64,000 nucleotides of DNA from Sulfurimonas lithotrophica (GTDB taxonomy: Bacteria; Campylobacterota; Campylobacteria; Campylobacterales; Sulfurimonadaceae). The notes below the pieces were generated by a model, which saw only the letters and a list, made by a program, of their open reading frames with translations, had not been told where the DNA came from and ran no database searches. Position 1 is the stretch's first letter. Each line of letters starts with the position of its first letter. The position numbers and the translations under genes are program-made. Positions 1-64,000 of this stretch are shown here, one piece after another. The DNA lies in contig NZ_CP043617.1 in assembly GCF_009258225.1 (NCBI RefSeq), positions 1,488,001 to 1,552,000 on the forward strand. Reading direction: 5' to 3'.

Positions 1-2746
1 TGCAAATGATGTAAGGGATAAAATATCGGCTCTTAGCTTGGATTCTGCCATAGAAAAACCGATAGTGAGCAAACTTGATATCGGTGCAGCACCTGTTCTT
101 TCGCTTTTTATTGCATCTTCTAGTGTTAAGCCAAGTCAACTTATGATAGATGTAGATGAAAAAATAAAGCCGATGATAGAGCGTTTAAAAGGTGTCGGTA
201 ATATAAAAACCATAGGTTATCAAGATAGAGAGATTCGCATCTATCCGGACCCTTTTGCACTAAGAAAGTATGGCATCACTACACTTGATTTGGAAAAACT
301 TATCCAAGCTTCAAACGTAAAGATAAGCGGCGGAAAACTTGTAGCTGAAAAAGAGCAGACTATAGTAAACATACGTGCAAATGCCATGAGTATAGAATCT
401 TTAGAAAACTTTGAAATTCTTCAAGGTGTTAAACTAAAAGATATTGCAAAAATAAAAGACGGAATCGAAGATGCAAAAAGCATATCTACACTAAACGGTG
501 AAAGAGGTGTTATTTTACAAATCCAAAAACTCTCAGATGCAAATACCCTAAACGTTATTAACAGAATCAAAGGTGTAATTCCGGATATTGAGAAAAGAAT
601 AGGCAGTGATTATAAACTGCAATATTTTAACGATACATCGAACTTTATAAACAGTTCACTTGAACATGTTTTATTTGACCTTATATACGGCGGTATATTG
701 GCTATTATAATCGTGTTTTTCTTTTTAAGAAACTTTACGGCTACTTTAGTATCTGCCGTGGCAATACCGACTTCAATCATAGGTACTTTTTTTCTTATGG
801 ATCTGTTTGGATACGACTTAAACAAGGTAAGTATGCTCGGTCTGACACTTGCTATCGGTATATTTATAGATGATGCGATAGTTGTAATTGAAAATATTTA
901 TAAAAAGATGGAAAAAGGATTAAATAAAGTAGAGGCTTCAATTGAAGGCACACGTGAGATTGCTTTTTCAATCCTTGCAATCTCTGCTATGCTTTTATCC
1001 GTTTTTATCCCCGTAAGTATGATGAGCTCCATTGTAGGGCAGTTTTTCAACGCCTTTGCATTTACCGTAGCTATCGGTATTTTTATATCTTACTTTGTTG
1101 CCGTAATGCTTATACCGACTCTTAGTGCAAGGGTTTTAAAAAAAGGTGAATCAAAATTTTATCATATGACCGAGCCTATTTTCGTAGCTATAGACAAGAG
1201 TTATGTAAAGATTGTAGGACTTACTATCAAGTATGCAAAAACTACTATTTTACTCGCTTTTTTAACTCTTATAGGAAGTTTTTCTATGGTTGGAATGATA
1301 GGTATGGACTTTGTTCCAAAAGAAGACAAAAGTGAAATAGAAGTAACGCTTAAAGCTCCTATAGGCGTGAGTTTGGAAGAGATGGGTCGTCGTAGTGAAG
1401 CTATCGCACAAAAGATAAAAGAAAACCCCTATGTAGAATATACGGCATTAACCGTAGCATATAACAACACTCAAGATGCACATAAAGCACAAATATATGT
1501 AAAGCTTATGGATGTATCAAAAAGAACAACTACTCAAGAACAAATTATTCAAACACTAAGGGAATCACTAAAAGACTTTAAAGGTTTTGAGAGAATTGCA
1601 GTTGCAGATATACCTAACATCAAAGGTGCAGGAGCAAATGCACCTTTTGTTATGGTCTTACAAGGGAGTGATTTAGACGAACTTCAAGTAGTTGCTAAAA
1701 AGATTCAAGAGAGAATGGGTAAAAATAAAGGTATAGTTGAAATAGCAGACAACTATGAGACCGGAAAACCTGAACTCTCTGTTGAGATAAAGCGTGAAGA
1801 TGCTGCGAACTTAGGTGTTTCGGTTCAAGAGATAAGTTCAATAATATCTACTATACTATCAAGTGAACGTGCAGTAAGCCAGTTTGAAGAAAACGGAAAA
1901 CAGTATGACATCACTATGCGTTTTTCGGATGAGTATAGAAAAAGTGTTGAAGATTTAAAACGTCTTGAAGTAAAAACCGCAAACGGTGACTTTGTAGCAC
2001 TTGAAGGTTTGGTAAACTTTGAAAACTCAACAGGACCTGCTTCAATCAACCACTACAACAGACAACGCCAAATAAGCATCGAGGCAAACCTTGCAGGCGT
2101 ACCGCTTGGAGAAGCAGTATCAACTGCACTAAAAGGGATAGAAAAAGATTTAGGCGATAATATAAAATACAGCTTTTTGGGTATGGCTGAAGAGATGGGA
2201 AAAATGGGAAAAGACTTTAGTTTGGCTTTTGGTCTTGCCTTTTTGATGATGTTTATAATACTAGCTGCACTTTATGAATCGTTACTTCAACCTTTAATCA
2301 TCATGGTGGCTCTTCCATTATCTTTTATAGGGGTGCTTTTAGCTCTTATATTGGCAGGTAAAAACTTTAACCTTTTTACAATGATGGGGATTATACTACT
2401 TATGGGTATGGTCGGTAAAAATGCCGTACTTTTAGTTGACTTTGCAAACCAGCAACTTAAAAAGGGACTAAGCGTAACGGAAGCTCTTGTTTTAGCAGGT
2501 GAGAAAAGACTTCGCCCTATTTTGATGACGACGTTTGCAATGGTTTTTGCGATGCTTCCGCTTGTGTTTATGAAAGGTGCAGGATACGAGTCCAACTCTC
2601 CAATGGCGACGGCAGTAGTAGGCGGACTTATATCGTCTATGCTTTTAACACTTCTCATAGTCCCTGCTATATACAAGTTTTTAAGTCCACTTGATATCTG
2701 GATGCGAAAGTTTTATGACTTGAACTTTATGAAAGAGAGTCCTTAA
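1..2746 (+). CDS. RND efflux transporter inner-membrane subunit (5' partial)
   Basis: Proton-driven inner-membrane pump subunit of the RND superfamily (AcrB/MdtB-like), which would work with a periplasmic adaptor and outer-membrane channel. The reading frame is open to the left edge, so the true start lies outside; 914 residues are visible and about 110-120 N-terminal residues are missing against the usual ~1030. Two six-helix membrane blocks flank periplasmic porter regions. The first block holds IDDAIVVIEN (the adjacent Asp pair of the proton relay) and the second GKNAVLLVDFAN (the relay Lys), so the relay looks intact. Substrate cannot be read from sequence; adaptor genes are probably upstream. 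Confidence 0.93.
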   Translation, partial: ANDVRDKISALSLDSAIEKPIVSKLDIGAAPVLSLFIASSSVKPSQLMIDVDEKIKPMIERLKGVGNIKTIGYQDREIRIYPDPFALRKYGITTLDLEKLIQASNVKISGGKLVAEKEQTIVNIRANAMSIESLENFEILQGVKLKDIAKIKDGIEDAKSISTLNGERGVILQIQKLSDANTLNVINRIKGVIPDIEKRIGSDYKLQYFNDTSNFINSSLEHVLFDLIYGGILAIIIVFFFLRNFTATLVSAVAIPTSIIGTFFLMDLFGYDLNKVSMLGLTLAIGIFIDDAIVVIENIYKKMEKGLNKVEASIEGTREIAFSILAISAMLLSVFIPVSMMSSIVGQFFNAFAFTVAIGIFISYFVAVMLIPTLSARVLKKGESKFYHMTEPIFVAIDKSYVKIVGLTIKYAKTTILLAFLTLIGSFSMVGMIGMDFVPKEDKSEIEVTLKAPIGVSLEEMGRRSEAIAQKIKENPYVEYTALTVAYNNTQDAHKAQIYVKLMDVSKRTTTQEQIIQTLRESLKDFKGFERIAVADIPNIKGAGANAPFVMVLQGSDLDELQVVAKKIQERMGKNKGIVEIADNYETGKPELSVEIKREDAANLGVSVQEISSIISTILSSERAVSQFEENGKQYDITMRFSDEYRKSVEDLKRLEVKTANGDFVALEGLVNFENSTGPASINHYNRQRQISIEANLAGVPLGEAVSTALKGIEKDLGDNIKYSFLGMAEEMGKMGKDFSLAFGLAFLMMFIILAALYESLLQPLIIMVALPLSFIGVLLALILAGKNFNLFTMMGIILLMGMVGKNAVLLVDFANQQLKKGLSVTEALVLAGEKRLRPILMTTFAMVFAMLPLVFMKGAGYESNSPMATAVVGGLISSMLLTLLIVPAIYKFLSPLDIWMRKFYDLNFMKESP

Positions 2747-2768
2747 AAGTTTTGAGAAACTTTATTTT
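2746..2768 (+). terminator. Weak intrinsic terminator after the RND gene
   Basis: AAAGTTT, loop TGAG, AAACTTT forms a 7-bp stem directly at the RND stop codon and is followed by ATTTT. The stem is A/T-rich, so efficiency is uncertain. Confidence 0.45.
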
Positions 2769-2817
2769 GGACTTTTGGAGTACAATAATTTTTGTTCCAA
2801 ATATAAGAGGTTTAGAA

Positions 2818-2886
2818 ATTTAACATTTGAGTTGAGAAATATTTGAGCCGCATGGTCAAATATTTCTCTCCAATGTTTTGTTATGT
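2818..2886 (-). mobile_element. attC-like recombination site of cassette A
   Basis: Read on the minus strand: left box ACATAAC, whose TAA is the stop codon of the upstream gene; inner left box TTGGAG; a perfect 13-bp stem (GAGAAATATTTGA and its complement, 2834-2846/2856-2868) around a 9-nt loop; inner right box CTCAA; spacer CTCAAAT; right box GTTAAAT, an exact fit to GTTRRRY. TTGGAG pairs with CTCAA only if one G is left unpaired, the extrahelical base that marks the recombinogenic attC strand. There is no T tract, so it is not an ordinary terminator. The predicted crossover is after G at 2824. Confidence 0.8.
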
Positions 2887-4239
2887 ATCTTCAGTCGCTT
2901 CAGTTTTTTTCTTTTTAAAATCAGGCAAATATTCTAGTAAAGATGTTTTAACTTTATATTCGTAGTCTTCGCCTATTTCATTTTTTAAATGGCTTTTCAG
3001 CAAATCCATTTTAAGTTTTGTTCTCAAGTCAAATTTGTCTTTTTCATCAAGCTCTAATCCAATAATTGATTTTTCAGCAACATCTTTAGCAATAATTCCA
3101 ATTTTTGTAAATATTCTTTTTTGCTTATGTATATGAATGATATTTTTAATAAATATTTTTGAAATTTCATAAGAAACAAATAGAATGGATAAGACTATAA
3201 TTACGAATGGAACTCTACTCCAGAATACTGATGATATTTCAATATTTTCTTTCGTCTCAAATACAGTTGTCAAATCAGAAGCACCAAAAAATACAATTAA
3301 AGATACTAAAGCAATTGTAACCCAAGGTATTATTGATAGTTTTGTATATAACAAAATGTCTTTATTCCCTTGCTCAATATATTCTTTCATCTCTGTTGCA
3401 AATATATTTGTATCTTCTGTTAATTTTTTCAATTCATCATTTTGATTGGATATTTTTAAATTTAGTTGATTTGATGTTTCATTTAGCTGTTGGATATTAT
3501 TTTCGAGATTTGTATTTTCTGTAGTTAACGATTCTTTTTTAACTGTAAGTTGATTTGTATCATTTTCTAAGGAAGTTTTAGAATCTGTTAAAGTAGATAT
3601 TTCATCTTCTAATGTACTTATGTCATTGTTTAATGAATCTATAGTCTCTTTTTTAGTATTAATAAGTTCATTTTTTTCAATTAACTTGTCTTCTAGCTCT
3701 CTATTTTTATTTTCTATATCATCTGACAAAGTTTGTAAAGATAATTTAGAATTTTCTAGTTCTTTTACTTTATCTTTAATTGATTCTAAGTCGTTAAGCT
3801 TAAATCCAACTATCTCAATATGAGTAAGTTTTATTTTATTTATTAGTCTTTTTGGTGCTTTGATTTTAAATTCATTGAGTACTTTTTTAGGTAACCAAAC
3901 TTTATGCTCTTTATTTGTAAAGGTTATTGTAGAACTATTGTTTTTATAATCTATAGCTACAATTTCTAAATCTTTTAAATTTACATCATCTTCTGTTTTA
4001 AAAATAACTTTTTGGATATATATTGGTTCTGTAAACTTAAAACTATAATATTTATTTTTTAATTGATATGAAAAATCTTCAATATCTTTAATTAAATTCA
4101 TAATTTGCCCAGATTGGTTTTCAATGACTTCAATATCTAATACATAAGGGTTTATTTCATCATAATTTTCAATATCTTGTTTTATTTCATTTAGTTTATC
4201 TTCTAGCATATTTAAATATTCCTTTTTTATTTTATACAT
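2881..4239 (-). CDS. Coiled-coil, two-TM protein of unknown function (cassette A cargo)
   Basis: Not recognised as a named family. An N-terminal mixed region (1-140) is followed by a long Leu/Asn/Glu/Lys-rich coiled coil (about 145-290), two hydrophobic helices (about 302-320 and 343-361) and a charged C-terminal tail of about 85 residues. This suggests a membrane-anchored oligomer with a long cytoplasmic stalk. The start is uncertain: ATG at 4239 has no ribosome site, while ATG at 4209 (residue 11) has AAAAAAGGAA upstream and may be the real one. The stop codon lies inside an attC-like site and a TATATAATGT promoter element sits just upstream, so the gene is the cargo of a single integron cassette (about 2824-4241). 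Composition is very AT-rich. Confidence 0.8.
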   Translation of the reverse strand: MYKIKKEYLNMLEDKLNEIKQDIENYDEINPYVLDIEVIENQSGQIMNLIKDIEDFSYQLKNKYYSFKFTEPIYIQKVIFKTEDDVNLKDLEIVAIDYKNNSSTITFTNKEHKVWLPKKVLNEFKIKAPKRLINKIKLTHIEIVGFKLNDLESIKDKVKELENSKLSLQTLSDDIENKNRELEDKLIEKNELINTKKETIDSLNNDISTLEDEISTLTDSKTSLENDTNQLTVKKESLTTENTNLENNIQQLNETSNQLNLKISNQNDELKKLTEDTNIFATEMKEYIEQGNKDILLYTKLSIIPWVTIALVSLIVFFGASDLTTVFETKENIEISSVFWSRVPFVIIVLSILFVSYEISKIFIKNIIHIHKQKRIFTKIGIIAKDVAEKSIIGLELDEKDKFDLRTKLKMDLLKSHLKNEIGEDYEYKVKTSLLEYLPDFKKKKTEATEDT

Positions 4240-4265
4240 AACTATTTATTCAAACACATTATATA
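4240..4265 (-). promoter_or_regulatory. Cassette-insertion/promoter element, copy A
   Basis: Minus strand: TATATAATGT, 5 nt, AATAAATAGTT. The -10 TATAAT is at 4263-4258. The terminal GTT gives a predicted crossover between G4242 and TT, immediately before the first ATG of the cassette gene. The same element precedes the other two attC-terminated cassettes (15216 and 58189). Confidence 0.7.
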
Positions 4266-4336
4266 CAGAATAACCTAAAAAAACAAAAATAACTTACACA
4301 TAAATGTTTGTTAAGTTCAAGAAAGCGTACTAATTG

Positions 4337-4612
4337 TTAGTATACTTCATCATGAGAACCTATCTCCACTGGAATGATTTCTTTTTTTGTGAAGATTAGT
4401 TCAAGTGTTATTCTATAACTGATATTAATTGAAACAGAATGAAGATCTGAAAGTTTTCCGGACAGCTTGTGCAATCTCAAAGAAGGATGATGAGGATTTA
4501 CCTCTAAAAGTTTAATAGTTTTCTCATACTGAGAAAGCACCTCTGGATGTTTCTTTATAAACTTTCGTAAACGTTTTTCATATTGCTCTGTAAAGATTAG
4601 CTTATAGGTCAT
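4337..4612 (-). CDS. RelE/StbE-family type II toxin (predicted mRNA interferase)
   Basis: 91 residues from ATG 4612 (MTYKLIF). It has the compact RelE/ParE fold signature: basic N-terminal helices (YEKRLRKFIKKHP), then a strand-rich half with LRLHKLSGKL, SYRITLEL and a C-terminal GSHDEVY. In this family the toxin cleaves mRNA on the ribosome and is held inactive by its antitoxin. The start overlaps the last 11 nt of the antitoxin gene, giving translational coupling in the usual antitoxin-first order. An in-frame upstream start at 4636 would lie well inside the antitoxin gene and is less likely. The stop TAA falls in a TAACAATTAG context resembling the left half of an attC site. Confidence 0.85.
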   Translation of the reverse strand: MTYKLIFTEQYEKRLRKFIKKHPEVLSQYEKTIKLLEVNPHHPSLRLHKLSGKLSDLHSVSINISYRITLELIFTKKEIIPVEIGSHDEVY

Positions 4613-4856
4613 TATGAAGTGCCTTGATATGCTCATCAGCAGTCATAGTTTTTGCTTTTCCTTCTTCAATCTCTTTACGTGTCTCAATCAGTGCGGCTTC
4701 AAGTTCACACTCTCTAAGATAGTTATAATGTTCAAGATCCATCACAACATATTTAGATTTACCACGTACACTTATAATTGCTTCATTATCTAACTTTAGC
4801 GCTTCATCTAGTATTGTCACACCACGAGTTTTAAGATCATTTGCCATAATAGTCAT
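4602..4856 (-). CDS. Phd/YefM-family antitoxin
   Basis: 84-residue antitoxin of the Phd/YefM type. The N-terminal half (VTILDEAL, then SVRGKSKYVVMDLEHYNYLRE) is the DNA-binding dimer fold of this family; the acidic C-terminal half (TRKEIEEGKAKTMTADEHIKAL) is the flexible toxin-binding part. ATG 4856 is chosen because AAAAGGA lies 7 nt upstream; a second in-frame ATG is at 4847. It is expected to neutralise the overlapping toxin and, with it, repress their shared promoter, which carries a palindrome over its -10. Confidence 0.87.
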   Translation of the reverse strand: MTIMANDLKTRGVTILDEALKLDNEAIISVRGKSKYVVMDLEHYNYLRECELEAALIETRKEIEEGKAKTMTADEHIKALHNDL

Positions 4857-4883
4857 AATACAATCCTTTTAATAATACTTTTG

Positions 4884-4905
4884 ATAGTATTATAACACAT
4901 ACTAT
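4884..4905 (-). promoter_or_regulatory. Toxin-antitoxin promoter with overlapping operator palindrome
   Basis: On the minus strand an extended -10, TGTTATAAT (TATAAT at 4894-4889), is enclosed by the inverted repeat ATAGTAT (4899-4905) and ATACTAT (4884-4890), 8 nt apart. A repressor bound there would block RNA polymerase, the usual autoregulation of Phd/YefM modules. The right arm touches the ackA stop codon. Confidence 0.65.
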
Positions 4906-5918
4906 TAAATAATCTGTCTAGCTATCTCCAACTCCTCATCGGTATCTATTACAAACATATTTTTTATATCCATATTTTTCATAATTCTATCTCTTATGTA
5001 AGAAGAATGTTCCCCTATTCCACCCGTAAAAACCACTGCATCTAGTCTATCCATAAGTGACATATATGCACCTATGTATTTTCTAACTCTTCTTACCATC
5101 ATATCTAACGCCAGTTTTGACTTTTCATCGTCTGATGCGATGATGCTTCTTACATCACTTTTTCCGCAAATACCTTTTAGACCTGATTTTTTATTTAGTA
5201 TAGTGTCCATCTCACCGACGTCATATCCAAGCGTCCTTTGCAAGTAAAGAACAATAGCAGGATCAATATCTCCGCTTCGTGTACCCATTATCAAACCTTC
5301 CAAAGGTGTAAAACCCATCGAGGTATCTATACTTTTTCCATTCTCGATTGCACAGATGCTCTCACCGTTACCGAGATGCATAGAGATTATATTTAACTCA
5401 CTTAGCGGTTTATTTAATCTTTTAGCTGTCTCTTTAGCTATGTAAAAATGGCTAGTTCCGTGAAAACCGTAACGCCTGATTCCATACTTTTCATACATCT
5501 CATAAGGGAGTGCATATAAAAAAGCCTCTTTAGCCATTGTAGAGTGAAATGCCGTATCAAAAACGGCATATTGTTTTAACTCTGGTGCTATCTTTTTTAC
5601 AGATATAATACCTTGAAGATTTGCGGGATTATGCAGAGGTGCTAAAAGGCTTAAACTGTCTATATCTTTTATAACTTCATTTGTAACCAATGTAGCTTTT
5701 TTAAACTTCTCTCCACCGTGAACAACCCTGTGTCCAACAGCATCCAAATCATGAAAATTTATACCCATGCTGTCGAGTTGTTTAATAACCTCATCCAGTG
5801 CATCTGAATGGCTAGTAATCTCTTCAAGATTTAGTTTAAATATAACACTCTCGTCTTTCATATCAAAGAGTTTGAACTTAAGTGAGGAACTTCCAGAGTT
5901 AATTACGGCTAGTTTCAT
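4905..5918 (-). CDS. ackA: Acetate kinase (short form)
   Basis: Makes ATP and acetate from acetyl phosphate and ADP, completing the Pta-AckA route. ATG 5918 (MKLAVINSGSSS) is chosen over an upstream in-frame start because family members begin there. Catalytic elements are present: Asn7, HRVVHGG, FDTAFH, HLGNG, GTRSGDIDP and FTGGIGEH. The protein has 337 residues against about 400 usually. It is shortened after the N-terminal strand region and lacks most of the insert between the GIGEH helix and the terminal VIDTDEELEIA segment. The reading frame is clean and all active-site blocks are kept, so it is probably functional. Its start overlaps the pta stop by 20 nt. Confidence 0.93.
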   Translation of the reverse strand: MKLAVINSGSSSLKFKLFDMKDESVIFKLNLEEITSHSDALDEVIKQLDSMGINFHDLDAVGHRVVHGGEKFKKATLVTNEVIKDIDSLSLLAPLHNPANLQGIISVKKIAPELKQYAVFDTAFHSTMAKEAFLYALPYEMYEKYGIRRYGFHGTSHFYIAKETAKRLNKPLSELNIISMHLGNGESICAIENGKSIDTSMGFTPLEGLIMGTRSGDIDPAIVLYLQRTLGYDVGEMDTILNKKSGLKGICGKSDVRSIIASDDEKSKLALDMMVRRVRKYIGAYMSLMDRLDAVVFTGGIGEHSSYIRDRIMKNMDIKNMFVIDTDEELEIARQII

Positions 5919-7995
5919 CTTTTTGTCCTGCCTGGATTGCCGTAATTGCAACCGTGTTTACTATATCTTCTACAAGACAACCTCGACTTAAGTCGTTTAT
6001 TGGTTTATTTAAACCCTGTAGTATCGGTCCGATTGCTACTGCATCTGAGGAGCGTTGAACTGCTTTGTATGTGTTGTTTCCGGTATTTAAATCAGGAAAA
6101 ATAAGTACATTTGCTTCTCCTGCTACCTTTGAGTTTGGCAGTTTTTTAGCTGCAACGTCTTTGTTTATTGCGGCATCGTACTGTATAGGGCCTTCAAACT
6201 CATAATCACTGCACATCTCTTTTACAAGTTTTGTAGCCTCTTTTACTTTATCTACATCTGCACCGCTTCCGCTATCACCTGTTGAGTATGAAAGAAGAGC
6301 TACTTTAGGCTCTACTCCAAAGGCATGAGCAGTTTTTGCGGACGAGAGTGCGATTTCGGCTAACTCTTTTGCATCAGGGTCTTGATTTACCGCACAATCT
6401 CCATACACTAAGACTTTGGTCTTAAGACACATAAAAAATACTGATGAGACCAAAGATACATCAGATGTAGTTTTAATAATCTGCAAAGCTGGACGAATAG
6501 TATCTCCCGTAGAATGTGATGCTCCGCTAACCATACCGTCGGCATATCCCAGATGCACCATCATAGTCGCAAAGTAGTTTACGTGAGCCATTGCATCTGC
6601 TGCACCTTCACGAAGAAGACCTTTATCTTTTCTCATCTCGTAAAAGCTATCTATAAATTTATCCATAAGTTCTGATTTATCTGGATCTATAATGGTAGAT
6701 TTATCTAAATTCAGACCTAACTTTCCGTATCTGTCTTTTATTTCTTCTTCATTTCCAAGTAGTATAATATTTGCAACATCACGCTTTAAAATAATGTCCG
6801 CAGCACGTAAGATTCTATCATCATTGGATTCAGGGAGTACTATTGTTTTTTTATTGTTTGAAGCTATGTTAAAGAGTTTGTACTCAAACATCATAGGTGT
6901 CATTACATCATTTTGAGCACTTTGAATTCTTTTCTCAATCTTTTGAATATCAACATTGTTGTTAAACATCCCGAGTGCCAAGGCTATCTTTCGTTTAGAG
7001 TTTACTCTTAGTCTTGCATTTAGTTTTGAGATATTATTTGCCGTAGTATATGTATCTGTAGTGACCGAAAGAAGAGGTATGTTGATATCATCAAGCCCAT
7101 CTATAAGTTTTTTTATATTCGGATGCATATCAAGTTCAAAAGGAAATATGATTCCGGCTATATTTGGATAGTTTTTAGAATAAACAGCACCTAAGATGCC
7201 AAGTATTATCTCACTTCTATCGGCAGGGACTATAATTAACTCGCCTTCTTCTATACGACCCAAAAAATTATCCAAAGAGAGTGCTACTACCTTTGGTGCT
7301 TTTATAGCCCTTGAATAATCAAGTTCATCCATCATTATAACTTCGGCATCCAAACCGTCTATAACGTCGGCTATACTAAGGTATGTCAACTCTTCAACTT
7401 CAGGCAAAAGATAAATATCATCTATGTTTTTTGTTTTTTCACTTAGATTATCTAACTGCTTTTCATCGAGTCTATTTACAAAAGTGGCAAAATGTGTACA
7501 ACCTGCTTGTTTTAAGTTTTCATTTTCAATCAAAATATATTCATATATATCATGTACGCTTTTATCTTTTGCACTAAGTATATTTAACACGGGTGAGCCA
7601 AAATTTTGTGCTATAAGTATGTTGATATCAAAGTTTATCGTACTTGTCAAAAATGAGTGTCGAATCCCTTCGCATAGAACAAAATCATAATCTTTTTCTA
7701 GTTTTTTAAACTTTTTTATAAGCAAATTTATAAGTTCATTTGTTTTATTTTGAGATATCATCTGCTCAACAAACTCTATATCGTATCCGTAACATTCACT
7801 ATAATCTATATCCAGCGAATATCGCTCCTTTATAAAACTAATATCACCGTCTTTTAGATTATCTTTAAATATAATCGGTCTAAAAAAGGCTACTTTTGGT
7901 ATGTTTCTTTTAAGTATTTCCATCATACCCATTGTTATAAATAGCGTGCCGGCATTTTTTTCTTGTGAAGATATATATAATGATTTTGTTTTCAT
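5899..7995 (-). CDS. pta: Phosphate acetyltransferase (long, three-domain form)
   Basis: Interconverts acetyl-CoA and acetyl phosphate in the cytoplasm. 698 residues in the long Pta arrangement: N-terminal P-loop-like AAA_26 region (1-220), central DRTGG-type regulatory domain (about 225-330), C-terminal catalytic PTA_PTB domain (about 375-690). Catalytic-domain marks are SGASHSTGDTIRP and LLSYSTGDSGSG. It is first gene of a pta-ackA operon. The start ATG at 7995 has no ribosome site, and a TATAAT lies only 6 nt upstream, so the mRNA may be leaderless. Confidence 0.95.
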   Translation of the reverse strand: MKTKSLYISSQEKNAGTLFITMGMMEILKRNIPKVAFFRPIIFKDNLKDGDISFIKERYSLDIDYSECYGYDIEFVEQMISQNKTNELINLLIKKFKKLEKDYDFVLCEGIRHSFLTSTINFDINILIAQNFGSPVLNILSAKDKSVHDIYEYILIENENLKQAGCTHFATFVNRLDEKQLDNLSEKTKNIDDIYLLPEVEELTYLSIADVIDGLDAEVIMMDELDYSRAIKAPKVVALSLDNFLGRIEEGELIIVPADRSEIILGILGAVYSKNYPNIAGIIFPFELDMHPNIKKLIDGLDDINIPLLSVTTDTYTTANNISKLNARLRVNSKRKIALALGMFNNNVDIQKIEKRIQSAQNDVMTPMMFEYKLFNIASNNKKTIVLPESNDDRILRAADIILKRDVANIILLGNEEEIKDRYGKLGLNLDKSTIIDPDKSELMDKFIDSFYEMRKDKGLLREGAADAMAHVNYFATMMVHLGYADGMVSGASHSTGDTIRPALQIIKTTSDVSLVSSVFFMCLKTKVLVYGDCAVNQDPDAKELAEIALSSAKTAHAFGVEPKVALLSYSTGDSGSGADVDKVKEATKLVKEMCSDYEFEGPIQYDAAINKDVAAKKLPNSKVAGEANVLIFPDLNTGNNTYKAVQRSSDAVAIGPILQGLNKPINDLSRGCLVEDIVNTVAITAIQAGQKDETSRN

Positions 7996-8001
7996 ATATG
8001 A

Positions 8002-8010
8002 ATTATAACA
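8002..8010 (-). promoter_or_regulatory. Extended -10 promoter of pta-ackA
   Basis: Minus-strand TGTTATAAT with TATAAT at 8007-8002. Only TCATAT separates it from the pta ATG, so transcription would be expected to start at or within a base or two of the start codon. Confidence 0.6.
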
Positions 8011-8056
8011 TTAAGATATGACTTTTATATGCTAAAATATCAGCCTAAGGATTTAT

Positions 8057-9160
8057 ATGAATAGCAAAAGCAGTATTTCCAAAAAAGAGTTGTCTCTTTT
8101 AAAACAGTATCAAAATATGGTTGACGAAACCAATGTCGTATCAAAAACAGATACACGCGGAATCATTACATATGTAAACGATAAATTCGTGAATGTTTCA
8201 GGATATAGCCGCGAAGAGCTTATCGGTAAACCTCACAGCATAGTACGTGATCCGGATATGTCTTCAACAGTTTTTAACAATATGTGGAGAACAATAAGTT
8301 CCAAAAAAGTTTGGCACGGAATCATAACCAACTTAAATAAAAATGGTACAAAATTTACTTTTAAAGCTTCCGTATTCCCTATCTTTAATGAATCAAATGA
8401 AATAATAGAATATATATCAATTCGCCATGACCTTACCGAACTTATGAGTCTTTACCATAAAATTGATGAGATTAACAGCTATAAAACACAACAGGAACTA
8501 CTTGCAAAAAGTAAATTAGAAGCGGGTATTGTAAATGATTTGGATAAAGATGAATACAATGTACTGCATCTGGCTTCAGATATACTTAGCGGGGATTTTT
8601 ATTCTATATACAAAATGGACAACGGTTCGACATTTGTTTATCTTGTTGATGGTCAAGGTCACGGTATATCCCCCGCTCTGACCGTTTTTGCCATATCTTC
8701 GATGCTAAATCAGTTTATATATAAGATGTCGTCTATGGATGAACTTATAAGTCGCTTATACCCAAGTGCAAAAGACTTTTTGGCAGAAGATGAACAACTT
8801 TCATATATTATGTTAATGATTAGCCCCGATAAAAAAACCATAACCTATTCAGCAGGCGGAATGTATCCGTTTTTGATTAAGACACCAAAAGAAATTATAA
8901 AAATAAAGTCTAACAATACTCCGTTTATGAATTTTTCAGATGTCCCAAATTGTGACTCTATAGAAGTAAAAAGCTGGGAAAACATTGTCTTATACAGTGA
9001 CGGTATAGTAGAACATCAAAATGAAGAACTAAAAGATTGTTCTCCGGAAAATATGATAAGCAATACATTAAACATTCAAGAGTCTTTAGACAAAGCTTCT
9101 GCGTATAACTTTGATGATGATGTAACTGTCATAAATATAAATAATCTAAAGAAAAATTAA
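8057..9160 (+). CDS. PAS domain-PP2C/SpoIIE-type serine phosphatase
   Basis: Predicted cytoplasmic sensor phosphatase of 367 residues. A PAS domain (about 18-125; TDTRGIITYVNDKF, SGYSREELIGKPH, KKVWHG) resembles Aer-type PAS domains. A linker leads to a SpoIIE/RsbU-like PP2C domain (170-365) with DGQGHG near its start, YSAGG and a terminal DDVTV, supplying metal-binding Asp residues. Such proteins usually dephosphorylate an anti-sigma-factor antagonist, but no STAS or anti-sigma gene is adjacent. AAGGA precedes the ATG and a TAAAAT -10 lies about 20 nt upstream, divergent from pta. The PAS domain is closely similar to that of the EAL protein at 41563. Confidence 0.88.
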   Translation: MNSKSSISKKELSLLKQYQNMVDETNVVSKTDTRGIITYVNDKFVNVSGYSREELIGKPHSIVRDPDMSSTVFNNMWRTISSKKVWHGIITNLNKNGTKFTFKASVFPIFNESNEIIEYISIRHDLTELMSLYHKIDEINSYKTQQELLAKSKLEAGIVNDLDKDEYNVLHLASDILSGDFYSIYKMDNGSTFVYLVDGQGHGISPALTVFAISSMLNQFIYKMSSMDELISRLYPSAKDFLAEDEQLSYIMLMISPDKKTITYSAGGMYPFLIKTPKEIIKIKSNNTPFMNFSDVPNCDSIEVKSWENIVLYSDGIVEHQNEELKDCSPENMISNTLNIQESLDKASAYNFDDDVTVININNLKKN

Positions 9161-9252
9161 TAATTTACAATTTTTATAATATTTTCAAATTTCGCTTAAG
9201 ATTATTATAGTAACATAATATAATTTTTTAAAATATTAAGGTTTTATAGACA

Positions 9253-11214
9253 TTGAAAAGAAATACGACTTTTACAAAAATAACAGCTAAAATAATATTT
9301 GTAACACTCTTTATCACTCTAATACTATCTTATTCATATGCTGAATACATGAAAAGAGAAGCTATATCCGAAATAGCTCACTTAGATGCAAAAAAAACAA
9401 GCGGTCTTGTTTTTGAAACTTTATATACAGCGATGCAAAAAGGATGGACCAGAGACGATATAAACGAAATCATCACAAGACTTAACGGTGTTGATAAAAG
9501 CATGAAAATAAATGTCTATAGAAGTTCCCTTGTTTCTGAACTTTATGGAGAGATTGAAAAAGACAAATATACAAGGGAAAACCTACCTGAAGTAAAAAAG
9601 GCAATCTTAGGTGCAGAAACATTAAACATATACGACAATTCAAGTATTAACTATTTTTATCCCGTTAAAGCTAAAAACGACTGTTTGAGATGCCATACAA
9701 ACGTTAAAGTAAATGATACTCTTGGAGTAATCAATATATCTTACCCGATTAGAGAGTTAAAAATTTCTCTAAGCTTTATTATTAACTTTTTTATTGTTTT
9801 CATCACTGTTTTTTCACTTATAATATTTTTGGCAATCTTTTTAAACCTTGACAAATATATTATTCAACCTATAAAAGATTTCTCAAATGTTATAAAAGAG
9901 ATTACAAACTCACAAGATATGAAACAGCGAATAGAGGTAAATGACAAAATTGAAGAGATGGATTCTATTAAGGGTGTATTTAACTCGATGCTTGATTCAA
10001 TTGAGCATCAGTTTTATAACGATTCTCTTACAAACCTTAAAAACAGACGAAGTCTTATAGAAGAACTTGAACGTAAAAACAATTTAGCATTAATGATTAT
10101 AAATATAGATTCCTTTCAAGAAATAAACGATCTCTACGGTGATGAAGCAGGTGACGAATTACTAATAGAGTTTTCAAAATATTTACAACAAATCACACCG
10201 AATAAAGATTATATATATAGGCTTCATGCTGATGAATTTGCTTATCTGTGTGCAGCAGACGTAGATATAAAAGAGTTTATAAACTATGCAGCATTAATTA
10301 GTGAAAGAATTACTAAAAAAAGTTTTACCATAAGTTCAAAGAGTGAAGTGAACCTAAGTGTTACCATAGGTTTATCCTACGGTACAGACTTACTTTTAGC
10401 AAATGCAGATACCGCACTAATGGTTGCTAAAAAAACAAGAAAGAACTATCTTGTATATGATGATTCTATGGCTATGTCTAAAGAGTACGAGAAAAACTTT
10501 TTATGGAACAAACACCTAAAACAGGCTATAGAAGAAGACCGAATCATACCTGTATTTCAACCTATAGTTGATTGTAAAACTAAGGAAATCATAAAGTATG
10601 AATCACTGATGAGAATCAAAAACGAAGACGGAACTCTTATAGCACCTATACATTTTTTAGAACTGGCAAAGAAAAACAAGATGTATCCCAAACTTACAAA
10701 GATAATGATAAATAAAACATTTGAAGCATTTAAAGAAACGGATAAACAAGTCTCCATCAATATATCTGTTGAAGATATACTAAATGAAGATATATATGAA
10801 TATATAATGGATAAACTCGGCAAGTGTAAAATTAACAGCAATATAGTATTTGAAATTATAGAGTCAGAAGGTATTGAAAACTTTGATGAAGTGTTTAAGT
10901 TCATCAACGATATAAAAAGCTTTAATGCAAAAGTATCTATAGACGACTTTGGAACAGGGTATTCAAACTTTGAGTATCTTATGAAACTTCAAGTTGATTA
11001 TATAAAAATAGACGGTTCTATGATTAAAAATATAGATGTAGATAAAAACTCTATGATGATTACGCAAACTATAGTTGAATTTGCCAAAAAAATGGGGATA
11101 CAAACAATTGCCGAATTTGTATATTCTAAAGAAGTATATGAAAAAACTTTAGAACTCGGTGTCGATTATGCACAAGGATACTACTTTGGAGAGCCAAAAG
11201 AGAGTATAGAATAG
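9253..11214 (+). CDS. Membrane sensor with CxxCH periplasmic domain, HAMP, degenerate GGDEF and EAL
   Basis: Predicted c-di-GMP phosphodiesterase of 653 residues. Order: TM1 (10-28), periplasmic domain with CLRCH at 144-148, a c-type haem motif as in the Tll0287/DUF3365 sensors, TM2 (about 173-197), HAMP, GGDEF (260-400), EAL (415-650). The GGDEF signature reads LHADEF, so cyclase activity is unlikely. The EAL domain keeps ESLMR, SINIS, EIIESE, DDFGTGYS, KIDG, AEF and AQGYYFG, so hydrolysis is likely. The start is TTG 9253: an in-frame stop lies just upstream and the next ATG would remove TM1. A TAAGG site lies about 11 nt before it. Confidence 0.88.
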   Translation: MKRNTTFTKITAKIIFVTLFITLILSYSYAEYMKREAISEIAHLDAKKTSGLVFETLYTAMQKGWTRDDINEIITRLNGVDKSMKINVYRSSLVSELYGEIEKDKYTRENLPEVKKAILGAETLNIYDNSSINYFYPVKAKNDCLRCHTNVKVNDTLGVINISYPIRELKISLSFIINFFIVFITVFSLIIFLAIFLNLDKYIIQPIKDFSNVIKEITNSQDMKQRIEVNDKIEEMDSIKGVFNSMLDSIEHQFYNDSLTNLKNRRSLIEELERKNNLALMIINIDSFQEINDLYGDEAGDELLIEFSKYLQQITPNKDYIYRLHADEFAYLCAADVDIKEFINYAALISERITKKSFTISSKSEVNLSVTIGLSYGTDLLLANADTALMVAKKTRKNYLVYDDSMAMSKEYEKNFLWNKHLKQAIEEDRIIPVFQPIVDCKTKEIIKYESLMRIKNEDGTLIAPIHFLELAKKNKMYPKLTKIMINKTFEAFKETDKQVSINISVEDILNEDIYEYIMDKLGKCKINSNIVFEIIESEGIENFDEVFKFINDIKSFNAKVSIDDFGTGYSNFEYLMKLQVDYIKIDGSMIKNIDVDKNSMMITQTIVEFAKKMGIQTIAEFVYSKEVYEKTLELGVDYAQGYYFGEPKESIE

Positions 11215-11220
11215 TCTGGT

Positions 11221-11637
11221 TTATACCTCTTTTATAAACATATAACTTTTTTTCTCAAATCCCATTTTTTCATAAAATCTATGTGCATCTACCCTTTGCA
11301 AACCTGAAGATAAAACAATATTTTCACACATAGCGACTTTGGCATAATTTACTAAATAATCAATCATTGCATCTCCGTATCCGCGAGAACGAAACGAATC
11401 ATATGTAACTAAATCATCCACAAAAAGATGACGTTTATGATAAAGGTTTGTTTGTATAAATACACCCGCATAGGTTACAAGTTCAATTCCTTCGAAAACT
11501 CCAATCATCTTGTAATCTTTATGACGCATCTCATATACTAAATCTTCAAACTCTTCATATTCAAGACCAATTCTAAGTTGAGACAAAACCTCATACGCTT
11601 CAGGCAGTTCTTTTAAATCTAATTCTCTTATTTGCAT
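11221..11637 (-). CDS. GNAT-family N-acetyltransferase
   Basis: 138-residue single-domain acetyl-CoA-dependent N-acetyltransferase. The central FVDDLVTYDSFRSRGYG is the strand-4 and pyrophosphate-binding loop (R/Q-x-x-G-x-G/A type), followed by a helix and a C-terminal ALGFEK-like strand (FYEKMGFEKKS). The substrate cannot be inferred. It converges on the EAL-protein gene, with stops 6 nt apart, and stands alone. Confidence 0.82.
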   Translation of the reverse strand: MQIRELDLKELPEAYEVLSQLRIGLEYEEFEDLVYEMRHKDYKMIGVFEGIELVTYAGVFIQTNLYHKRHLFVDDLVTYDSFRSRGYGDAMIDYLVNYAKVAMCENIVLSSGLQRVDAHRFYEKMGFEKKSYMFIKEV

Positions 11638-11682
11638 AAGCGTATTTTACACTATTTTTCACCCTAATAAAACAAAAACTTT

Positions 11683-11691
11683 TGTTATAAT
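11683..11691 (+). promoter_or_regulatory. Extended -10 promoter of mqo
   Basis: TGTTATAAT with TATAAT at 11686-11691, 28 nt before the ATG at 11720, preceded by an A/T-rich stretch without a clear -35. Confidence 0.5.
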
Positions 11692-11719
11692 TGTAACAAT
11701 ATAAAATATAGGTAGTCTA

Positions 11720-13222
11720 ATGTCAACAACTAAAAACTATGAAGTGATAATTGTCGGAGCGGGAATAACAGGAACTGCCCTAGCCTACACACTTGCTAGA
11801 TATACAGATATAAAGTCGATAGCTATAATCGAGAAATACGAAGATGTCTCAACTCTCAACTCAAACGGAACTAGTAATTCACAAACTATTCATGCTGGAG
11901 ATATAGAGACGAACTATACACTTGAAAAGGCTTCTATTACAAAGCGTACATCCAAAATGATAGAGAGATACTGTTTAAATAACCAACTCCAAAACGAAGT
12001 GATATTTTCACATCAAAAAATGGCACTCGGTGTAGGTGAAAAAGAGGTGGAATTTTTGCTTCATAGATTTGAAGAGTTTAATAAACTTTTTCCTTATCTG
12101 GAAGTTTGGGATAAAGAAAAACTAAAAGAACTTGAACCTCGTGTAGTTTACGATGAAAACGGTAATGAAAGAGCTGAACATATAGTAGGAGTCGGGACAC
12201 AAGGTCAGTGGACTACAGTTGATTTTAAAAAACTCTCTGTTGATTTTATAGAGCGTGCTAAAAAAGAGGAAGGTGTAACGGTTGATTTGTTCTTAAATAC
12301 GGAAGTTAAGGATATTGAGCGTTCATCTAAACGCGGATATGTTGTAAAAACACCAAACGGAAACTTTTATGCGGACTTTGTGGCTACGGATGCGGGTGCT
12401 CATTCACTGTTTTTAGCACATCGTATGGGCTTTGGTCACAACCTCGGCTGTTTACCAGTTGCAGGTAGCTTTTATATGACACAAAAGAAACTTCTAAACG
12501 GTAAAGTCTATATGATTCAAAACCCAAAACTGCCATTTGCAGCACTTCACGGCGACCCTGATATCTTAGCTGATGGAAATACACGTTTTGGTCCTACGGC
12601 ACTTGTTCTTCCAAAGTTGGAGCGTTACAAGCCTGGTACATATATGGACTTTTGGAAAACTCTAAGATTTGATATGAATATAGTCAAAGCTCTTTGGAAA
12701 CTTCTAAAAGAGAGTGATATACGCAATTATCTTTTTACAAACTTTTTATACGAAGTACCTATACTGAACAAATATCTGTTTTTACGAGCTGCAAGAAAAG
12801 TAGTACCCGGACTGAAAATGGATGAATTTGAATATGCAGACGGCTTTGGCGGTGTACGTCCACAGGTATTAAACAAAGATGAGCAAAAACTAATGCTCGG
12901 TGAAGCTTCTATCTATACGGGAGAGGGTCTGATATTTAACATGACGCCATCGCCGGGTGCTACATCATGTCTTGGAAATGCAGAAAGAGATGCAAAATAC
13001 ATCGCAACATATCTTGGTAAGAGCTTTGATGAAGAACACTTTAACGACGAACTTACAGAGGGTGAATACTGTGTACTTCCTGAGCCTTTACGTGCACAAA
13101 CTGCTGTTGTGAACTTAATACGTGCAGAGATTGAACGTACGCATGAAAAATATAAAAAAGCCGTATATCAAGGTCATCCGGATGAAGAATTTTGGGATAA
13201 ACCACACTCAAAATTAAAGTAA
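11720..13222 (+). CDS. mqo: Malate:quinone oxidoreductase-like FAD enzyme
   Basis: FAD-dependent membrane-associated dehydrogenase expected to oxidise malate to oxaloacetate and pass electrons to quinone, the usual Campylobacterota TCA-cycle variant. The 500-residue protein starts with a dinucleotide-binding fold (VIIVGAGITGTALAYTLA, about 10-27), then NSNGTSNSQTIHAGD and ETNYTLEKA, which match the MQO FAD and substrate region. Further blocks are GCLPVAGSFYM, TRFGPTALVLPKLERY and a C-terminal FNMTPSPGATSCLGNA. No signal peptide is seen. MQO and the L-2-hydroxyglutarate oxidase group are related; the Campylobacterota MQO-like motifs favour mqo. Single-gene unit with its own promoter. Confidence 0.8.
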   Translation: MSTTKNYEVIIVGAGITGTALAYTLARYTDIKSIAIIEKYEDVSTLNSNGTSNSQTIHAGDIETNYTLEKASITKRTSKMIERYCLNNQLQNEVIFSHQKMALGVGEKEVEFLLHRFEEFNKLFPYLEVWDKEKLKELEPRVVYDENGNERAEHIVGVGTQGQWTTVDFKKLSVDFIERAKKEEGVTVDLFLNTEVKDIERSSKRGYVVKTPNGNFYADFVATDAGAHSLFLAHRMGFGHNLGCLPVAGSFYMTQKKLLNGKVYMIQNPKLPFAALHGDPDILADGNTRFGPTALVLPKLERYKPGTYMDFWKTLRFDMNIVKALWKLLKESDIRNYLFTNFLYEVPILNKYLFLRAARKVVPGLKMDEFEYADGFGGVRPQVLNKDEQKLMLGEASIYTGEGLIFNMTPSPGATSCLGNAERDAKYIATYLGKSFDEEHFNDELTEGEYCVLPEPLRAQTAVVNLIRAEIERTHEKYKKAVYQGHPDEEFWDKPHSKLK

Positions 13223-13245
13223 CCAAGGTTTAAACAACTCTTAGG

Positions 13246-13251
13246 TATAAT
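13246..13251 (+). promoter_or_regulatory. -10 element upstream of the ABC-F gene
   Basis: TATAAT 44 nt before the ATG at 13295; a GAGAGAG ribosome site lies close to the ATG. Confidence 0.45.
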
Positions 13252-13294
13252 TCGCGAAATATAACAAGAAATTTATACCTTAAGAGAGAGATGC

Positions 13295-14899
13295 ATGGTA
13301 ACAGTTCAAAACTTAACAAAACGCTTTGGAAACAGGGTTTTGTTTCAAGAAATCAACCTTAAATTAGACCGTCATAAACGTTACGGTCTTATCGGTGCCA
13401 ACGGTGCCGGAAAAACTACATTTTTAAAAATCCTATCCGGTCAAGATGAAGAGTTTGAAGGCGAGGTAATCATACCAAAAGCCAACAAAGTCGGAGTTCT
13501 TGGTCAAAATCAATTTGCATTTGAAGACTACACTATTATGGATGCCGTACTTTTCGGTAACAAAAGACTCTACGATGCAGTTAAAGAAAAAGAAGACCTA
13601 TACACTAACGGTAACTTTGAAGACGATGCCGTAAACAACCGTCTGGCTGAGCTTGAAGTTATCTGTGTTGAAGAAGATCCTACTTACGAATATGAAGTAA
13701 ATATAGGTAAAATCTTAGAAAACGTCGGTATCCCCGTAGAAGATCACTACAACCTTATGAGTTCACTCGACTCTGCTGATAAATTTAAAGTTTTACTTGC
13801 TCAGGTACTTTTTCCAAAACCTGATGTATTATTTTTAGATGAGCCTACAAATAACCTTGACATTCAAACAATAAGCTGGCTTGAAGATGAACTGCAACGC
13901 CATGAAGGAACTATGGTAGTTATCTCTCACGATAGACACTTCCTAAACTCAGTTGTTACTCATATCTTAGATGTTGATTATCAAAAAATCCGTGAATTCA
14001 CAGGTAACTATGATGACTGGTATATCGCTGCAAACGTTATCGCAAAACAACAAGAGCTTGACAATGCGAAAAAACAAAAAGAGAAAGAACAACTTGAAGC
14101 CTTTGTTAGAAGATTCAGCGCTAATGCATCTAAAGCAAAACAAGCTACGTCACGTCAAAAACAACTTGATAAACTTGTTATTGACGATATCAAACCATCA
14201 TCTCGCCGTGACCCGTCAATAGTTTTCAAAGCTCAGCGTGTAATGGGTGATGAAGCTTTAGAGATTCACAATATATCGCATTCATATGGTGACGAGCAAG
14301 TTCTTAACGACATCACTTTAAAATTTGAACCTGATGAAAAGGTTGCACTTATCGGTGGAAACGGTGTCGGTAAAACAACTTTACTTAAAATCATAATGGA
14401 AGAGATGAAACCAAGTAGCGGTGAAGTTAAATGGGGTGCTACAATCGAGCCTTCATACTTCCCGCAAGATACGGCCGACATAATAGAAGGCGACGGTACG
14501 CTTTACGACTGGTTACGTGCGTTCGATCCTAAGCGTGACATAGCTGAGATAAGAAACTGTCTTGGTCGTATGCTTTTTAACGGTGAACAGCAAGAAAAAT
14601 CTGTTGTATCTATCTCAGGTGGAGAAAAACACCGTATGATGCTAAGTAAGATGATGCTAGAAGGCGGAAACTTCTTAGTACTGGATGAACCGTCAAACCA
14701 CCTTGACCTTGAGGCTATCGTTGCACTTGGTGAAGCTCTGCATGAGTTTAAAGGTAATGTAATCTGTGTATCTCATGACCGTGAGTTACTGGATGCTTAT
14801 GCTACACGTATCTTAGAGATACAAGAAGACGGTACTATCATAGACTTTAAAGGTACATATGAAGAGTTTGCCGAAGCTAAGGCTGATGGTAAACTGTAA
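13295..14899 (+). CDS. ybiT: ABC-F ATPase, YbiT type
   Basis: Soluble ABC-F protein of 534 residues with two ATP-binding cassettes and no membrane domain; the family acts at the ribosomal E site to assist stalled translation. Cassette 1 has GANGAGKTT (about 35-43) and LLDEPTNNLD-type Walker B; cassette 2 has GGNGVGKTT and LSGGEK-like ISGGEKHRMML with LDEPSNHLD. The linker between cassettes carries the RFSANASKAKQATSRQKQ stretch typical of YbiT and Uup-type proteins, and DQFAFE-like QNQFAFEDYTIMD fits the YbiT subgroup. It is followed by a good terminator. Confidence 0.92.
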   Translation: MVTVQNLTKRFGNRVLFQEINLKLDRHKRYGLIGANGAGKTTFLKILSGQDEEFEGEVIIPKANKVGVLGQNQFAFEDYTIMDAVLFGNKRLYDAVKEKEDLYTNGNFEDDAVNNRLAELEVICVEEDPTYEYEVNIGKILENVGIPVEDHYNLMSSLDSADKFKVLLAQVLFPKPDVLFLDEPTNNLDIQTISWLEDELQRHEGTMVVISHDRHFLNSVVTHILDVDYQKIREFTGNYDDWYIAANVIAKQQELDNAKKQKEKEQLEAFVRRFSANASKAKQATSRQKQLDKLVIDDIKPSSRRDPSIVFKAQRVMGDEALEIHNISHSYGDEQVLNDITLKFEPDEKVALIGGNGVGKTTLLKIIMEEMKPSSGEVKWGATIEPSYFPQDTADIIEGDGTLYDWLRAFDPKRDIAEIRNCLGRMLFNGEQQEKSVVSISGGEKHRMMLSKMMLEGGNFLVLDEPSNHLDLEAIVALGEALHEFKGNVICVSHDRELLDAYATRILEIQEDGTIIDFKGTYEEFAEAKADGKL

Positions 14900-14928
14900 G
14901 TTTTACCATCTCTTCCATCGAAATGATA

Positions 14929-14953
14929 GGCTCACTATCAGTGAGTCTTTTTT
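14929..14953 (+). terminator. Intrinsic terminator after ybiT
   Basis: GGCTCAC, loop TATCA, GTGAGTC (7 bp with one G-T pair) followed by six T. Confidence 0.8.
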
Positions 14954-15048
14954 CTGCCATAACCTACTCCTGATATATTTAACATTTTGCTAAACTATTA
15001 AGATTTTTGCTTGAAATCTTTACAAATTGATAAGATATTACGGATATA

Positions 15049-15186
15049 CCTTAATAGTTACACATAAAAACGATACAAAAATCTTTCAATAATATTAAAA
15101 AAACATTGCAATTTATCATACTTTTATATAACTTTGCCTTAGCATGTTATTTAACACAACTTAATAGTATTACACTTAAAACGATA
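15049..15186 (+). repeat. Imperfect direct repeat in a gene-free stretch
   Basis: The gap 14954-15281 holds no convincing gene. Two related segments, 15049-15075 and 15159-15186, share CTTAATAGT, TACAC and AAAACGATA in the same order, spaced by 0-1 nt differences, about 110 nt apart. They lie upstream of the promoter element at 15216 and could be regulator sites or a remnant duplication. Confidence 0.45.
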
Positions 15187-15215
15187 ATATATTAAGTGAT
15201 TTTATAGCTTACTTA

Positions 15216-15242
15216 TATATAATGTACTTCTAATAAATAGTT
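15216..15242 (+). promoter_or_regulatory. Cassette-insertion/promoter element, copy B
   Basis: TATATAATGT, 6 nt, AATAAATAGTT; TATAAT at 15218-15223. Predicted crossover is between G15240 and TT. It precedes the two-gene cassette B and shares AATAAATAGTTATGT (15 nt) with copy A. Confidence 0.7.
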
Positions 15243-15281
15243 ATGTGACGAAAGAATAAAAGCAAAAATAAAGGTTATAGT

Positions 15282-15785
15282 ATGATTAAAGAAGAATATA
15301 TAGAAAAACTGCAAGGGTTTATTTTTAATATACCTGCAACATTGAGAGAAACATTAATATGGTTTATTTCCTCATATTTAATTTCTATTATAAATATAGC
15401 AATAATATGGGGGATGAGAAAAAATTTTGGATTAGACTTAAATATTATTAACATTATCCTTGTAACAAATGCAGGTTTTTTAACATCAGTTTTTTTATTG
15501 TTATATTTATCAGAAAAAAAACGTAAAACAATATTTACGTTAGCAGTTATAATTTATGTAATAACTATTACCTTGTTTTCAATATCAATTGTGCAAATTG
15601 AAAGCAAAACCAATATTTTTGCTTATGATGTATATGAAATAAGTGCCATGATTTTATTTGGATGTTCAATTTTATTAGGGTTAATAAGTAAATATGATGA
15701 AGTAGAAGCAATAAGTAAACTTAGAGCAAATAAAGCAAAAACAATTAAATCAACAACTATTGGCGGAACGGAGATTAAACTATGA
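15282..15785 (+). CDS. Four-TM membrane protein, partner of the DGQHR protein
   Basis: Unrecognised 167-residue integral membrane protein. Four hydrophobic helices are predicted at about 23-43, 53-75, 83-104 and 117-136, with short N- and C-terminal tails; the C-terminal tail (about 30 residues) is basic and polar, probably cytoplasmic. ATAAAGG lies about 8 nt before the ATG. Its stop overlaps the next start in ATGA, so the two genes are translationally coupled and probably act together. Both lie between a promoter/insertion element and an attC-like site, that is within one cassette. A small membrane protein paired with a DGQHR protein could be an effector-sensor pair, but no function is established here. 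Confidence 0.78.
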   Translation: MIKEEYIEKLQGFIFNIPATLRETLIWFISSYLISIINIAIIWGMRKNFGLDLNIINIILVTNAGFLTSVFLLLYLSEKKRKTIFTLAVIIYVITITLFSISIVQIESKTNIFAYDVYEISAMILFGCSILLGLISKYDEVEAISKLRANKAKTIKSTTIGGTEIKL

Positions 15786-16867
15786 GTACAATTACATTAA
15801 AAGTTTTAAAAATCAAACAACCAATCGGAGAGCTTTATATTACAAAAATAAATCCTAAAGATTTATTATCAATGTCTGTGGTAGATAGAAGACGAATTGA
15901 AGAAGATGATGAAATATTAGGTATACAAAGAGAGCTAAAAAAAGATAAAGTACAACAAATAAAAAGCTATTTATCTTCAATAGATGCTACTTTCCCTAAT
16001 TCTATTATTGTCAATACATCTTCAAATTACGTTATGCAAAAAACAAACAAGGAGCTTGAGTTAGATATTAATGATAGTAGTTTTACTATAATCGATGGAC
16101 AACATAGGTTAGAAGGTTTTAGGGATAATACTGTTTCAAACTTTGAATTAATTGTAACAATATTTATTGACTTAGATATTGATCAACAAGCAAATATATT
16201 TTCTACAATTAATTCCGAACAAACAAAGGTTGATCCATCATTAAACTTAAATTTAGAATTAAATAGCAATGTATATACACCTAAAAAAATGATGATTGAA
16301 ATTGCTCAGTCTTTTAATTATGATGACTCTTCACCTTGGTATAAAGGTATTAAAATATTAACCTCTAAAACAAAAGGTATTATTTCATTATCTGCTTTTG
16401 TCAAACCTTTATTGGAACTAACATACCCAGAAAAAGACTACTATAAAATTAGAAATGAATTAATGAAACTAGAAAATATATTTCCTATATTTAGTAATTT
16501 TCAATATAACGCGGAACGGTATCTATTTTGGGAATTTTATAAAAAGAAAGATTTCAACTCTATTTATAAAATACTATATAACTATTTTAATGCTTTAAAA
16601 GTTTTATTGAATCAGGATTGGTTAAATGAAAATTCTTTACTTAATAAAACAACTGGTTACAATGCAATGATTAAATTGTTTAAAGAAGTTGCCGTCGATG
16701 GTCTTATAAAAGGCGATTTGTCATATGAGTTCTTTTTTAATGAACTTGAACCAATTAAAGAATTAGATGGTTCTATTAATAAAGATAACTATGGAACATC
16801 AGGCTTTGAAGCTTCAAAGAATTTATATAACGATATGATGAAATTGGTGTCTAAAAAACACACATAA
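15782..16867 (+). CDS. DGQHR-domain protein (DndB-like family)
   Basis: 361-residue soluble protein with DGQHR at residues 105-109 inside IIDGQHRLEGF, preceded by the usual RELKKDKVQQIKSYL helix and followed by a VTIF strand and an IFSTINSEQTKV segment. This fits the DGQHR superfamily that includes DndB (regulator of DNA phosphorothioation) and DpdB of 7-deazaguanine DNA modification; the fold is ParB-like. No DndCDE, DpdA or other modification gene is nearby, so it is not part of a known Dnd or Dpd locus. It is coupled to the upstream 4-TM gene by a 4-nt overlap. The stop codon sits inside an attC-like site, making it cassette cargo. Confidence 0.82.
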   Translation: MSTITLKVLKIKQPIGELYITKINPKDLLSMSVVDRRRIEEDDEILGIQRELKKDKVQQIKSYLSSIDATFPNSIIVNTSSNYVMQKTNKELELDINDSSFTIIDGQHRLEGFRDNTVSNFELIVTIFIDLDIDQQANIFSTINSEQTKVDPSLNLNLELNSNVYTPKKMMIEIAQSFNYDDSSPWYKGIKILTSKTKGIISLSAFVKPLLELTYPEKDYYKIRNELMKLENIFPIFSNFQYNAERYLFWEFYKKKDFNSIYKILYNYFNALKVLLNQDWLNENSLLNKTTGYNAMIKLFKEVAVDGLIKGDLSYEFFFNELEPIKELDGSINKDNYGTSGFEASKNLYNDMMKLVSKKHT

Positions 16868-16917
16868 CAAAACCTTGCACCGAACAGATAATCTGTCGGT
16901 GAAGTCAAACGTTAGCA
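16862..16917 (+). mobile_element. attC-like recombination site of cassette B
   Basis: Left box ACATAAC contains the stop codon of the DGQHR gene. The inner left box TTGCAC pairs with inner right GTGAA if one G is unpaired. The stem is CACCGA(A)CAGAT against ATCTGTCGGTG with one further bulged A. Spacer GTCAAAC and right box GTTAGCA follow. The left end ATAACAAAAC-TTG is nearly the same as in site A (2818-2886). Predicted crossover is after G16911. Confidence 0.8.
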
Positions 16918-16931
16918 TATAAAATAAAAGG

Positions 16932-17075
16932 TCAACAATCGAAACATTTCAAGCATCAGTTCAATACAATGATTTAAAAGGTAGTGTGGCAGCAGATAAT
17001 ACAGATATGGTGGATGCAACATCATGGCTTAAAAATAATAAATATATTATGAAGTTTTATTTGGAAATTAATTGA
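16932..17075 (+). pseudogene. Remnant cassette ORF without a start codon
   Basis: An open frame of 47 codons running from TCA at 16932 to TGA at 17073-17075. It follows a good leader (AAATAAAAGG) but the expected start codon is absent; the predicted product begins STIETFQASVQYND and includes GSVAADNTDMVDATSWL, which reads like real protein. It lies directly downstream of attC B and upstream of a half attC, so it is best seen as a decayed second cassette. The family is not recognised. Confidence 0.4.
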
Positions 17076-17081
17076 TGGTAC

Positions 17082-17104
17082 ATAACAAATCAGGGGAGCT
17101 AATA
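17082..17104 (+). mobile_element. Left half of a decayed attC site
   Basis: ATAACAAATCAGGGGAGC-TAATAA closely matches the left arm of site C (AACAAATCAGTGGAGC-CAATAA at 59197). The complementary right arm is missing; the sequence runs straight into the ribosome site of the next gene. Confidence 0.5.
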
Positions 17105-17118
17105 ACATAAGGAATAAA

Positions 17119-17538
17119 ATGGACTTTATAACCATTATCACTATTTTAACATTAATCATTATGGGACTATTTCATTTTTACTGGGCTTTTGGAGGTAAAG
17201 TTGGTTTAGACAAGGCACTGCCAAGCCAAGACGGAAAACTATTACTAAAACCTAGCAAAAGCTTAACATTTTTAGTTGGAGTTATTTTGATATTTTTTTC
17301 ACACATAGCATATGGATTGCAGTTTTATGATTTTACTATTAAAACTAATGTAAACTTTTATTTTTACGGTGGATTGTTTTTATCTGCTATTTTTACATTA
17401 AGAGCTATAGGTGAATTTAATGTTGTTGGATTTTTCAAAAAAATCAAAAATACTGAATTTGCAAAATATGATACAAAATATTTCTCACCATTGTGTTTAG
17501 TTTTAGGCATTGTATTCGCAATATTAGTATATAAATGA
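17119..17538 (+). CDS. DUF3995-like four-TM membrane protein
   Basis: 139-residue membrane protein with four predicted helices (about 3-25, 48-68, 75-98, 117-138). The N-terminal pattern GLFHFYWAFGGKVGLDKALP is typical of DUF3995 proteins, whose function is unknown. AAGGAATAAA precedes the ATG. It sits right after the half attC at 17082, so it may have entered with the cassette region; no attC follows it. Confidence 0.75.
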   Translation: MDFITIITILTLIIMGLFHFYWAFGGKVGLDKALPSQDGKLLLKPSKSLTFLVGVILIFFSHIAYGLQFYDFTIKTNVNFYFYGGLFLSAIFTLRAIGEFNVVGFFKKIKNTEFAKYDTKYFSPLCLVLGIVFAILVYK

Positions 17539-17563
17539 ACTCAAGTATAAAACAGGATAACTT

Positions 17564-18049
17564 ATGAACAAAAAAGGAACTCTTACTTTTTTCTGCGGAA
17601 AAATGGGAGCCGGAAAATCTACTAATTCAAAGATTTTATCAATAGAAAAAAACGCAGTGCTTTTATCCGAAGATGATTGGCTCTCAGCTCACTATCCAAA
17701 CCAGATTAACTCTTTTGATGATTATATAAAGTTCTCTACCCTTATAAAACCTTTTATAAAATCTCATGTGCAACAGATTATAAATACCGGCACTAATGTT
17801 GTTATGGATTTCCCAGCAAATACTTTAAAACAAAGAGATTGGTTCAAGCAATTATGCACTGAAATTTCATGCGAACATGAGCTTATCTATCTTGATGTAA
17901 GCAATGAGAAGTGTTTGTCTCAAATAGCAAAACGCAGAACCGAGCAACCAGATCGTGCACAGTTTGACAATGAAGATGTATTTAACCATGTTACTAAATT
18001 TTTTGAGCCGCCATCTGCGAATGAAGATCTTAATATCATACATAAGTGA
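17564..18049 (+). CDS. AAA_33/zeta-like P-loop kinase
   Basis: 161-residue cytoplasmic P-loop protein. The Walker A motif is CGKMGAGKSTNSK (about 11-23); a DDWL segment, VVMDFPANT (Walker B-like) and a basic RRTEQPDRAQFDNEDVFNHV lid follow, as in AAA_33 small-molecule or nucleotide kinases. The length and FEPPS.DE-type end match complete members of this family. The substrate is unknown. No antitoxin-like partner is present, which argues against a zeta toxin. Confidence 0.82.
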   Translation: MNKKGTLTFFCGKMGAGKSTNSKILSIEKNAVLLSEDDWLSAHYPNQINSFDDYIKFSTLIKPFIKSHVQQIINTGTNVVMDFPANTLKQRDWFKQLCTEISCEHELIYLDVSNEKCLSQIAKRRTEQPDRAQFDNEDVFNHVTKFFEPPSANEDLNIIHK

Positions 18050-18053
18050 AATA

Positions 18054-18134
18054 ATGAATATAGATATAGTACAAGCAACAAATTCGAAATATCAGGCGGA
18101 AGAAAACTCAAAACCGATGTTTAATAAGGAATAA
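18054..18134 (+). other. Possible 26-codon ORF or gene remnant
   Basis: ATG at 18054 opens a 26-codon frame (MNIDIVQATNSKYQ) ending at TAA 18132-18134. The beginning looks like that of many GNAT acetyltransferases, but the rest is lost. No ribosome site is evident. It may be a remnant or simply chance. Confidence 0.2.
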
Positions 18135-18135
18135 A

Positions 18136-18561
18136 TTGAACTTAAAATGGATAGATAATATTGATAGTGTTGATTGGAATGAGTTGTCACACTTGTACAA
18201 AATAGCACCCCTTGGAGATAAAAAACCAAATGATTTAAAAATGGCATTTTCAAACAGTATGTATAAACACTTTGTATATAAAGACAATCAGCTTATCGGT
18301 GTCGGTAGAGCTTTGGCTGACGGAATTGATTGTTCATATATTTGCGATGTAGCTATACATCCTGATTTTCAAGGTAAAGGCATCGGTAAAGATATAGTTA
18401 ACAAACTCACAGAACAATCAAAACATCACAATAAAATCATTTTATTTGCAAGTCCGGGCAAAGAAGAGTTTTACTCAAAACTCGGATACTATAAAATGAA
18501 TACGGCGATGGCTATATTTAAAAACCATGAGAGATGTGTAAAAATAGGTTTAATAGGTTAA
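18136..18561 (+). CDS. GNAT-family N-acetyltransferase
   Basis: 141-residue single-domain acetyltransferase. The acetyl-CoA site is VAIHPDFQGKGIGKDIV (Q-x-x-G-x-G), followed by a C-terminal YSKLGYYKMNTAMA block. TTG 18136 is taken as start because AAGGAATAAA lies just upstream and no earlier in-frame start exists. The substrate is unknown. The next gene begins 3 nt after its stop. Confidence 0.82.
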   Translation: MNLKWIDNIDSVDWNELSHLYKIAPLGDKKPNDLKMAFSNSMYKHFVYKDNQLIGVGRALADGIDCSYICDVAIHPDFQGKGIGKDIVNKLTEQSKHHNKIILFASPGKEEFYSKLGYYKMNTAMAIFKNHERCVKIGLIG

Positions 18562-18564
18562 ATA

Positions 18565-18993
18565 ATGAGACTATGGTCAATAGATTTATCATACTTGGAT
18601 TCAAAAGGTTTAGTGGCACTTTGGAGAGAAGGACTGCTTGCTCAAAATGTACTGCTTGGCAAAACAAAAGGATATAAAAATCATCCTCAGCTATTGCGTT
18701 TTAAAAATACGGACAATCCTAAATTAGCTATTTCCGCTTATCTTCACTTTGTAGTTGATGAAGCAGATAAAAGAGGATATAGTTTTAAAAGAGATAAAAT
18801 TATACATAATAAAAAATGTAACAACATAGAAGTTACAAGCGGTCAAATAAAATATGAATTTAATCATCTGCTAAAAAAGTTAAAAGTTCGAGATCCAAAA
18901 AGATACGAAGAAATAAGTTCAATAAATGAAATCAAATTACACCCTCTTTTTGTTAAAATAGATGGCGATATAGAAGAATGGGAAATAATTTAG
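18565..18993 (+). CDS. Pyrimidine-dimer DNA glycosylase-like protein
   Basis: 142-residue protein. The opening MRLWSIDLSYLDSKGLVALWREGLLAQ is the signature of the Pyr_excise (T4 endonuclease V-like) family. In the phage enzyme the N-terminal Thr cuts UV-induced dimers; bacterial relatives with the RLWS opening share the helical fold, but activity has not been shown for most. Y-x-x-HPQLLRF and a C-terminal HPLFVKIDGDIEEWE also fit. It appears co-transcribed with the preceding GNAT gene. Confidence 0.8.
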   Translation: MRLWSIDLSYLDSKGLVALWREGLLAQNVLLGKTKGYKNHPQLLRFKNTDNPKLAISAYLHFVVDEADKRGYSFKRDKIIHNKKCNNIEVTSGQIKYEFNHLLKKLKVRDPKRYEEISSINEIKLHPLFVKIDGDIEEWEII

Positions 18994-19037
18994 TTTAGCT
19001 ATAATTTCAAAAAAGACTAAAATATAAAGAATAAATA

Positions 19038-19874
19038 ATGGCAAAATACAAAAACTATATAGGTTTAGGCATAGCGGGCAACTTCGCCTTGCATCTAGAC
19101 CAAGCGGGCGAAGCTGAGGATTTTAAAGATGTTATCACAGAAGATGAAGCAGCACCCAAAGGGATGTTTCCTTTTTATCTACCAAAACCCGTAGCTGCCG
19201 CAAAAGATATATTAAATACTTATCCGCTGGATGCAGACTACATAAAACTGCCTGATGAAGATGTAAACGTTCAAGCCGAACCAGAGGTCGGACTTGTTTG
19301 TGAGTTGGAATATACGGGTGAGAAACTTGTAGCTATAAAACCGACTCATTTTGGGGCATATAACGACTGTTCTATCCGTGTAAAAGGTGCTTCAAAAATC
19401 AGCGATAAAAAGAACTGGGGAGAATCTTCCAAAGGTTTATCTAACACTCTTTTTGAAATAGATTCATTTTCAAAGGGCGGAATAATGGATAAGTTTTCAA
19501 TAGCTTCATTTTTACGTCGAGGAAATGAAGTTCATGCATATGGAGAAGATGTTGAGCTTAACGGTTACAGCTACTTTTACACAAAACTAACAGACTGGAT
19601 GGTAAACCAAATAAGTACGCAAGAGGATTTTGGACCTTTAGAGGACTTAATCTCTTACATATCAGAGTGTGAACAACCATCTAAAGCCATAATATCCATA
19701 GGTGCTACACGTTACACTAAGTATGGAGAGACTACATTTTTAAAACCGCAAGATGAAGTAATCATAGTTGTATATGACAATACTAAACACTCTGCTAGTG
19801 AAATCTCAAAAAGAGTTATAGATTCTGTATATACGGATGATACTATGAGTGTTTTAAAACAAAAAGTTCTTTAG
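19038..19874 (+). CDS. DUF5718-like protein of unknown function
   Basis: 278-residue soluble protein beginning KYKNYIGLGIAGNFALHLDQAGE, with GMFPFYLPK, YPLDADYIKLP and a central GCG-free acidic region. It resembles proteins labelled DUF5718 in Campylobacterota (from memory; not verified). Some spacing is reminiscent of fumarylacetoacetase-fold enzymes (EPEVGLVCELEY), but no full metal site was identified. It precedes the SUI1-like gene by 2 nt, so the two are probably co-expressed. Confidence 0.65.
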   Translation: MAKYKNYIGLGIAGNFALHLDQAGEAEDFKDVITEDEAAPKGMFPFYLPKPVAAAKDILNTYPLDADYIKLPDEDVNVQAEPEVGLVCELEYTGEKLVAIKPTHFGAYNDCSIRVKGASKISDKKNWGESSKGLSNTLFEIDSFSKGGIMDKFSIASFLRRGNEVHAYGEDVELNGYSYFYTKLTDWMVNQISTQEDFGPLEDLISYISECEQPSKAIISIGATRYTKYGETTFLKPQDEVIIVVYDNTKHSASEISKRVIDSVYTDDTMSVLKQKVL

Positions 19875-19876
19875 TC

Positions 19877-20221
19877 ATGTCACGCGGTAAAAAACTAGAC
19901 CTGTTTATAGGTGCAGATATAGACGATGGCTGGGCGGAAGTACAAACTCCAAGAAAATCTAAAATAGCATCCGATATACTAGAACCGGAGAAACATCAAC
20001 TGTTTTTCTCAAAAGAGAAACGCCGAGGAAAAGTCGTAACTCTTGTGGGAGAGTTTTTTCTAAGAAAAGAAGATGCCACAACTACTCTTAAAACTCTAAA
20101 AAAGAAACTTGGGTGCGGTGGTAGTTTTAAAGAAAGTTTTATGGAATTTCAAGGCGATATAAAAGATAAAATCAGACCTCTTTTAGTCGATGCAGGTTTT
20201 AAATTTAAGCCTAAACACTAA
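19877..20221 (+). CDS. SUI1/eIF1-like (YciH-type) translation factor
   Basis: 114-residue protein. The C-terminal half carries the SUI1 fold signature: EKRRGKVVTLVGEF, then LKTLKKKLGCGGSFKES and FQGDIKDKIRPLLVDAGFKF. This is the archaeo-eukaryotic eIF1 family, represented in bacteria by YciH, a minor ribosome-binding factor. The N-terminal 40 residues are variable and polar. The tail overlaps the convergent patatin gene by 11 nt. Confidence 0.88.
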   Translation: MSRGKKLDLFIGADIDDGWAEVQTPRKSKIASDILEPEKHQLFFSKEKRRGKVVTLVGEFFLRKEDATTTLKTLKKKLGCGGSFKESFMEFQGDIKDKIRPLLVDAGFKFKPKH

Positions 20222-20966
20222 AAACTTTTTTTGCATCTGCATAGCCCAGCTCAAACAACTCATCAAAATTTTTTAATGAAAAGATGGAGTATTTTAATAT
20301 TTCATCATTTGAAATATAGTAATCATACTCATCTCTTTGACTATCAGCTGTTATAAACATCCTGATAGCTATAACTTTTTTCAAATAACTCATAAGCCTA
20401 GGTCTGCTTGCTTTTTTGACGATTGGGTTTAGATTTACACCGACAAGAGGATAATCGTATTTCTTAAGAGGCTTATAAGGCATATGGTTAAAAAAACCGC
20501 CATCAACCAGAACCTTACCTTCATGTTCAACAGGTTTAAACATAGGTACTAAAGCACTAGATGCTGTACACAGTGTTCTGATATCTCCACGGTTAAAATA
20601 AATCTCATCTCCGTTTTGCAAATCCATAGCCGTTATATATACGGGTATATCCAACTCTTCAAATCTACTTTTTTTTATAAGTGCATCTATACACGGAATA
20701 TTTACATTAACATTAAATAAAGACTCCCTAAACCAAGCAAAAGAGAACATTTTCTTTAAACCTTTTGATTTAAATATCTCTAACTGTTCTTTTGGAGATA
20801 CCCCGGATGCATAAGAAGCTGCAATTATAGAACCAATTGAAGTGCCGCAGATTGCCTTAACTTTTATATTTTGCTCATCCAGATATTGAAGCACCCCTAA
20901 GTGATATGCACCCCTTGCACCGCCACCTGATAGTGCCAATACTATTTCTTTTGTATCTCCAACCAA
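20211..20966 (-). CDS. Patatin-like phospholipase
   Basis: 251-residue Ser-Asp dyad acyl hydrolase. It has the oxyanion motif GGGARGAYHLG (about 14-24), nucleophile motif GTSIGS, and catalytic Asp in VDGGFF. This is the RssA/NTE-like bacterial branch, likely acting on membrane lipids. The start is TTG 20966, preceded by GAGG seven nt upstream; the gene begins inside the 3' end of the metallophosphoesterase gene (25-nt overlap), so translation is probably coupled. Confidence 0.88.
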   Translation of the reverse strand: MVGDTKEIVLALSGGGARGAYHLGVLQYLDEQNIKVKAICGTSIGSIIAASYASGVSPKEQLEIFKSKGLKKMFSFAWFRESLFNVNVNIPCIDALIKKSRFEELDIPVYITAMDLQNGDEIYFNRGDIRTLCTASSALVPMFKPVEHEGKVLVDGGFFNHMPYKPLKKYDYPLVGVNLNPIVKKASRPRLMSYLKKVIAIRMFITADSQRDEYDYYISNDEILKYSIFSLKNFDELFELGYADAKKVFSV

Positions 20967-21688
20967 TTTATAACCTCAAAACTTCCATCAAAATTCTCAA
21001 CAATGCAACTACAAGATTCAACCCAGTCACCGCAGTTTAAATACTCTATACCGTTAATCTGTTTTGCCTCAGCCTTATGAATATGTCCGCATATAACGCC
21101 ATTATATCCTTTTTTTTCCGCATGGGTCGTAAGCACACCTTCAAAGTCTGTTATAAATGATACTGAACTTTTTATATTGTCTTTTACATATTTTGAGAGT
21201 GACCAGTACTTTTTAACTCTCATAAGTTTTCGTATCTTTTGCAGATAGTGGTTTATAAAAAGAATAAAGTCATACCCCACGTCTCCAAGTATTGCAAGCC
21301 ATTTTTTTGTCATAGTGATACTGTCAAAAAAATCGCCGTGAGTTACAAGATACTTTTTACCTTCGGAAGACACATACTCACACTCATTTTTTATATATAG
21401 ATTATCTCCCATTATAAGCGGAGTAAACGGACGTAAAAATTCATCATGATTGCCGGTAATCAAATAAACATTTGTACCTTTTCTAGCTTTTCTTAGTACC
21501 TTTTGAATTACATCGGAGTGAGATTGAGCCCATTTAAACTTTCTTTTTATCGCCCAACCGTCAATAATGTCTCCGACCAAATAAAGGTTATCCGATTCCG
21601 TATCTTTTAAGAAGTCTAAAAAATGTTCTGCTTGGGAAAAACGCGTGCCGAGATGGATATCTGATACAAAGATTGATTTATATTTCAT
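20942..21688 (-). CDS. UDP-2,3-diacylglucosamine diphosphatase-like metallophosphoesterase
   Basis: 248-residue calcineurin-type phosphoesterase. Metal ligands are in SDIHLGTR, VGDIIDGW, TGNHDEFL, VTHGDFFD and CGHIHKAE, in the right order. The pattern is that of the LpxH-like group that hydrolyses UDP-2,3-diacylglucosamine in lipid A synthesis, though the exact substrate may differ. It lies upstream of and overlaps the patatin gene, consistent with a membrane-lipid unit. Confidence 0.82.
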   Translation of the reverse strand: MKYKSIFVSDIHLGTRFSQAEHFLDFLKDTESDNLYLVGDIIDGWAIKRKFKWAQSHSDVIQKVLRKARKGTNVYLITGNHDEFLRPFTPLIMGDNLYIKNECEYVSSEGKKYLVTHGDFFDSITMTKKWLAILGDVGYDFILFINHYLQKIRKLMRVKKYWSLSKYVKDNIKSSVSFITDFEGVLTTHAEKKGYNGVICGHIHKAEAKQINGIEYLNCGDWVESCSCIVENFDGSFEVINWLEIQKK

Positions 21689-21758
21689 GGCGCTATATTA
21701 TAATCGCTAAATTACGAACTTGTAACTAAACGGTTACGGTTGTATTACCAAACTTAGT

Positions 21759-21764
21759 TATAAT
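21759..21764 (+). promoter_or_regulatory. -10 element of sppA
   Basis: TATAAT 25 nt upstream of the sppA ATG; AGGAAGA ribosome site just before the ATG. Confidence 0.45.
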
Positions 21765-21789
21765 TTTTAAAAATATCACAGGAAGATTT

Positions 21790-22659
21790 ATGAACTTTAT
21801 TAAAAAAATATTTTATCCAATCGGAGCGACACTAAAGTATATACAAGAGCATTTTAAAGCGATGCTTTTCGTACTTTTACTTTTTTTGATTTTTGCACCT
21901 ACAGAAGAGGCAAATTTAAATCCCGTAAATTTACAAGAGATTAAATTGGTCGGTCCTATATTTGACGCAACCGATGTAGTTCAAAAAATAGATAAAGCAA
22001 GAGAAAACCCAAATATTAGAGGTGTACTGCTAGACGTAAACTCACCGGGCGGTGCTGTAGCCCCATCTGTTGAGATAGCTTATGCTATTAAAAGACTAAA
22101 AGAAGTCAAACCTGTAATCGTATATGCAAGCGGAACACTTGCGAGCGGTAGTTACTATGCTTCTATATGGGCAAGTGAGATTATGGTAAATCCCGGAAGT
22201 ATGGTCGGTAGCATCGGTGTTGTGATGCAAGGAGCAGATGTAAGTGAACTTATGAGTAAAATAGGCATCAAAAGCCAAAGTGTCCAAGCGGGTAAATACA
22301 AAAAAGTAGGCACTGGTGATCGTGCATGGACTAAATATGAGGTTGATGAACTCAACAAAGTTATCTACGGTACTTATGATATGTTTACAAAAGACGTAGC
22401 AGATGCGAGAGGACTAAAGTTTAAAAACAGAGACGAGTTTGCAAATGCGCATATATTTACGGCTAGTCAAGCTAAAGATGTCGGATTAATAGACTCACTC
22501 GGTGTCAAATACGATGCAAAAAAGAAAGTTCAAGCTCTAAGCGGTGTAGCATTTCCGGAGTGGAGTAAAGAGGATAAGTTTGATAAGTTGATGAAAAAAC
22601 TTGCTGCAGAAGCTTCTGCATCTATCCATATGTATTTTCCGGAGCTAACTCTTAGATAA
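21790..22659 (+). CDS. sppA: Signal peptide peptidase SppA (short type)
   Basis: Membrane-anchored serine protease of 289 residues that degrades cleaved signal peptides. One N-terminal helix (about 22-38) anchors it; the S49 domain follows, with NSPGGAV, the nucleophile in LASGSYYAS, and PGSMVGSIGVV. The general-base Lys is in the KYKKVGTGDRAWT region. This is the ~36 kDa form with a single S49 domain. A terminator hairpin overlaps its stop codon. Confidence 0.92.
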   Translation: MNFIKKIFYPIGATLKYIQEHFKAMLFVLLLFLIFAPTEEANLNPVNLQEIKLVGPIFDATDVVQKIDKARENPNIRGVLLDVNSPGGAVAPSVEIAYAIKRLKEVKPVIVYASGTLASGSYYASIWASEIMVNPGSMVGSIGVVMQGADVSELMSKIGIKSQSVQAGKYKKVGTGDRAWTKYEVDELNKVIYGTYDMFTKDVADARGLKFKNRDEFANAHIFTASQAKDVGLIDSLGVKYDAKKKVQALSGVAFPEWSKEDKFDKLMKKLAAEASASIHMYFPELTLR

Positions 22660-22675
22660 AGAGTTAGCCTATATT
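22644..22675. terminator. Bidirectional hairpin between sppA and xseA
   Basis: GCTAACTCTT, loop AGATA, AAGAGTTAGC: a perfect 10-bp stem holding the sppA stop codon in its loop and the xseA stop codon in its right arm. A T-rich run follows on the plus strand. Confidence 0.7.
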
Positions 22676-23851
22676 TTCTTTTTTTAACACGTTTGCATAA
22701 ATCACTACCTTATCATCCATCAACTCAAAATCATCATCTATTTTCAATTCACTTATATCTATAACTTTTTTATTGCGTGAGAGTTGGGCAAAACCGCGTT
22801 TTGTTTTATACTTGGGATTATTTGATTCTAAATTTTTCAAAACGCTAGTAAGTTCATTTTGTTTATTACTTATTTTAAAAGAGATTTGTTGATAAAAACT
22901 CTCTTTTAAAGACTTTATCTCCTGAATTTTTTGAGTAAGCTTGTTTTCTATTGAGTTTTGCTTATAAAGCTGTTTTAAATGGCTTAGTTCTTGATTTTTT
23001 TTATCTATTTTTTGCTCTATTATCTGTGTAAACTGATTTGATATACTATCAAGATACTGATAAAGTTCCTTCTCATCGGGTAATATCATTTGCATCGCCG
23101 CACTCGGAGTAGGTGCACGCAAATCTGCTACAAAATCACTTATAACGGTATCTATCTCATGCCCGACGGCACTGACGACAGGCACAACAGATGCAAAGAT
23201 AGCATCTGCAACGATCTCCTCGTTAAATGCCCACAAATCCTCCATACTTCCGCCACCGCGACCCACTACCAATATATCATAGTTTTTTACAGATGCTACA
23301 TCTATGGCTGATGCTATTGAACTTGCTGCACTCTCACCTTGAACAAGTACGTCATATATATCAATCTCTATATCTCTGTACCTGTGATTTGCAACTCTTA
23401 GCATATCTTGTAGTGCCGCTCCTGTTGCAGAAGTAATAAGTGCTATACGTCTTGGAAATTTTGGAAGTTGTTTTTTAGTTTCAGGATTAAAATAGCCTTT
23501 GTCTTGGAGTTTTTGCTTTAGTTGCTCATACGCCAAAGCTAAAGCACCCTGCCCTGCAGGTTCAATATTAAAACAGTTTATCTGGTAACTTCCGCGAGGT
23601 GTATATACACTTACTGCACCCTCAAGTATAACTTTCATCCCCTCTTGGAGTTGAAATTTCAGCCTGGATGCATTACCTCTGAACATAACTGCAGATATAG
23701 CAGATGAAGAGTCTTTTAGAGTAAAGTATATATGCCCCGAGTTATGAAAAGTTATACGTGAGAGTTCACCCTCAACGAGTACTCTCGTAAAACTCGTTTC
23801 AAGCAGGGTTTTTATCTGTTCATTCAGTGCCGATACACTCAGAGTATTCAT
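22664..23851 (-). CDS. xseA: Exodeoxyribonuclease VII large subunit
   Basis: Catalytic subunit of the single-strand exonuclease VII. 395 residues from ATG 23851 (MNTLSVSALN), which has GGAGAG 5-8 nt upstream; an in-frame TTG at 23863 is less likely. Order: N-terminal OB fold (1-100; VEGELSRITFHNSGHIYFTLKD), catalytic domain (110-300; RIALITSATGAALQD, VVGRGGGSMEDLWAFNEE, SAVGHEIDTVISDFVADLRAPTPSAA in pieces), then a coiled-coil tail. The small subunit xseB is not adjacent. Confidence 0.95.
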   Translation of the reverse strand: MNTLSVSALNEQIKTLLETSFTRVLVEGELSRITFHNSGHIYFTLKDSSSAISAVMFRGNASRLKFQLQEGMKVILEGAVSVYTPRGSYQINCFNIEPAGQGALALAYEQLKQKLQDKGYFNPETKKQLPKFPRRIALITSATGAALQDMLRVANHRYRDIEIDIYDVLVQGESAASSIASAIDVASVKNYDILVVGRGGGSMEDLWAFNEEIVADAIFASVVPVVSAVGHEIDTVISDFVADLRAPTPSAAMQMILPDEKELYQYLDSISNQFTQIIEQKIDKKNQELSHLKQLYKQNSIENKLTQKIQEIKSLKESFYQQISFKISNKQNELTSVLKNLESNNPKYKTKRGFAQLSRNKKVIDISELKIDDDFELMDDKVVIYANVLKKENIG

Positions 23852-23943
23852 ACATCTCTCCAAAAATATTTATGTGATTATAGCATCTAAGTATAATAAT
23901 ATTGCAAAATGTCATATTTTTAAAAATAAATGATTTTGCATAG

Positions 23944-23949
23944 TATAAT
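23944..23949 (+). promoter_or_regulatory. -10 element of radA
   Basis: TATAAT 34 nt before the radA ATG, in the xseA-radA divergent gap. Confidence 0.45.
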
Positions 23950-23983
23950 TTCTCAAATATTTACTTGTTAGGGCAAAATAATT

Positions 23984-25330
23984 ATGGCTAAGAAAAAAGT
24001 ACTTTTTGAGTGTCAACACTGCGGAATGACCACTCCAAAATGGATGGGAAAGTGTACAAACTGCGGCGCATGGGATTCATTGGTAGAGTTAAATGAACAC
24101 CAGCAAGAGGTTATAAAACAAACAAAATCTACATCAAGCAAAAGTGCTAAAGCCGTATCAATAAATAAAATAAAAGAGGAAGAAATATACAGATTTTCTT
24201 CAAACGATGCAGAACTAGATACAGTTCTTGGGGGTGGTATAGTACCAGGTTCACTTACACTTATCGGCGGAAGTCCGGGTGTCGGGAAGTCAACTTTGCT
24301 TTTAAAAGTAGGCGGACTTATTTCATCAAGCGGAAAAGATGTACTTTACGTAAGTGGAGAGGAATCGAGCAGCCAGATAAAACTACGTGCAAACAGACTC
24401 GGGGCAAATCATGACAATCTTTACTTACTTAGTGAGATAAGACTTGAACAGGTTTTAGTAGAGTTGGAGCATCATAATTATGAGTTTTTGATTATAGACT
24501 CTATCCAAACTCTCTACTCAGAAGCTATTACTTCAGCTCCTGGTTCAGTTACACAAGTTAGACAGATTACTTTTGAGTTAATGCGTATAGCAAAAGAGAA
24601 AGACTTAGCAATATTTATAATCGGACACATTACAAAAGAAGGCTCTATCGCAGGACCAAGAGTGTTAGAGCATATGGTAGATACGGTACTTTATTTTGAG
24701 GGTGATTCCTCACAAGAACTTAGAATTTTAAGAGGATTTAAAAATCGTTTCGGACCTACAAGTGAGATAGGCGTATTTGAGATGCGTAACGATGGTTTGG
24801 TCTCAGCGACAGATATAGCATCAAGGTTTTTTAACCGTAATTCAAATCAGGCAGGTTCGGCTTTAACCGTAGTTATGGAAGGAAGCAGACCTATTATACT
24901 TGAAGTTCAAGCACTTGTTAGTGAATCTCATACGCCAAATTCTAAACGTCAAGCTACAGGCTTTGATAATAACCGTTTAAATATGCTTTTGGCACTTTTA
25001 GAGAGAAAACTCGAAATCCCGCTATCCGGATATGATGTTTACATAAATATAACAGGTGGTATAAAAATTAATGAAACCTCTGCGGATTTAGCAATTTTAG
25101 CGGCAATCATATCAAGTTTTAGAGACCGTGCGATATCAAAAGAGACGATCTTTTTAGGCGAAGTTTCACTTGTCGGTGATGTACGCGAAGTGTTTGGCTT
25201 GGATGCAAGACTTAAAGAAGCTCAAATGCAAAATATAAACAAAGTTCTTTTATCTAAAAAACCTTTAGAGAAAACAAATATGAAAACATTTATAGTCGAT
25301 GAAGTAACAAAACTTTTAGAATGGTACTGA
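23984..25330 (+). CDS. radA: DNA repair ATPase RadA
   Basis: RecA-like branch-migration helicase of 448 residues. It has an N-terminal zinc ribbon (C10, C13, C24, C27), the RecA-fold ATPase with Walker A GGSPGVGKST (about 94-103), the family-specific KNRFG motif, and a C-terminal Lon-like domain (from about 280, GGIKINETSADLAI) without protease activity. The standard full length is kept. Confidence 0.96.
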   Translation: MAKKKVLFECQHCGMTTPKWMGKCTNCGAWDSLVELNEHQQEVIKQTKSTSSKSAKAVSINKIKEEEIYRFSSNDAELDTVLGGGIVPGSLTLIGGSPGVGKSTLLLKVGGLISSSGKDVLYVSGEESSSQIKLRANRLGANHDNLYLLSEIRLEQVLVELEHHNYEFLIIDSIQTLYSEAITSAPGSVTQVRQITFELMRIAKEKDLAIFIIGHITKEGSIAGPRVLEHMVDTVLYFEGDSSQELRILRGFKNRFGPTSEIGVFEMRNDGLVSATDIASRFFNRNSNQAGSALTVVMEGSRPIILEVQALVSESHTPNSKRQATGFDNNRLNMLLALLERKLEIPLSGYDVYINITGGIKINETSADLAILAAIISSFRDRAISKETIFLGEVSLVGDVREVFGLDARLKEAQMQNINKVLLSKKPLEKTNMKTFIVDEVTKLLEWY

Positions 25331-25390
25331 TTTAACATATTTTTTACCAATTAAAAGCTATAATCAAAGAAAATTTCATAAGGGTTTTTA

Positions 25391-25651
25391 ATGATAGATG
25401 CCGAATTTAGAAGCGAAGAAAGATTTTCAAGACTTACTCTTGCATATACGGATGCTGAAGAAAAAGAGAAAGTAAACAAGTGTGTTGACAAAATTATAGC
25501 GACATATAAAATGAAACCTGAGATGCATACTACTGCTACATCAAGCGGAAAAGAAGTACTTGTAATAGAATATCATGATGATTTAGACCGTACTTCAGGT
25601 GCTATTTTTGAAAAAATAATGAAAGAATTAGATATAAAAAACTGTGATTAA
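25391..25651 (+). CDS. Conserved-looking small acidic protein
   Basis: 86-residue soluble protein, rich in Glu and Lys, with no membrane segment and no recognised domain. AAGGGTTTTTA precedes the ATG. It lies between radA and the carbonic anhydrase gene, whose GTG start is inside this gene's last codons (TGTGATTAA, 8-nt overlap), so the two are translationally coupled. Function unknown. Confidence 0.7.
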   Translation: MIDAEFRSEERFSRLTLAYTDAEEKEKVNKCVDKIIATYKMKPEMHTTATSSGKEVLVIEYHDDLDRTSGAIFEKIMKELDIKNCD

Positions 25652-26297
25652 TTTACAAGAGTATGCCCAAGGCAATAAACTTTTTAGATCTTATTTCAAA
25701 AAAAACAAAGAGGCTCTGCTTGACCTTGTAAAAAGCGGCCAGTCTCCTAAAGCACTTTTTATAGGCTGTTCCGATTCAAGGGTTATTCCCGATTTAATGG
25801 TTCAAAGTGAACCGGGTGATTTGTTTGTTATTAGAAATGTCGGTAACTTCGTACCACCTTATAAACCTGATGAAGATTTTCATGCTACAGCTTCTGGAAT
25901 AGAGTACGCAGTCAGCGTATTAAAGGTTGAGGAGATTATCATATGCGGACATACTCACTGTGGTGCATGTGCATCTTTATACCAAGAGATAGAAGACCCG
26001 TCATTGGTTCATACTAAAAAGTGGCTGGAACTTGGGCAAAGTGCAAAAACATCCGCGATTTTAAGCTTAGGTTCCGATGCAAATAAAGAAGAATTACTAA
26101 GGCTTACCGAAAAATTGTCGATTATAAAACAAATAGAAAATATTCTTACATATCCAAATGTCAAAAAAGGTTTTGAAGACGGTAATCTTTCTATACATGG
26201 TTGGTATTATGATATAGAAACAGGCAATATCGACTACTATAATGCCGAAACATATGAGTTTTTGCCTTTAAGAAGTTTGATAGAACGCGATATTTAA
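25644..26297 (+). CDS. Beta-class carbonic anhydrase
   Basis: Zinc enzyme interconverting CO2 and bicarbonate; 217 residues from GTG 25644. Zinc ligands are visible as Cys42 in CSDSR, His103 and Cys106 in HTHCGAC, with Asp44 and Arg46 forming the usual dyad. The length is normal. It would supply bicarbonate to carboxylating enzymes in an autotrophic Campylobacterota. Coupled to the preceding small protein. Confidence 0.94.
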   Translation: MINLQEYAQGNKLFRSYFKKNKEALLDLVKSGQSPKALFIGCSDSRVIPDLMVQSEPGDLFVIRNVGNFVPPYKPDEDFHATASGIEYAVSVLKVEEIIICGHTHCGACASLYQEIEDPSLVHTKKWLELGQSAKTSAILSLGSDANKEELLRLTEKLSIIKQIENILTYPNVKKGFEDGNLSIHGWYYDIETGNIDYYNAETYEFLPLRSLIERDI

Positions 26298-26336
26298 GAT
26301 ATACTAAAAAAATAAAAATTTAATAAGGGTATAGTA

Positions 26337-26882
26337 ATGGCTGAAGAAGAAAATAAAGAAGCACAAGAAGAACAAGGCGAAAAAAAATCTAGTAATATGT
26401 TGATGATAATCATCATTGCGGTTTTGGTCCTTATTATTGTTGTCGGTGCTGTTTTAGCTATAGTTTTAATGAATGGCGATGAAGAAGGGGTTAGTCAAAG
26501 TTCACCTTCTACACAGCAAAGAATTATGCCAAAAAGAACAACTTCGACCGCTTTAGAGGATTCAAGAAGACTTAGTGAAATCGGAATACTGTATCCACTT
26601 GACACTTTTACCGTAAACTTAAAAAGTGACTCTGGTAGAAGATACCTAAAAGCTACTCTTAGTTTAGAACTTAGCGGGGAAGAATTAAGCTTGGAACTAG
26701 ATGCAAAAGCACCTGTTATCAGAGACAGAGTTATAAGAATACTAACATCTAAAACATTAGAAGAGATATCTTCTAAAAAAGGTAAACAAAAAGTATCTGA
26801 TCAAATCATGGATACTTTAAACTCTATCATTACCGACGGTAGCATCCAAGGTATCTATTTTACTGAATTCGTTATTCAGTAA
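26337..26882 (+). CDS. fliL: Flagellar basal-body protein FliL
   Basis: 181 residues: an acidic cytoplasmic N-terminus (1-20), one TM helix (about 22-45), a linker, then the periplasmic FliL domain (90-181; YPLDTFTVNLKSD, RDRVIRILTSKTLEEI, and a TEFVIQ end). FliL surrounds the stator units at the motor. AAGGG precedes the ATG. No other flagellar genes are next to it, as is common for scattered flagellar genes in this phylum. Confidence 0.93.
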   Translation: MAEEENKEAQEEQGEKKSSNMLMIIIIAVLVLIIVVGAVLAIVLMNGDEEGVSQSSPSTQQRIMPKRTTSTALEDSRRLSEIGILYPLDTFTVNLKSDSGRRYLKATLSLELSGEELSLELDAKAPVIRDRVIRILTSKTLEEISSKKGKQKVSDQIMDTLNSIITDGSIQGIYFTEFVIQ

Positions 26883-26883
26883 G

Positions 26884-29256
26884 CTAATTTTTCTCACTAT
26901 CAGTTGATTTGTAAAACTCTTTAACTTTTAGTGAGAGCTCTCTTACTCTTTTAGTAACTAAATCATTCACGTTACTAGCTTTAACCCCTGTTAAAATTTC
27001 AATTCCTTCATCTATAGATTCAACTGCATAGATAGCAAACTTTTTAGCTTTTACGGCTTTTAATACGTCATTTTTTAGCATAAGGTTTTTAACGTTTCTT
27101 TTTGGGATTATAACTGCGTATGACAACCTTGGATTATTTCTCATACATATATCGAAAAACCCTTCTATCTTTTCGTTTACTCCGCCTATAGGCTGGATTT
27201 CTCCAAATTGGTTTACAGAACCAGTGACTGCAATGTTTTGTTTTATTGAAAGTCCTGAGAGTGATGAGAGTATTGCATATAACTCGGTTGAAGATGCACT
27301 GTCACCGTCAATCATTCCATATGATTGCTCAAAAACCAAAGAGGCATTAAGACTTAGAGGTATATCTTTTGCATACTTGTAGCCTAAATATGAAGACAAA
27401 ATCATAACACCTTTGGAATGAATAGGACCTCCTAAATCAACCTTGCGTTCAATATCTATTATCTCACCCTTACCTATTCGTGTCGTAGCTGTTATACGTG
27501 AGGGCGTTCCAAAATTGTGTCCGCCTATAGAGATATAACTTAAAGCATTTATCTGTCCGACCTTATCTCCGCTTAGGTCTATCATAAGAGTACCGTCATC
27601 AATCAAATCGTAAAGTTTTGTTTGTATTCTGTTTTTTCTGTTATTTTGAGCTTTTAGTGCTTTTTCAATATCTTTTTTTTCTATTGCCTCATGGGATAGT
27701 TCTCTTGAATAATAATCAGCCTCTTTTAATATATCCGACAATGTACGAAGATGAGTCGATAGCTTTAAAGAGTTTGAGATATTTCTAGAACTTTGTTCAA
27801 TTACCATTGAAACAGCTTCTGGAGTCAGAGGCAGAAGATTATCCTGTTTAGATATTGTACCTATCATTCTAGCATAGAGTTTAATATTTTTTTCATCCCT
27901 TGGCATCTCATCTTCAAAATCTGCACTTACTTTAAAAAGTTCTTTAAAATCCGGATCATATTGATATAGTAGATAATAAAGCATCCTCTCACCAATCAGT
28001 ACGACTTTTACATCTAAAGGTATAGGTTCTGGTTCAAGAGACGTCGTCGAGATAAAAGAATACTGTTGAGCTAAAGACTCTATTCTAATCTCTTTTGAGC
28101 GAAGTACCCTTTTTAACTCTTCATATGCAAAAGGCTGTGTTAAAAGCTTTCTTGCATCTAGTATAAGATAACCGCCGTTTGCCTTATGAAGAGCACCGGG
28201 TTTTATCATACTAAAGTTCGTAACTAAAGTCCCCACTTGCGATACGTGTTCGATTTTTCCCACTAAATTTTGTTGGGTCGGGTTATCTTCATATATAACA
28301 GGTGCATTTTTATTATCTTCATGTGAGATAAAAAGGTTTACTTCATATTTTTCAAAAGACGGGGTATAAAAGTCTTTCATAAACGGAGGTAAACTCATAT
28401 TTTCGGGTTTTGCCAAAAAATCCTGTATATTATTTATAATATCATTTTGAAGTTCGCTTAGATAATCTACTATTTTTTCATTCTCTTCATATTTATGTTT
28501 AACTTCGTCTATTAAAGACCCGACTGCTTGTTGTGTGACTTTTTTATCATGAGATTTAAGTTCTTTTTGCAGTGATTTATTTAACTGACTTACTTCTCTT
28601 AGTTTCTCTTTTACGATTGCTTCAAACTCGTTCATCCTTTTTTGAATCTCTTTTTTCTTCTTTGCATCTATAGAATTAAACTCTTCGGGAGATAATACTT
28701 TACCTCCAACTATAGGTACAAAAGTTACACGACTTGCATTTGAAGCATTCATGGAGACTTCATACTCTTTTGCCTTGTTTTGCAGGTACATAAATATATC
28801 TGATTGCATATTTACATACTTTTTATTTATGGCTTCAATTTCGTTTCTGTATTCGTTAGAGTCAAATGTCGAAGGTAAGATTGTTTTGATTAAACCTATC
28901 AACTCATCAATATCATTTTTAAATTCTTGGGCTTTTCCTGCTTTTAGTTTAATAATTATCGGCTTTTGGTAGTTTTTAAAATTATTTACATAACACCAGT
29001 CACTTATATTATTTTCTTTTTTGGATTTTTTTTCTAAGAAATTTATAACTGCTGAGTGTTTTCCACTACCGGATGCACCCATTACAAAGATATTGTAGCC
29101 TTCTTGCTGTATGTGTGTACCAAACTTTACGGCTTCTATTGCATTCTTTTGACCAATGGGTTGCTTTAAAAGTTTTAAATCATTTGTAGTTTCAAAGTCA
29201 AATATTGAAATATCACATTCGTTGTAAAGTTGTTTAACATCGAGAGAGTTAATCAT
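26884..29256 (-). CDS. Lon-like ATP-dependent protease (LonB/YcbZ type)
   Basis: 790-residue AAA+ serine protease related to YcbZ. The Walker A GASGSGKHSAV is near residue 59, followed by a long helical insert (150-290) and the rest of the AAA module, where GGYLILDARKLL fits Walker B. The C-terminal Lon protease domain (about 565-770) has the Ser-Lys dyad in GDSASSTE and GVNEKIEGFFD. There is no N-terminal LON substrate domain and no membrane helix. It converges on fliL, with stops 1 nt apart. Confidence 0.9.
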   Translation of the reverse strand: MINSLDVKQLYNECDISIFDFETTNDLKLLKQPIGQKNAIEAVKFGTHIQQEGYNIFVMGASGSGKHSAVINFLEKKSKKENNISDWCYVNNFKNYQKPIIIKLKAGKAQEFKNDIDELIGLIKTILPSTFDSNEYRNEIEAINKKYVNMQSDIFMYLQNKAKEYEVSMNASNASRVTFVPIVGGKVLSPEEFNSIDAKKKKEIQKRMNEFEAIVKEKLREVSQLNKSLQKELKSHDKKVTQQAVGSLIDEVKHKYEENEKIVDYLSELQNDIINNIQDFLAKPENMSLPPFMKDFYTPSFEKYEVNLFISHEDNKNAPVIYEDNPTQQNLVGKIEHVSQVGTLVTNFSMIKPGALHKANGGYLILDARKLLTQPFAYEELKRVLRSKEIRIESLAQQYSFISTTSLEPEPIPLDVKVVLIGERMLYYLLYQYDPDFKELFKVSADFEDEMPRDEKNIKLYARMIGTISKQDNLLPLTPEAVSMVIEQSSRNISNSLKLSTHLRTLSDILKEADYYSRELSHEAIEKKDIEKALKAQNNRKNRIQTKLYDLIDDGTLMIDLSGDKVGQINALSYISIGGHNFGTPSRITATTRIGKGEIIDIERKVDLGGPIHSKGVMILSSYLGYKYAKDIPLSLNASLVFEQSYGMIDGDSASSTELYAILSSLSGLSIKQNIAVTGSVNQFGEIQPIGGVNEKIEGFFDICMRNNPRLSYAVIIPKRNVKNLMLKNDVLKAVKAKKFAIYAVESIDEGIEILTGVKASNVNDLVTKRVRELSLKVKEFYKSTDSEKN

Positions 29257-29344
29257 ATGCGTCCCTTTTAGTTATAGTACGTTAGTGTAGATTATACAGA
29301 TAATTTTCAAGATTTCACTTAAATAAAAAAAATAGTTATGTCGC

Positions 29345-29350
29345 TATAAT
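29345..29350 (+). promoter_or_regulatory. -10 element of acpS
   Basis: TATAAT 28 nt upstream of the acpS ATG in the divergent gap with the Lon-like gene. Confidence 0.4.
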
Positions 29351-29378
29351 ATCAATAATATTTGAAATAGGTTTACAA

Positions 29379-29732
29379 ATGATAGGTATAGACTTAATCA
29401 AGACATCCAGAATGAAGCGTCTAATGGAGCGTTTTGAAGATAAAGCACTTCAAAAATTTTTAAATGAAGATGAAATACTACTTGTTAAAAACTATAAAAC
29501 TGCAGCCGGTTTTTGGGCTGTTAAAGAAGCTGTATCAAAAGCTTTGGGAACCGGAATAGGAAGTGAGTGTGCATTTAGCGATATTATAATTTCTAAAACA
29601 TCTAAGGGCTCACCTGAGATAAAATTATCCGAAAAAATTATTGAGAATTTTAATATAAAAGATAGTAGTGTATCAATTACACATGATGGGGAGTATGCTA
29701 TAGCCGTAGCAGCTATAGAGACTAAGTCTTAA
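29379..29732 (+). CDS. acpS: Holo-[acyl-carrier-protein] synthase
   Basis: 117-residue transferase that attaches 4'-phosphopantetheine from CoA to acyl carrier protein. It has the N-terminal GIDLIKTSRM, the central FWAVKEAVSKALGTG (metal-binding Glu and catalytic Lys) and the C-terminal SITHDGEYAIAVA. The standard short AcpS length is kept. Its stop abuts that of thiS. Confidence 0.94.
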   Translation: MIGIDLIKTSRMKRLMERFEDKALQKFLNEDEILLVKNYKTAAGFWAVKEAVSKALGTGIGSECAFSDIIISKTSKGSPEIKLSEKIIENFNIKDSSVSITHDGEYAIAVAAIETKS

Positions 29733-29933
29733 TCAGCCTCCGCCGACAAAGTCTAAAAGCTCTAACTTATCACCGTCATTTGGTTTAAACTCAGACCATT
29801 TGTCTTGTTTGACAATCTCCATATTAACAGCAGCAGCCATAACTTTACCGTCTAAATCTAACTCTTTTAGTATCTCTTGAAGTGTCTTAGAGCTTTCAAA
29901 GTCCCTAGTTTCACCGTTAATTATTAGTTTCAT
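29733..29933 (-). CDS. thiS: Sulfur carrier protein ThiS
   Basis: 66-residue ubiquitin-fold protein whose C-terminal Gly (VGGG end) is adenylated and thiocarboxylated to donate sulfur for thiamine thiazole synthesis. It begins MKLIINGETRDF and has the TLQEIL helix and NGDKLELLDFVGGG. No other thi gene is in the window. Confidence 0.92.
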   Translation of the reverse strand: MKLIINGETRDFESSKTLQEILKELDLDGKVMAAAVNMEIVKQDKWSEFKPNDGDKLELLDFVGGG

Positions 29934-29995
29934 AGTTTTTCTTTTTCTAATTTTTACGAATTTTATCCAAAGATTATTAAAAAAGATTTACTTTT

Positions 29996-30592
29996 TTAAT
30001 CCTCTTTTTTTATATCAGGAAAGTTATCTACCATCTCATCATAAGATTTATTCGTTTTTAAAGCGTGCACAACTTCTTTTATAGGTGCTGAATATATCTC
30101 TTCTAAATCAAACTCATTTTCTTCAAGCTCAAAAGCAAGCTTTTCTACAGGTGGCATAAACTGTGCATCTACACCATCTTTATTGCCTCTTGCATCTATT
30201 CTATACCAACCATACTCTTTTAAATATATAGCATTGAGTCCATGAAGACAATACACATCCTCTTGATATTCACTGCATGAGAGTCTCTGGTAACAAAAAC
30301 CTGCGGGGATATTGTTTGCACGTAAAAGTGCAGCAAGCAGAATACTTTTAGAGTAACACCAACCTGTTGAATGTTTTAGAACTTCACTAGCTTTTAGTGT
30401 AGTAATATCATCTTTATGATCACCGCTATGATTAATATTGTCTCTAACATACATAAAGCAGTGTCTGGCTATATCTTCATCACTCTTAGCACCGCGAGAA
30501 AGTGACTCTGCAAGTGCTTTAACTGCAGGGGATGAAAAATCAATAAGCGAATCTTCTTGAAGGAATATGTTAAGGTCTTGTGTTGTATCCAT
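29996..30592 (-). CDS. Transglutaminase-like cysteine protease-fold protein
   Basis: 198-residue cytoplasmic protein of the transglutaminase-like superfamily. A catalytic triad is visible: Cys in GWCYSKSILLAALLR, His in HGLNAIYL and Asp in RIDARGN. The substrate is unknown; members may act as peptidases. AAAGGAG precedes the ATG. It may be transcribed with the downstream small membrane gene. Confidence 0.82.
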   Translation of the reverse strand: MDTTQDLNIFLQEDSLIDFSSPAVKALAESLSRGAKSDEDIARHCFMYVRDNINHSGDHKDDITTLKASEVLKHSTGWCYSKSILLAALLRANNIPAGFCYQRLSCSEYQEDVYCLHGLNAIYLKEYGWYRIDARGNKDGVDAQFMPPVEKLAFELEENEFDLEEIYSAPIKEVVHALKTNKSYDEMVDNFPDIKKED

Positions 30593-30633
30593 TAATACTC
30601 CTTTATAAATAAATATTTAGAAGTATATCTAAA

Positions 30634-30888
30634 CTATTTGTTTGTTAAATCTTCTAAAAGCTTAGTTTGTTTTTTTGCTTCATCTAGTCTTTTACGGTTA
30701 ATTACAAATGCATCTAAAGCCAAAATCATAAAAAGTGAAAAAAATATAAAACATACAGAGAAAAAAACAGAGGTAAAAAAGCCCATAAACAAAAAGGACT
30801 TAAAAGTTATAAGAGCGCCAAAAAGGACAACAGCCCATGACGCTCCAAGCAAAAAACTCACAATTCTATGAAAGGTAGCTTCTTGCAT
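30634..30888 (-). CDS. Small two-TM membrane protein
   Basis: 84-residue protein with two hydrophobic helices (about 8-30 and 35-63) and a basic C-terminal tail (NRKRLDEAKKQTKLLED). Unrecognised. It follows atpB by 15 nt on the same strand and so may be part of the atpB transcript. Confidence 0.68.
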   Translation of the reverse strand: MQEATFHRIVSFLLGASWAVVLFGALITFKSFLFMGFFTSVFFSVCFIFFSLFMILALDAFVINRKRLDEAKKQTKLLEDLTNK

Positions 30889-30903
30889 AATTATGTGGGA
30901 GTA

Positions 30904-31578
30904 TTAGTGGTCTTCCATTACTACTGCACCGGTTAGGTACACGTAAGTCAACATCATAAAAATGAAAGCTTGTAAGAAAGCCATGAAAGTTAATAACGCA
31001 AACGGAATCATCGGTAGTATCCAAGGAGCAAGCATTAAGATTACCATCAAGAACATATCGTCACCTTTTACGTTTCCGAATAAACGGAAAGATAAAGAAA
31101 CTAATCTTGAGAAGTGAGATACGATTTCAATCGGGAACATTAACCAGTATAACCACCAAACCGGACCTAAAAAGTGCTTGAAATATTTGATAACACCGTT
31201 ACGACGGATACCTTCAAAATTGTAGTAAACAAATACAGCTAAAGCCAACGTAAATGCAAACTCTAAAAATGCAGTCGGTGCTTCAAAACCCGGAACAACA
31301 CCGATTAAGTTGGCAATACCTACAAATAAACCGATAGTAGCTACAAGAGGAAGATAACGACGAGCTTCATCTTTACCCATAGTATCAGTTCCCATTTTAA
31401 GAACACCGGAAATATATGCTTCCATAACGTTTTGAGTCCCTGTCGGAACTAGTTTTAAATTGCTCATAGCCATTTTTGCTAAGATTATAGCAATACCTGC
31501 CGCTAGTAGCATATGCGTTGTATATATAAACTCTTTAGAGTGTGATACAAGCCCGAAAAAAGTAAACAATTCACCCAT
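30904..31578 (-). CDS. atpB: ATP synthase F0 subunit a
   Basis: 224-residue integral membrane subunit that forms the proton half-channels with the c ring. Multiple helices are present; the essential stator Arg lies in [16 protein letters not shown], and [19 protein letters not shown] is the typical last channel helix. It is separate from the other atp genes, as usual in Campylobacterota. Confidence 0.95.
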
Positions 31579-31639
31579 TAATATAAACTCCCAGTTTAAA
31601 AATTACCGCAATTATAATCAACCTTGCATTAAATTATTA

Positions 31640-34600
31640 TTAGATGGGGTCTTTTATTTTATAAAGCACGGCATAAAGTAACGGTATATAAACTAAATTT
31701 AGCAACGTAGCCCAAGCAATACCATAACCTAAAGATACTGCCATAGGTTGAAGTATCATAGCTTGACCCGAAGCAAAAAATATCAGTGTCGAGAGTCCAA
31801 GCACGGTTGTAATAGATGTTAATAAAATAGGACGCAAGCGAGTAAGAGCTCTTTTCATCAACTCTTCTGTATTTTTTGCATCTTTAATAAAACTAACCAT
31901 TATGAGACCGTCATTTACAACAACTCCCGCAAGTCCGACTATACCTACAAGTCCCGGCATAGTAAGATTTAAGCCCATAATTAGATGACCCAAAAATACT
32001 CCAAATAATACAAGAGGAATCGTACTAATAACTATCAACGATTTTTTGATAGAATCAAATAACCATACAAGAGTTATAAAGATTAAAAAGATAGCTATCA
32101 CGGCAGCTTGCGTCATCTCTCTCATATTTTTGGCATTTTCTTTTTCTTCACCTTTAATATCTATTTTAAAACCGTCACTTTCGAGCTTTTTAAATGCCCC
32201 TTGAAGCCTTGCTATGACCTCGGATGAAGTTATAATTTTTTTATCTATAGATGCAAACACACTTCTTATACGTACACCGTCTTCTTTTTTAAGATCGACA
32301 AAACCTTGCTGATAAACATAATCACAAACATCTTTTAGTGCTACAAACTGATTTGTATTTGGAACTTGTAACTCTACCGTATCTATGGATGAAATAAGTT
32401 CATTCATCTTACTTTCTATCTTCATACGGATTAATCCCGAATCGTTAAAGAGTTTTCCGTACTCACCTTTTAGATAATATGAACGCAGTTCTGAAGATAC
32501 CAACTGTTCATTAAAACCTAACTCTTGTCCATATTCGTTAACACGGAGTTTTAGTTCCATCTCACCTATATTTGCATCGTTTGCTATATTGGATATACCT
32601 TTTATTTTTTTAAGTTCCCCTTCTAAATAACTTATAGCACTCATAATATCATGATTTGTTTTTGAGCTTAAACTTACTTCAAAATCATTTGCTACAACAC
32701 CTGCCCCAGGTACTTTTACAACCAACTCTTCAAACAATAGTTTATCACCAACTTTTTTCTTTTTAAGAGGTTCAACAACTTTTTTCAAATCTTCTGCTAT
32801 ATCTACTGCATACTTTTTTCTTATCAAAACATCAGGGTCATACTCAACTGATAAATACGGACTTATATACGTATCAAAAACATTTTCAGGCGCTTTTTCA
32901 TGTAAATCTATAAAAATATGAAACATATTTTCGCCGGTTATAGCTCTGTTTTGTGCATCCATCTTAAAACCTATAACACCCGTTACAGAAGACATATCGT
33001 CTTTTGACATATTAGCAAGTATTTTTTTCTCTATTTCACTTACTATTTTTTCAGTATCTTCTAAATCATTGTTTACGTTTACCTTACCATAGACATATAT
33101 CTGCGTGTTATCAAAATCAGGAAACATTTGAAATTTTGAATTTTTTATAAGAACAACCGTTAAAAGCAAAATGCTTGAAACAATTACAATCAAAGAGATA
33201 ATCTTTCTTTTAAATACAAAATGAAGTGTATTGTTATGCCATAAATAAAGCTTATCCCATAATGCTTTTGTGTAATCACGTGATTTTTTTACACGTAAAA
33301 AGTCATGTGCATGAAGCGGTAAAAAATAAAATGCTTCAAGTAAAGACGATAACAAAAGTACGGTAATCATTATAGGGATTATTTTTATAAACATCCCCAT
33401 CTCACCGCTTAAAAGAAGCATAGGTAAAAATGCAAAAACAGTTGTCAGTGTAGCTGCTAAAACCGCCGGAAACATCTCACTCGCACCTCTTATTACCGCT
33501 TCACGCCTATCAAGACCTTCTTCAAGGTATCTGTAGATATTTTCTGCAACAACTATAGCCTCATCCACAAGCATACCGAGTGCTATTAATGCACCAAGAA
33601 GTGAGAGCATATTTATAGAATCACCAAGTAATTCAGTAGCTATTAGACCTATCATAAAACTAACGGGAATACCTATGGCAACAACAAGGGCAATCCCGCG
33701 TTCTACAAATATAAGCATCGCAGTAAATACAAGCATCAAACCAAAGGCAATGTTTGAGAAAACTACGTTTAGACGATTTTTAATCCATGTAGAGGTATCT
33801 GTGTAGATATCATAAGATATACCTGCGTTTTCTTTCTCACTTGTTTTTAAAATTTCGCGTATTTGTTTTACAAGTTCTATAGCATTACCGCTCTCACTTT
33901 TTGTTACATTTATAGATACGTTTCTTACACCGTTATAGTGGGAGAGTTCACTCTCATCACTTAGCTCAAAACTAACATCCGCAATATCACCGATTTTTAC
34001 TTTAACACCACCGACTCCGATTATCGTATCTTCTATTTCTTCTTTAGTTTTTTCGCCGTTGTAAGTAGATATGTAAAGATGTGAGCCTTTTTCATTAATG
34101 GTACCTATAGGAAAAATAGAACTGATATTTTTTATAGCAGACACTACTAATGCAGGTTGAAGATCATTTGCAATAATTTTTTTATTGTTTAATCTTACTA
34201 CCACTTCTTCATCTGCATCACCGCGAATAGTAATGTCGCTTAAATCTTTTAAAGAACTCAACTTGCCTTTTAAGTCATCAGCCCTTGCTAAAAGTTCCTT
34301 TTTATCCACATCTCCTGAGAGTGCTATTAAAACAAGGGGAAAACTATGCACCAATATTTTAGCAACAGGTTCAGACATATCGGAGGGCAAATCTTTTCTA
34401 ACTGCACTTACAATATCTTTTACGTCATTTAAAACTAAAATATTATCTGAGTTTGGTTTTATATCTACACTTATAGAAAACGAACCGTTTTTTATAGTAG
34501 TCTCAACAGTTTCAAGTTCATCTACATTTTGCAAATCGTCTTCTATGGTTTTTACAACCATTTTATCAAGTACGTCCGCACTTGTACCGACATAACCGCC

Positions 34601-34750
34601 CGTTATGACTATTTTATCCATATTCATAGGCGGGAATATCTCTTTTGGTATATTTAGATACGAAAAAATCGAAAGTATTAAAATAAAAGATAAAAATATA
34701 TGATTTAATCTCGGTTTGTCAATAGCAAATTCTATAAAACTTCTTATCAT
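31640..34750 (-). CDS. RND-family efflux transporter
   Basis: Full-length (1036 residues) RND pump with two six-helix blocks and two large periplasmic loops. Block one has LVDEAIVVAENIYR, with a single Asp followed by Glu where drug pumps have Asp-Asp; block two has GVVVNDGLIMVSFIKD, where the relay Lys is not obvious. These differences place it in a divergent RND branch rather than with AcrB or CusA, and the energy-coupling residues may differ. No adaptor or outer-membrane gene is adjacent. It lies 11 nt after an FtsL-like gene, in the position where division genes usually continue. Confidence 0.9.
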   Translation of the reverse strand: MIRSFIEFAIDKPRLNHIFLSFILILSIFSYLNIPKEIFPPMNMDKIVITGGYVGTSADVLDKMVVKTIEDDLQNVDELETVETTIKNGSFSISVDIKPNSDNILVLNDVKDIVSAVRKDLPSDMSEPVAKILVHSFPLVLIALSGDVDKKELLARADDLKGKLSSLKDLSDITIRGDADEEVVVRLNNKKIIANDLQPALVVSAIKNISSIFPIGTINEKGSHLYISTYNGEKTKEEIEDTIIGVGGVKVKIGDIADVSFELSDESELSHYNGVRNVSINVTKSESGNAIELVKQIREILKTSEKENAGISYDIYTDTSTWIKNRLNVVFSNIAFGLMLVFTAMLIFVERGIALVVAIGIPVSFMIGLIATELLGDSINMLSLLGALIALGMLVDEAIVVAENIYRYLEEGLDRREAVIRGASEMFPAVLAATLTTVFAFLPMLLLSGEMGMFIKIIPIMITVLLLSSLLEAFYFLPLHAHDFLRVKKSRDYTKALWDKLYLWHNNTLHFVFKRKIISLIVIVSSILLLTVVLIKNSKFQMFPDFDNTQIYVYGKVNVNNDLEDTEKIVSEIEKKILANMSKDDMSSVTGVIGFKMDAQNRAITGENMFHIFIDLHEKAPENVFDTYISPYLSVEYDPDVLIRKKYAVDIAEDLKKVVEPLKKKKVGDKLLFEELVVKVPGAGVVANDFEVSLSSKTNHDIMSAISYLEGELKKIKGISNIANDANIGEMELKLRVNEYGQELGFNEQLVSSELRSYYLKGEYGKLFNDSGLIRMKIESKMNELISSIDTVELQVPNTNQFVALKDVCDYVYQQGFVDLKKEDGVRIRSVFASIDKKIITSSEVIARLQGAFKKLESDGFKIDIKGEEKENAKNMREMTQAAVIAIFLIFITLVWLFDSIKKSLIVISTIPLVLFGVFLGHLIMGLNLTMPGLVGIVGLAGVVVNDGLIMVSFIKDAKNTEELMKRALTRLRPILLTSITTVLGLSTLIFFASGQAMILQPMAVSLGYGIAWATLLNLVYIPLLYAVLYKIKDPI

Positions 34751-34761
34751 TATCTAAACCT

Positions 34762-35040
34762 TTAAAAAATCGTATCTATTACTTGGTTTTTATACTTTAT
34801 CTCTTCAACGGAAGCACCTATCACTTTATTTTCCTCTTTTAGGGTGTCATATTCTGCTTTTAGCTTTGATATCTCTCTGCTTTTAAAGTATATTTGTTGG
34901 GTTATATATATTTTTGGAAATAAAATTATCAAGGTAAAAACAAGTATGATTATCGTATAAAAAAGATAACTCACATCTAGTTTTTTTAAAGGTGCAAGTA
35001 CTTTACCTACTTCATCTAAGAGTAAATCTTTTGAACTCAT
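34762..35040 (-). CDS. FtsL-like division protein
   Basis: 92-residue bitopic protein: cytoplasmic N-terminus, one TM helix (about 24-46), then a periplasmic coiled coil (SREISKLKAEYDTLKEENKV). Size, topology and position directly after rsmH match FtsL of the divisome FtsQLB complex. Sequence conservation in FtsL is low, so the call rests mainly on context. The start overlaps the rsmH stop by 4 nt. Confidence 0.72.
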   Translation of the reverse strand: MSSKDLLLDEVGKVLAPLKKLDVSYLFYTIIILVFTLIILFPKIYITQQIYFKSREISKLKAEYDTLKEENKVIGASVEEIKYKNQVIDTIF

Positions 35041-35963
35041 TTTATATCCATTTGAAAAACCCTAAGTTTAGCACTACGGCTTCTAGGGTTTTGTTTTAGT
35101 TCGTCTTCTGCGGCAGTTATAGGTTTTTTAGTCAAAATTTTACCTAGTGCATGGTTATTCCCACAGGTGCACCTCATAGCTTGTGGGTCACAGATGCAAG
35201 ACTTTGCCCAAGTTGCAAAAGTTTGTTTAACTATTCTATCTTCTAGTGAATGAAACGATATTATTGCTATTTTTGCATTTGGAAGCCTTGCTTCTTTTAT
35301 AGTGTCTAATAAAGCTTTTAACTCCCCGAGTTCATCATTAACTTCTATACGTATAGCCTGCATCAAAAGTGTAGCAGGATGTATTTTTTTTCCGCGAGGC
35401 ATAAAAGGCTTTACACATTCACTAAGCTCTTTTGCAGAGTTAAACGGTCTATTTTTTACAATAACATCTGCTATTTTTTTATAGTTTCTAAGTTCTCCGT
35501 ATTCACGCAGTATATTTTCAAGCTCAAATTTTGAATAGTTGTTGACAACTTCACCGGCACTTAGCGGTGCATCTTTATCCATACGCATATCAAGGTTGTC
35601 GCTCTCGTATGAAAAACCTCTCTCTTTTTGGTCAAGCTGAAGTGAACTTACTCCGATATCCGCCAATACCAATTTTATATTTTCAATATCGTACTCTTTT
35701 ACAATATCTTTTATAATATTTGAAAAACGACCTTTTTTAATATCAACCCTGTCTTTAAAAGGTTCTAATCTATTTGTAGAGAATTCAATCGCGGTAGCAT
35801 CTTGGTCTATTCCGATCAGTCTTACGTTTGGATTATCTTCAAGCATCATAGACGAGTGTCCGCCGTAACCCATTGTACAATCCACAATTATACCTTTACC
35901 TATATTTTTTGCTACATCTAATACTTCTCTATATAAAACTGGAATATGCGGAATTTCTGACAC
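35037..35963 (-). CDS. rsmH: 16S rRNA (cytosine(1402)-N4)-methyltransferase
   Basis: SAM-dependent methyltransferase (MraW) of 308 residues. Starts with HIPVLYREVLD, then DCTMGYGGHS (SAM motif I), ADIGVSSLQLDQKERGFSY, and a C-terminal SFHSLEDRIVKQTF. GTG start at 35963. First gene of an rsmH-ftsL-RND run. Confidence 0.96.
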   Translation of the reverse strand: MSEIPHIPVLYREVLDVAKNIGKGIIVDCTMGYGGHSSMMLEDNPNVRLIGIDQDATAIEFSTNRLEPFKDRVDIKKGRFSNIIKDIVKEYDIENIKLVLADIGVSSLQLDQKERGFSYESDNLDMRMDKDAPLSAGEVVNNYSKFELENILREYGELRNYKKIADVIVKNRPFNSAKELSECVKPFMPRGKKIHPATLLMQAIRIEVNDELGELKALLDTIKEARLPNAKIAIISFHSLEDRIVKQTFATWAKSCICDPQAMRCTCGNNHALGKILTKKPITAAEDELKQNPRSRSAKLRVFQMDIK

Positions 35964-36090
35964 TACTGAATACTCTTTATTTTTTGATGATTATACTAAA
36001 GATTATTTAACACATCTTAATAAATCATTTTTTGAAATTAAGTCTAATTAATTTAACATATTGTATTATACAAAAAACAAAGGACACTTT

Positions 36091-37707
36091 ATGAAATATA
36101 TCTTATTAATCTCAATTCTTTTAACAACTTTTCTTTCTGCGAAAAATCAAATAGTGATAGGTACTTTTTCAAAAAAACAAAGTGCGTACAATATAAAAAA
36201 TGAGCTTAACGAGACAATAAATAAAGATTTGGATTTTAAAACTTTTTTAGAAGAGAATAATATTAAAAGTGTAGTTAAAAAAGACGGAAAATATTTTATT
36301 GTAACTTTAGAACCCTTTACAGATAAAAAGATACAGACGTCTGCTTTAAATACGATAAAACAAACAAAGTTTGAAGATGCATATATATTAAAAATTTCAC
36401 CTGAAGTAGAAGCTATAACAGTTGAGCCCAAAAAAGTTAAACAACAAGATATTGTCAAAAAAGATCAAAGCGTTATTGTAGAAGAAGTAACACCTGCTCT
36501 CATAAAAGCTTTGGATGTTGAAAAAAAGTCTCTGACACAAAAAGAAAATAAAAAAGTAGAAGTAGAAGAAAAACAGCAAAAGAAGCTTTACAAACCTGTA
36601 TCACAGCCGCAAGTTGCTCAAGAAAACTTTGTTCAGACCTATTTAATTGAAATAATCGCTTTTATTGCTATATTAATATTACTTGTTATTTATATATTTA
36701 TAATTAGAAATAGACATAAAAAAGAATTTATAGATAAAGAATTATATAAAGAATTTCAGGAACAAGAAACTCTTGAAGATATTGTTATAGAAGATGATTT
36801 TGATGACTTAAAAGAGGAACAAAATATTATTCAAGAGGAACCTGTTTATGAACTACCTGAAGACTCTCAAATCATGGAAGAAGTTCCTCAACTGCGCTAT
36901 CCTACTTCATCCGTAAAAAAACAGGAAGTTCCTAAACACAATAAAATCTCTAAAGAATCTTTTAAAGAGTTTGAAGGCATCAGAATTATCATAGCAGAAG
37001 ATAATTTAATTAATCAAAAAGTCGTAAAAGGTCTTTTAGCTGAATCAGGCATAGAGTTAAAAGTTGTAGATGACGGTCAAGAAGTTATAAACCATTTAGA
37101 AGAAGATGATGCATACAGCATTATTTTAATGGATGTACATATGCCTAATATGGATGGATTTGAAGCAACAAAAATAATACGCTCCAATCCTAAATATTCA
37201 CATATTACAGTTATAGCTCTAAGTGGTGATATAGCGGCTGACGACATTGCAAAAATGCGTGAAGTCGGGATGCAAGAAAACCTTGAAAAGCCGTTAAAAA
37301 TGGATTCTTTATACGATATTTTATATGCATATTCCCATAAAAATGAAAAACAAGCTCAAACCAAGCTGTCAAAAAAAGAGCTGGATGCTGAAACGGGTCT
37401 TGAAGTTTGCGGAGGAGATGAGAGTTTTTACAAAGAGATATTAAATGACTTTTTGAAAAATTATGAAAACTCTACACAAAAGATTCAAGAGTCTTTGAAC
37501 AATAAAGATTTAGAGTCCGTGCATAGACTGTTAATTGATGTTTCAGGAGTTATTGCTAATATAGGGGCTAAAAATACTCAAGAACTTTTAAAAGAATTAA
37601 TGCAGTCCCTGCAAAATCCTGAAGATGAACAATATCAAAAAATATTTGAAGAGTATTCAAAACATTTTGAGGTGTTACAACAAGAAATAAGAGATTATAT
37701 CTCTTAG
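36091..37707 (+). CDS. Membrane-bound SPOR-like/receiver protein with pseudo-Hpt domain
   Basis: 538 residues from ATG 36091, chosen because AAAGGA precedes it and it opens a signal peptide. Order: signal sequence, SPOR-like domain (about 20-105), Lys/Glu linker, TM helix (about 190-212), acidic linker, receiver domain (about 300-425; AEDNLINQKV, LMDVHMPNMDGFEAT with the phospho-acceptor Asp, ALSGD and EKPL Lys), and a C-terminal Hpt-like bundle. Aligned to LIHDLKGVAGNIGA-type Hpt motifs, this one reads LLIDVSGVIANIGA: the phospho-His is Ile and the next Lys is Ser, so phosphotransfer through it is unlikely. Role unknown; the stop overlaps that of proA. Confidence 0.82.
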   Translation: MKYILLISILLTTFLSAKNQIVIGTFSKKQSAYNIKNELNETINKDLDFKTFLEENNIKSVVKKDGKYFIVTLEPFTDKKIQTSALNTIKQTKFEDAYILKISPEVEAITVEPKKVKQQDIVKKDQSVIVEEVTPALIKALDVEKKSLTQKENKKVEVEEKQQKKLYKPVSQPQVAQENFVQTYLIEIIAFIAILILLVIYIFIIRNRHKKEFIDKELYKEFQEQETLEDIVIEDDFDDLKEEQNIIQEEPVYELPEDSQIMEEVPQLRYPTSSVKKQEVPKHNKISKESFKEFEGIRIIIAEDNLINQKVVKGLLAESGIELKVVDDGQEVINHLEEDDAYSIILMDVHMPNMDGFEATKIIRSNPKYSHITVIALSGDIAADDIAKMREVGMQENLEKPLKMDSLYDILYAYSHKNEKQAQTKLSKKELDAETGLEVCGGDESFYKEILNDFLKNYENSTQKIQESLNNKDLESVHRLLIDVSGVIANIGAKNTQELLKELMQSLQNPEDEQYQKIFEEYSKHFEVLQQEIRDYIS

Positions 37708-38939
37708 CCTCTTGTCTGACCGCTTCCGTATATTTTGAATTTATAGGTAGTTAATCCTTCAATTCCCATAGGTCCACGGGCATGAAGTTTGTTTGTAGAT
37801 ATTCCAACCTCTGCACCAAAACCAAAAGCACCGCCGTCGGTAAATCTTGTTGAAGCATTTACATAAAGTGCCGCTGCATCTATAGAGTTTAAAAACAACT
37901 CAGCCGATGTAATGTTTTCAGTTATAATAGCTTCTGAGTGTCCAGATGTAAAACGCACAATATGTTCTATCGCACCTTCTACCCCGTCAACTACTTTTAT
38001 ATTTAAAATATTAGCCAAGTATTCGGTATCAAAATCCTCTTCCGTTGCATTTTCAACATCGATGATAGCCTGAGTTTCTACACAACCTTTTAACTCTGTA
38101 TGGTATTCATCAAATGCACTTTTTATTTTAGGAAGGGCATCTTTTGCTATAGCACTGTCAACAAGCAAAGTCTCCATAGCATTACATACACCCGGTCTTT
38201 GACACTTGGCATTTATAGCTATAGCTATTGCATTATCAAGTTTTGCATCTCTATCTATATATGTATGGCACTGTCCCTTATCGTGTTTAACTACACTTAC
38301 CGTAGCGTTTGCACTTACATGTTTAATAAGACCTTCCCCACCGCGAGGAATGATTAAATCAACATATTTATCCATCTTTATAAGTTTATCAACACCCTCA
38401 CGAGATGCATCCGGAATTAAAGATATCATCTCTTTTGGTAAATTATTTCTCTCTAAAACAGCTTGGAGAACATCTGCAATAGCTTTGTTAGAGTTTTGAG
38501 CCTCTTTACCGCCTTTTAATATACATACGTTTGAACTCTTAAAACATAGAGCTGCGGTATCACTTGTAACGTTTGGTCGAGACTCATAGATAATACCTAT
38601 TACTCCGATAGGTATAGATACTTTTTGCATATTTAATCCATCTTCTGTCACCCAACCGTCAAGTATGCGTCCTACCGGGTCTTTAAGTGCGGCTATCTCT
38701 TCTACTGCTACAGCCATCCCTTCAATACGTGCTTCATCCAAAAGAAGTCTATCCATTAAAGCAGATGATAAGTTATTTTTCTCTCCATCAGCCATATCAA
38801 GTGCATTTGCTTCAATTAGATTCATGGTATTGCTTCTAAGAGCATCTGCCATCTCTTTTAGGATTCTATTTTTATCACTGCCGCTTAGTGCATTTAAAAC
38901 TCTGCTTGAACTTTTTGCTTTTGCTAGAAACTTTTCCAT
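37704..38939 (-). CDS. proA: Gamma-glutamyl phosphate reductase
   Basis: Second step of proline synthesis: NADPH reduction of glutamyl-5-phosphate. 411 residues from ATG 38939 (MEKFLAKAK), with a GAGGAG site inside the proB tail; an upstream in-frame start lies within proB. Catalytic Cys is in QRPGVCNAMET; GVIYESRPNVTSD and RFTDGGAFGFGAEVG are family blocks. Downstream of proB with a 4-nt gap. Confidence 0.95.
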   Translation of the reverse strand: MEKFLAKAKSSSRVLNALSGSDKNRILKEMADALRSNTMNLIEANALDMADGEKNNLSSALMDRLLLDEARIEGMAVAVEEIAALKDPVGRILDGWVTEDGLNMQKVSIPIGVIGIIYESRPNVTSDTAALCFKSSNVCILKGGKEAQNSNKAIADVLQAVLERNNLPKEMISLIPDASREGVDKLIKMDKYVDLIIPRGGEGLIKHVSANATVSVVKHDKGQCHTYIDRDAKLDNAIAIAINAKCQRPGVCNAMETLLVDSAIAKDALPKIKSAFDEYHTELKGCVETQAIIDVENATEEDFDTEYLANILNIKVVDGVEGAIEHIVRFTSGHSEAIITENITSAELFLNSIDAAALYVNASTRFTDGGAFGFGAEVGISTNKLHARGPMGIEGLTTYKFKIYGSGQTRG

Positions 38940-38943
38940 CTTT

Positions 38944-39720
38944 TTACTCCTCTTCTTTTTTCTTGGGTGCAAACAAAGTACCCAATGTGTGTTTTTTCTC
39001 CAATAAAAACGACTCTGCCGCGCTTAGATTAAATCCGTTTGTCAAAAGCATCTTTTTACCGCGTTTCATTAAGAAATCCGCCGCTTTTAGTTTTGTGACA
39101 ATTCCACCTGTCGCAAAAGGATTATTTGGCGTAGCTTTATCTTCTAAAGCACCTTCAGGCAATTCTGTAAGAACTTTATAAAGCTTTGCATCTTTATGTT
39201 CTGAAGGGTTTTTATCGTAATATCCGTCAATATCGCTAAGTACGATTAAAAAGTCTGCATCTACTGCATGAGCAACATTTGCAGATAGTTGGTCATTATC
39301 TCCAAAAAGCTGCTCGGGAGTTGAACTGATATCGTTTTCATTTACAATCGGCAATATTCTATTTTCAAGATGAGTATTTATGATCTCTTGAAAAATCTTT
39401 GTTCTTTTTCTTGAGTCAAAATCATCTTCGGTTAAAAGTATTTGTGCAGTATCTATGGCAAAGATATCAAACTTTTTTTTGTAACTTGACATAAGTATCG
39501 GCTGACCTGCCGCTGCTATTGCTTTTTTACTTATTTGTTTTGATTTGTCAATTCTTAATGCCGAATATCCGGCTGCAACCGCTCCCGATGATACAAGAAT
39601 TACTTCATATTTTTTTCTAAGCTTTGCTATTAGATTTACAAGATTGAGCATTCTCTCTTTAGCTATCTCGTTATCCTGAGTTAAAACAGCACTTCCGACT
39701 TTGATTACTATTCTTTTCAT
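38944..39720 (-). CDS. proB: Glutamate 5-kinase (short, no PUA domain)
   Basis: First step of proline synthesis. 258 residues: amino-acid-kinase fold with KVGSAVLT, VSSGAVAAGYSAL, NENDISS, FGDNDQLSANVA and GGIVTKLKAADFL. The C-terminal PUA domain of the E. coli enzyme is absent, as in other Campylobacterota. Operon with proA; proC is divergent, so all three proline genes are together. Confidence 0.94.
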   Translation of the reverse strand: MKRIVIKVGSAVLTQDNEIAKERMLNLVNLIAKLRKKYEVILVSSGAVAAGYSALRIDKSKQISKKAIAAAGQPILMSSYKKKFDIFAIDTAQILLTEDDFDSRKRTKIFQEIINTHLENRILPIVNENDISSTPEQLFGDNDQLSANVAHAVDADFLIVLSDIDGYYDKNPSEHKDAKLYKVLTELPEGALEDKATPNNPFATGGIVTKLKAADFLMKRGKKMLLTNGFNLSAAESFLLEKKHTLGTLFAPKKKEEE

Positions 39721-39816
39721 TAAAAATGTTCCTAAATTAGGTTATACTTTTATGAATAAAAGCTAAGCTGATTGTATCTTTATCTTAGTTAAACTTCATT
39801 GAAGCAAAGGATTTTT

Positions 39817-40581
39817 ATGAATAAACTTGTAACATTTATCGGTAACGGAAATATGGCTCTTAGTATTGCCAAAGGTTTAAAAAACAACTATGATATAGAA
39901 GTAGTAGGAAGAAATATAGAAAAACTAAATAAATTTGAAGAAGAATTAGGTGTAAAAGTACAAAAACATCTTATGGATAATTTTGATATCTCAAATAAAA
40001 CAATTATATTTTGTGTAAAACCTGCAAATGTAGAATGTGTATCTGAAAGATTAGAAGGAAAAGCAAGAGTCGTTTTTTCGGTACTTGCCGGAACTACGAT
40101 TAAAAAACTACGTGATAATCTAAATCCCGAGGGTGTAGTAAGATGTATGCCAAACCTAGCCGCGTCCGTAGGTGAATCTATGACTACACTTACAGGTGAT
40201 GAGGAATATAAAAAAGAAGCCCAAGAACTATTAGGTGCAATCGGTCCTACGAGATGGTTAGCAAGTGAAAAAGAACTTGATATTGCAACAGCTCTTGCAG
40301 GAAGCGGTCCCGCATACTTAGCACTTATAGCCGAAGCTTTGGCAGACGGTGCGGTAAAACAAGGACTAAAACGTGACGATGCTATGGCGATTATGCGTGG
40401 ACTATTCGGTGGTTTTGGTAAACTTATTCAAGAGATACACCCTGCACTTTTAAAAGACGGTGTCATGAGTCCCGGCGGTACTACGGCAGCAGGTTACGGT
40501 GCATTAGAAGACGGAAATGTTAGAAGTGCATGTATAGATGCTATAAATAAAGCTTACAAAAAAGCAGTAGAGTTATCATAA
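39817..40581 (+). CDS. proC: Pyrroline-5-carboxylate reductase
   Basis: Last step of proline synthesis. 254 residues from ATG 39817, chosen because AAAGGA lies just upstream and it begins the Rossmann motif TFIGNGNMALSIAKG. Conserved blocks: FCVKPANVE, VRCMPNLAASVGES, ALAGSGPAYLALIAEAL and the C-terminal SPGGTTAAGYGALE. An earlier in-frame start at 39799 would place the ribosome site inside the gene. Confidence 0.95.
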   Translation: MNKLVTFIGNGNMALSIAKGLKNNYDIEVVGRNIEKLNKFEEELGVKVQKHLMDNFDISNKTIIFCVKPANVECVSERLEGKARVVFSVLAGTTIKKLRDNLNPEGVVRCMPNLAASVGESMTTLTGDEEYKKEAQELLGAIGPTRWLASEKELDIATALAGSGPAYLALIAEALADGAVKQGLKRDDAMAIMRGLFGGFGKLIQEIHPALLKDGVMSPGGTTAAGYGALEDGNVRSACIDAINKAYKKAVELS

Positions 40582-40625
40582 TATACAAACATTCTTTAAA
40601 AAATATAGACAGCGGCATATTATTT

Positions 40626-41480
40626 ATGCTGCTAAGTGCATTAATATCTGCACTTAACGGAGCTATAACAAAAATTCTTTCAGACGATTTAAGTGCATTA
40701 GAAATCGTTTTTTTTAGAAATATGATAGGTATAGTACTTATTCTTTGGGCTCTTCGTATAAAACCTCACAAACTCGTCGGCGGAAAAATACATATGTTGT
40801 TTTTACGCGGTTTTTTAGGTTTTGTAGCTATGATACTCTTTTTTTATACTATTACTACTATTCCTCTCGGGGAGGCTATCACACTAAACAAAACATCACC
40901 TTTATTCGTATCTATTTTAGCTTATTACTTTTTACACGAGCATCTATCAAAACGTTCAATTTTAGCACTTTTAATAGGTTTTTTAGGGATTGTTTTTATT
41001 ACTAAACCTTTTGGCATGAGTATATCATATGAGCATTTTTTAGGAATACTCGGCGGATTCTTTGCAGCCACTGCATACGCAACCATTAAAAAAATAAAAG
41101 ATTTGTATGATTCAAGGGTTATAGTACTCTCTTTTGTCGTTATCGGCAGTGTGTTTCCCGCTGTTTTATTTAGTATATCTCCATATATAGATGCACCTGC
41201 TTCTTTAGAGTTTTTGTTTCCTGAGTTTATTCTCCCTAAAAGTTTAAATATATGGTTGCTTATTGGATTTATGGCTTTTATATCTACATTGTCTCAGTGG
41301 CTGCTAACAAAAGCTTATTCAGCATCAAAAGCAAGTATTATCGGTGTCATAAGTTATACAAACATCCCTTTTGCAATTGGTTTTGGATATATGTTAGGCG
41401 ATACTTTTCCCGATATTTTGACATTTTGCGGTATTGCTTTAATTATACTTGGAGGGGTGTTAGTCTCAAAAACCAAATAA
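40626..41480 (+). CDS. EamA-family (DMT) transporter
   Basis: 284 residues with ten predicted TM helices in two EamA repeats. Marks: LSALEIVFFRNMIGI, TIPLGEAITLNKTSPLF and a second-repeat LTKAYSASKASIIGVISYTNIPFA. Substrate unknown; drug/metabolite transporters export amino acids or other metabolites. The frame stays open upstream of ATG 40626 with plausible coding (SLKNIDSGILF) but no standard start codon was found there, so the true N-terminus may be slightly longer. Confidence 0.85.
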   Translation: MLLSALISALNGAITKILSDDLSALEIVFFRNMIGIVLILWALRIKPHKLVGGKIHMLFLRGFLGFVAMILFFYTITTIPLGEAITLNKTSPLFVSILAYYFLHEHLSKRSILALLIGFLGIVFITKPFGMSISYEHFLGILGGFFAATAYATIKKIKDLYDSRVIVLSFVVIGSVFPAVLFSISPYIDAPASLEFLFPEFILPKSLNIWLLIGFMAFISTLSQWLLTKAYSASKASIIGVISYTNIPFAIGFGYMLGDTFPDILTFCGIALIILGGVLVSKTK

Positions 41481-41562
41481 TTTTAAACTATTAAAAAAAT
41501 TTATACTGTTTTTAATAGTTAATGTTATACAATCACTTAAAACAGATTTAAAGGGGAGTATT

Positions 41563-43917
41563 ATGAATTTTAAACTACCTGAATTATCACTTTCAAAAAT
41601 AAGTTTTCTAAATATACTTATAACAGCTCTGACTTTTAGTATAGTTATAGGCTTTTTTTCCATAAAAAATACTGACAAATACTATGAATATAAAGTTAAA
41701 CAACAAGAAAAACATTATATTGAAAAAAATAAAAAACTTGTCAAGGATGAAGTTCTAAGAGTCGTAAACAGAATAAACAATTTAAAGAAAATACTTTTAG
41801 AAAATCAGAAAACATCTAATAAAAAACTACAAAAAGATATCCAACAAATTATTTTTAGCGAGTTGGAAAAAGACCGTTTTGGAGATGGAGATTATGGATA
41901 TTTTTGGATTCACGATTTAAATCATATTATGTTGCTACATCCAAATAAGGAACTTATCGGACGCAATATGAAAAACTTCATAACGCATGACAATCAATAC
42001 CTTTTTCAAAATATTGAAAAATTGGTAAAAGAAAAAGGTCATGGTTATATTAGTTATATTTGGAACAGACCTGAAGATATAAATATAGATGACGAAAAAA
42101 CATCTTATGTCCATCTAATAAAAGATTGGAACATGATTATAGGTTCAGGTTTTTATTTAACAGAACTAAGAGAGATGCTTAAAGATGAAAAAGAACTAAT
42201 CAAAAGCTCATTGTATGAAAATTTAAAAGAAAACCTTATTTTGATTGGCATATTAATAATCTTAAGTATTTTATCTGCTTTATTTGTATCAAAAAAAATC
42301 TCTAAAATAGAGGCGTCGCGTAAAGAACAAATGAATATGTTAAAGCAGTATAAATTGATTCTTGATAAAAGTGCCGTTGTATCTAAAACTGATACAGACG
42401 GTTTTATTACATATGTAAACAGTAGCTTTTCTAAAATCAGCGGATATTCAAAAGATGAAATTATCGGTAAAAAACATAATATTATTCGACATCCCGAATC
42501 ACCTAAAAGTCAATTTAGATCTCTTTGGAAAAGAATTAAACGTGGGAAAGTTTGGAAAGGTTTAATTAAAAATAAAAATAAAAACGGCAACAGTTATTTT
42601 AACAATACAACCATCTTACCTATTAAAAATGCCGATGGGGATATTATAGAGTATATATCGGCGGCTACAGACGTAAGTGAACTGATTGAAAACAGAACAA
42701 AACTAAAAAGTGTTTTTAGTACAGATTCACTTACGGGTCTTGGCAATAGAGTTAGTTTGATTAAACTAATCTCTAAAAATAAAAAAGGTGTACTATGTCT
42801 TATAAATATAGACAGGTTTAAAGAGATAAATGACACCCAAGGGCACGATACCGGCGATAATATAATCAAAGAACTGGGAGACAGAATATTTAACTTTTTA
42901 AATGATGACGTATATACTATATTTAGAGTTCAAGCTGATGTCTTTGCCGTTTATACAAGCAAAGAAAATGAACAAGAGATGCTAAATGATATAACTGACT
43001 TTATCAATATAGTCGGTATAAAGCCATATCATGTAAATAATATAAATATAATACTGACATACACCTGTGGAATAGCAAGCGGAAGTGAAAATATTTTTAC
43101 TTATGCAGATATTGCACTCAGTGAAGCCAAGCAGAAAAAAACAAGGGTTAAAACATATGATGCTTCAATGAATAATATAGAAAAATACAAACAAAATATA
43201 TTATGGGTTGAAAAACTTTACAAAGCACTCTCAGATGACAATATAAGACCTTTTTTCCAACCTATTTACAACTACCGTACTAAAAAGGTTGAAAAATACG
43301 AATCTCTAATGAGACTTATAGAAGATGATGAAGTAGTTTTCCCAGGAGCATATTTAGACGTAGCAAAAAAAACAAAACTTTATCCCGAACTCACATATAA
43401 AATCGTAGAAAAATCAATAGATAAGTTTTCTCATTGTGAAGCTGAATTTTCTATAAACTTGAGTATTGAAGATCTTATGAACGAGGAGTTAATGAACTTT
43501 ATATTTGATTATGCTATTAAACATAACGTGTTAAATCGTTTAGTTTTAGAAATAGTAGAATCTGAAGAGATTGAAGACAGTGATTTTATTGCCAAAACTA
43601 TAAGAAAATTTAAGAAGCAAGGCGCAAAAGTAGCAATAGACGACTTTGGAAGCGGATACTCAAACTATGATTACCTAATCTCTCTTCAAGCTGATTATAT
43701 AAAAATTGACGGATCTATTATTAAACATATTTTAGAGGATGAGAGAACGGCAGAAGTTGTGAAATCTATAGTTAATTTTGCTCAAAAATCAAATATGAAA
43801 ACTATAGCTGAATTTGTAAGTTCAAAAGAGATAAATGATAAAGTAGAATCTTTAGGAGTAGATTATGCTCAGGGTTTCTACTACGGTAAAGCAGAACCTG
43901 AACTTTTAAGCGATTGA
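41563..43917 (+). CDS. Cache-PAS-degenerate GGDEF-EAL phosphodiesterase
   Basis: 784-residue membrane sensor. TM1 (15-32), periplasmic single Cache domain (60-205; DYGYFWIHDLNHIMLLHP), TM2 (222-240), PAS (262-370), GGDEF (380-520), EAL (535-780). The GGDEF signature reads VQADVF, without the glycines, so cyclase activity is unlikely. EAL residues are kept: ESLMR, INLSIED, EIVESE, DDFGSGYS, KIDG, AEF and AQGFYYG. It should therefore lower c-di-GMP in response to a periplasmic ligand and a PAS signal. GGGG-A ribosome site before the ATG. Its PAS domain is closely related to that of the phosphatase at 8057. Confidence 0.9.
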   Translation: MNFKLPELSLSKISFLNILITALTFSIVIGFFSIKNTDKYYEYKVKQQEKHYIEKNKKLVKDEVLRVVNRINNLKKILLENQKTSNKKLQKDIQQIIFSELEKDRFGDGDYGYFWIHDLNHIMLLHPNKELIGRNMKNFITHDNQYLFQNIEKLVKEKGHGYISYIWNRPEDINIDDEKTSYVHLIKDWNMIIGSGFYLTELREMLKDEKELIKSSLYENLKENLILIGILIILSILSALFVSKKISKIEASRKEQMNMLKQYKLILDKSAVVSKTDTDGFITYVNSSFSKISGYSKDEIIGKKHNIIRHPESPKSQFRSLWKRIKRGKVWKGLIKNKNKNGNSYFNNTTILPIKNADGDIIEYISAATDVSELIENRTKLKSVFSTDSLTGLGNRVSLIKLISKNKKGVLCLINIDRFKEINDTQGHDTGDNIIKELGDRIFNFLNDDVYTIFRVQADVFAVYTSKENEQEMLNDITDFINIVGIKPYHVNNINIILTYTCGIASGSENIFTYADIALSEAKQKKTRVKTYDASMNNIEKYKQNILWVEKLYKALSDDNIRPFFQPIYNYRTKKVEKYESLMRLIEDDEVVFPGAYLDVAKKTKLYPELTYKIVEKSIDKFSHCEAEFSINLSIEDLMNEELMNFIFDYAIKHNVLNRLVLEIVESEEIEDSDFIAKTIRKFKKQGAKVAIDDFGSGYSNYDYLISLQADYIKIDGSIIKHILEDERTAEVVKSIVNFAQKSNMKTIAEFVSSKEINDKVESLGVDYAQGFYYGKAEPELLSD

Positions 43918-43922
43918 TTAAG

Positions 43923-45392
43923 TTATAGAAAGTTTAATATACTTTTTTCTATATCTGTTTTTTCTATAACTGTTTTTTGAGTTACCTCTTTTGTAAATAA
44001 GTCTTTTATCATCTGTGGAATTTCAACTTTTGCTTCTCTTGATATTGAAGACAGTGCATCCAAATCACGAGTATCTATTTCTCCTGTAAGAGCATTGGCA
44101 ATTACGGGTGAAAATTTAGTCCACTCAGCAGTTGAATATACTATAGACTTGATTTTAGGGTCACACACTGTCTCATATGCTTTAAGACACGTAGCAGTAT
44201 GCGGATCCATCAAATATCCTTCATCAAATACAGACTTGATGTAGTGTTTGCCTTCTTCATCATCACAGAAATCCGCTATAAAAATCTCTTGAAGTTTTTC
44301 CAACTCGTCTTTTGTAAGTTCATACTTAGAGTTATTGTCCAAATCACTCATCAACTCTTTAGTCCTATCTGCACCGTAAAGGCTAAATAAAACTCTCTCG
44401 ACATTTGATGATTTTAAAATATCCATAGCAGGAGAAGTTGTTAGTATAAGTTCATCATCTTTAATATCATAAACACCTGTTTTGATAAAACGGGTAAGTA
44501 TGTTGTTTTTATTTGAAGATACTACCAATTTTTCTACAGGAAGCCCCATCTCTTTTGCATAAAAAGCACCTAAAATATTTCCAAAGTTTCCACTTGGCAC
44601 ATTTATATAGATTTTTTCGCCCATCTCTATAGCATTATGACGAACAAGTTCCAAATAAGAGTGTATATGGTAAATTATTTGAAAGATTATACGTCCGAAG
44701 TTTACCGAATTTGCAGCTGATAGAGAGATATTTTTCTCTTTTAGAGTATCATTAAAACTCTTAGATGCCAAAAGAGATTTTAATGCAGCCTGAGCATCGT
44801 CGAAGTTTCCGTTTATACCTATGACTTTCAAGTTCTTTGCATCTTCTGTAACCATCTGAAGACGTTGTACGTCACTTGTACCGTTTGCCGGATATATACA
44901 TACCATCTGTATATTTTTTTGATTTTTAAAAGTCTCCAATGCTGCAGGACCCGTATCTCCGCTTGTAGCGGCAAGTATTAAATAGTTTTCATTCTTTTTT
45001 TGAGCAACAGAGGATAATATTCTTCCAAAAGGTTGAAGAGCCATATCTTTAAAAGCACGCGTAGGACCATGGTAAAGTTCACTTACATAAAGATTGTCTT
45101 TTACTTTTACTACAGGTACTGGATTATTTTTATTATCAAAATTATCGTATAAATCCAATGCTTCTAAAATAACATTTGCATCTATATCTATTTCAAATTT
45201 TTTTAATAAATCAAATGCTAAATCTTTATATGATGAACCTAAGTGTTTATTTAAAAATTCTAAACCTAAATTAGGTAAATTTTCAGGTACGTAAAGCCCG
45301 CCGTAAGATGCGATAGGGCTAAGAATAGCTTCTGAAAAAGTAACCGTACTTGGGTAAGCCGGATCAATTCCGCGTGTCTGAATAAAGTTCAT
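43923..45392 (-). CDS. thrC: Threonine synthase
   Basis: PLP enzyme converting O-phosphohomoserine to threonine; 489 residues, the longer class. N-terminal TRGIDPAYPS; PLP Lys in GPTRAFKDMALQ; AATSGDTGPAALE; NVPSGNFGN-like NVPSGNFGNILGAFYAKE; late HTATCLKAYE. Convergent with the EAL gene. Confidence 0.95.
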   Translation of the reverse strand: MNFIQTRGIDPAYPSTVTFSEAILSPIASYGGLYVPENLPNLGLEFLNKHLGSSYKDLAFDLLKKFEIDIDANVILEALDLYDNFDNKNNPVPVVKVKDNLYVSELYHGPTRAFKDMALQPFGRILSSVAQKKNENYLILAATSGDTGPAALETFKNQKNIQMVCIYPANGTSDVQRLQMVTEDAKNLKVIGINGNFDDAQAALKSLLASKSFNDTLKEKNISLSAANSVNFGRIIFQIIYHIHSYLELVRHNAIEMGEKIYINVPSGNFGNILGAFYAKEMGLPVEKLVVSSNKNNILTRFIKTGVYDIKDDELILTTSPAMDILKSSNVERVLFSLYGADRTKELMSDLDNNSKYELTKDELEKLQEIFIADFCDDEEGKHYIKSVFDEGYLMDPHTATCLKAYETVCDPKIKSIVYSTAEWTKFSPVIANALTGEIDTRDLDALSSISREAKVEIPQMIKDLFTKEVTQKTVIEKTDIEKSILNFL

Positions 45393-45456
45393 TTATTACT
45401 CTCAATAATTTTTTTGAAAGTATACCAAAAGAATATTAAGCTTAGTTTCCAAGCTC

Positions 45457-45831
45457 CTATTTTGAGTCGTCATATTTTAAAAACATTATAAAAATTGATA
45501 CAAGTAAAATTGTAGCTACTATCTCATATCCTATAGCCCATACGATAAAAAAAGCTGTCATATTTAGTTTTATAAAACTATCAAAATCAGCCTGTGCTAC
45601 CGCAAAAAATAAAAATATAGCACCTGTTATATAAGGTATTGTGAGAATATAAATAAATAAGAATATACCTTCATATCCTTCCGGTGCCCATACCATTTCA
45701 TTTATTTCTATCTCTTTAGAGGCAAAAGACTTTTTTTTCCTGCGTTTACGTTTCGCGGCATCTTCTCTTTTAAGCTGGTTATAATACATCTGATTATTTC
45801 TGCTGTTATTTAAATCTCTTTGATAATCCAC
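45457..45831 (-). CDS. Two-TM protein of unknown function
   Basis: 124 residues from GTG 45831, chosen because AAAAGGGG lies 8 nt upstream (the in-frame GTG at 45840 would overlap that site). A polar, strongly basic N-terminus (KRKRRKKK) precedes two hydrophobic stretches (about 55-80 and 90-118). Unrecognised. It follows envC on the same strand with a 46-nt gap. Confidence 0.66.
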   Translation of the reverse strand: MDYQRDLNNSRNNQMYYNQLKREDAAKRKRRKKKSFASKEIEINEMVWAPEGYEGIFLFIYILTIPYITGAIFLFFAVAQADFDSFIKLNMTAFFIVWAIGYEIVATILLVSIFIMFLKYDDSK

Positions 45832-45886
45832 AAAAACCACCCCTTTTGATGTTTGTAATAATTATATCATAAAGAAATTTTATGTT

Positions 45887-47104
45887 CTATTCGAAAAGTC
45901 TTATAGGATTTATGTGGTATGATTTTTGAGTAACTTCAAATATCAATTCATCATTTACACGTCCTATTGTATATCCTTTTTTAATCTTTTTTCCTTTTTT
46001 AATATTTGGAGATATTTGTGATAAATTGGCATATATAGTATGTAGTCCGTTTTTATGCTCAACAATAACTATATTGTCAAGAACTGCCGTTTTATCGGCA
46101 TATATAACTTTCCCGTTAAATACTGTTTTTACTTTGGTATTTTTACTTTTTGGCATCATTGAGATTGATTCGTTAAAGATTTTAATACCGTAAATAGGAT
46201 CCGTATATGTTCCGTATTTTTTTGTAATCGTATATGGATATATAGGAGTTATAGTTTTAGGTCCCGTGTATTTTATAGTTTTAACTTTTTGATAGGAACT
46301 ACCCGGCTTTTTAACTTTTGGTAGATCTTTTTGATCTTTTTTCGCGGCAAAAGCCCTACGTCTTCGCTCATCTTCTTTTGCTTTTTTTATGGCATCTAAC
46401 TTAACGATTTTTAGTTCTGAGAGTGTTTGCTTAAGCGTATCTTGCTTTTTTAACAATGATTTTAATTCTTTTTTATACTCTTTTTCGGATCTTTGCAACG
46501 CTATTAAAGATTTTTTATTTTTTGTTTGGGCTTGTAATAGTTGTTTTTGTTTTTTATCGATTTTACCTATTTCATTTTCTAATCTATCTACATGTTCTTT
46601 TTTTGCAGCTATAATTTTTGAGTTTTCATAAAATTGTTCATTAAGTTCTTTTGCTTTGGCTTTTGTTTTTTTAAGCATAGATTTTAGAACTTCTATCTCT
46701 ATAAGTGCATTTTCTCCACTAGCTTCGTTTTCTTCCAATATTACACTTAAAGAGACACTTTTAGCTATTGTAAATACAAGTTCATGTTCTATTTCCGTTT
46801 GTGATTTTTGAAGAAATTTTTGTTCTTTTTTTAGTTTTAAAAGCTCAATTGTATCGTTTTGATAACTTTGTTCTTTTAAACTTAATTCCTCTTTTAATTT
46901 TTTCAAATATTTCTGTTGGTTATATATCTCTCTTTCTTGTCTTAATATTTTTTTTGCATTATTAGCCATTTTTCTATTAATAGAGCTATATGTTTTTGAA
47001 AAGTTTTTTATTTTTTTAGATGTTTTGTCTATTTTTGCATCTATATTATCTTTTGCATTTAAAGATAAAAAAACTAAAAGTAAAACAAATATTGTTTTAA
47101 TCAT
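45887..47104 (-). CDS. envC: EnvC-like murein hydrolase activator (degenerate M23 domain)
   Basis: 405 residues: signal peptide (1-17), two long periplasmic coiled coils (20-250), then a LytM/M23 domain (285-405). The zinc ligands of active M23 peptidases are missing (final block reads LIFEVT instead of LHFEV-type), so it should regulate an amidase rather than cut peptidoglycan, as EnvC does. It follows ftsX with a 4-nt overlap; FtsEX is known to control EnvC through its coiled coil. Confidence 0.9.
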   Translation of the reverse strand: MIKTIFVLLLVFLSLNAKDNIDAKIDKTSKKIKNFSKTYSSINRKMANNAKKILRQEREIYNQQKYLKKLKEELSLKEQSYQNDTIELLKLKKEQKFLQKSQTEIEHELVFTIAKSVSLSVILEENEASGENALIEIEVLKSMLKKTKAKAKELNEQFYENSKIIAAKKEHVDRLENEIGKIDKKQKQLLQAQTKNKKSLIALQRSEKEYKKELKSLLKKQDTLKQTLSELKIVKLDAIKKAKEDERRRRAFAAKKDQKDLPKVKKPGSSYQKVKTIKYTGPKTITPIYPYTITKKYGTYTDPIYGIKIFNESISMMPKSKNTKVKTVFNGKVIYADKTAVLDNIVIVEHKNGLHTIYANLSQISPNIKKGKKIKKGYTIGRVNDELIFEVTQKSYHINPIRLFE

Positions 47105-47925
47105 ACTTCTTCTTTATGACCTAAAACAATCATAGTGGCTAACAACACGGATAATGCCAATGATACACCCAGCAGTAAAAGAAAATCGTTTACTCTGTCG
47201 AATATCACTATATTTATATTTATATTTTGAAACTGTTCTAAAACAAATTTATTTGTAGAGAGATATAAAAAGAGTAAAAATATTAATATACTCGATATTA
47301 TTGCATCTACTATTGAAAGTCTGAAAAGCACGGCTGAACGAAGCCATGTCGGTGCTCCGAACAAGCCCATTATATTCATTCTCTCAGAATGCTTAAACTG
47401 CCATATTCTAAGCTCTTTCACTATCAACAACATAGTAACTATGGATACGACTACGGCAAATACCGATATAACGCCTTTAAAAAGAACAAGCAGTTTATAG
47501 GTAATATCATGGTTATTTGAAAAATCTTCTATTTTAGTTATAGATTCGTTTAAAAAAAGATTTTTTCTGAGAGTTTTAATCTCTTTTGGACTAGGAAATT
47601 TAGTCAAGTATAATTTATAAAATTTAGGGAGTGTTAATCTTAAAAGGTCTATATTTTTTTCGCTCATCCCTGTATTTAAACGTTTTATTACACTGTCTGG
47701 AGATAACTCTTTGGCTTTTTTTATCAAGCCGTCTATTGATAAAAACTCACTTTGTGATATATGTTTTTCGCTCACGACTACAACAGAGTAATTTTTTGCC
47801 AAGTTTTCTTTATATGCATCTATGGAGCGTTCAACTATTATAAACACTTGAATTGAAAATAAGATACTCATTAGTGCAACAATAAGTGATAGATGATTTT
47901 TAACTGATTTCAATAATCTCTCCAT
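47101..47925 (-). CDS. ftsX: FtsX, permease of the FtsEX division complex
   Basis: 274 residues with four TM helices: TM1 near residue 12-32, a periplasmic domain (35-150), and three C-terminal helices with the conserved IMGLFGAPTWLRSAVLFRL cytoplasmic loop. It transmits FtsE ATP hydrolysis to EnvC. Overlaps ftsE by 26 nt and envC by 4 nt. Confidence 0.92.
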   Translation of the reverse strand: MERLLKSVKNHLSLIVALMSILFSIQVFIIVERSIDAYKENLAKNYSVVVVSEKHISQSEFLSIDGLIKKAKELSPDSVIKRLNTGMSEKNIDLLRLTLPKFYKLYLTKFPSPKEIKTLRKNLFLNESITKIEDFSNNHDITYKLLVLFKGVISVFAVVVSIVTMLLIVKELRIWQFKHSERMNIMGLFGAPTWLRSAVLFRLSIVDAIISSILIFLLFLYLSTNKFVLEQFQNININIVIFDRVNDFLLLLGVSLALSVLLATMIVLGHKEEV

Positions 47926-48571
47926 ATTCTATATGATAGTGTTTATAGTCAACGTTTAAAGTTGAAGGTATATGGTGGGTAACGACAACTACAGTAGTTT
48001 TAAGTTGAGTATTTGCACCCTCTAAAAGATTCCAAATAAGTTGAGATGAATATTCGTCAAGGTTACCTGTTGGCTCATCGGCAAGTATCAGTATCGGGTT
48101 ATGGGACAAAGCTCTTGCCATCGCTACACGCTGTTGCTCACCCCCGCTTAGTTCAAGCGGGTACTTTCCCGCCTGATGCTTTAGACGCACATGTTTTAAA
48201 AGCGATTCCGTTTGATTTAAAGTCACCTCTTTTTCATAACCGTTTATCAGTAGAGGCATGGTGATATTTTTCTCTATAGTCCACTCTTTTACAAGTTTAT
48301 AATCTTGAAAAACTATCCCAAGATGACGTCTTAAAAAATTGAGTTTACTTTTAGAGACAGTGCTTAATTCAACTCCGCCTACGATTAAAGAACCGTGTTT
48401 TGGTTTTATCGCACCGTACAGAGATTTTAGAAGCGTTGATTTACCGCTACCGCTGGCACCTGTTACAAAAACAAAACTTCCAGACTCAATGCTAAAGTTT
48501 GCTTGTTTAATAATTGTCTGACTTGAATCATAACTTAGTGAAACATCTTTAGCAAGAATCACTTTATCCAT
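47900..48571 (-). CDS. ftsE: FtsE, ATPase of the FtsEX division complex
   Basis: 223-residue ABC ATPase. Walker [10 protein letters not shown] (about 37-45), Q-loop FQDYKLV, signature [15 protein letters not shown], Walker [12 protein letters not shown], and an H-loop His. The identity rests on adjacency to ftsX and envC as well as family features. Starts inside the end of trmB (8-nt overlap). Confidence 0.94.
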
Positions 48572-49739
48572 TTAAAACCTCGTTTAAAATTTTATGCGCT
48601 CTTATATTACTTCTTGACTTCAAAGGCATCGATGGATAATAGTTTATCTCATTAGCACTTATAAGAATATATAAATGCTCCGGTCTATCATAACTCCCCA
48701 TAGATACCCTTAACATAATTCCTTTTTCCAATATGTAAGTTCTTTCAAAATGTATAAAACCGCCCTCAAATCTTTTTGTAACTCCACCTAAGTCTAATAA
48801 CTTTTTATTATTTGCATTATTATACTCGCTAAACTTAAAATCACCATCTATACAAAACTGTTCGGATTCTAAATCGTTGAGCATTGTTACGTCATAGATG
48901 TTTTTCTCCATCCTTTTCCATCTGTCTTCATACTTGGAACTTACTTCAATATCGGAGTTTTTTCTTATATTTAATTCTATTTTAGGAAAATTTATAAAAG
49001 TCTCGTAAGAGTATGCATAATAGTTTTCACTGTCTGTTCGAAGCTCTAATGTACCGCCGACTTTTAATACACGTCTAGCTTCTTCTATAAAAGAGGTAGA
49101 TATTACGCGTCTATGAGGTTTTTTATCCCAAGGAACAGGGAAATGTACAAATATCTGCCCTACTCTATTTGAAGGAATCAGTTCCATAAACAGCCTTGCA
49201 TCATAGTCTAATACAAGCAAATTGTCTAATTCTTGAATATTAATCTGCTTCAATACCTGCTCAATTGAAGGACGGTGTATCTCGATACCGATATATAAAG
49301 TATTCGGATTGTTTTTAGCTTGATGCAGTAGATGCCTTCCCGAACCAAATCCAACCTCTATGGCTACATTTTTTGCATCAGGAAATTTATCTGCAAAATA
49401 CTCTATTTTTTTTAAAGCAGTAATTTTTTCCAAGTGTATATTTTTAGCACTTGTATGTACATTTGAACTAATTACTTTCAAGTTTGCTTCTTTGGCATAT
49501 GTAAGCAGTGCATTATGTACTTTTTGAGTGGATGCAGGGCGTGTTAATTTATCAGTTTTTAAAAGTGTTTTATTTTCATCGTCTTTTAAAAGTAAAAAGA
49601 AATCCTCATCTTCAACGGTAGTTGAGATAAGCATTTCATCATCGTGTTTTGTATTTTGCGCAAAAAAATTAAAAGAAACACCGTTTTTTTCATACGGCAG
49701 TTCCAATTTATTAAATTTTTCTATGTGTAGGTGTGGCAT
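48564..49739 (-). CDS. trmB: tRNA (guanine-N7)-methyltransferase, long form
   Basis: Methylates G46 of tRNA. 391 residues: the catalytic TrmB core (about 110-290) has [15 protein letters not shown]-type SAM motif ([12 protein letters not shown]), [14 protein letters not shown] and [16 protein letters not shown]. About 100 N-terminal and 90 C-terminal residues flank it, the long form typical of Campylobacterota. Between an FN3 lipoprotein gene and ftsE in a compact run. Confidence 0.94.
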
Positions 49740-49754
49740 ATATTTTTTTCTTCT

Positions 49755-51017
49755 TTATTTTATATCTTTAGTCTCTATTATCACTTCTATACTCGGTTCT
49801 GATTCTATTGAGTTTTTATCTACTGAAATAACTTGATAATAATAAGTTGTTTTAGGACTTATGTCTAAATCTTGAAATGTATTGTTATTTATATCTTTAA
49901 ACTCATCTACAACTTTATCGAAAAGTCCTTTTTTATAAGTTTTTCTGACCGTATAACTTACTGCTCTTGGGTCATTCTTTTTCCATTTAAGAATAACTTT
50001 GTTATTTATCAAGCTTGCATCTACAACCGCAGGAGGAAGCGGTTTTGAAAGGCTTACACCTTGAACGGAATGTCTGTCATGAATAGATTCTAACCCATCT
50101 TTGTCCACTGCACCGACTCTGTAAAAATATTTTGCACCGTCTTTTTCAATAACATCTTCAAAACGATTATTTACCAATTTGGCTATTAACTCGTACCCAC
50201 CGTCTATTTCACTTGATCTATAAAGATTATAATGTGAAAAATCTTCTTGATTTGATTTATTCCATGATATTATTATTTTTTTCGCCAAATTATTGCTGGC
50301 TTTTATATTTGTAATCTCCAGAGGTAAATCTTTTGTTATAGACTTTACAATTTCACTGGCTTTAGACGTAATTCCGTTATAGGTAAGTGCGCGAACATTA
50401 TACTGGTATGTATAACTGTCTTTTAAATCTAAATCTATATATTCTGCACTTAAACGACCATCTACTCTAGCTACAGTTTCCCATTTTGTCTCATCGAGTG
50501 TTTTTCTTTGAATTTCATATGCACGAACAAGTTTGTTTGTATGGGGACGCCATATTATTTTTGCACTTCTTGGCATATTGTTAGCGGCATATATCCATGT
50601 AACAGATTCTAAAACAGGTTTTGTTGCAGCTTGATAAACTTCACTTCTCTCACCTTGAGCCTTATCACTGTACGTTACAAAGTAATAGTTGTATCTTTTA
50701 GAAGGTTTTACGTTTGTATCAAGAAAGTGAGTTGAAAATCTGTTGTTAATGGTTTCATAATAAGAATCTTGTTGAGAAAGGTTTTCATCTAAAGACTCTC
50801 TAAAAATATATATGCCTTTAACTCTTTTATCGTTTATTCTCTTCCATTCAAGTGCTATAGATTTCATACTAGATTTGGTAGCTGTTTTTGTTAATACTAC
50901 TTTTGGCAAAGATGAATCTATTACCGCTTCTTCTTTTGGTTTAGGTTTAACCGTACAACCGCTAAGGATTAGGATTGTTAAAACTGTCAATAATGAACTG
51001 AGGTTTAATAACTTCAT
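49755..51017 (-). CDS. Lipoprotein with fibronectin type III repeats
   Basis: 420 residues with a lipoprotein signal (LTILILSGC, Cys21 lipidated) and four FN3-like units (about 40-130, 130-225, 230-325, 330-415) with the repeated Y-x-YxVxAVD pattern and K/W core residues. Probably outer-membrane-attached and facing the periplasm. The ATG at 51017 with GGAGCAAATAA upstream is required for the signal peptide, yet it lies 56 nt inside the rluD coding end. Function unknown; position upstream of trmB-ftsEX-envC may link it to the cell wall. Confidence 0.85.
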   Translation of the reverse strand: MKLLNLSSLLTVLTILILSGCTVKPKPKEEAVIDSSLPKVVLTKTATKSSMKSIALEWKRINDKRVKGIYIFRESLDENLSQQDSYYETINNRFSTHFLDTNVKPSKRYNYYFVTYSDKAQGERSEVYQAATKPVLESVTWIYAANNMPRSAKIIWRPHTNKLVRAYEIQRKTLDETKWETVARVDGRLSAEYIDLDLKDSYTYQYNVRALTYNGITSKASEIVKSITKDLPLEITNIKASNNLAKKIIISWNKSNQEDFSHYNLYRSSEIDGGYELIAKLVNNRFEDVIEKDGAKYFYRVGAVDKDGLESIHDRHSVQGVSLSKPLPPAVVDASLINNKVILKWKKNDPRAVSYTVRKTYKKGLFDKVVDEFKDINNNTFQDLDISPKTTYYYQVISVDKNSIESEPSIEVIIETKDIK

Positions 51018-51936
51018 TTATTTGCTCCGTATCAAATTTTTTATCTATAAATTTTTTCATTTTTTGCTCAATCGGAGCTACAAATGAAACCATCTTATTT
51101 GTTTTTGGATGTATAAAATGTAACTCGTATGCATGGAGCAAAATTCGTTCCGATTTATCATCTTTTTTTGTCGTACCATACAAGTGATCACCAACTATAT
51201 GACGGCTCTTTGTCTCAAGATGCACACGTATCTGATGAGTCCTGCCCGTAAAGAGTTTGCAGGCTATAAGCTGATATTTTTCATCATCACTGAGCATTAG
51301 TTGTTTAAATGCTGTTTTAGCATCTTTACCGCCTGCTTCACAAGCCATTTTTAAACGGTTGTTAGAACTTCTTTTTATTGGGGCTTCTATAAACGTTATA
51401 TCATCTTTTAAAGGCGGTTCTATTACAGCAAGATAGAAACGACCCATACTTTTATCTTGAAGTTGTTCGCTTAAAGCTTGATGGGCTTCATTGTTTTTTG
51501 CAACAACCATTACACCGCTTGTTCCTTTATCCAAACGATGCACTATCCCATGACGCTCTTCACCGCTTATAGTAGAGAGTCTGATGCCTTTATGTTTAAG
51601 CCAATCAACAAGTGTAGCTTCTTTAACACTTGGTGCGGGATGCACCGTTAAACCGCTGGGCTTGTTTATAACCAATAGCTCATTATCTTCATATAAGACC
51701 TCTACACTAAAGTCTATCTCTAACGGTTTTTCCTCTTTTAGTTCCGGAAATTCAATTCTTATAATCTGATTTTCTTTGAGTTTTATACCTGCTCTGGATA
51801 CTGCTTTATTATTAACATATACACACTCTTTTTTAATTAGTTGTGCAACTTGTGAACGACTTTGTGCTAGTTTTTCAGCCAAAAAAACATCTAAACGTTC
51901 AGAATCGTTACAAATATAACTTTGCGTGTTATCCAT
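50962..51936 (-). CDS. rluD: RluD-type 23S rRNA pseudouridine synthase
   Basis: 324 residues: an S4 RNA-binding domain (12-75; RLDVFLAEKL, QVAQLIKK), then the RluA/RluD catalytic domain with GIVHRLDKGTSGVMVVAK, which carries the catalytic Asp, and ACKLFTGRTHQIRVHL. ATG 51936 has AAAGGT upstream. The last 18 codons after FIDKKFDTEQ overlap the signal peptide of the lipoprotein gene in another frame. Confidence 0.92.
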   Translation of the reverse strand: MDNTQSYICNDSERLDVFLAEKLAQSRSQVAQLIKKECVYVNNKAVSRAGIKLKENQIIRIEFPELKEEKPLEIDFSVEVLYEDNELLVINKPSGLTVHPAPSVKEATLVDWLKHKGIRLSTISGEERHGIVHRLDKGTSGVMVVAKNNEAHQALSEQLQDKSMGRFYLAVIEPPLKDDITFIEAPIKRSSNNRLKMACEAGGKDAKTAFKQLMLSDDEKYQLIACKLFTGRTHQIRVHLETKSRHIVGDHLYGTTKKDDKSERILLHAYELHFIHPKTNKMVSFVAPIEQKMKKFIDKKFDTEQINEVIKPQFIIDSFNNPNP

Positions 51937-51999
51937 CAATATACCTTTTTATTCGCCTTTTGTGTTACAATTCTATATAAAAATATGGAGTAGTGTAGT

Positions 52000-53115
52000 T
52001 TGTGGAGAATTGATAAGCATATTTTAGCACAATTTGATTTCATTTCTATTATTCTTATCATACCATTGGTTCTAACTTCTAACTGGTTGATAAATGAAGC
52101 CGTCCCTGCACTTGCCCAAAAACAGATTGCATACGTCGGTGTAGCTGCAATTGTTTTTATTATTGTTTTTCTTTTGCCTATTAGAAGAATGAGTTGGCTT
52201 ATTCCCCTGATTTATTGGATTAATATCTTATTGTTGCTTGCTGTAGAGTTTTTTGGAACAACTAGGGGAATGGGTGCTCAAAGATGGCTTGAACTCCCTT
52301 TTATAAATGCTACTATCCAACCATCAGAGTTTGTAAAACCCGCCCTAATTCTTATGCTTGCATATCTAATCAATAAAACACCGCCCCCACGTGATGGCTA
52401 TCAAATAAAAGAGTTTCTTATATTAAGTGCTTATATCTTACTTCCATTTATCTTGATTGTAAAAGAGCCTGATTTAGGTACGGCACTGGTACTTCTTATT
52501 ATCGGCTACGGTACTTTGTTTTTTATTGGGGTGAACTGGAAAATATGGGCGGTTATTGTCTCTGGGATATTATTGCTTTCACCCTTAGTATATAAATTCG
52601 GTCTGCATGATTATCAAAAGACACGTATAAAAGATTTCATCAGTGAAAAACCTTCCTACCACGTCCAACAATCCATAATAGCAATCGGTTCAGGCGGATT
52701 AAGCGGAAAAAGCAAAGAGGAAGCTACCCAAACTCAAATGAAGTTTTTGCCCATAGCTACAAGTGATTTTATATTTGCTTTTTTAGTTGAACGTACCGGA
52801 TTTTTGGGAGCACTTGGTATTATACTTGTTTATGTGCTACTTATATTGCATCTGCTTAGTCTTAGTATATTTAATTCAGATTATTATATAAAAGTGGTAA
52901 CCATAGCCATATCGTTTATGATATTTGTATATATGGGTGTAAATATATCCATGACTATAGGATATGCCCCTGTTGTCGGAGTTCCATTACCTATGTTTAG
53001 TTATGGGGGGAGTAGCTTTTTAAACTTTTTGATTCTTTTTGCGATTATGCAAAATCTGATTACTTTTCAATATAAAGATATGTACGATGCTAGAGGGACT
53101 AAAAGCTTTTTATAA
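52000..53115 (+). CDS. rodA: Rod-shape peptidoglycan polymerase RodA
   Basis: SEDS glycosyltransferase with ten TM helices; 371 residues. Marks: RGMGAQRWLELP, QPSEFVKPALILMLAYL, KEPDLGTALVLL (catalytic Asp region) and GVPLPMFSYGGSSFL. The start is TTG 52000 with GGAG upstream (ATATGGAG). RodA rather than FtsW by its length and the near-terminal pattern. Divergent from rluD. Confidence 0.92.
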   Translation: MWRIDKHILAQFDFISIILIIPLVLTSNWLINEAVPALAQKQIAYVGVAAIVFIIVFLLPIRRMSWLIPLIYWINILLLLAVEFFGTTRGMGAQRWLELPFINATIQPSEFVKPALILMLAYLINKTPPPRDGYQIKEFLILSAYILLPFILIVKEPDLGTALVLLIIGYGTLFFIGVNWKIWAVIVSGILLLSPLVYKFGLHDYQKTRIKDFISEKPSYHVQQSIIAIGSGGLSGKSKEEATQTQMKFLPIATSDFIFAFLVERTGFLGALGIILVYVLLILHLLSLSIFNSDYYIKVVTIAISFMIFVYMGVNISMTIGYAPVVGVPLPMFSYGGSSFLNFLILFAIMQNLITFQYKDMYDARGTKSFL

Positions 53116-53162
53116 AAAATAGTTTTGATTTTTTAAAATGTAGTTTGTAGGATTTTTATAGA

Positions 53163-53238
53163 TGGTGGGCACTACTGGACTCGAACCAGTGACATCTACC
53201 TTGTAAGGGTAGCGCTCTACCAACTGAGCTAAGCGCCC
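53163..53238 (-). tRNA. tRNA-Val (anticodon TAC), copy 1
   Basis: 76-nt cloverleaf with acceptor GGGCGCT/AGTGCCC, D arm AGCTCAGTTGGTAGAGC, anticodon stem CTACC/GGTAG with loop CTTACAA, T arm GGTTCGAGTCC and encoded CCA. Last gene of the cluster. Confidence 0.96.
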
Positions 53239-53262
53239 ATCTAATTTTTGTAAACACCGTAA

Positions 53263-53338
53263 TGGCGACCCCTAAAGGATTTGAACCTCTGTTACTACCA
53301 TGAAGTGATAGTGTCCTTGGCCACTAGACGAAAGGGTC
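53263..53338 (-). tRNA. tRNA-Glu (anticodon TTC)
   Basis: 76 nt; acceptor GACCCTT/AGGGGTC, D arm CGTCTAGTGGCCAAGGACA, anticodon loop ACTTCAT on stem CTATC/GGTAG, T loop GGTTCAAATCC, encoded CCA. Confidence 0.96.
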
Positions 53339-53371
53339 ACTTTTTTTAGCAAACAAAAGGTTTGTCAAATA

Positions 53372-53448
53372 TGGCGCGGTGGACGAGACTCGAACTCGCG
53401 ACCCCCTGCGTGACAGGCAGGTATTCTAACCAACTGAACTACCACCGC
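53372..53448 (-). tRNA. tRNA-Asp (anticodon GTC), copy 1
   Basis: 77 nt; acceptor GCGGTGG/CCACCGC, anticodon stem CCTGC/GCAGG with loop CTGTCAC, T loop GTTCGAGTC, encoded CCA. Confidence 0.96.
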
Positions 53449-53470
53449 TTTTACTATTTGTTTTTAAAAA

Positions 53471-53546
53471 TGGTGGGCACTACTGGACTCGAACCAGTGA
53501 CATCTACCTTGTAAGGGTAGCGCTCTACCAACTGAGCTAAGCGCCC
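53471..53546 (-). tRNA. tRNA-Val (anticodon TAC), copy 2
   Basis: Identical in sequence to the copy at 53163-53238. Confidence 0.96.
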
Positions 53547-53758
53547 TAAAATAATTCTTTTTGTTTTTTTCTTCGTTGGAACTTTTCGTTCAATCGTCAC
53601 ATAGAATTACTATGTTCCTCTTTCACTCAAAAACCCGCCTCAAACAAAACAAAAATAAAAAATTTTAAAATCTACTGTTTTTGTGTTAGACAAGAAAAAG
53701 TTTTCGTAGCATACTTAAAGTATGTGAGAAAATCTTTGACGCAGTATAACGCAAAAAA
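53547..53758. repeat. Gap in the tRNA cluster with two related hairpins
   Basis: This 212-nt gap is longer than the others in the cluster (23-33 nt). It has ACATAG-AATTA-CTATGT near 53600-53616 and CATAC-TTAAA-GTATG near 53711-53725. Both have a 5-nt A/T loop, and a TATGTGA flank occurs on opposite strands, so they look like two members of one small palindrome family in inverted orientation. Processing sites or REP-like units are possible. Confidence 0.45.
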
Positions 53759-53835
53759 TGGCGCGGTGGACGAGACTCGAACTCGCGACCCCCTGCGTGA
53801 CAGGCAGGTATTCTAACCAACTGAACTACCACCGC
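53759..53835 (-). tRNA. tRNA-Asp (anticodon GTC), copy 2
   Basis: Identical to the copy at 53372-53448. Confidence 0.96.
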
Positions 53836-53847
53836 TAATTTATAAAA

Positions 53848-53923
53848 TGGTGTCCTGTTCAGGATTCGAACCTGAGGCCACATCATTAAAAGTGACGTGC
53901 TCTACCAACTGAGCTAACAAGAC
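53848..53923 (-). tRNA. tRNA-Lys (anticodon TTT)
   Basis: 76 nt; acceptor GTCTTGT/ACAGGAC, D arm AGCTCAGTTGGTAGAGC, anticodon loop CTTTTAA on stem CGTCA/TGATG, T loop GGTTCGAATCC, encoded CCA. First gene of the cluster. Confidence 0.96.
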
Positions 53924-53954
53924 GTTTATATCCTCTATCTGTTTAGAGGTCGAA

Positions 53955-53983
53955 ATTATAGACAAATCATTTTTTATTGTCAA
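53955..53983 (-). promoter_or_regulatory. Consensus sigma-70 promoter of the tRNA cluster
   Basis: Minus strand: TTGACA (53983-53978), 17 nt, TATAAT (53960-53955). Both hexamers match the consensus exactly, with ideal spacing, which is rare in this genome type. The start would fall about 25 nt before tRNA-Lys. Confidence 0.85.
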
Positions 53984-53994
53984 GAGTTTTTTTG

Positions 53995-55089
53995 CTAAAT
54001 TTCAAAAAATATATCTTTATCACTCAGAAGCAATAACTTAACTGCATACAGTACACTTTGATTTTGTACATAGTTTCTATCACCGCTTAGTTGTAAGTGC
54101 ATCTCTAATGATGCTTTATTGTTTTTTATACCTATAAAAACCGTACCTACAGGCTTCTCTACAGTTCCGCCAGTATCACCTGCTATTCCGCTTATTGAGA
54201 GTGCGTAGTCTGCTTCACTTACATTTATAGCACCCTCAGCCATCTCTTTTACCACAGGGGCACTAACAGCCCCGTACTCTTCTAATGTACTCTCTTCCAC
54301 TGCAAGCCAATTTGCTTTTATCTCATTTGAGTATGTAACTAATGCACCATCAAGTATATTTGAAGCGCCGTTTTTTGAGGTAAAATAATAAGACAACAAA
54401 CCACCTGTACAACTCTCTGCAAAAGTTATTTTTTTATTATAATGTGTAAGTTTTTGGATTATATATGTAGCCATATCTTCTGTTTGGATTATTTTTGAAG
54501 GCAAAAGCTGTTTTGCAGATTTTATAAACTTTGATATCTCACCGTATTTTTTACTTGTAATATTTACCTGTATCCATCCCTCGACCAAAGTAAAGATATC
54601 TAAACGCAGATCATAAGTTTGAGCCATAGGATTTAAAATAGCCCGTAAACTCTCTTCATCCTCTTCAAAGATATTCAATACCTCTTTTGAATTATCTGAC
54701 TCCAACAACAGTTTAGGAAATTTTTGCATCTCATCGACATGAATAACGTTTATTGTACTTTGTTTATACTCTAAAAGGTAACTTCCTTTTTCATATACGT
54801 AAGATTCCGATGGTATCAACATTGTGTCTTTTAGAACTTGATTATCTTCGGTTATTGTACATATTACTTTACCGATAGTTGAAAAATTTTGTTTTGAAGT
54901 AACTATTATAAGTTTTAAATCTGTGTTTAACAAAGCATCCAGATGTAAAAAAAGCGTATTGTCGCTCTCTTTAAAAAAAGTTATATTATCTATAAAATCA
55001 AAACTCTTTGATATGCTTCTTTGAACATACTCTTTTAAAGAATTGTTATAAATAAATTTATTTCCGACAAATATGAGATGTAATTTCAT
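53995..55089 (-). CDS. CinA-like protein with C-terminal nicotinamide-nucleotide amidase domain
   Basis: 364 residues from ATG 55089 (MKLHLIFVG), preferred to a TTG at 55107. The C-terminal 150 residues are a CinA/PncC amidase domain: TFAESCTGGLLSYYFT with the catalytic Ser, GALVTYSNEIKANWL, GAVSAPVVKEMAEGA and SISGIAGDTGGT-EKPVGTV. It deamidates NMN in the NAD salvage route. The N-terminal 200 residues do not show the standard MoCF/COG1058 motifs and are divergent or another domain. Opposite strand to ileS. Confidence 0.85.
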   Translation of the reverse strand: MKLHLIFVGNKFIYNNSLKEYVQRSISKSFDFIDNITFFKESDNTLFLHLDALLNTDLKLIIVTSKQNFSTIGKVICTITEDNQVLKDTMLIPSESYVYEKGSYLLEYKQSTINVIHVDEMQKFPKLLLESDNSKEVLNIFEEDEESLRAILNPMAQTYDLRLDIFTLVEGWIQVNITSKKYGEISKFIKSAKQLLPSKIIQTEDMATYIIQKLTHYNKKITFAESCTGGLLSYYFTSKNGASNILDGALVTYSNEIKANWLAVEESTLEEYGAVSAPVVKEMAEGAINVSEADYALSISGIAGDTGGTVEKPVGTVFIGIKNNKASLEMHLQLSGDRNYVQNQSVLYAVKLLLLSDKDIFFEI

Positions 55090-55213
55090 AGTTTTCAAAC
55101 TCCACAATTAACAACATTTGGGAGTATTATAACACTTTAAAGAGCTTTTTAATCAAGAAAAAGATATAATCGCAAAATTTTAATATATAAAACTCTTAAT
55201 TTTTGAGGCAGAA

Positions 55214-57970
55214 ATGGACTACAAAGAAACACTACTATTACCAACGACTAGCTTTGCTATGCGTGGAAACTTGATTGAAAACGAACCAAAGCGTTATGCT
55301 TCTTGGGATGATAAAAAAGTTTACGAAAAAATGAAAGCAAAACGTAAAGATGCGGACAGCTTTACATTTCATGACGGACCTCCGTATGCAAACGGTCATA
55401 CACATATCGGTCATGCACTAAACAAAACTCTAAAAGATATCATTGTCAAATATAACTATTTTAACGGTAAAAGTGTTCGTTTTACTCCGGGTTGGGATTG
55501 TCACGGTTTACCGATAGAACAGCAAGTTGAGAAAAAACTTGGCGGTAAAGCTAAAAAAGAACAACTGGAAGTTTCAAAAGTTCGTGAACTTTGTCGCGAA
55601 CACGCAGCAAAATTTGTAGATATTCAAAAAGATGAGTTTAAAAAACTGGGGATTATTGCCGACTGGGAAAACCCATATGTAACAATGGACTATAAGTTCG
55701 AAGCAAACATCTACCGTACACTTTGTAACGTAGCTAAAAAAGGTCTTTTAGTTGAGCGTAGCAAACCTGTATATTGGTCATGGGCTGAGCGTACAGCTTT
55801 AGCTGAAGCAGAAGTTGAATATGAAGACAAAGAGTCACACTCTATCTATGTAGCATTTGAGTTAAGTGATGAAGCCAAAGCTAAAGCAGGTCTAGTTGGT
55901 AAAGCCGCACTTGTTATATGGACTACGACTCCTTGGACACTTCCTGCAAATACCGGTATATCTTTACACCCTGAAGAAAAATACGTTTTAACTACTGATG
56001 GTTATATCGTAGCACAGGCACTTTACGAGTCACTATTAGAGTTAGGCGTAGTTAAAGGTGAGATAGCTCAGGAAGTGGAACAATCAGCACTTGAGAACCA
56101 AGTAGCTACAAATCCGTTAAACGGACGTACATCTAAAGTTGTTTTAGGCGATCATGTAATGATGGACAGCGGTACGGGTGGTGTTCACACTGCACCTGGT
56201 CACGGTGAGGATGATTACCGTGTCGGTCTTAAGTATGATTTAGAAGTTGTAATGCCAGTTGATGAGACCGGATGCTATGATGAAACTATAGTTCGTGATG
56301 GACTTTTACCAAACCCTGAAGAGTTTGTGGGTAAACTGATTTTCAAATGTAACGATAGAATTTTAGAACTTTTAGGTGATGCACTTTTATATGACTCTAA
56401 ATTTACTCACTCGTATCCACACTGTTGGAGAAGTCATACTCCATTGATTTTCCGTGCTACTAAGCAGTGGTTTATCTCGGTTGACGGCAAACCTGAAGGA
56501 CAAGACAAAACTCTTCGCGATATAGCTTTAAGTGAAGTTGAAAAAACGTCATTTTTCCCTGAAACCGGAAGAAACAGACTTAACTCTATGGTTGAGAACA
56601 GACCTGATTGGTGTATATCTCGTCAGCGTGATTGGGGTGTGCCAATAGCATTCTTTAGAGTAAAAGCTACAGGCGAAGTTATTTTAGATGAGAAAGTTCT
56701 AAACTTTACGGCTATGGTATTTGAGATGCACGGAAGTGATGCATGGTACTCAATGCCGACTGAACAATTACTATATCCCGGAAGCGGTTACAGTGCTGAT
56801 GAAGTTGAAAAAGTAAGCGATATTTTAGACGTATGGTTTGATTCTGGTTCAACTTGGTACTCTGTAATCAAGTCTCGCAACTACGATGCAGGTAAGTTTC
56901 AAGCAGACCTTTATGTAGAAGGAAGTGACCAACACCGCGGTTGGTTCCAGTCTTCTATGTTCTTAAGTGCTGCGATAGAGCATGTAGCACCGTACAAAGC
57001 TGTTGTAACTCACGGTTTCACTGTTGATGAAAAAGGTGAAAAGATGAGTAAATCTAAAGGTAATGTTATAGCACCTGAAAAAGTGTTAAAACAATACGGA
57101 AGTGAGATTTTACGTCTATGGGTAGCATCTAGTGACTACCAAGGGGATTTAAAAATCTCAGATGGCATCTTAAAACAGACTGCCGAGAGTTACCGTAAAC
57201 TAAGAAATACTTTTAGATTTTTACTTGCAAATATCAACGACCTTGAAACGCTTACACCTGTAGAAGATATGGGTGAGCTTGATAAGTGGATACTAAGCGT
57301 TGCCGGTAATGTGTTTGAGAGTGTACATACTTCGTTTAGCAAATACAACTATGTAAACGGTATGAATACACTTAACAACTTCATCGCAAACGAGTTAAGC
57401 GGTATCTACATGGATATCACTAAAGACAGACTTTACTGTGACGGTGAAAATGATACTCACAGACGTGCATCTCAAAGTGCTATGGCTATGATAGTTAAAC
57501 AGCTTCTTACTCTAATGGCTCCTATCATTACTTACACTTGTGATGAGATAGTTGAGAATGCTCCTGCTATCATTAAAGGTGATGCTGAGGATATCTTTGA
57601 CTTTATTTATGAGCCGATGGTAAAAGTTGAAAGCAGTTTTGATGGCGAGTATATGAAAAAAGCTCGTTTTGGTTTTGGTTCTGCGATAGATGCACTTAAA
57701 AAAGACAAAACTATAAAATCTGCTTTAGAGCTTGTAATATACACTAACTCGGATAAAGTTTTAGCACTTGAGAGTGTTGAAGCTGAAGACTGGTTCGTGG
57801 TTTCAGGCGTAAGTAATGAAAAAGGTCAGACTGAACTTGAAAGCTTTAAAGTTGATGATGATGAGTTTATCATCTACAAAGCTGAAGCTCACAAATGTCC
57901 ACGTTGTTGGAAATTTAACTCTGAAGCTGAAGACGCAACGTGTGCTAGATGTAGCGAGGTTTTAGCCTAA
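55214..57970 (+). CDS. ileS: Isoleucyl-tRNA synthetase
   Basis: Class I synthetase of 918 residues. HIGH motif in ANGHTHIGHALNK (about 57-70), CP1 editing domain with TTTPWTLPANT and a GTGGVHTAPGHGEDDY block, KMSKS in EKMSKSKGN, anticodon-binding helical domain, and a C-terminal zinc finger with CPRCW and CARC. Standard length. A small membrane-protein gene is coupled to its stop. Confidence 0.97.
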   Translation: MDYKETLLLPTTSFAMRGNLIENEPKRYASWDDKKVYEKMKAKRKDADSFTFHDGPPYANGHTHIGHALNKTLKDIIVKYNYFNGKSVRFTPGWDCHGLPIEQQVEKKLGGKAKKEQLEVSKVRELCREHAAKFVDIQKDEFKKLGIIADWENPYVTMDYKFEANIYRTLCNVAKKGLLVERSKPVYWSWAERTALAEAEVEYEDKESHSIYVAFELSDEAKAKAGLVGKAALVIWTTTPWTLPANTGISLHPEEKYVLTTDGYIVAQALYESLLELGVVKGEIAQEVEQSALENQVATNPLNGRTSKVVLGDHVMMDSGTGGVHTAPGHGEDDYRVGLKYDLEVVMPVDETGCYDETIVRDGLLPNPEEFVGKLIFKCNDRILELLGDALLYDSKFTHSYPHCWRSHTPLIFRATKQWFISVDGKPEGQDKTLRDIALSEVEKTSFFPETGRNRLNSMVENRPDWCISRQRDWGVPIAFFRVKATGEVILDEKVLNFTAMVFEMHGSDAWYSMPTEQLLYPGSGYSADEVEKVSDILDVWFDSGSTWYSVIKSRNYDAGKFQADLYVEGSDQHRGWFQSSMFLSAAIEHVAPYKAVVTHGFTVDEKGEKMSKSKGNVIAPEKVLKQYGSEILRLWVASSDYQGDLKISDGILKQTAESYRKLRNTFRFLLANINDLETLTPVEDMGELDKWILSVAGNVFESVHTSFSKYNYVNGMNTLNNFIANELSGIYMDITKDRLYCDGENDTHRRASQSAMAMIVKQLLTLMAPIITYTCDEIVENAPAIIKGDAEDIFDFIYEPMVKVESSFDGEYMKKARFGFGSAIDALKKDKTIKSALELVIYTNSDKVLALESVEAEDWFVVSGVSNEKGQTELESFKVDDDEFIIYKAEAHKCPRCWKFNSEAEDATCARCSEVLA

Positions 57971-58092
57971 TGCCTGATTTCACACAGCCTGTAGAGATGA
58001 GTTTTGTATTTATCTCTATCGGTGCTATCTTAGCTGTAACGGCTGTCGGTATCGTACTTGTAAAACTTGGAAAAAAGTCTAGAAATCCTTAG
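57970..58092 (+). CDS. 40-residue single-TM protein coupled to ileS
   Basis: ATG shares its A with the ileS stop (TAATG), the classic coupling arrangement. Product: short acidic/polar N-terminus MPDFTQPVEM, one TM helix (about 11-32, FVFISIGAILAVTAVGIVLV) and a basic end KLGKKSRNP, so positive-inside orientation puts the C-terminus in the cytoplasm. Too short for most gene finders. Family unknown; the sequence looks like a real membrane microprotein. Confidence 0.6.
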   Translation: MPDFTQPVEMSFVFISIGAILAVTAVGIVLVKLGKKSRNP

Positions 58093-58188
58093 GCTTTTTC
58101 TTTCTCCATTACACCTTCTATTTTCTAATAAATAATTTAAAATAATTTTTTCTGTTTTCTTCTATTTAGCTATTTTCAAGTTAATCTA

Positions 58189-58215
58189 TATATAATGTTC
58201 GTTGAATAAATAGTT
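58189..58215 (+). promoter_or_regulatory. Cassette-insertion/promoter element, copy C
   Basis: TATATAATGT, 6 nt, AATAAATAGTT; TATAAT at 58191-58196. Shares TTGAATAAATAGTT with copy A. Predicted crossover is between G58213 and TT. Element is followed within 20 nt by the AAGGAG site of the cassette gene. Confidence 0.7.
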
Positions 58216-58233
58216 CATATAAGGAGTATCTAA

Positions 58234-59190
58234 ATGGGATGGAAAGGTACAGTTCGCACATTAGGTGCAATGCATCGAGCAAGTGTGCGAGAAGCAGAAC
58301 GACGAGAAAGAGAAATTCAAAAACGCAATAAAGAACTTCAAAAACTTGAAGCGTTGGAGCAAGCAGCCTATGAGGTTGAAGAGTACGAGAATTATATTGA
58401 AACAATTTTGTCAGTTCATAAAAAACATACCGATTTAATCGATTGGAATGCTATTGCACAATCGACTAAACCATCTCAGCCTACTCAAAAATATCAAAAT
58501 GAAGAACAATTTAAAGTAGGTTTTTTTAGCAAGTTGCTGGGGAAAGAAGAACAACAACGAGAACAAGCAAAACTAAAAGATGAACAAATATATCAAAAAG
58601 AAATGGATGGGTGGAAAGAAAAATGTTCAGAATGGGAGTATGAACACCATCTTGCAAACAAACTTTTATCTGGAGACTTGGAAGTTAAATTAGAAATCAT
58701 AAAAGAACTAAATCCTTTTAGTGATATTCAAGAACTTGGAAGTTCATTAAAATTTGAAATCAGCGAAAGTCATATTCTGGAAGCTACATTAAACTTACAT
58801 GGGCAAGATGTAATTCCAATGGAAAAAAAAGCATTACTCCAAAGTGGAAAGCTATCAGTTAAAAAAATGCCAAAAGGTGAATTTTATGAAATGTATCAAG
58901 ATTATGTTTGCAGTTGTATGTTAAGAGTCGGAAACGAACTATTAGCAATTTTACCTGATGAACTTGTTTTAGTTCATGCTATCGATAATATGCTTAATTC
59001 AAAAACGGGTCATATGGAAGAACAATGTATCCTATCTATCGCAGTATCAAGACAAACTATTGAGTCCCTGAATATGGATTTGATTGATCCATCAGATTCA
59101 TTTGAAAACTTTGTATACAACATGAAATTCAAAAAGACAAAAGGGTTTGAGGTTGTAGAACCACTATTGGCTTCGAGCTTCAATAACTGA
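58234..59190 (+). CDS. Unrecognised protein, cargo of cassette C
   Basis: 318 residues, soluble. An Arg/Glu-rich helix or coiled coil (about 14-60; REAERREREIQKRNKELQ) is followed by a variable Gln/Glu-rich stretch (80-140) and a folded C-terminal half (150-315) with LEVKLEIIKELNPFSDIQELGS-type regular pattern and ILPDELVLVHAIDN. No known domain identified. Strong AAGGAG ribosome site. Flanked by a promoter/insertion element and an attC-like site. Codon use and AT content fit an acquired gene. Confidence 0.78.
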   Translation: MGWKGTVRTLGAMHRASVREAERREREIQKRNKELQKLEALEQAAYEVEEYENYIETILSVHKKHTDLIDWNAIAQSTKPSQPTQKYQNEEQFKVGFFSKLLGKEEQQREQAKLKDEQIYQKEMDGWKEKCSEWEYEHHLANKLLSGDLEVKLEIIKELNPFSDIQELGSSLKFEISESHILEATLNLHGQDVIPMEKKALLQSGKLSVKKMPKGEFYEMYQDYVCSCMLRVGNELLAILPDELVLVHAIDNMLNSKTGHMEEQCILSIAVSRQTIESLNMDLIDPSDSFENFVYNMKFKKTKGFEVVEPLLASSFNN

Positions 59191-59192
59191 GA

Positions 59193-59261
59193 TGCCAACA
59201 AATCAGTGGAGCCAATAAATTACCCTACGGGCAATTTATCGGCTCATTTTAAACGTTATAA
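59193..59261 (+). mobile_element. attC-like recombination site of cassette C
   Basis: Left box GCCAAC just after the stop, inner left TGGAG against inner right CTCAT region (GAGCC/GGCTC stem) with one extra G on the left arm, stem GAGCCAATAAATTACCC against GGGCAATTTATCGGCTC (15 of 17 paired) around TAC, spacer TTTAAAC and right box GTTATAA. Right box fits GTTRRRY imperfectly. Predicted crossover is after G59255. Confidence 0.72.
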
Positions 59262-59276
59262 GTCAAAGGAAATAAA

Positions 59277-59585
59277 ATGATATTAGAAGTAGCGATTTTA
59301 GATGTAAAGGTTGGTCAGGAAAATGATTTTGAAATTGCATTTGAAAAAGCACAGTCCATTATTTCAAAAATTAAAGGTTATGTGTCACATCAATTGCAAA
59401 AGTGTATCGAAACACCAAATAGATATATTTTACTTGTAAACTGGGAGTTGTTGGAAGATCATACGGAAGGTTTTAGAGGTTCAGAAGAATATCAAGAGTG
59501 GAAGACATTACTTCACCATTTTTATAATCCTTTTCCTACAGTAGAACATTTTAAGCCAGTAACTTATAACAAAATCCTGAAATAA
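59277..59585 (+). CDS. Antibiotic biosynthesis monooxygenase (ABM)-fold protein
   Basis: 102-residue ferredoxin-like ABM/dimeric alpha-beta barrel protein: EVAILDVKVGQENDFE, a middle helix, VNWELLEDHTEGFRGSEEYQEW and a final FYNPFPTVEHF. These act as small oxygenases or dimer partners; the substrate is unknown. The leader after attC C reads TTATAAGTCAAAGGAAATAAA, with an AAAGG ribosome site. Possible recipient gene into whose promoter cassette C inserted. Confidence 0.82.
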   Translation: MILEVAILDVKVGQENDFEIAFEKAQSIISKIKGYVSHQLQKCIETPNRYILLVNWELLEDHTEGFRGSEEYQEWKTLLHHFYNPFPTVEHFKPVTYNKILK

Positions 59586-59599
59586 AAAGGAGCTAATAA

Positions 59600-60058
59600 A
59601 TGAAACAAATTAAAAAATTATCAGAAGATATAAATTACACTGCAATAAATTTAGGTAATTTAGATAAGTTAATGGAATATTCTTTAATTCATCCTGTTAA
59701 CAAACAAGAGATTGAAGGAAAAGTTTTTTTAAAAGAAGCCACAAAAGCAACAGGTTCGGAAATTTCATTTAATTCACTTCCTCCTAAAACAGAACAGCCA
59801 TATTTCCATATTCATTATAAAAATGAAGAGACATATATTATTTTAAAAGGATATGGTTTTTTTCAAGTTGATGGCAAATATTTTAATATTGAAGAAGGTA
59901 GTGTTATAAGAGTTGCACCAAATGGAGTGAGAGGAATAAGAAATGATTCTGAAGAGACAATGGTATATATTGTGATTCAATCTAAAGAAAATTCACTTGA
60001 AGAATATACTACAAATGACGGTGAAAGAGTTCCTTTTGAACCAAAATGGAAAAAATAA
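59600..60058 (+). CDS. Cupin-domain protein
   Basis: 152-residue single cupin (about 45-135): motif 1 resembles PYFHIHYKNEETYIILKGYGFFQVDG with His-His-Glu metal ligands, and motif 2 is VIRVAPNGVRGIRND. Substrate or sensor role unknown. AAAGGAG is before the ATG and the gap to the ABM gene is 14 nt, so they are likely co-transcribed. Confidence 0.84.
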   Translation: MKQIKKLSEDINYTAINLGNLDKLMEYSLIHPVNKQEIEGKVFLKEATKATGSEISFNSLPPKTEQPYFHIHYKNEETYIILKGYGFFQVDGKYFNIEEGSVIRVAPNGVRGIRNDSEETMVYIVIQSKENSLEEYTTNDGERVPFEPKWKK

Positions 60059-60134
60059 AATAGCAATTTTGGAGTAGTTTTTACTTTTTTAATTTTCTAT
60101 AATTCTCCTACAAAGTTTTTAATTAAGAGGCAGT

Positions 60135-60962
60135 ATGAAAAAGACAACAAAAGATGATTATCTTCAAAGTATATACAAAGTCATTTTTTATATTGAACAA
60201 AATTACAGTGAAGATTTAACTCTTGAGGAATTATCAAAAGTTGCAGGTTTTTCAAAATACCATTTTCATAGAATTTTCAAATCAATCGTAGGTGAGAATT
60301 TGAGTGAGTATATCAGAAGAGTAAGGCTATCAAGCACAACTTTGAAGTTTAAGACAAATCTAAATATTACGCAAATCGCACAAATAAGCGGATATGAAAC
60401 AAATGCCTCTTTTTCAAAAGCTTTTAAAAATCATTTTGGGATAACTCCAAAAGAGTTTTCAAAAAATGCAAAAAAGAGAAAAGGAGATAAGATGTTAAAA
60501 CCTAAAATTCTAAATATAGACCCTATAGACGTACTTTATGCAAGAAAAACAGGAGACTATAGAACTTCTGCAGATGAAGCATGGAATGTAATAGTTGATT
60601 TTGCATATGCAAACGATTTATCAGGAAAAGTTAAATTCAGATACGGCATCGCTCATGATAATCCTGCTATCGTTGAAAGCGATAAAATCAGATATGACGC
60701 ATGTTTAGAGATAAACGACAAGTCCATAAAACCAAACGGAAAAATACAAGCAAAACAACTAAGCGGTGGCAAATATGCCGTATTTATGCATAATGGTTCA
60801 TATGAACAACTAGATAAAACATATAAGAATATAGGAGATTGGATAGTAGATAGCGGTGTGGAACTAAGAGATGAACCACAATTTCAAAAGTATCTTGACC
60901 TTGACCCCAGAGAAGTTGAAGTTCAAGATTTACAAACAGAGATTTATGTACCGATAAAATGA
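60135..60962 (+). CDS. AraC-family regulator with GyrI-like effector domain
   Basis: 275 residues: N-terminal double helix-turn-helix of AraC/SoxS type (1-112; LTLEELSKVAGFSKYHFHRIFK, ISGYETNASFSKAFKNHFG) and a C-terminal GyrI-like small-molecule-binding domain (118-275; LDPREVEVQDLQTEIYVPI end). The MarA-Rob type arrangement is typical of drug-responsive activators. The beta-lactamase gene follows by 32 nt in the same direction, so it may be the target or co-operonic. Confidence 0.88.
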   Translation: MKKTTKDDYLQSIYKVIFYIEQNYSEDLTLEELSKVAGFSKYHFHRIFKSIVGENLSEYIRRVRLSSTTLKFKTNLNITQIAQISGYETNASFSKAFKNHFGITPKEFSKNAKKRKGDKMLKPKILNIDPIDVLYARKTGDYRTSADEAWNVIVDFAYANDLSGKVKFRYGIAHDNPAIVESDKIRYDACLEINDKSIKPNGKIQAKQLSGGKYAVFMHNGSYEQLDKTYKNIGDWIVDSGVELRDEPQFQKYLDLDPREVEVQDLQTEIYVPIK

Positions 60963-60994
60963 TATGATATTATATTCAATCAAACAGAGGAAAA

Positions 60995-61789
60995 ATGAAT
61001 TTAAAAATCATATCTTTTAGAATTATTGCTATTTTAGTATTTTTTCAAACATACACTTTTGGGTGGGAAGAAAAACCTGAAATAGCAAAGTTATTTAATG
61101 ACGCACAAATAAATGGCACTTTTGTACTCTACGACGTAAGTAATAATAAATTTATCGGATATAATGAAAGCAGAGCCAAAACAAGATATATCCCTGCATC
61201 TACATTTAAAATTGCAAATTCACTCATAGGGCTAGCAGAAGGTACTGTAAAAAATGTAGATGAAATTCTTCCATATAAAGGAGAAACTAAACCTTTCATT
61301 GCCGCTTGGGGACATGACATGGGATTAAGGGAAGCCATTAAATTATCCAATGTACCTATTTATCAGGAACTAGCTAGACGTATCGGCTTAAAAGATATGC
61401 GATTGTGGCTCAAAAAGCTAGATTACGGCAATCAAGAGGTCGGAAATGTAGTCGATAGGTTTTGGCTTGATGGACCTTTAAAAATTACGGCATTGGAACA
61501 AAGCAAGTTTCTTGCAAAACTTACACAAAACACGCTACCTCTATCAAAACAAATTCAAAAAAGTGTAAAAGAAATCGTTTTAATCGAAAAAAGAAAAAAT
61601 TTAGAACTATATGGAAAAACAGGTTGGCAAAATGCACCTGATAAAGGCGTAGGTTGGTGGGTAGGATGGATAAAAAAAGATGGACATACCTACACTTTTG
61701 CCTTAAATATCGATATTAACAAACCTTTGGATGCAAACAAACGAGTTATGCTTGGAAAAGCAAGTTTAAAATTATTGGGATTATTGTAA
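60995..61789 (+). CDS. Class D beta-lactamase (OXA-like)
   Basis: Secreted serine beta-lactamase of 264 residues: signal peptide (1-23), S69-T-F-K72, SxV at S118-N-V120, YGN at 144-146, Trp in RFWLDGPLKI and KTG at 208-210, all class D active-site motifs. Normal length, so probably active against penicillins. It resembles the OXA enzymes of Campylobacter. Located beside an AraC-GyrI regulator in the accessory zone after cassette C. Confidence 0.94.
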   Translation: MNLKIISFRIIAILVFFQTYTFGWEEKPEIAKLFNDAQINGTFVLYDVSNNKFIGYNESRAKTRYIPASTFKIANSLIGLAEGTVKNVDEILPYKGETKPFIAAWGHDMGLREAIKLSNVPIYQELARRIGLKDMRLWLKKLDYGNQEVGNVVDRFWLDGPLKITALEQSKFLAKLTQNTLPLSKQIQKSVKEIVLIEKRKNLELYGKTGWQNAPDKGVGWWVGWIKKDGHTYTFALNIDINKPLDANKRVMLGKASLKLLGLL

Positions 61790-61893
61790 ATTAGAAAATT
61801 TAAATTTTGAAGATATCGATGCTTTAATATAAGCTATTGAAATTTCATCTATAAAAAGATAGACTTATAGTAAACTATTTTAAAGGATACAAG

Positions 61894-62097
61894 ATGTCTA
61901 AAACTATTGATTTAAAAGGAACAAACAGAGGTGTAATCTCTGTAACGAAAATCGAAGAACCTTACGGTCCGGGAAGCAATACGGTAGCTAGTATAGGTGT
62001 TTCTTTATCGGGTAAAGCAAATGAGCCTGAATGGAAAGTACATATCCCTTTAGAAAATTTAGACGATGTAATAAAGGCACTTCAAGAAATAAAATAA
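61894..62097 (+). CDS. Small conserved-looking protein (67 residues)
   Basis: 67 residues, beta-rich and hydrophilic (RGVISVTKIEEPYGPG, SIGVSLSGKANEPEWKVHI). AAAGGA lies 8 nt before the ATG and a TATAGT -10 about 25 nt upstream. Family unknown. It is followed 17 nt later by the large AAA-protease gene, suggesting one transcript. Confidence 0.68.
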   Translation: MSKTIDLKGTNRGVISVTKIEEPYGPGSNTVASIGVSLSGKANEPEWKVHIPLENLDDVIKALQEIK

Positions 62098-62114
62098 ATA
62101 TATTAGAGTAGCCA

Positions 62115-64000
62115 ATGAAAAGCAGCGATGAATATAAAAAACTTGAAACAGCTATAAAAGAAAAGCTTTTTGAGCAGGATTTAGCTGTTGAGAATGTAAC
62201 AAAAACACTTTTACAAAGTGATATTTTAAAAGCAAAAAGTAACGTTCGTGCCGTTTTTACATTTATAGGTGCTGCAAACACAGGTAAACACTACTTGTGT
62301 GAGCTACTTCAAAGACATAACGATACACTTGATAATATAAAAACTTTTTATATGGAAAGTTACGGCGGTTTTGGTAGTTCATCCGAAAATATAAGCAGCG
62401 ATAATTTTGAAAAAGAGATTTTAGAGTTTGTAAATACACATCCAAAATCTATACTGGTTTTTGAAGATTTGGAAAAAGCAGACTTGCAAATCCAGCTAAT
62501 ACTCTATACGCTATTTAGCGACTATGAAAAAAATGAAGTAAATTTTTCAAACGTTATAGTGGTATTTACAACTACTATCCTTTCATCTTTGATAAAAAGA
62601 AAAGATATACAAAAACTTTTAAAAAGCAATCCTCTCCAAGCACACACTTTTTTAGTAGAAAAACTTACTACCGAACAAGTCGTAATAGGAGACGGTGTAG
62701 AGATGGCGTTTGATAAAAAACTACTCTCTTTGTTAAATGAACACACTATTATCACTTTTAATCAACTCAGTTTAAACGCACTTATAAAAATTGCCGCAAG
62801 GGCTTTACACGAGATGACACAAGACTTTATAAAGACAAGTAAAATATCTATCTGTTATGATGATTATGATTCGTTTGTATCACTCTTAACACTCTCTCTT
62901 ACACCATATCTAAATGCCAGGCACATAAAGCAAAAGATACCAAAACTAATGTTTAACAGCATCTACGATGCCCTAAAACTAAAAGACGATACTTCCCAAA
63001 TAAACTACAAAGTATCTAAAGAAGCAAAACTATTTTTACAAAAAATCTTGGAAAATAAAGAACTTTTTGTAAGAAATACTACACAAAAACATAAAATAGT
63101 AGATTTGACATGGAAAATAGACGTTTTGGATTCTGAACTAACTTGTTGTATAGAAGATGCAACCTATATACAAAACACGATAGAGCTTAAGTCTCATGAA
63201 GATTTTCATATCTCAGATATCTCCTTTAAAGATATTGCAGGACACAAAAAAGTAAAAGATGAACTAAGCGAAATAGTAAAACTTTTTAAAGACCCGCAGA
63301 AACTAGAACATTTCGGGCTAAATATTCCCAAAGGGATGTTTCTTTACGGACCCATAGGTATGGGTAAAAAACTTCTCTCCCGTGCTTTTGCACATGAGGC
63401 AAATATGCCCTATATTACTATTAGCGGATCAAACCTTTTTGATACAAACAAGATTAAAGAGGTCTATGCAAAAGCATATAAGCAAGCCCCAGCCGTTATA
63501 ATATTTGAAGATATAGATATACAAGGTATTGTCGGTGGTATGCTCTCATCTATGAACATTGAACCTATTATAGAGGAGCTTGACAAACTAAACCAGAGTT
63601 TTGAGTCACCCATCTTTACTATTCTTACTCTAAGTACAAATGACTTGCCGAGTGATCTGTTGCAAGCAAATAGAATAGACATACATATAGAAGTTCCAAA
63701 ACTAGACATGGATGCAAGACGCTTTTTTATAGAAGAAATTTTGAAAAAACCGCATAACAAAAATATAGATGTTGAAAAAGTCGTGCGTTATATCTCAGGT
63801 ATGGGCGGCGATGAACTCAAACGAATAGGTCAAGAAGCCTCTTTATATGCTGCTCGTAAAGGTTTAAAGGAGTTAAGCGAGGACATTTTGCTTGAGCAAA
63901 TAAACATTATAAAATACGGCACAAAACTAGAGAACAAACAGATACGCGACATAGAAAAATCGATGGCAAAAACTGCTTACCATGAAGCGGGTCATGCAGT
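62115..64000 (+). CDS. Double-AAA FtsH-like zinc metalloprotease (3' partial)
   Basis: Open frame from ATG 62115 to the window edge, 628 codons visible. A first P-loop region carries IGAANTGKH at residues 51-59. A second, FtsH-like AAA module has Walker A GPIGMGKK (412-419), in which the usual Thr is Lys, and Walker B VIIFEDIDI. The M41 motif HEAGH begins at His623, so the zinc protease domain is just starting. No membrane helix lies before it, unlike FtsH. The N-terminal P-loop and altered Walker A make it an unusual FtsH relative. The first AAA may be ClpX/ClpB-like (inference). Confidence 0.85.
   Translation, partial: MKSSDEYKKLETAIKEKLFEQDLAVENVTKTLLQSDILKAKSNVRAVFTFIGAANTGKHYLCELLQRHNDTLDNIKTFYMESYGGFGSSSENISSDNFEKEILEFVNTHPKSILVFEDLEKADLQIQLILYTLFSDYEKNEVNFSNVIVVFTTTILSSLIKRKDIQKLLKSNPLQAHTFLVEKLTTEQVVIGDGVEMAFDKKLLSLLNEHTIITFNQLSLNALIKIAARALHEMTQDFIKTSKISICYDDYDSFVSLLTLSLTPYLNARHIKQKIPKLMFNSIYDALKLKDDTSQINYKVSKEAKLFLQKILENKELFVRNTTQKHKIVDLTWKIDVLDSELTCCIEDATYIQNTIELKSHEDFHISDISFKDIAGHKKVKDELSEIVKLFKDPQKLEHFGLNIPKGMFLYGPIGMGKKLLSRAFAHEANMPYITISGSNLFDTNKIKEVYAKAYKQAPAVIIFEDIDIQGIVGGMLSSMNIEPIIEELDKLNQSFESPIFTILTLSTNDLPSDLLQANRIDIHIEVPKLDMDARRFFIEEILKKPHNKNIDVEKVVRYISGMGGDELKRIGQEASLYAARKGLKELSEDILLEQINIIKYGTKLENKQIRDIEKSMAKTAYHEAGHA

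Follow-up and report, generated by a model that had tools for sequence, protein, structure and literature searches.

A probable integron lacking its integrase gene in the chromosome of Sulfurimonas lithotrophica

Background

The stretch of the S. lithotrophica chromosome analysed here, referred to as the window (64,000 nucleotides), contains between acrB and ackA a minus-strand gene that ends in a hairpin resembling the recombination site of an integron cassette. Is this gene a genuine integron cassette, and how would a lone cassette have come to stand there? Of three origins proposed for attC sites found without an integrase, one is loss of the integrase gene, intI (PMC8618304). Such loci are easily passed over: few good descriptions exist of attI outside class 1, searches do not look for it, and single attC sites fall under the default report threshold of two (PMC9024848). 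From this point on, the attI block, cassette and attC site described below will be referred to as unit A.

Results

The attC site of unit A occupies positions 2818..2886 on the minus strand, with a left box ACATAAC (2886-2880), a hairpin, and a right box GTTAAAT (2824-2818). An earlier sequence-only reading of this DNA had claimed an attC site at the end of a minus-strand ORF, with the stop codon inside ACATAAC and GTTAAAT as the right box, and all of these positions were recovered. To score the site independently, we built a covariance model (R1) from 18 attC sites in the integrase-adjacent array DNA of other members of the genus, with the window excluded. In these training sites, 91.5% of cells are paired, against at most 44% when the alignment is slid, and 34 cells are changed on both sides of the stem, against 15 in shuffles. 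R1 assigns the site of unit A 80.5 bits (E = 5.3e-14), the top match in the 2.4 Mb genome, and the site is near-identical to attC sites of the genus that lie in intI arrays. Folded as a single strand it reaches -15.2 kcal/mol, compared with -4.1 +/- 1.7 for shuffled sequences (z = -6.4), and none of 200 shuffles equals it. Two of the checks that the sequence-only reading had proposed, model scoring and single-strand folding, uphold the site, and rejection by a covariance model, which would have counted against it, did not occur. That reading's description of the stem has to be amended, since a perfect 13-bp stem and a single unpaired G (TTGGAG:CTCAA) make use of the same CTC and are mutually exclusive; the hairpin itself stands, with about three extrahelical bases in the left arm in either pairing register. 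Paired R and L boxes, extrahelical bases and a hairpin are all present. Immediately before GTT the site has a T in place of the C of the array sites used. Rfam returns no match at the site.

Cassette A itself extends over 2824..4241 on the minus strand, 1418 bp from crossover to crossover (G|TT), so that the last six bases of the right box GTTAAAT belong to target DNA and lie outside the cassette. It starts with G|TTATGT (4242-4236), exactly complementary to its own left box ACATAAC, which matches the expectation for a cassette closing into a circle. This TTRRRY-like 5' end is followed by a single ORF. As listed, that ORF spans 4239-2881 and encodes 452 aa from the ATG at 4239; a start at 4209 is likelier, as both close homologues begin there, giving a coding sequence at 2881..4209 on the minus strand and a protein of 442 aa.

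The encoded protein has an N-terminal beta domain, a coiled coil, two transmembrane segments and a helical C-terminus. Conservation among homologues is found in the beta-rich N-terminal domain, in the two transmembrane segments with the motif SYEISK.FI, and in the helical C-terminal part. Against a homologue of 82% identity, dN is 0.096 and dS is 0.58 (dN/dS about 0.16), as judged from which the protein is under purifying selection. Searches of Pfam, NCBIfam, PHROGs and PADLOC place it in no family apart from coiled-coil similarity, which agrees with the earlier description of a family-less two-transmembrane coiled-coil protein carried by a cassette, and searches of plasmid and viral collections return no homologue. 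A structure model is poor (mean pLDDT 61). Foldseek matches of the N-terminal domain to discoidin/CBM32-like folds are weak, none falling below E = 0.001, and offer a hint only.

Homologues of cassette A are rare. Within the genus, only one other sampled genome has the gene, a Sulfurimonas metagenome-assembled genome (82%; locus L034), where there is neither an attI site detectable by the model described below (R2) nor an attC site at the gene end. A relative of 52% identity occurs on a short contig labelled Crocinitomix, and one of 36% in another family of the same order (G321). The gene is thus missing from all sampled relatives in the genus but one, and the synteny with shared flanks that would have spoken against a cassette is not seen. 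In the closest sampled relative (G015), the interval between acrB and ackA holds three other genes and no attI. No clean empty site was found at this locus among 135 genomes, the nearest being the one that holds other genes. Unit A's attI block is immediately preceded, at 4337-4856 on the minus strand, by a gene pair resembling a YafQ/RelE toxin and a Phd/YefM antitoxin, which is missing from the corresponding interval of G015.

A query made of the joined flanks revealed that the roughly 80 bp just upstream of cassette A recur widely across the genus, with several copies in a genome. In relatives that possess an integrase, the same block separates intI from the first cassette and is found some 200-280 bp from the start of intI. 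In the aligned copies, the right end coincides with the crossover AATAG|TT, and about 20 bp before it is a conserved TATAAT. A sequence model of this block (R2), trained on intI-linked as well as solo loci from other genomes, matches unit A at 4240..4319 on the minus strand with 60 bits (E = 6e-16 in this genome); the match ends at the crossover G|TT and includes the promoter-like TATAAT box. By its sequence, the block reads as attI, carrying a probable cassette promoter. A scan with the sigma-70 consensus found two sites where 3.1 are expected, which is no better than chance, and lends the promoter no support. The sequence-only reading was right that the cassette is genuine and missed the attI block that belongs to it; the cassette appears as the sole one of an integron without intI. 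We also considered a 76-bp mobile unit with fixed ends as the source of the repeats and rejected it, since the left ends are not constant and several copies continue into intI.

Unit A is one of four such units in the genome. R2 finds four clear attI copies (unit A, 60 bits; C, 37.6; D, 30.6; B, 25), and these pair one to one with the four best attC matches, in the same orientation and 0.8-1.7 kb apart, an arrangement for which a simple calculation gives a chance of about 1e-11. Unit B also lies in the window, on the plus strand and 3' of ileS, with its attI block at 58130..58215 (E = 5e-5 in the genome) and its cassette at 58214..59261, comprising an ORF of 318 aa (58234-59190) and an attC site at 59193-59261 (R1, 36.5 bits, E = 4e-4 in the genome). 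The 318-aa ORF matches phrog_38135 (E = 8e-45). In five relatives, this side of ileS harbours intI. The remaining units lie outside the window: unit C (L144 1505-2418; C1:1408504 in the genome) carries a gene-less cassette and then an SH3-domain protein, and unit D (L145 1593-3336; C1:1337092) a gene-less cassette and then a 455-aa protein with predicted transmembrane segments. The gene-less first cassettes of units C and D, about 172 bp each, are 93% identical.

No protein of this genome exceeds the cut-off of TIGR02249, the integron integrase model. The best tyrosine recombinases, of 280-287 aa, are Xer-like, lack the IntI-specific region, and reach 62.7 bits against a cut-off of 265. An integrase match above the cut-off occurs in 47 of 120 genomes of the genus. 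We counted 166 attI copies in 76 of these 120 genomes, at least 123 of them without an intI of their own, and intI was not detected in 36 of the 76, all such counts being rough because draft genomes are included and the genus search uses stricter filters. Sixty attI loci, nearly all without intI, were fetched and their flanks compared by protein searches. On the left side, the intI leader is kept to varying length, with homology ending anywhere from 50 to more than 280 bp. Pieces of intI are retained in G056, G032 and G051 and at unit D, where a 3' relic of 23 codons (aa 293-315) lies at L145:1382-1450; those in G056 and G032 reveal internal deletions. The varying leaders, the intI pieces and the position of unit B at the ileS-side home of intI together indicate that solo units are best read as integrons that lost intI. 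Unit A retains neither an intI relic nor any leader past about 80 bp, so that loss of intI at this particular locus would follow by analogy with the others. When the DNA upstream of attI is compared between L146 and L162, the leader of L146 looks as though it collapsed between two TAACACACA repeats. Such a collapse may be the reason that several solo attI copies have short leaders.

Downstream of attI at the 60 loci, attC matches of at least 19.5 bits are all oriented with attI, once opposite-strand hairpin echoes are removed. In G091, an intI-linked and a solo attI carry gene-less first cassettes that are 94.8% identical, whereas the attI blocks are only 70% and the leaders 52% alike; the same holds in G115 for gene-less first cassettes at different loci, again with diverged attI and leader (94.7% against 73.8%). 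G011 and G093 share an intI-less locus, where the flanks are homologous and the attI sequences 87% identical but the cassettes differ, and both have intI elsewhere. Near-identical cassettes at diverged attI sites suggest, by sequence comparison, that one integrase serves several sites in trans, although duplication of a locus followed by fast divergence of attI, or gene conversion, may also produce this pattern. GC-rich gene-less cassettes stand first after attI in L127, L128, L133, L135, L140, L146 and L149; they fall into three sequence types, occur in several species, match no Rfam family, and may act as terminator, promoter or regulator. An FMN riboswitch (RF00050, 122 bits) was noted at L149 5621-5764 on the plus strand, near a cassette array of G070.

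Discussion

Taken together, the attC site, the exact cassette ends, the attI block, the absence of intI, the presence of four units and the intI relics beside some of them make it highly probable that unit A is an integron without its integrase gene, consisting of attI with a probable cassette promoter, one cassette and one attC. An IntI, acting in cis or in trans, would once have inserted cassette A by recombining attI with attC, the crossover falling between G and TT, and the TATAAT box in attI would drive the promoterless cassette gene. Loss of intI would then have frozen the cassette in place, probably still expressed. The gene probably encodes a coiled-coil protein that is anchored in the membrane and binds a ligand through its beta domain; this protein may be an accessory of defence that targets DNA.

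Cassette A stands alone and distant from any intI, as it would if an integrase had put it off target into an ordinary chromosomal site (attG), with nothing but a local promoter upstream. Off-target insertion is a named route to attC sites without an integrase (PMC8618304). This explanation is nevertheless very improbable here, given that the 80 bp upstream match the attI block of the genus at E = 6e-16, a block that adjoins intI in relatives and also precedes the other three cassettes of this same genome. Hardly more credible is the proposal that the block is no recombination site at all, but a MITE-like mobile promoter element that spreads with or without cassettes. The block is indeed multi-copy and dispersed, and some copies have no recognisable attC downstream. 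Its left end, however, is not fixed, the homology at times entering intI, while its right end is always the G|TT crossover, and most copies adjoin cassettes.

As to function, the sequence-only reading had noted that membrane proteins with large coiled coils occur in phage defence. We regard a role for the cassette A protein as accessory or effector of an anti-phage system linked to DNA-targeting restriction as possible but doubtful; it is compatible with the integron reading of unit A. The best hint is the 36% homologue in G321, which forms part of a type I restriction-modification operon, flanked by a DUF1016/YhcG nuclease and by hsdM (order hsdR - nuclease - homologue - hsdM), and makes a defence role plausible by its context; homologues also adjoin toxin-antitoxin genes in L034 and L035. 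Set against this, there is one such operon only, no defence family in PADLOC, Pfam or NCBIfam is matched outside the coiled coil (the PADLOC matches being confined to it, at no more than 15-20 bits), and viral and plasmid collections hold no relatives.

Unit A resembles the CALIN and single-attC elements of IntegronFinder, having an attC and a cassette with no intI nearby or in the genome, but differs in its recognisable upstream attI block; with one attC it also falls outside the default CALIN definition of at least two attC sites without intI. With the chromosomal integrons of the genus, which have the order intI-attI-array and are adjacent to ileS in five sampled genomes, this genome shares the attI block, the attC family and, for unit B, the ileS-side locus. 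It differs in lacking intI and in having four scattered platforms of one or two cassettes rather than one array. Retention of attI and cassettes is likewise seen in class 1 integrons whose intI1 is deleted or truncated and in class 2 integrons with defective intI2, and an IntI elsewhere can act on them in trans. In both cases, attI and cassettes outlast intI, although those are single plasmid or transposon loci, whereas here several chromosomal copies per genome occur across the genus. We found no paper on such multi-copy attI platforms in this genus, and no description of the attI of this group, among the open-licence papers searched.

Conclusions

The shared cassettes in G091, in G115 and between units C and D, and the differing cassettes at one locus in G011 and G093, lead us to propose a 'distributed integron', in which one integrase would serve scattered attI-promoter platforms in trans, each with its own first cassette, and genomes losing intI would keep the platforms as fixed expression sites. 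We hold this to be a serious prospect, at somewhat less than an even chance. Integron searches go by integrase and attC clusters, and single-cassette attI platforms without an integrase escape them; the attI and attC models supplied here cover this group. If one integrase does serve many attI sites, every site would give a first, promoter-near position, which would relax the known constraint that expression within a single array is largely restricted to its first cassettes.
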